This document shows, piece after piece, positions 1 through 5,269 of a stretch of 5,269 bases of DNA. The notes under the pieces are model-generated. The model saw only the letters and a program-made list of their open reading frames with translations. It searched no databases and was not told the origin of the DNA. The DNA is taken from positions 1 to 5,269 of the forward strand of contig DRBY01000017.1 in NCBI GenBank assembly GCA_011042755.1, written 5' to 3'. Position numbers and translations under genes: made by a program. How positions within the stretch are numbered: the stretch's first letter is position 1; every line of letters begins with the position of its first letter. The DNA comes from Thermoproteota archaeon (lineage in GTDB: Archaea > Thermoproteota > Korarchaeia > Korarchaeales > Korarchaeaceae).

Positions 1-286
1 AGCCGCCTCCCACGAGTTCCACCCGCGATTTGGCCCTGACTGCGAGTTCTGACAGCTTGACCCCGAGTTTCTCAGCGAACCACAGGGCCGTAGTCAGTAT
101 ACAGCCGCTGACGCTTGCAATGAAGAACTCGTCTGGTGACGGAGCCTCTCCAGCTCCCCCAAACTCCTCGGACATGTCAACATCATACTCGACTCCACTC
201 TGCAGCTTCACTCGGCCCCCGGTTCTTCCATTCCAAGAGCAGTAAGCTTCGTACTCAAGCGGCCCTTCAGGTCTTCTGACAGGCAT
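1..286 (-). CDS. OsmC/Ohr-family protein, N-terminal part (runs off left edge)
   Basis: The minus strand from ATG 286 to the window edge is open for 95 codons and is cut off by the edge. OsmC/Ohr proteins are thiol-dependent peroxidases, or proteins of unknown role with the same fold, that protect cytoplasm from organic peroxides. The family signature is clear at residues 43-66: GGAGEAPSPDEFF followed by IASVSGCILTT. Cys62 sits at the position of the first conserved cysteine of the family; the second would lie in the missing C-terminal half, so peroxidase activity cannot be judged. An extra cysteine is present at residue 16. The frame stays open upstream of ATG 286, but that ATG gives a normal N-terminus and has a TATA-like box about 27 nt before it, fitting a leaderless mRNA. 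It is divergent from the PTS genes. I am sure of the family, not of the substrate. Confidence 0.88.
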   Translation of the reverse strand, partial: MPVRRPEGPLEYEAYCSWNGRTGGRVKLQSGVEYDVDMSEEFGGAGEAPSPDEFFIASVSGCILTTALWFAEKLGVKLSELAVRAKSRVELVGGG

Positions 287-310
287 GGCGTGCCTAGATA
301 TGAACGGAAA

Positions 311-316
311 CTTAAA
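311..316 (-). promoter_or_regulatory. TATA-like box of the OsmC-family gene
   Basis: On the minus strand this reads TTTAAG, centred about 27 nt before the ATG at 286. In archaea that distance places transcription start at or next to the start codon, so a leaderless transcript is likely; no Shine-Dalgarno core is visible before the ATG. The box overlaps the TATA-like element proposed for the plus-strand IIA gene. Inference from spacing and composition only. Confidence 0.4.
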
Positions 317-321
317 GAATA
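312..321 (+). promoter_or_regulatory. TATA-like box of the PTS IIA gene
   Basis: The plus strand reads TTAAAGAATA, preceded by a purine/A-rich GGAAAC that could act as the BRE (TFB-binding element). It lies about 30 nt before ATG 347, predicting a leader of only a few bases. No GGTGA-type ribosome site is present before ATG 347, which agrees with near-leaderless initiation. Inference only. Confidence 0.4.
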
Positions 322-346
322 TGCGCACCCTTCCGCTTAATCTGAG

Positions 347-808
347 ATGAAGGAAATGGACATACTAGTTATCCTAGATCTCAATGCTGAGTCCGCTGAG
401 GACGTGATTACTTCCTTAGGAAGTCTTCTAGAGCGTAATGGCTTTGTAAAGCCGACATTCATACCTGCGACGCTCGAGAGGGAGAAGAACGTCCCCACCG
501 GATTAGAGCTTCAGGGCGGGATAAACGCAGCTCTGCCTCACGCTGGAGTAGAACACGTCAACAGGCCAGCCCTTGCTGTCGCCCGCCTCAGGAAGGAAGT
601 TCTCTTTCGAAGGATGGACGACCCTGAGGCAAGTGTCCCGGTTAAGCTTGTCTTCATGCCAGCAATAAAGGACCCTCACTCCTACATAACTACGTTAATG
701 AAGCTAGTCGATGTCTTCAAGGATCCTGAGACTGTAAAGAAACTAGTTGAGGCAAGGAACGAAGAAGAGGTTGTAGAAATTCTCAGGGAGAAGCTAGCCT
801 CAGCGTGA
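347..808 (+). CDS. PTS EIIA component, fructose/galactitol type
   Basis: A 153-residue cytoplasmic phosphocarrier of the PTS EIIA-2 (fructose/mannitol/galactitol) family. It would take phosphate from HPr onto a histidine and pass it to the IIB cysteine. The active-site motif is visible as GINAALPHAGVEHV: His65 is the expected phosphorylated residue in the LPH motif, and His70 is the nearby second histidine. Before it, REKNVPTGLE (residues 45-54) matches the family's conserved approach to the active site, and a helical C-terminus (residues 130-153) closes the domain. Length is normal for a stand-alone IIA. ATG 347 is chosen because a TATA-like box lies about 30 nt upstream; ATG 356 (M4) is an alternative and changes nothing in the domain. 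IIB and IIC follow on the same strand. Hand-counted GC over positions 361-420 is about 45%, lower than in the IIC gene. The family is firm; a galactitol-like substrate is inferred from IIB and IIC. Confidence 0.9.
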   Translation: MKEMDILVILDLNAESAEDVITSLGSLLERNGFVKPTFIPATLEREKNVPTGLELQGGINAALPHAGVEHVNRPALAVARLRKEVLFRRMDDPEASVPVKLVFMPAIKDPHSYITTLMKLVDVFKDPETVKKLVEARNEEEVVEILREKLASA

Positions 809-821
809 CGCAAGGCCACGC

Positions 822-845
822 ACGTTAGAAACGTTATTAAATATG
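822..845 (+). promoter_or_regulatory. Possible IIB promoter: ACGTTA direct repeat and TATA-like box
   Basis: The IIA-IIB gap contains ACGTTA at 822-827 and again at 831-836, then the AT-rich run TTATTAAATA at 835-844. The AT-rich run has the look of an archaeal TATA box, and transcription would start near 866, just before a GGTGA ribosome site at 870-874. The tandem hexamers (start-to-start 9 bp) touch the box and could be an operator half-site pair. All of this is inference from sequence pattern. Confidence 0.35.
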
Positions 846-869
846 CTGTACCACAGTGATGAATCCCGG

Positions 870-874
870 GGTGA
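870..874 (+). promoter_or_regulatory. Shine-Dalgarno site that selects GTG 882 as IIB start
   Basis: GGTGA lies 7 nt before GTG 882. It complements the TCACC at the archaeal 16S rRNA 3' end and is the same core used 6 nt before the IIC ATG. It argues for GTG 882 over the upstream in-frame ATG 843, which overlaps the end of the TATA-like run and has no such site. Confidence 0.6.
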
Positions 875-881
875 CCTTATA

Positions 882-1205
882 GTGTCCTCTGCGCCGCGGG
901 AGGTCAAGATTCTCGTCGCTTGTGGAACGGCTATAGCAACGGCCACGGTTGTGGCTGGTAAGATCAAAGAGGCGTTCGACAAGCTGAAGATACCTGTTAA
1001 GATCGTACAGTGTAAGGCTGCTGAGGTCACAGGCAAGATTGAGGTCTTTGAGCCCGATGTAATAGTAGCCAATACGCCAATATCCGAGAAGGCTGCAAAA
1101 GGAATTCCAGTAATCAACGGCGTCCCCTTCTTAACTGGGATGGGAGAGAAAGAGGCTCTTAAGAAGATATTCGAGGCCGTGGGCATAGAGGTCAAGGACT
1201 TATGA
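882..1205 (+). CDS. PTS EIIB component, galactitol (GatB-like) type
   Basis: A small cytoplasmic phosphocarrier that accepts phosphate from IIA on a cysteine and transfers it to the sugar or polyol held by IIC. The GatB-type phosphocysteine loop is obvious: KILVACGTAIATATVVAGKI, with Cys14 (counting from GTG 882) at the end of the first beta strand. It continues with the alternating strand and helix pattern of a Rossmann-like IIB fold: VKIVQCKAAEV, PDVIVANTPI, IPVINGVPFLTG. I chose GTG 882 (107 aa), because GGTGA precedes it by 7 nt and the domain begins a few residues later; GatB proteins are about 95 aa. The in-frame ATG 843 would add 13 unconserved residues (120 aa) and lies in the likely promoter. 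The gene sits between IIA and IIC, with gaps of 73 bp and 203 bp instead of the tight spacing typical of bacterial gat operons. The family call is firm, the start fairly so. Confidence 0.9.
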   Translation: MSSAPREVKILVACGTAIATATVVAGKIKEAFDKLKIPVKIVQCKAAEVTGKIEVFEPDVIVANTPISEKAAKGIPVINGVPFLTGMGEKEALKKIFEAVGIEVKDL

Positions 1206-1375
1206 GCAGATTCCACAACTCTCCTTGCTTTTTGCTGGGCAAGGGTCTCGCTGCTGGCAAATCTTCTTTTGATAGTCTCTAGAGTAACGGATGTTTTGTG
1301 TATGGCCTCTGAGATTTCCTCTTGAGCGCGTTTCATGTGCGTAACTTTATTAGTAAGTGTCGACGTCACCACCAT
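1206..1375 (-). other. Possible minus-strand small gene or gene remnant in the IIB-IIC gap
   Basis: The minus strand is open from ATG 1375 all the way to a stop at 800-802, antisense through IIB. Only the first roughly 57 codons, which lie in the gap, look like protein. They contain MKRAQEEISEAI, then SVTLETIKRRF and LAQQKARRVVESA, rich in Ala, Glu, Lys and Arg and strongly helical. The run QEEISEAI...TLETIKRRF loosely resembles a helix-turn-helix, with a longer turn than usual. After 1206 the translation turns into the Ser/Thr/Pro/Leu-rich text typical of an antisense shadow. The piece could be the 5' part of a decayed gene that lost its 3' end where IIB begins, a real overlapping gene, or chance. 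An internal ATG at 1336 is an alternative start. I do not recognise a family. Confidence 0.22.
1346..1352 (+). promoter_or_regulatory. TATA-like box of the PTS IIC gene
   Basis: TTTATTA lies about 60 nt before the IIC ATG. Archaeal spacing would place transcription start near 1375, giving a leader of about 34 nt that contains the GGTGA ribosome site. This would let IIC be expressed separately from IIA and IIB. Inferred from composition and spacing. Confidence 0.33.
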
Positions 1376-1397
1376 CAGTCGTCGAAGGTAGACGGCT

Positions 1398-1402
1398 GGT
1401 GA
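1398..1402 (+). promoter_or_regulatory. Shine-Dalgarno site of the IIC gene
   Basis: GGTGA is 6 nt before ATG 1409, complementary to the archaeal 16S rRNA 3' end. It fixes ATG 1409 as the IIC start and shows which ribosome-site core this genome uses. Confidence 0.65.
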
Positions 1403-1408
1403 CGGATC

Positions 1409-2680
1409 ATGCCGGGTATAGTAGAAGCAGTTAAGTGGTTTCTAGGTCTCGGAGCGACCGTAGCGATCCCAATAATCCTCTTCATAGTGGGTCTGGCCTT
1501 CAAGATTCCACTAGGCAAGGCCTTCAGAGCGGCGCTGACCATCGCGTGCGGCTTCGTAGGCATCAACCTAGTGATAGGGCTGCTATGGGGCACCATGAGC
1601 GACGTAGCTCAGGCCATGGTTCAGCGGACCGGCATTGAGCTTACAGTCATAGATGTCGGCTGGCCTTCTGCCGCTGCTATCGCGTGGGGCACTATCGTAG
1701 GAGCGCTCACGATCCCCATTGACTTCGTGATCAACATCATCATGCTTGCTCTAGGGCTGACCAAGACCATGGACATAGACTTCTGGAACTACTGGCACTT
1801 CGCTTTCACCGGGTCCCTAGTCACCATGGCGACTGATAGCGTACCGCTCGGTCTGATCGCCTCTGCTATTAACGCAATTATCGTGTTCAAGCTGGGCGAC
1901 TGGACTGCGCAGGGAGTCCAAGAGATGCTCGGAATACCGGGCATATCGCTGCCGCACGGGTTCTCTGCTGCTTATGTCCCGATAGGCATACCCATCAAGT
2001 GGCTAATCGACAAGATACCACCGATCAGAGACGTCAAGGCCGACCCTGAGGCCATCAGGGAGAGGCTGGGCATCCTAGGCGAGCCCATGGTCATAGGCTT
2101 CATAATAGGCATCCTGCTGGCTATTGCCGCCGGGAAGGACATAGCTGGCATCCTGAACACTGGCGTCACTCTGGCGGGCGTCATGTACCTGATGCCAAAG
2201 GTCGTGGCCATCCTGATGGAGGGTCTAGTGCCCATCTCTGAGGCTGGCAAGAAGATACTCGAGGAGAAGTACGGCGGCAGGGAGATGTACATAGGACTGG
2301 ATTCTGCTATCGCAATCGGTCACCCCACCGCGATCGCGGCCGCGCTGATATTGGTGCCGATCACAATCGCACTGGCGTTCATCCTGCCAGGAAACAAGTT
2401 CCTGCCTCTGGCCGACTTGGCGGTCCTGCCCTTCATGGTCTGCATGCTAGTACCAATCGTCAGGGGTAACGTGATCCACACCGTGATAATCGGCACGATA
2501 GTGCTGATTCCTGCGATGTACATAGGCACCTTCCTAGCGCCTTACGTGACTCAGGCCGCCCTCGCGGCCGGATTCGAGGCCCCAGAGGGCGCTACACTGA
2601 TATCCAGCATCTGCGACGGAACCAACCCGCTGACCTTCGCGATCTTCCTGCCGTTCTACCTGCTCTTCGGAAAGAAGTAG
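1409..2680 (+). CDS. PTS EIIC component, galactitol (GatC-like) permease
   Basis: A 423-residue integral membrane permease that binds the substrate outside and hands it to IIB for phosphorylation on entry. Nearly the whole chain is hydrophobic helices. Hallmarks that match GatC as I remember it from E. coli are VDVGWP-like IDVGWP (81-86), MDIDFWNYWH then FTGSL (121-137), KLGDW (161-165), LPHGFSA (181-187), GEPMVIGFIIG with the IIC GEP signature (224-234), GLDSAIAIGHP (296-306) and LPGNKFLPLADLA (326-338). Length is close to the 451 residues of E. coli GatC and the end is a short Lys tail, so the gene appears intact. The start has a GGTGA site at 6 nt. It forms Enzyme II with IIA and IIB just upstream. 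Substrate is likely galactitol or another polyol or pentose-type sugar; related GatC-like permeases exist for other substrates, so this is inference. Confidence 0.93.
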   Translation: MPGIVEAVKWFLGLGATVAIPIILFIVGLAFKIPLGKAFRAALTIACGFVGINLVIGLLWGTMSDVAQAMVQRTGIELTVIDVGWPSAAAIAWGTIVGALTIPIDFVINIIMLALGLTKTMDIDFWNYWHFAFTGSLVTMATDSVPLGLIASAINAIIVFKLGDWTAQGVQEMLGIPGISLPHGFSAAYVPIGIPIKWLIDKIPPIRDVKADPEAIRERLGILGEPMVIGFIIGILLAIAAGKDIAGILNTGVTLAGVMYLMPKVVAILMEGLVPISEAGKKILEEKYGGREMYIGLDSAIAIGHPTAIAAALILVPITIALAFILPGNKFLPLADLAVLPFMVCMLVPIVRGNVIHTVIIGTIVLIPAMYIGTFLAPYVTQAALAAGFEAPEGATLISSICDGTNPLTFAIFLPFYLLFGKK

Positions 2681-2690
2681 AACCGGCCGC

Positions 2691-2718
2691 ACCCCCTCCT
2701 CTCTTTTTATTTTTCGTT
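2691..2718 (+). terminator. Pyrimidine/T-rich terminator-like tract after IIC
   Basis: A C/T run follows the IIC stop by about 10 nt and ends in TTTTTATTTTT (2704-2714). Archaeal RNA polymerase stops at such U-rich tracts without needing a hairpin, and I see no strong hairpin here. The same AT-rich run could be the TATA box of the next gene, with transcription start near 2735 and ATG at 2754. The terminator role is likely; the promoter role is possible. Confidence 0.55.
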
Positions 2719-2753
2719 CAATCAACTTCAGGACTCAGTAGACGGGGTACAAA

Positions 2754-3221
2754 ATGGATTTGAGCGTTTTAAGGGCCTACAGGAAGGAACTCACGATCTC
2801 CCTCGTAGTTCTAGCGCTCGCTGGAATGTGGCTCCACTCGGCCTTCACCGTTCACTCCAATCTTGAACTCGTCTCGGTCTACGTCTATGAGAGCGGTGGG
2901 TTCAAGGGCATAGCTATGAACTTCTCACTCGAGAATGACGGCCTCTACCCGCTATTCGTGACGGCGAGCATGACACTAGAAGATGCCAGAACGGGTCAGA
3001 GTCTCGAGAACTTCTCAGCTTCCTTAGGTCTCGTTAAGGGGAGAAGCAGCTCCTCCAGAGTGTTGCTTCTTCCCATGAAAAACCTGAGCGCTCTCCCTCC
3101 GGAGATTAGGCTCAGAATGGTTGGATACTACGAGGCAAAGCTCTTCTGGCTGCCTGGCATTAGAGTACCGCTCAAGAAGGAGTTCACGGCTAAGATCGAG
3201 AGACTGGAAGGAAAACAGTAG
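2754..3221 (+). CDS. Single-pass membrane protein with outward beta-rich domain, unknown function
   Basis: 155 residues, family not recognised. The N-terminus is short and basic (RAYRK, residues 7-11), followed by one hydrophobic helix (about 13-33), so it should be an uncleaved anchor or signal with the rest outside. The outer part (37-151) looks like beta strands in an immunoglobulin or LEA14-like sandwich: LELVSVYVYE, GIAMNFSLENDGLYPLFVTASMTL, then a polar SSSS turn and RVLLLPM. Phrases such as 'FSLENDGLYPLFV' recall domains in archaeal surface proteins where a strand precedes an 'N-D/P-G' turn. Three N-glycosylation sequons lie at N56, N86 and N110, all outside. GGGGT 5 nt before ATG 2754 is a weak ribosome site. 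It follows the IIC terminator and converges on E2. A role with the PTS is not supported beyond adjacency. Confidence 0.72.
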   Translation: MDLSVLRAYRKELTISLVVLALAGMWLHSAFTVHSNLELVSVYVYESGGFKGIAMNFSLENDGLYPLFVTASMTLEDARTGQSLENFSASLGLVKGRSSSSRVLLLPMKNLSALPPEIRLRMVGYYEAKLFWLPGIRVPLKKEFTAKIERLEGKQ

Positions 3222-3248
3222 CCTGGCGAGGGAAGTAAGAAGAGAAGA

Positions 3249-3278
3249 TCTGAGCTGGCGTTGGAAAGCCAGCTCAGA
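3249..3278. terminator. 11-bp perfect stem hairpin at the convergent junction
   Basis: TCTGAGCTGGC (3249-3259) and GCCAGCTCAGA (3268-3278) are exact inverse complements around an 8-nt loop. The hairpin covers the last codon and TGA stop of E2 (3274-3276). Read in the E2 direction it is followed by a pyrimidine-rich stretch (3248 down to about 3227), which looks like a terminator or mRNA 3'-end stabiliser. In the other direction it is not followed by a T-run, so it may stop or protect mainly the E2 transcript. The structure is seen; the role is inferred. Confidence 0.55.
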
Positions 3279-4389
3279 CAAGGTTCTCGGGGGTCTGCAA
3301 GAGTTCGACTACTCGCCTCAAGAACCTGGCCGCGGGTACTCCATCTACGACCCTGTGATCGAAGACTAGGCACAGGTGTACCATGGGTCTAAATTCCACC
3401 GATCCGGACTCTCCGAGGACTGGCATGTTCTGAATAGTCCCTACGCCCAGAATGGCCGCCTGAGGTGGATTTATTATCGGCGTGAAGATCTCGACTCCCT
3501 CAGCCCCGAGATTGGACACCGTAAAGGTCCCACCCATCACGTCCTCTGGGGAGAGCCCTGCGGTTCTGGCCTTCTCAGCCAGCTTCTCGATCTCTTTTGA
3601 GATCTCCAATACGCTCTTTTCGTTGGCCCTCCTGATCACGGGAGCAACGAGCCCGTCGGGTATGCTCACAGCGACGCCGATGTTAATGTCCTCGTAAACC
3701 AATATCCTGTCGTCTCTGACGGCCGAGTTCAGCATCCTGTGCTCTTCCAGCGCTTTGGCAACTGCCTTCACAATAAGCGCTGTGATGGAGAACCTCCTAT
3801 CCTCTTCAGCCATCTTCCTCCTGAGGTCCAAAGCCCTCGACATGTCGGCCTTCATGACTATCGTAACGCTCGGGATCTCCCTGTGGCTCTCTGAGAGCCT
3901 CCTGGCGATAGTGCCCCTGACCCCCGTCAGCTCAATCTCCTGCAGTATCTTAGGCCCCTCTTCGACCACAGCTCCTCTCTCCTCAAGGTACCGGAGCACG
4001 TCTTCTCTGGTTATTCTCCCACCTGGTCCAGTGCCCCTTACTTTGGATAGGTCGACGCCATACTGTTCGGCCAGCCTCCTAGCGGCTGGGCTCGCTCTGA
4101 TCCTCTCCTCGGCGACTCTAGGAACGACCTTCGGGGGCGCGACTTCTTCACCGGGCTCGGCAACGATTGCTAGCGGGGTCAGGACGGGAACCTCCTGCCC
4201 CTCCTCTACCAGTATCTGGGCCAGTATTCCGTCTGCTGGCGACTCGATTGGAAATGTGGTCTTCTCCCCCTCCGCAATTGCTATCTCCTCGCCCTTTTTG
4301 ACCTGGTCCCCAACCTTCTTGAGCCACTTGACTAGCTTCCCGCTCTTCATACCAGGATCAATCCTGGGCATCAGCACCTCTTTTGGCAA
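3274..4389 (-). CDS. 2-oxoacid dehydrogenase complex E2, dihydrolipoamide acyltransferase
   Basis: The 371-residue core subunit moves the acyl group from E1 to coenzyme A through a swinging lipoyl arm. A single N-terminal lipoyl domain (1-78) holds the lipoylation lysine at K43 in EGEKTTF, where ETDKA is more common. A peripheral subunit-binding domain follows (97-137: RASPAARRLAEQYGVDL, then GTGPGGRITREDV). The catalytic acyltransferase domain (150-371) has SNLG at 292-295 and the active-site HRVVDG motif with His345 and Asp349. Linkers are short, so the protein is compact for the family. The start is TTG 4389: a GAGGGGGAT ribosome site lies just before it, and it yields the expected start MPKEVLMP of a lipoyl domain. 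It begins 12 nt after the E1-beta stop, so the two are surely co-transcribed. No E3 gene follows before the convergent junction. The substrate could be pyruvate, a branched-chain 2-oxoacid or acetoin. Confidence 0.95.
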   Translation of the reverse strand: MPKEVLMPRIDPGMKSGKLVKWLKKVGDQVKKGEEIAIAEGEKTTFPIESPADGILAQILVEEGQEVPVLTPLAIVAEPGEEVAPPKVVPRVAEERIRASPAARRLAEQYGVDLSKVRGTGPGGRITREDVLRYLEERGAVVEEGPKILQEIELTGVRGTIARRLSESHREIPSVTIVMKADMSRALDLRRKMAEEDRRFSITALIVKAVAKALEEHRMLNSAVRDDRILVYEDINIGVAVSIPDGLVAPVIRRANEKSVLEISKEIEKLAEKARTAGLSPEDVMGGTFTVSNLGAEGVEIFTPIINPPQAAILGVGTIQNMPVLGESGSVEFRPMVHLCLVFDHRVVDGVPAARFLRRVVELLQTPENLV

Positions 4390-4393
4390 GAAC

Positions 4394-4402
4394 TATCCCC
4401 CT
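4394..4402 (-). promoter_or_regulatory. Shine-Dalgarno site supporting the TTG start of E2
   Basis: On the minus strand this reads AGGGGGATA-like sequence next to the E1-beta stop, 4-9 nt before TTG 4389. It is the reason to prefer the TTG over the later in-frame GTG and ATG, which would cut into the first strand of the lipoyl domain. Confidence 0.5.
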
Positions 4403-5269
4403 CACACGATCTTCTCCACCGCCTCAACGATGTCCTTGGCCCACCTCATATACTTCTGCTCTAGGGGCGGGGAGAAGGGGATCGGCATATCCGGCGAGGC
4501 GGTCCTGATTATGGGGGCGTCTAGGTAGTCGAAGGCGCCCTCTATTATGGTGGCGGCCAGCTCGGCTGTGACGCCCGCGGTCTTGCAGTCGTCCGCTGCC
4601 ACTACGGCTCTGCCGGTCTTCTTAACGGAATTAACTATAGTCTCTCTGTCGAGCGGATTCAGGGTCCTCGGGTCTATGACCTCGGCGCTGATCCCCTTCT
4701 TCTCCAACTCCTCGGCGGCCTTCAGGGCTTCATGCACCATTCTAGAGACTGCAACGATCGTTACGTCGCTTCCTTCCCTCTTCACGTCAGCGACGCCTAT
4801 CGGAACCTCGTAGGGCTCTTCAGGCACGTGACCCTTCACGCTGTAGTAGAGCAGAGCCGACTCTATGAAGAGAACCGGGTTGTCGTCTCTGATCGAGCTT
4901 ATTATGAGCCCCTTCGCGTCGTAGGGGGTCGACGGAAGGACCACCTTCAGGCCAGGGGTGTTCATGTACCAAGCCGGGAAGAAGTTTGAGTGCTGAGACG
5001 CGTGGGCCCTACCCAAGCTGTACTGAGTCCTGACCACCATCGGAACCTTGAGCTTTCCACCCGACGTGAACCTCATCTTGGCGGCCTGGATGACGAGCTG
5101 CTCCGTCGCTATGGGGAGGAAGTCCATGTACATTATCTCGGCGACTGGCCTAAGGCCCATCAGCGCGGCTCCTATGGCCGCGCCCACGATGGCTATCTCA
5201 GAGATTGGAGTGTCCCGAACTCTCTCAGGGCCGAACTCTTCTAGGAGCCCCTTGGTCACCTTGAACGCC
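4402..5269 (-). CDS. 2-oxoacid dehydrogenase E1 component, beta subunit (N-terminus off right edge)
   Basis: E1 is the thiamine-diphosphate heterotetramer that decarboxylates the 2-oxoacid and reductively acylates the lipoyl group of E2. The visible part has about 289 residues and matches E1-beta from the segment AFKVTKGLLEEFG onward. Landmarks are the ISEIAIVGAAIGAAL block with GLRPVAEIMYMDFLP, the RTQYSLGRAHASQHSNFF loop, PGLKVVLPSTPYDAKGL, and a C-terminal transketolase domain with VIDPRTLNPLD and a final helix. A GTG at 5259 could be mistaken for the start, but the upstream codons AFK still match the family, so the true start is beyond the edge and about 35-40 residues are missing. E2 follows by 12 nt. 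E1-alpha probably lies just upstream, outside the window. Hand-counted GC over positions 4441-4500 is about 62%, higher than in IIA. The segment before SQHS is longer than in many pyruvate E1-beta chains, so the substrate is open. Confidence 0.94.
   Translation of the reverse strand, partial: AFKVTKGLLEEFGPERVRDTPISEIAIVGAAIGAALMGLRPVAEIMYMDFLPIATEQLVIQAAKMRFTSGGKLKVPMVVRTQYSLGRAHASQHSNFFPAWYMNTPGLKVVLPSTPYDAKGLIISSIRDDNPVLFIESALLYYSVKGHVPEEPYEVPIGVADVKREGSDVTIVAVSRMVHEALKAAEELEKKGISAEVIDPRTLNPLDRETIVNSVKKTGRAVVAADDCKTAGVTAELAATIIEGAFDYLDAPIIRTASPDMPIPFSPPLEQKYMRWAKDIVEAVEKIV

Follow-up and report, generated by a model that had tools for sequence, protein, structure and literature searches.

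A Gat-family phosphotransferase system beside genes of an E1–E2 complex in Korarchaeia

The closest described counterpart of the transport genes considered here is the Gat phosphotransferase system (PTS) GatABC (TIGR00827, PRK09665 and PRK10310; IIC structure 9u82), which has the same families, separate IIA, IIB and IIC proteins, and the same active residues. For the adjoining genes, a close known system is acetoin dehydrogenase (acoABC), which cleaves the C–C bond beside a methyl ketone and, like the korarchaeal complex, combines a heteromeric E1 with a lipoyl E2. DXR-II, or DRL (PF21135; PDB 3upl and 3upy), converts 1-deoxyxylulose-5-phosphate to methylerythritol-4-phosphate; it adjoins bacterial E1–E2 genes but is not found at the korarchaeal locus. 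In the accessible part of PMC3847144, DXR-II is described as an isoprenoid-biosynthesis enzyme, and its evolution in strains that already have DXR is posed as a question.

Complete PTSs with EI and HPr exist in haloarchaea, namely on pNG700 of Haloarcula marismortui and in operons of Haloferax volcanii, according to the accessible parts of PMC2405797 and PMC2841640. A control search of Haloferax volcanii returned matches for EIIC-GAT, EI and HPr. The korarchaeal system shares with both the complement of EI and HPr, and with Haloferax also EIIC-GAT; the Haloarcula PTS, however, is of the fructose class, and the same parts of the two papers mention no E1–E2 link for haloarchaeal PTSs. The IIC, EI and E1β trees described below contain no haloarchaeal or Thermofilum sequences. 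An earlier note on this DNA called PTS transporters rare in archaea, which overstates the case, since EI proteins named Bathyarchaeota and Odinarchaeota are already in databases; its first crenarchaeal PTS, in Thermofilum pendens, is not reported in the accessible part of PMC9973855.

The window, meaning the whole stretch of DNA analyzed, is 5,269 nt from a Thermoproteota archaeon (Korarchaeia; Korarchaeales; Korarchaeaceae), positions 1–5,269 of the forward strand of contig DRBY01000017.1 in assembly GCA_011042755.1. Its seven genes are as follows.

2–328, minus strand: OsmC-family protein, cut by the window start (PF02566, E 7e-07)
347–808, plus strand: PTS IIA, Gat/fructose type (PTS_EIIA_2), 153 aa (PF00359, E 2.5e-32)
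882–1205, plus strand: PTS IIB, Gat type (PF02302, E 3.4e-11; PRK10310, E 1.4e-16, below its cut-off)
1409–2680, plus strand: PTS IIC, EIIC-GAT family, 423 aa, with a GEP motif (PF03611, E 4.4e-86)
2754–3221, plus strand: 155-aa protein with one hydrophobic N-terminal segment, seen by eye (no Pfam or NCBIfam match)
3274–4389, minus strand: E2 acyltransferase with lipoyl (PF00364), E3-binding (PF02817) and catalytic (PF00198) domains
4402–5268, minus strand: ThDP-dependent E1β, cut by the window end (PF02779 and PF02780)

The PF00359, PF02302 and PF03611 matches bear out a complete Gat-type EII with separate IIA, IIB and IIC in an archaeon, and the key residues named earlier are kept. The phosphorylatable His65 of IIA (codon 539–541) lies in an LPH/IPH motif whose P64–H65 pair is invariant in nine of nine aligned IIAs, six of which come from the window or archaeal loci. 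Cys14 of IIB, also phosphorylatable (codon 921–923), is numbered from the GTG start at 882, with an alternative longer ATG frame from 843, and is kept in seven of eight aligned IIBs, L022 being the exception. The GEP motif of IIC aligns with that of its one solved relative, 9u82 (E 1.6e-95). At the flanks, full-length OsmC relatives in four loci (L001, L002, L027 and L062) keep both cysteines, and the 155-aa protein has orthologues in place in L002 and L019 (60.5% and 64.4% identity).

EI, HPr and a polyol enzyme are absent from the seven genes of the window, as first observed. The closest relative locus, L002, lies on a 126-kb contig of genome G002 in the order OsmC, IIA, IIB, IIC, hypothetical protein, E2, E1β, E1α, ribulose-phosphate epimerase, HPr and EI, with HPr (7493–7768) and EI (7791–9521) about 4.6 kb past IIC. 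Both score above their models' cut-offs: the full-length EI at 622.5 bits (TIGR01417, cut-off 341.7) and HPr at 102.9 bits (TIGR01003, cut-off 47.9). The EI His loop GGxTSHxAIxAR and the Cys501 loop are kept in seven of seven aligned rows. A search of G001 and G002, which contain the two loci nearest to the window, found both genes, in the orthologous locus of G002 and in G001, the G001 EI being cut by the contig end. The window appears to be the left-hand portion of a single carbohydrate locus of Korarchaeia. Because HPr and EI are expected about 2 kb beyond the window end, phosphate, whose entry had been considered open, most likely enters by the normal PEP–EI–HPr route. It would pass from PEP through EI and HPr to IIA His65 and IIB Cys14, while IIC would import a sugar or polyol and IIB would phosphorylate this cargo; the genes very probably encode a complete working PTS.

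As to the cargo, the best NCBIfam matches of IIA, IIB and IIC are galactitol models, but all three proteins miss the curated cut-offs (61.4 of 139, 60.8 of 95 and 465.6 of 542.2 bits, the last for TIGR00827), so galactitol as the substrate is unsupported. Unlike GatABC, the genes of the window come without a galactitol- or tagatose-phosphate enzyme: none of the seven encodes galactitol-1-phosphate dehydrogenase or a tagatose-phosphate enzyme, and aldolase and isomerase references, the only ones searched against the 126-kb G002 contig, gave no match there. The korarchaeal PTS is linked instead to E1–E2 and, in L002, to ribulose-phosphate epimerase.

The E2 and E1β genes beside EII went unmentioned in the earlier note; their relatives recur near such PTSs in distant organisms. 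E2 carries EGEK with Lys43 in its lipoyl domain and HRVVDG in its catalytic domain, and E1β is 91% identical to that of L002. With the L002 E1α, the set of E1α, E1β and E2 has both the lipoyl Lys and the catalytic His. The E2 is of the PF00198 type rather than the AcoC α/β-hydrolase type, and NF011457 matches its N-terminal part only. Among 29 genomes of the phylum of G002, an E1β of at least 80% identity occurs in three, the same three that have HPr. G029 carries E1–E2 genes on an 8.7-kb contig without an adjoining PTS. Lipoate ligase (PF21948) is found in G001, G002 and G029 and not in G028; a full-length E3 is found in G029, whereas G001 and G002 (MAG completeness not stated) gave no PF02852 match and matched an E3 protein only in part.

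The IIC subfamily recurs near a ThDP/lipoyl E1–E2 complex in Thermoanaerobacteria, Clostridioides and rhizobia. Across 37 genomes of the class Thermoanaerobacteria, a PTS EII operon adjoins the E1β gene of at least 83% identity at seven of seven loci; it is of the Gat type within 1.4–3.1 kb in three and at about 10 kb in two, and the other adjoining operons are of the glucitol type. Six of the 11 Thermoanaerobacteria genomes with a close IIC lack such an E1β, and the four of these that were read have an aldolase and triose-phosphate isomerase instead. One locus, L054, runs regulator, IIA, IIB, IIC, epimerase, cupin, E1α, E1β, E2 and transketolase, with one opposite-strand regulator before transketolase, which is nearly the korarchaeal gene content. 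Since L054 and L005 largely share the korarchaeal gene set, transfer of the whole PTS and E1–E2 block from Thermoanaerobacteria was considered; it is rejected for E1, as the korarchaeal E1β groups with Bathyarchaeia in the E1β trees. The trees are quick ones with SH-aLRT support only, except for one E1β tree. The korarchaeal E1β is 50–56% identical to the bacterial PTS-linked E1βs and stands in a separate clade, while four control E1βs without a PTS are nearer (57–62%), so chance may have brought PTS and E1–E2 together on more than one occasion.

The evidence of gene order and sequence leans towards an E1–E2 complex that serves the PTS product. E1α–E1β–E2 and ribulose-phosphate 3-epimerase would act on what the PTS brings in or on a compound closely derived from it. 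The epimerase would turn a pentulose-5-phosphate-type compound into its xylulo form, and E1–E2 would then cut the C2–C3 bond beside the keto group, so that the acyl group goes via lipoate to CoA and a triose phosphate remains. Weighing against this reading are the G029 contig without an adjoining PTS, the six Thermoanaerobacteria genomes with a close IIC but no such E1β, the failure to find E3 in G001 and G002, and the pyruvate-dehydrogenase models that several subunits pass.

A lesser but appreciable chance is that E1–E2 is a conventional dehydrogenase of pyruvate or branched-chain 2-oxoacids whose genes lie by coincidence next to a PTS for pentitols or pentuloses, the two being linked only through the pyruvate that the PTS releases. 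The scores lend themselves to this reading: the window E1β passes NF006667, named pyruvate dehydrogenase E1 beta (328.7 bits, cut-off 321), as does that of L005; the E1α proteins of L005 and L006 pass TIGR03182 and the E2 of L092 passes TIGR01349, both pyruvate-dehydrogenase models; and the nearest solved E1α chains are pyruvate dehydrogenase, 2-oxo acid and branched-chain enzymes. The related IIC of L059 lies among genes that, by eye, resemble a pentitol operon and include two alcohol dehydrogenases, a split transketolase, and transaldolase-like and RpiB-like genes. Yet the PTS neighborhood recurs with different E1 clades, and nine of nine control loci read, with less similar E1βs, gave no match to the reference PTS, DXR-II, epimerase and cupin proteins. 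The failure to find E3 in G001 and G002 also speaks against an ordinary dehydrogenase, and a pyruvate:ferredoxin oxidoreductase pair on the G002 contig (named by eye from sequence) means that E1–E2 need not handle pyruvate oxidation.

Rather unlikely is a 1-deoxy-pentulose pathway in which the PTS makes 1-deoxyxylulose-5-phosphate (DXP) or an epimer and an acetoin-dehydrogenase-like E1–E2 splits DXP to yield acetyl-CoA and glyceraldehyde-3-phosphate. Its bacterial branch, part of the same tentative reading, would import 2-C-methyl-D-erythritol as methylerythritol-4-phosphate and use DXR-II to return it to DXP. Gene neighborhood here prompts the speculative hypothesis of a catabolic reversal of the first isoprenoid-synthesis steps across two domains, with a Gat-type PTS and ribulose-phosphate epimerase for 1-deoxy-D-xylulose or an epimer in Korarchaeia, and a glucitol-type PTS and DXR-II for 2-C-methyl-D-erythritol in bacteria. 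Bacterial E1–E2 genes indeed adjoin both glucitol-type PTS and DXR-II genes. DXR-II (PF21135 family) lies directly before E1α in six of nine plasmid loci and 7 kb from E1β in a seventh, and it occurs in four Thermoanaerobacteria loci with glucitol PTS and E1–E2 (G033, G066, G058 and G055:C13). Of the 25 E1β records listed among 947, many of them near copies, 21 have DXR-II, about 1 kb away in 20, and the remaining four have a Gat IIC about 7 kb away. The Allorhizobium protein of this family scores 656 bits against PDB 3upl, which we take to be Brucella DXR-II and whose record is titled only Oxidoreductase. At site positions taken from the accessible part of PMC3847144, four of five DXR-II sites tested are kept in six of six rows; the fifth, Val351, is present in L087 alone, and that source also describes relatives without DXR-II activity, which weighs against the pathway. 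An E2 of acetoin-dehydrogenase (AcoC, α/β-hydrolase) architecture occurs in four of ten bacterial relatives, three passing that NCBIfam cut-off, but the E2 is of the acyltransferase type in the other six and in the korarchaeal locus, and the L092 E2 that passes the pyruvate-dehydrogenase model is itself DXR-II-linked. By eye, acoR- and acoX-like genes stand at control loci, in contrast to the PTS and epimerase neighbors of the korarchaeal locus. Mutations in pyruvate dehydrogenase E1 allow E. coli to make DXP in vivo, and the authors call the reaction unknown, according to the accessible part of PMC3424233. Against the pathway, DXR-II was found neither in the window nor on the 126-kb G002 contig, the two places searched; L085 and L086 pair a Gat PTS with E1–E2 without DXR-II; and free substrate in the habitat of the organism is hypothetical.

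Very unlikely is an EII that is regulatory, non-phosphorylating or fed by another phosphate donor. In its favor, the second Gat-type locus of G028 and G029 has a IIB that lacks the active Cys, but the window has His65 and Cys14 and the orthologous locus encodes HPr and EI, which leaves the non-phosphorylating transporter raised by the earlier note unsupported. Bacterial contamination, suggested by named IIC family members that are bacterial among the matches listed, can be rejected with near certainty from the identical synteny on the 126-kb archaeal contig, the archaeal clade of E1β and the separate korarchaeal IIC clade (SH-aLRT 100, stem 0.35). The IIC tree has 88 rows, a subset of the best 120 of 3134 matches plus loci, with L009, L010 and L011 left out and with outgroups from Citrobacter (L008) and Vibrio (L012); for the EI tree, 83 rows were drawn from the best 120 of 7996 matches. 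The window IIC is 95% and 94% identical to those of two MAGs titled Thermoproteota archaeon, and the L002 EI shares 97% identity with a protein that bears the name Candidatus Korarchaeota archaeon. Judged by its nearest named relative, the window is archaeal and belongs to Korarchaeia.

L001 and L002 presumably belong to the study of 50 Korarchaeia MAGs. The main text of that study (PMC10667645), by term search, contains no mention of PTS or phosphotransferase, and the open-access titles and abstract openings among the matches listed include no catabolic pathway of PTS with E1–E2 or of DXR-II with E1–E2. In the accessible part of PMC3904984, it is suggested that E2 and lipoylation mark archaea with an aerobic way of life, and both are reported absent from Korarchaeum cryptofilum; a korarchaeal group with E2 and lipoate ligase and no detectable E3 means that this marker needs care. 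If true, the reversal of isoprenoid-synthesis steps would explain a lipoyl complex in a fermentative archaeal group and the retention of DXR-II by bacteria with a normal DXR, a catabolic role that would be a concrete answer to the question posed in the accessible part of PMC3847144. Korarchaeia can now be assigned a full PEP-driven PTS, EI and HPr included, which is tied to a ThDP/lipoyl C–C-cleaving complex. This tie recurs in Firmicutes and Alphaproteobacteria, and such a pairing in distant bacteria suggests an undescribed route of sugar breakdown.

The window holds seven genes by open reading frame analysis and profile search, which include a phosphotransferase system (PTS) enzyme II and two subunits of a ThDP/lipoyl dehydrogenase-type complex (E1alpha, E1beta, and E2, with E3 being dihydrolipoyl dehydrogenase).

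Genes of the window
OsmC: minus strand, cut by the window start
IIA, IIB, and IIC: plus strand, PF00359, PF02302, and PF03611, respectively, all above cut-off
155-aa protein without assigned family: 2754-3221, plus strand, between IIC and E2
E2 and E1beta: minus strand, E1beta cut by the window end

Sequence and alignment bear out the active residues named in the earlier note, His65 of IIA (codon 539-541) and Cys14 of IIB (codon 921-923). Its assignment to the galactitol type is correct as far as Gat-type goes; galactitol itself is not shown, because all three proteins score below the curated cut-offs of the NCBIfam galactitol models. The window and loci L002 and L019 all have the conserved 155-aa protein at the same place, between IIC and E2.

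The complete enzyme II claimed for an archaeon is real and archaeal. A genome scan with the window IIC as query gave 12 loci, of which the nearest are L001 (genome G001, 95% identical) and L002 (G002, 94%), both from Thermoproteota archaeon MAGs, followed by Thermoanaerobacteria at 57-61% identity. The PTS genes of L002 occupy one end of a 126-kb contig whose translated frames, inspected by eye, also include an archaeal-type S-adenosylmethionine synthetase, a pyruvate:ferredoxin oxidoreductase pair, and a type IA topoisomerase. L002 repeats the gene order of the window and then runs on into four further genes.

Further genes of L002
E1alpha: 5672-6700, minus strand
Ribulose-phosphate 3-epimerase: 6761-7447, minus strand (TIGR01163, 264.1 bits against a cut-off of 212.6)
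HPr: 7493-7768, plus strand
EI: 7791-9521, plus strand

With HPr and EI in the same locus of a close relative, the question of the phosphate donor, left open previously, is largely answered. The L002 EI shares 97% identity with a protein that bears the name Candidatus Korarchaeota archaeon. In G001 the gene set of L002 falls on two contigs; the break separates IIC from the 155-aa protein, and a contig end truncates EI. Protein database entries for IIC P0002, E1beta P0135, and EI P0248 give the same longest contig size (61,439 bases), as do the members of two further E1beta/EI pairs (17,637 and 66,363 bases), and we infer that each set lies on one contig. Among the 29 genomes searched in the phylum of G002, Gat IIC exceeds the cut-off in four and HPr is found in three; the korarchaeal PTS is an accessory system of a few Korarchaeia, yet complete. 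A weak EIIC-GAT match below cut-off, with two internal stop codons, in another genome of the phylum (G004, contig 9, 271705-272028) is perhaps a decayed copy. Genomes G028 and G029 carry a second Gat-type set, whose IIB gene lies between those of IIA and IIC and runs in the opposite orientation (L022 881-1228, minus; L026 5297-5647, plus). In this IIB the active Cys is replaced, by Val in the L022 alignment and with the same motif in L026. The IIC of the set is long-branched (1.19), and a ribulose-phosphate-epimerase-like gene adjoins.

In the IIC tree (88 rows, outgroup L008, quick method), the window, L001, L002, P0001, and P0002 form a single clade with support of 100 and a stem of 0.35. 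This clade sits in a 13-row set (support 98) with P0003-P0006, P0008, P0009, and the long-branched L022 and L026, beyond which Chloroflexota are the next group. The EI tree (83 rows), whose backbone is weak, places the EIs of L002 and G029 and the Korarchaeota-named protein in one 15-row clade (support 100; the other 12 members are without name), outside which fall EIs named Bathyarchaeota and Odinarchaeota. Korarchaeal E1beta clusters with Bathyarchaeia and Hecatella. Because of these placements, in trees without haloarchaeal or Thermofilum proteins, the PTS and E1-E2 seem to have different histories; no gene group of the locus resembles recent contamination. Taken alone, the PTS adds one more member to a known PTS kind.

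Across 37 Thermoanaerobacteria genomes, close IIC (57-61%) occurs in 11 and close E1beta (at least 83%) at seven places in six genomes, and a PTS operon adjoins E1beta at all seven. The operon is Gat-type in G032, G055:C1, and G056:C1 (gaps of 1.4, 2.6, and 3.1 kb), glucitol-type in G033 and G066, where the Gat type is ~10 kb away, and glucitol-type in G058 and G055:C13. As controls serve nine further E1beta loci, 51-54% identical to the L005 (Thermoanaerobacteria) query; the ten weaker of the 26 E1beta matches lie outside this reading. Reference PTS, DXR-II (PF21135-family), epimerase, and cupin proteins have no match in frames of at least 100 aa at any control locus, in a search that other PTS kinds would escape. 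By eye, several controls carry acoX- and acoR-like genes, as in acetoin operons, and the PTS-linked stretch of L055 likewise has an acoX-like gene at its end.

The closest counterpart of the korarchaeal gene set is L054, with the order regulator, IIA, IIB, IIC, opposite-strand regulator, epimerase, cupin, E1alpha, E1beta, E2, 'bh' protein, and transketolase. A related cupin adjoins OsmC in L001 and L027, and another is found ~4 kb from EI in G002. The absence of close E1beta from six of the 11 genomes with close IIC counts against a fixed link. Four of these six were read (L003, L004, L058, L060); in their Gat-PTS operons, of Thermoanaerobacterium type, a class II aldolase and an adjacent triose-phosphate isomerase come after IIC. 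The L003 isomerase (12187-12900) exceeds the cut-off of PRK04302, a model that also fits the isomerase of korarchaeal L027 (G028), where the same IIA/IIB types occur with an AraD/FucA-family protein. The small 'bh protein' (a Priestia annotation; L005 14888-15235, L003 13588-13875, L055 993-1322, L088 5535-5864) recurs in Firmicutes PTS/E1-E2 and PTS/aldolase clusters and in control locus L094.

In a plasmid collection, the best IIC and good E1beta records fall together, within ~8 kb in Clostridioides difficile, Rhizobium sp. SSA_523, and Allorhizobium pseudoryzae; the two rhizobial loci have IIC, IIA, IIB, and HPr-EI, with E1 and E2 2-3 kb further. Nine plasmid loci were read. DXR-II immediately precedes E1alpha in six (L087, L089-L093); a seventh, L088 of Priestia, has it 7 kb away from E1beta. 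It was not found in the stretches read of L085 (Rhizobium SSA_523) and L086 (C. difficile). Nearby are a Gat PTS (L085, L086, L087, L093), a glucitol PTS (L088, L090, L092, L093), or an ABC transporter (L089, L091). With L005 as E1beta query, the best 25 of 947 plasmid records include 21 with DXR-II and four with Gat IIC; with an archaeal query, 21 of the best 25 of 727 show linkage to DXR-II or Gat IIC, many in both sets being near copies. The remaining four (two Thermus, Neorhizobium, Fuscovulum) are absent among the IIC and DXR-II matches listed. DXR-II adjoins E1alpha-E1beta-E2 and PTS or ABC transporters in L087 (17217-22005), L089-L093, L055, L056, L057, and L061. These loci point to a catabolic role in bacteria for DXR-II, described as biosynthetic.

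The substrate of DXR-II, 1-deoxyxylulose-5-phosphate, is an acyloin, as acetoin is; its cleavage into an acetyl group and glyceraldehyde-3-phosphate would therefore be the same chemistry, and may be the reaction of E1-E2. E2 has the alpha/beta-hydrolase of acetoin dehydrogenase in four of 10 loci and an acyltransferase domain in six. The xylulo form could be reached through the L002 epimerase or the AraD/FucA-family proteins of L027 and L086. Mutations in E. coli pyruvate dehydrogenase E1 permit formation of 1-deoxyxylulose-5-phosphate in vivo by a reaction that the authors call unknown, according to PMC3424233. DXR-II is described in PMC3847144 as producing methylerythritol-4-phosphate within isoprenoid synthesis. 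Five of the sites discussed there (121, 229, 250, 320, 351) were examined in six rows, namely four Thermoanaerobacteria (two identical by BLAST), Priestia, and Allorhizobium. Sites 121, 229, 250, and 320 are kept in all six and Val351 in Allorhizobium only.

MAGs G001 and G002 have genes for E1, E2, and the lipoate ligase family, and a whole-genome search found no E3 (Pyr_redox_dim protein) in either; G029 has one. OsmC adjoins the PTS in L001, L002, and L027 and E2 in L062, with its two Cys kept; the window copy is cut. OsmC/Ohr enzymes can accept electrons from lipoyl proteins, and OsmC might therefore stand in for E3. In L062 (G029, 2414-6150), E1alpha, E1beta, E2, and OsmC cluster on one strand of a contig without PTS. 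By eye, L071, L070, and L073 (G001, G002) hold transketolase-like genes that are split and N-terminally extended, next to a DAHP-synthase-like gene.

The plainer alternative places a pyruvate or branched-chain dehydrogenase next to a PTS for a pentitol or pentulose. Against cleavage of 1-deoxyxylulose-5-phosphate, several subunits pass pyruvate dehydrogenase models (E1beta in the window and L005, E1alpha in L005 and L006, E2 in L092). Korarchaeal E1beta is 57-62% identical to four control loci without PTS versus 50-56% to PTS-linked ones. The recurring tie of the PTS to E1-E2 sets the locus apart as a variant, with an interesting candidate pathway behind it.
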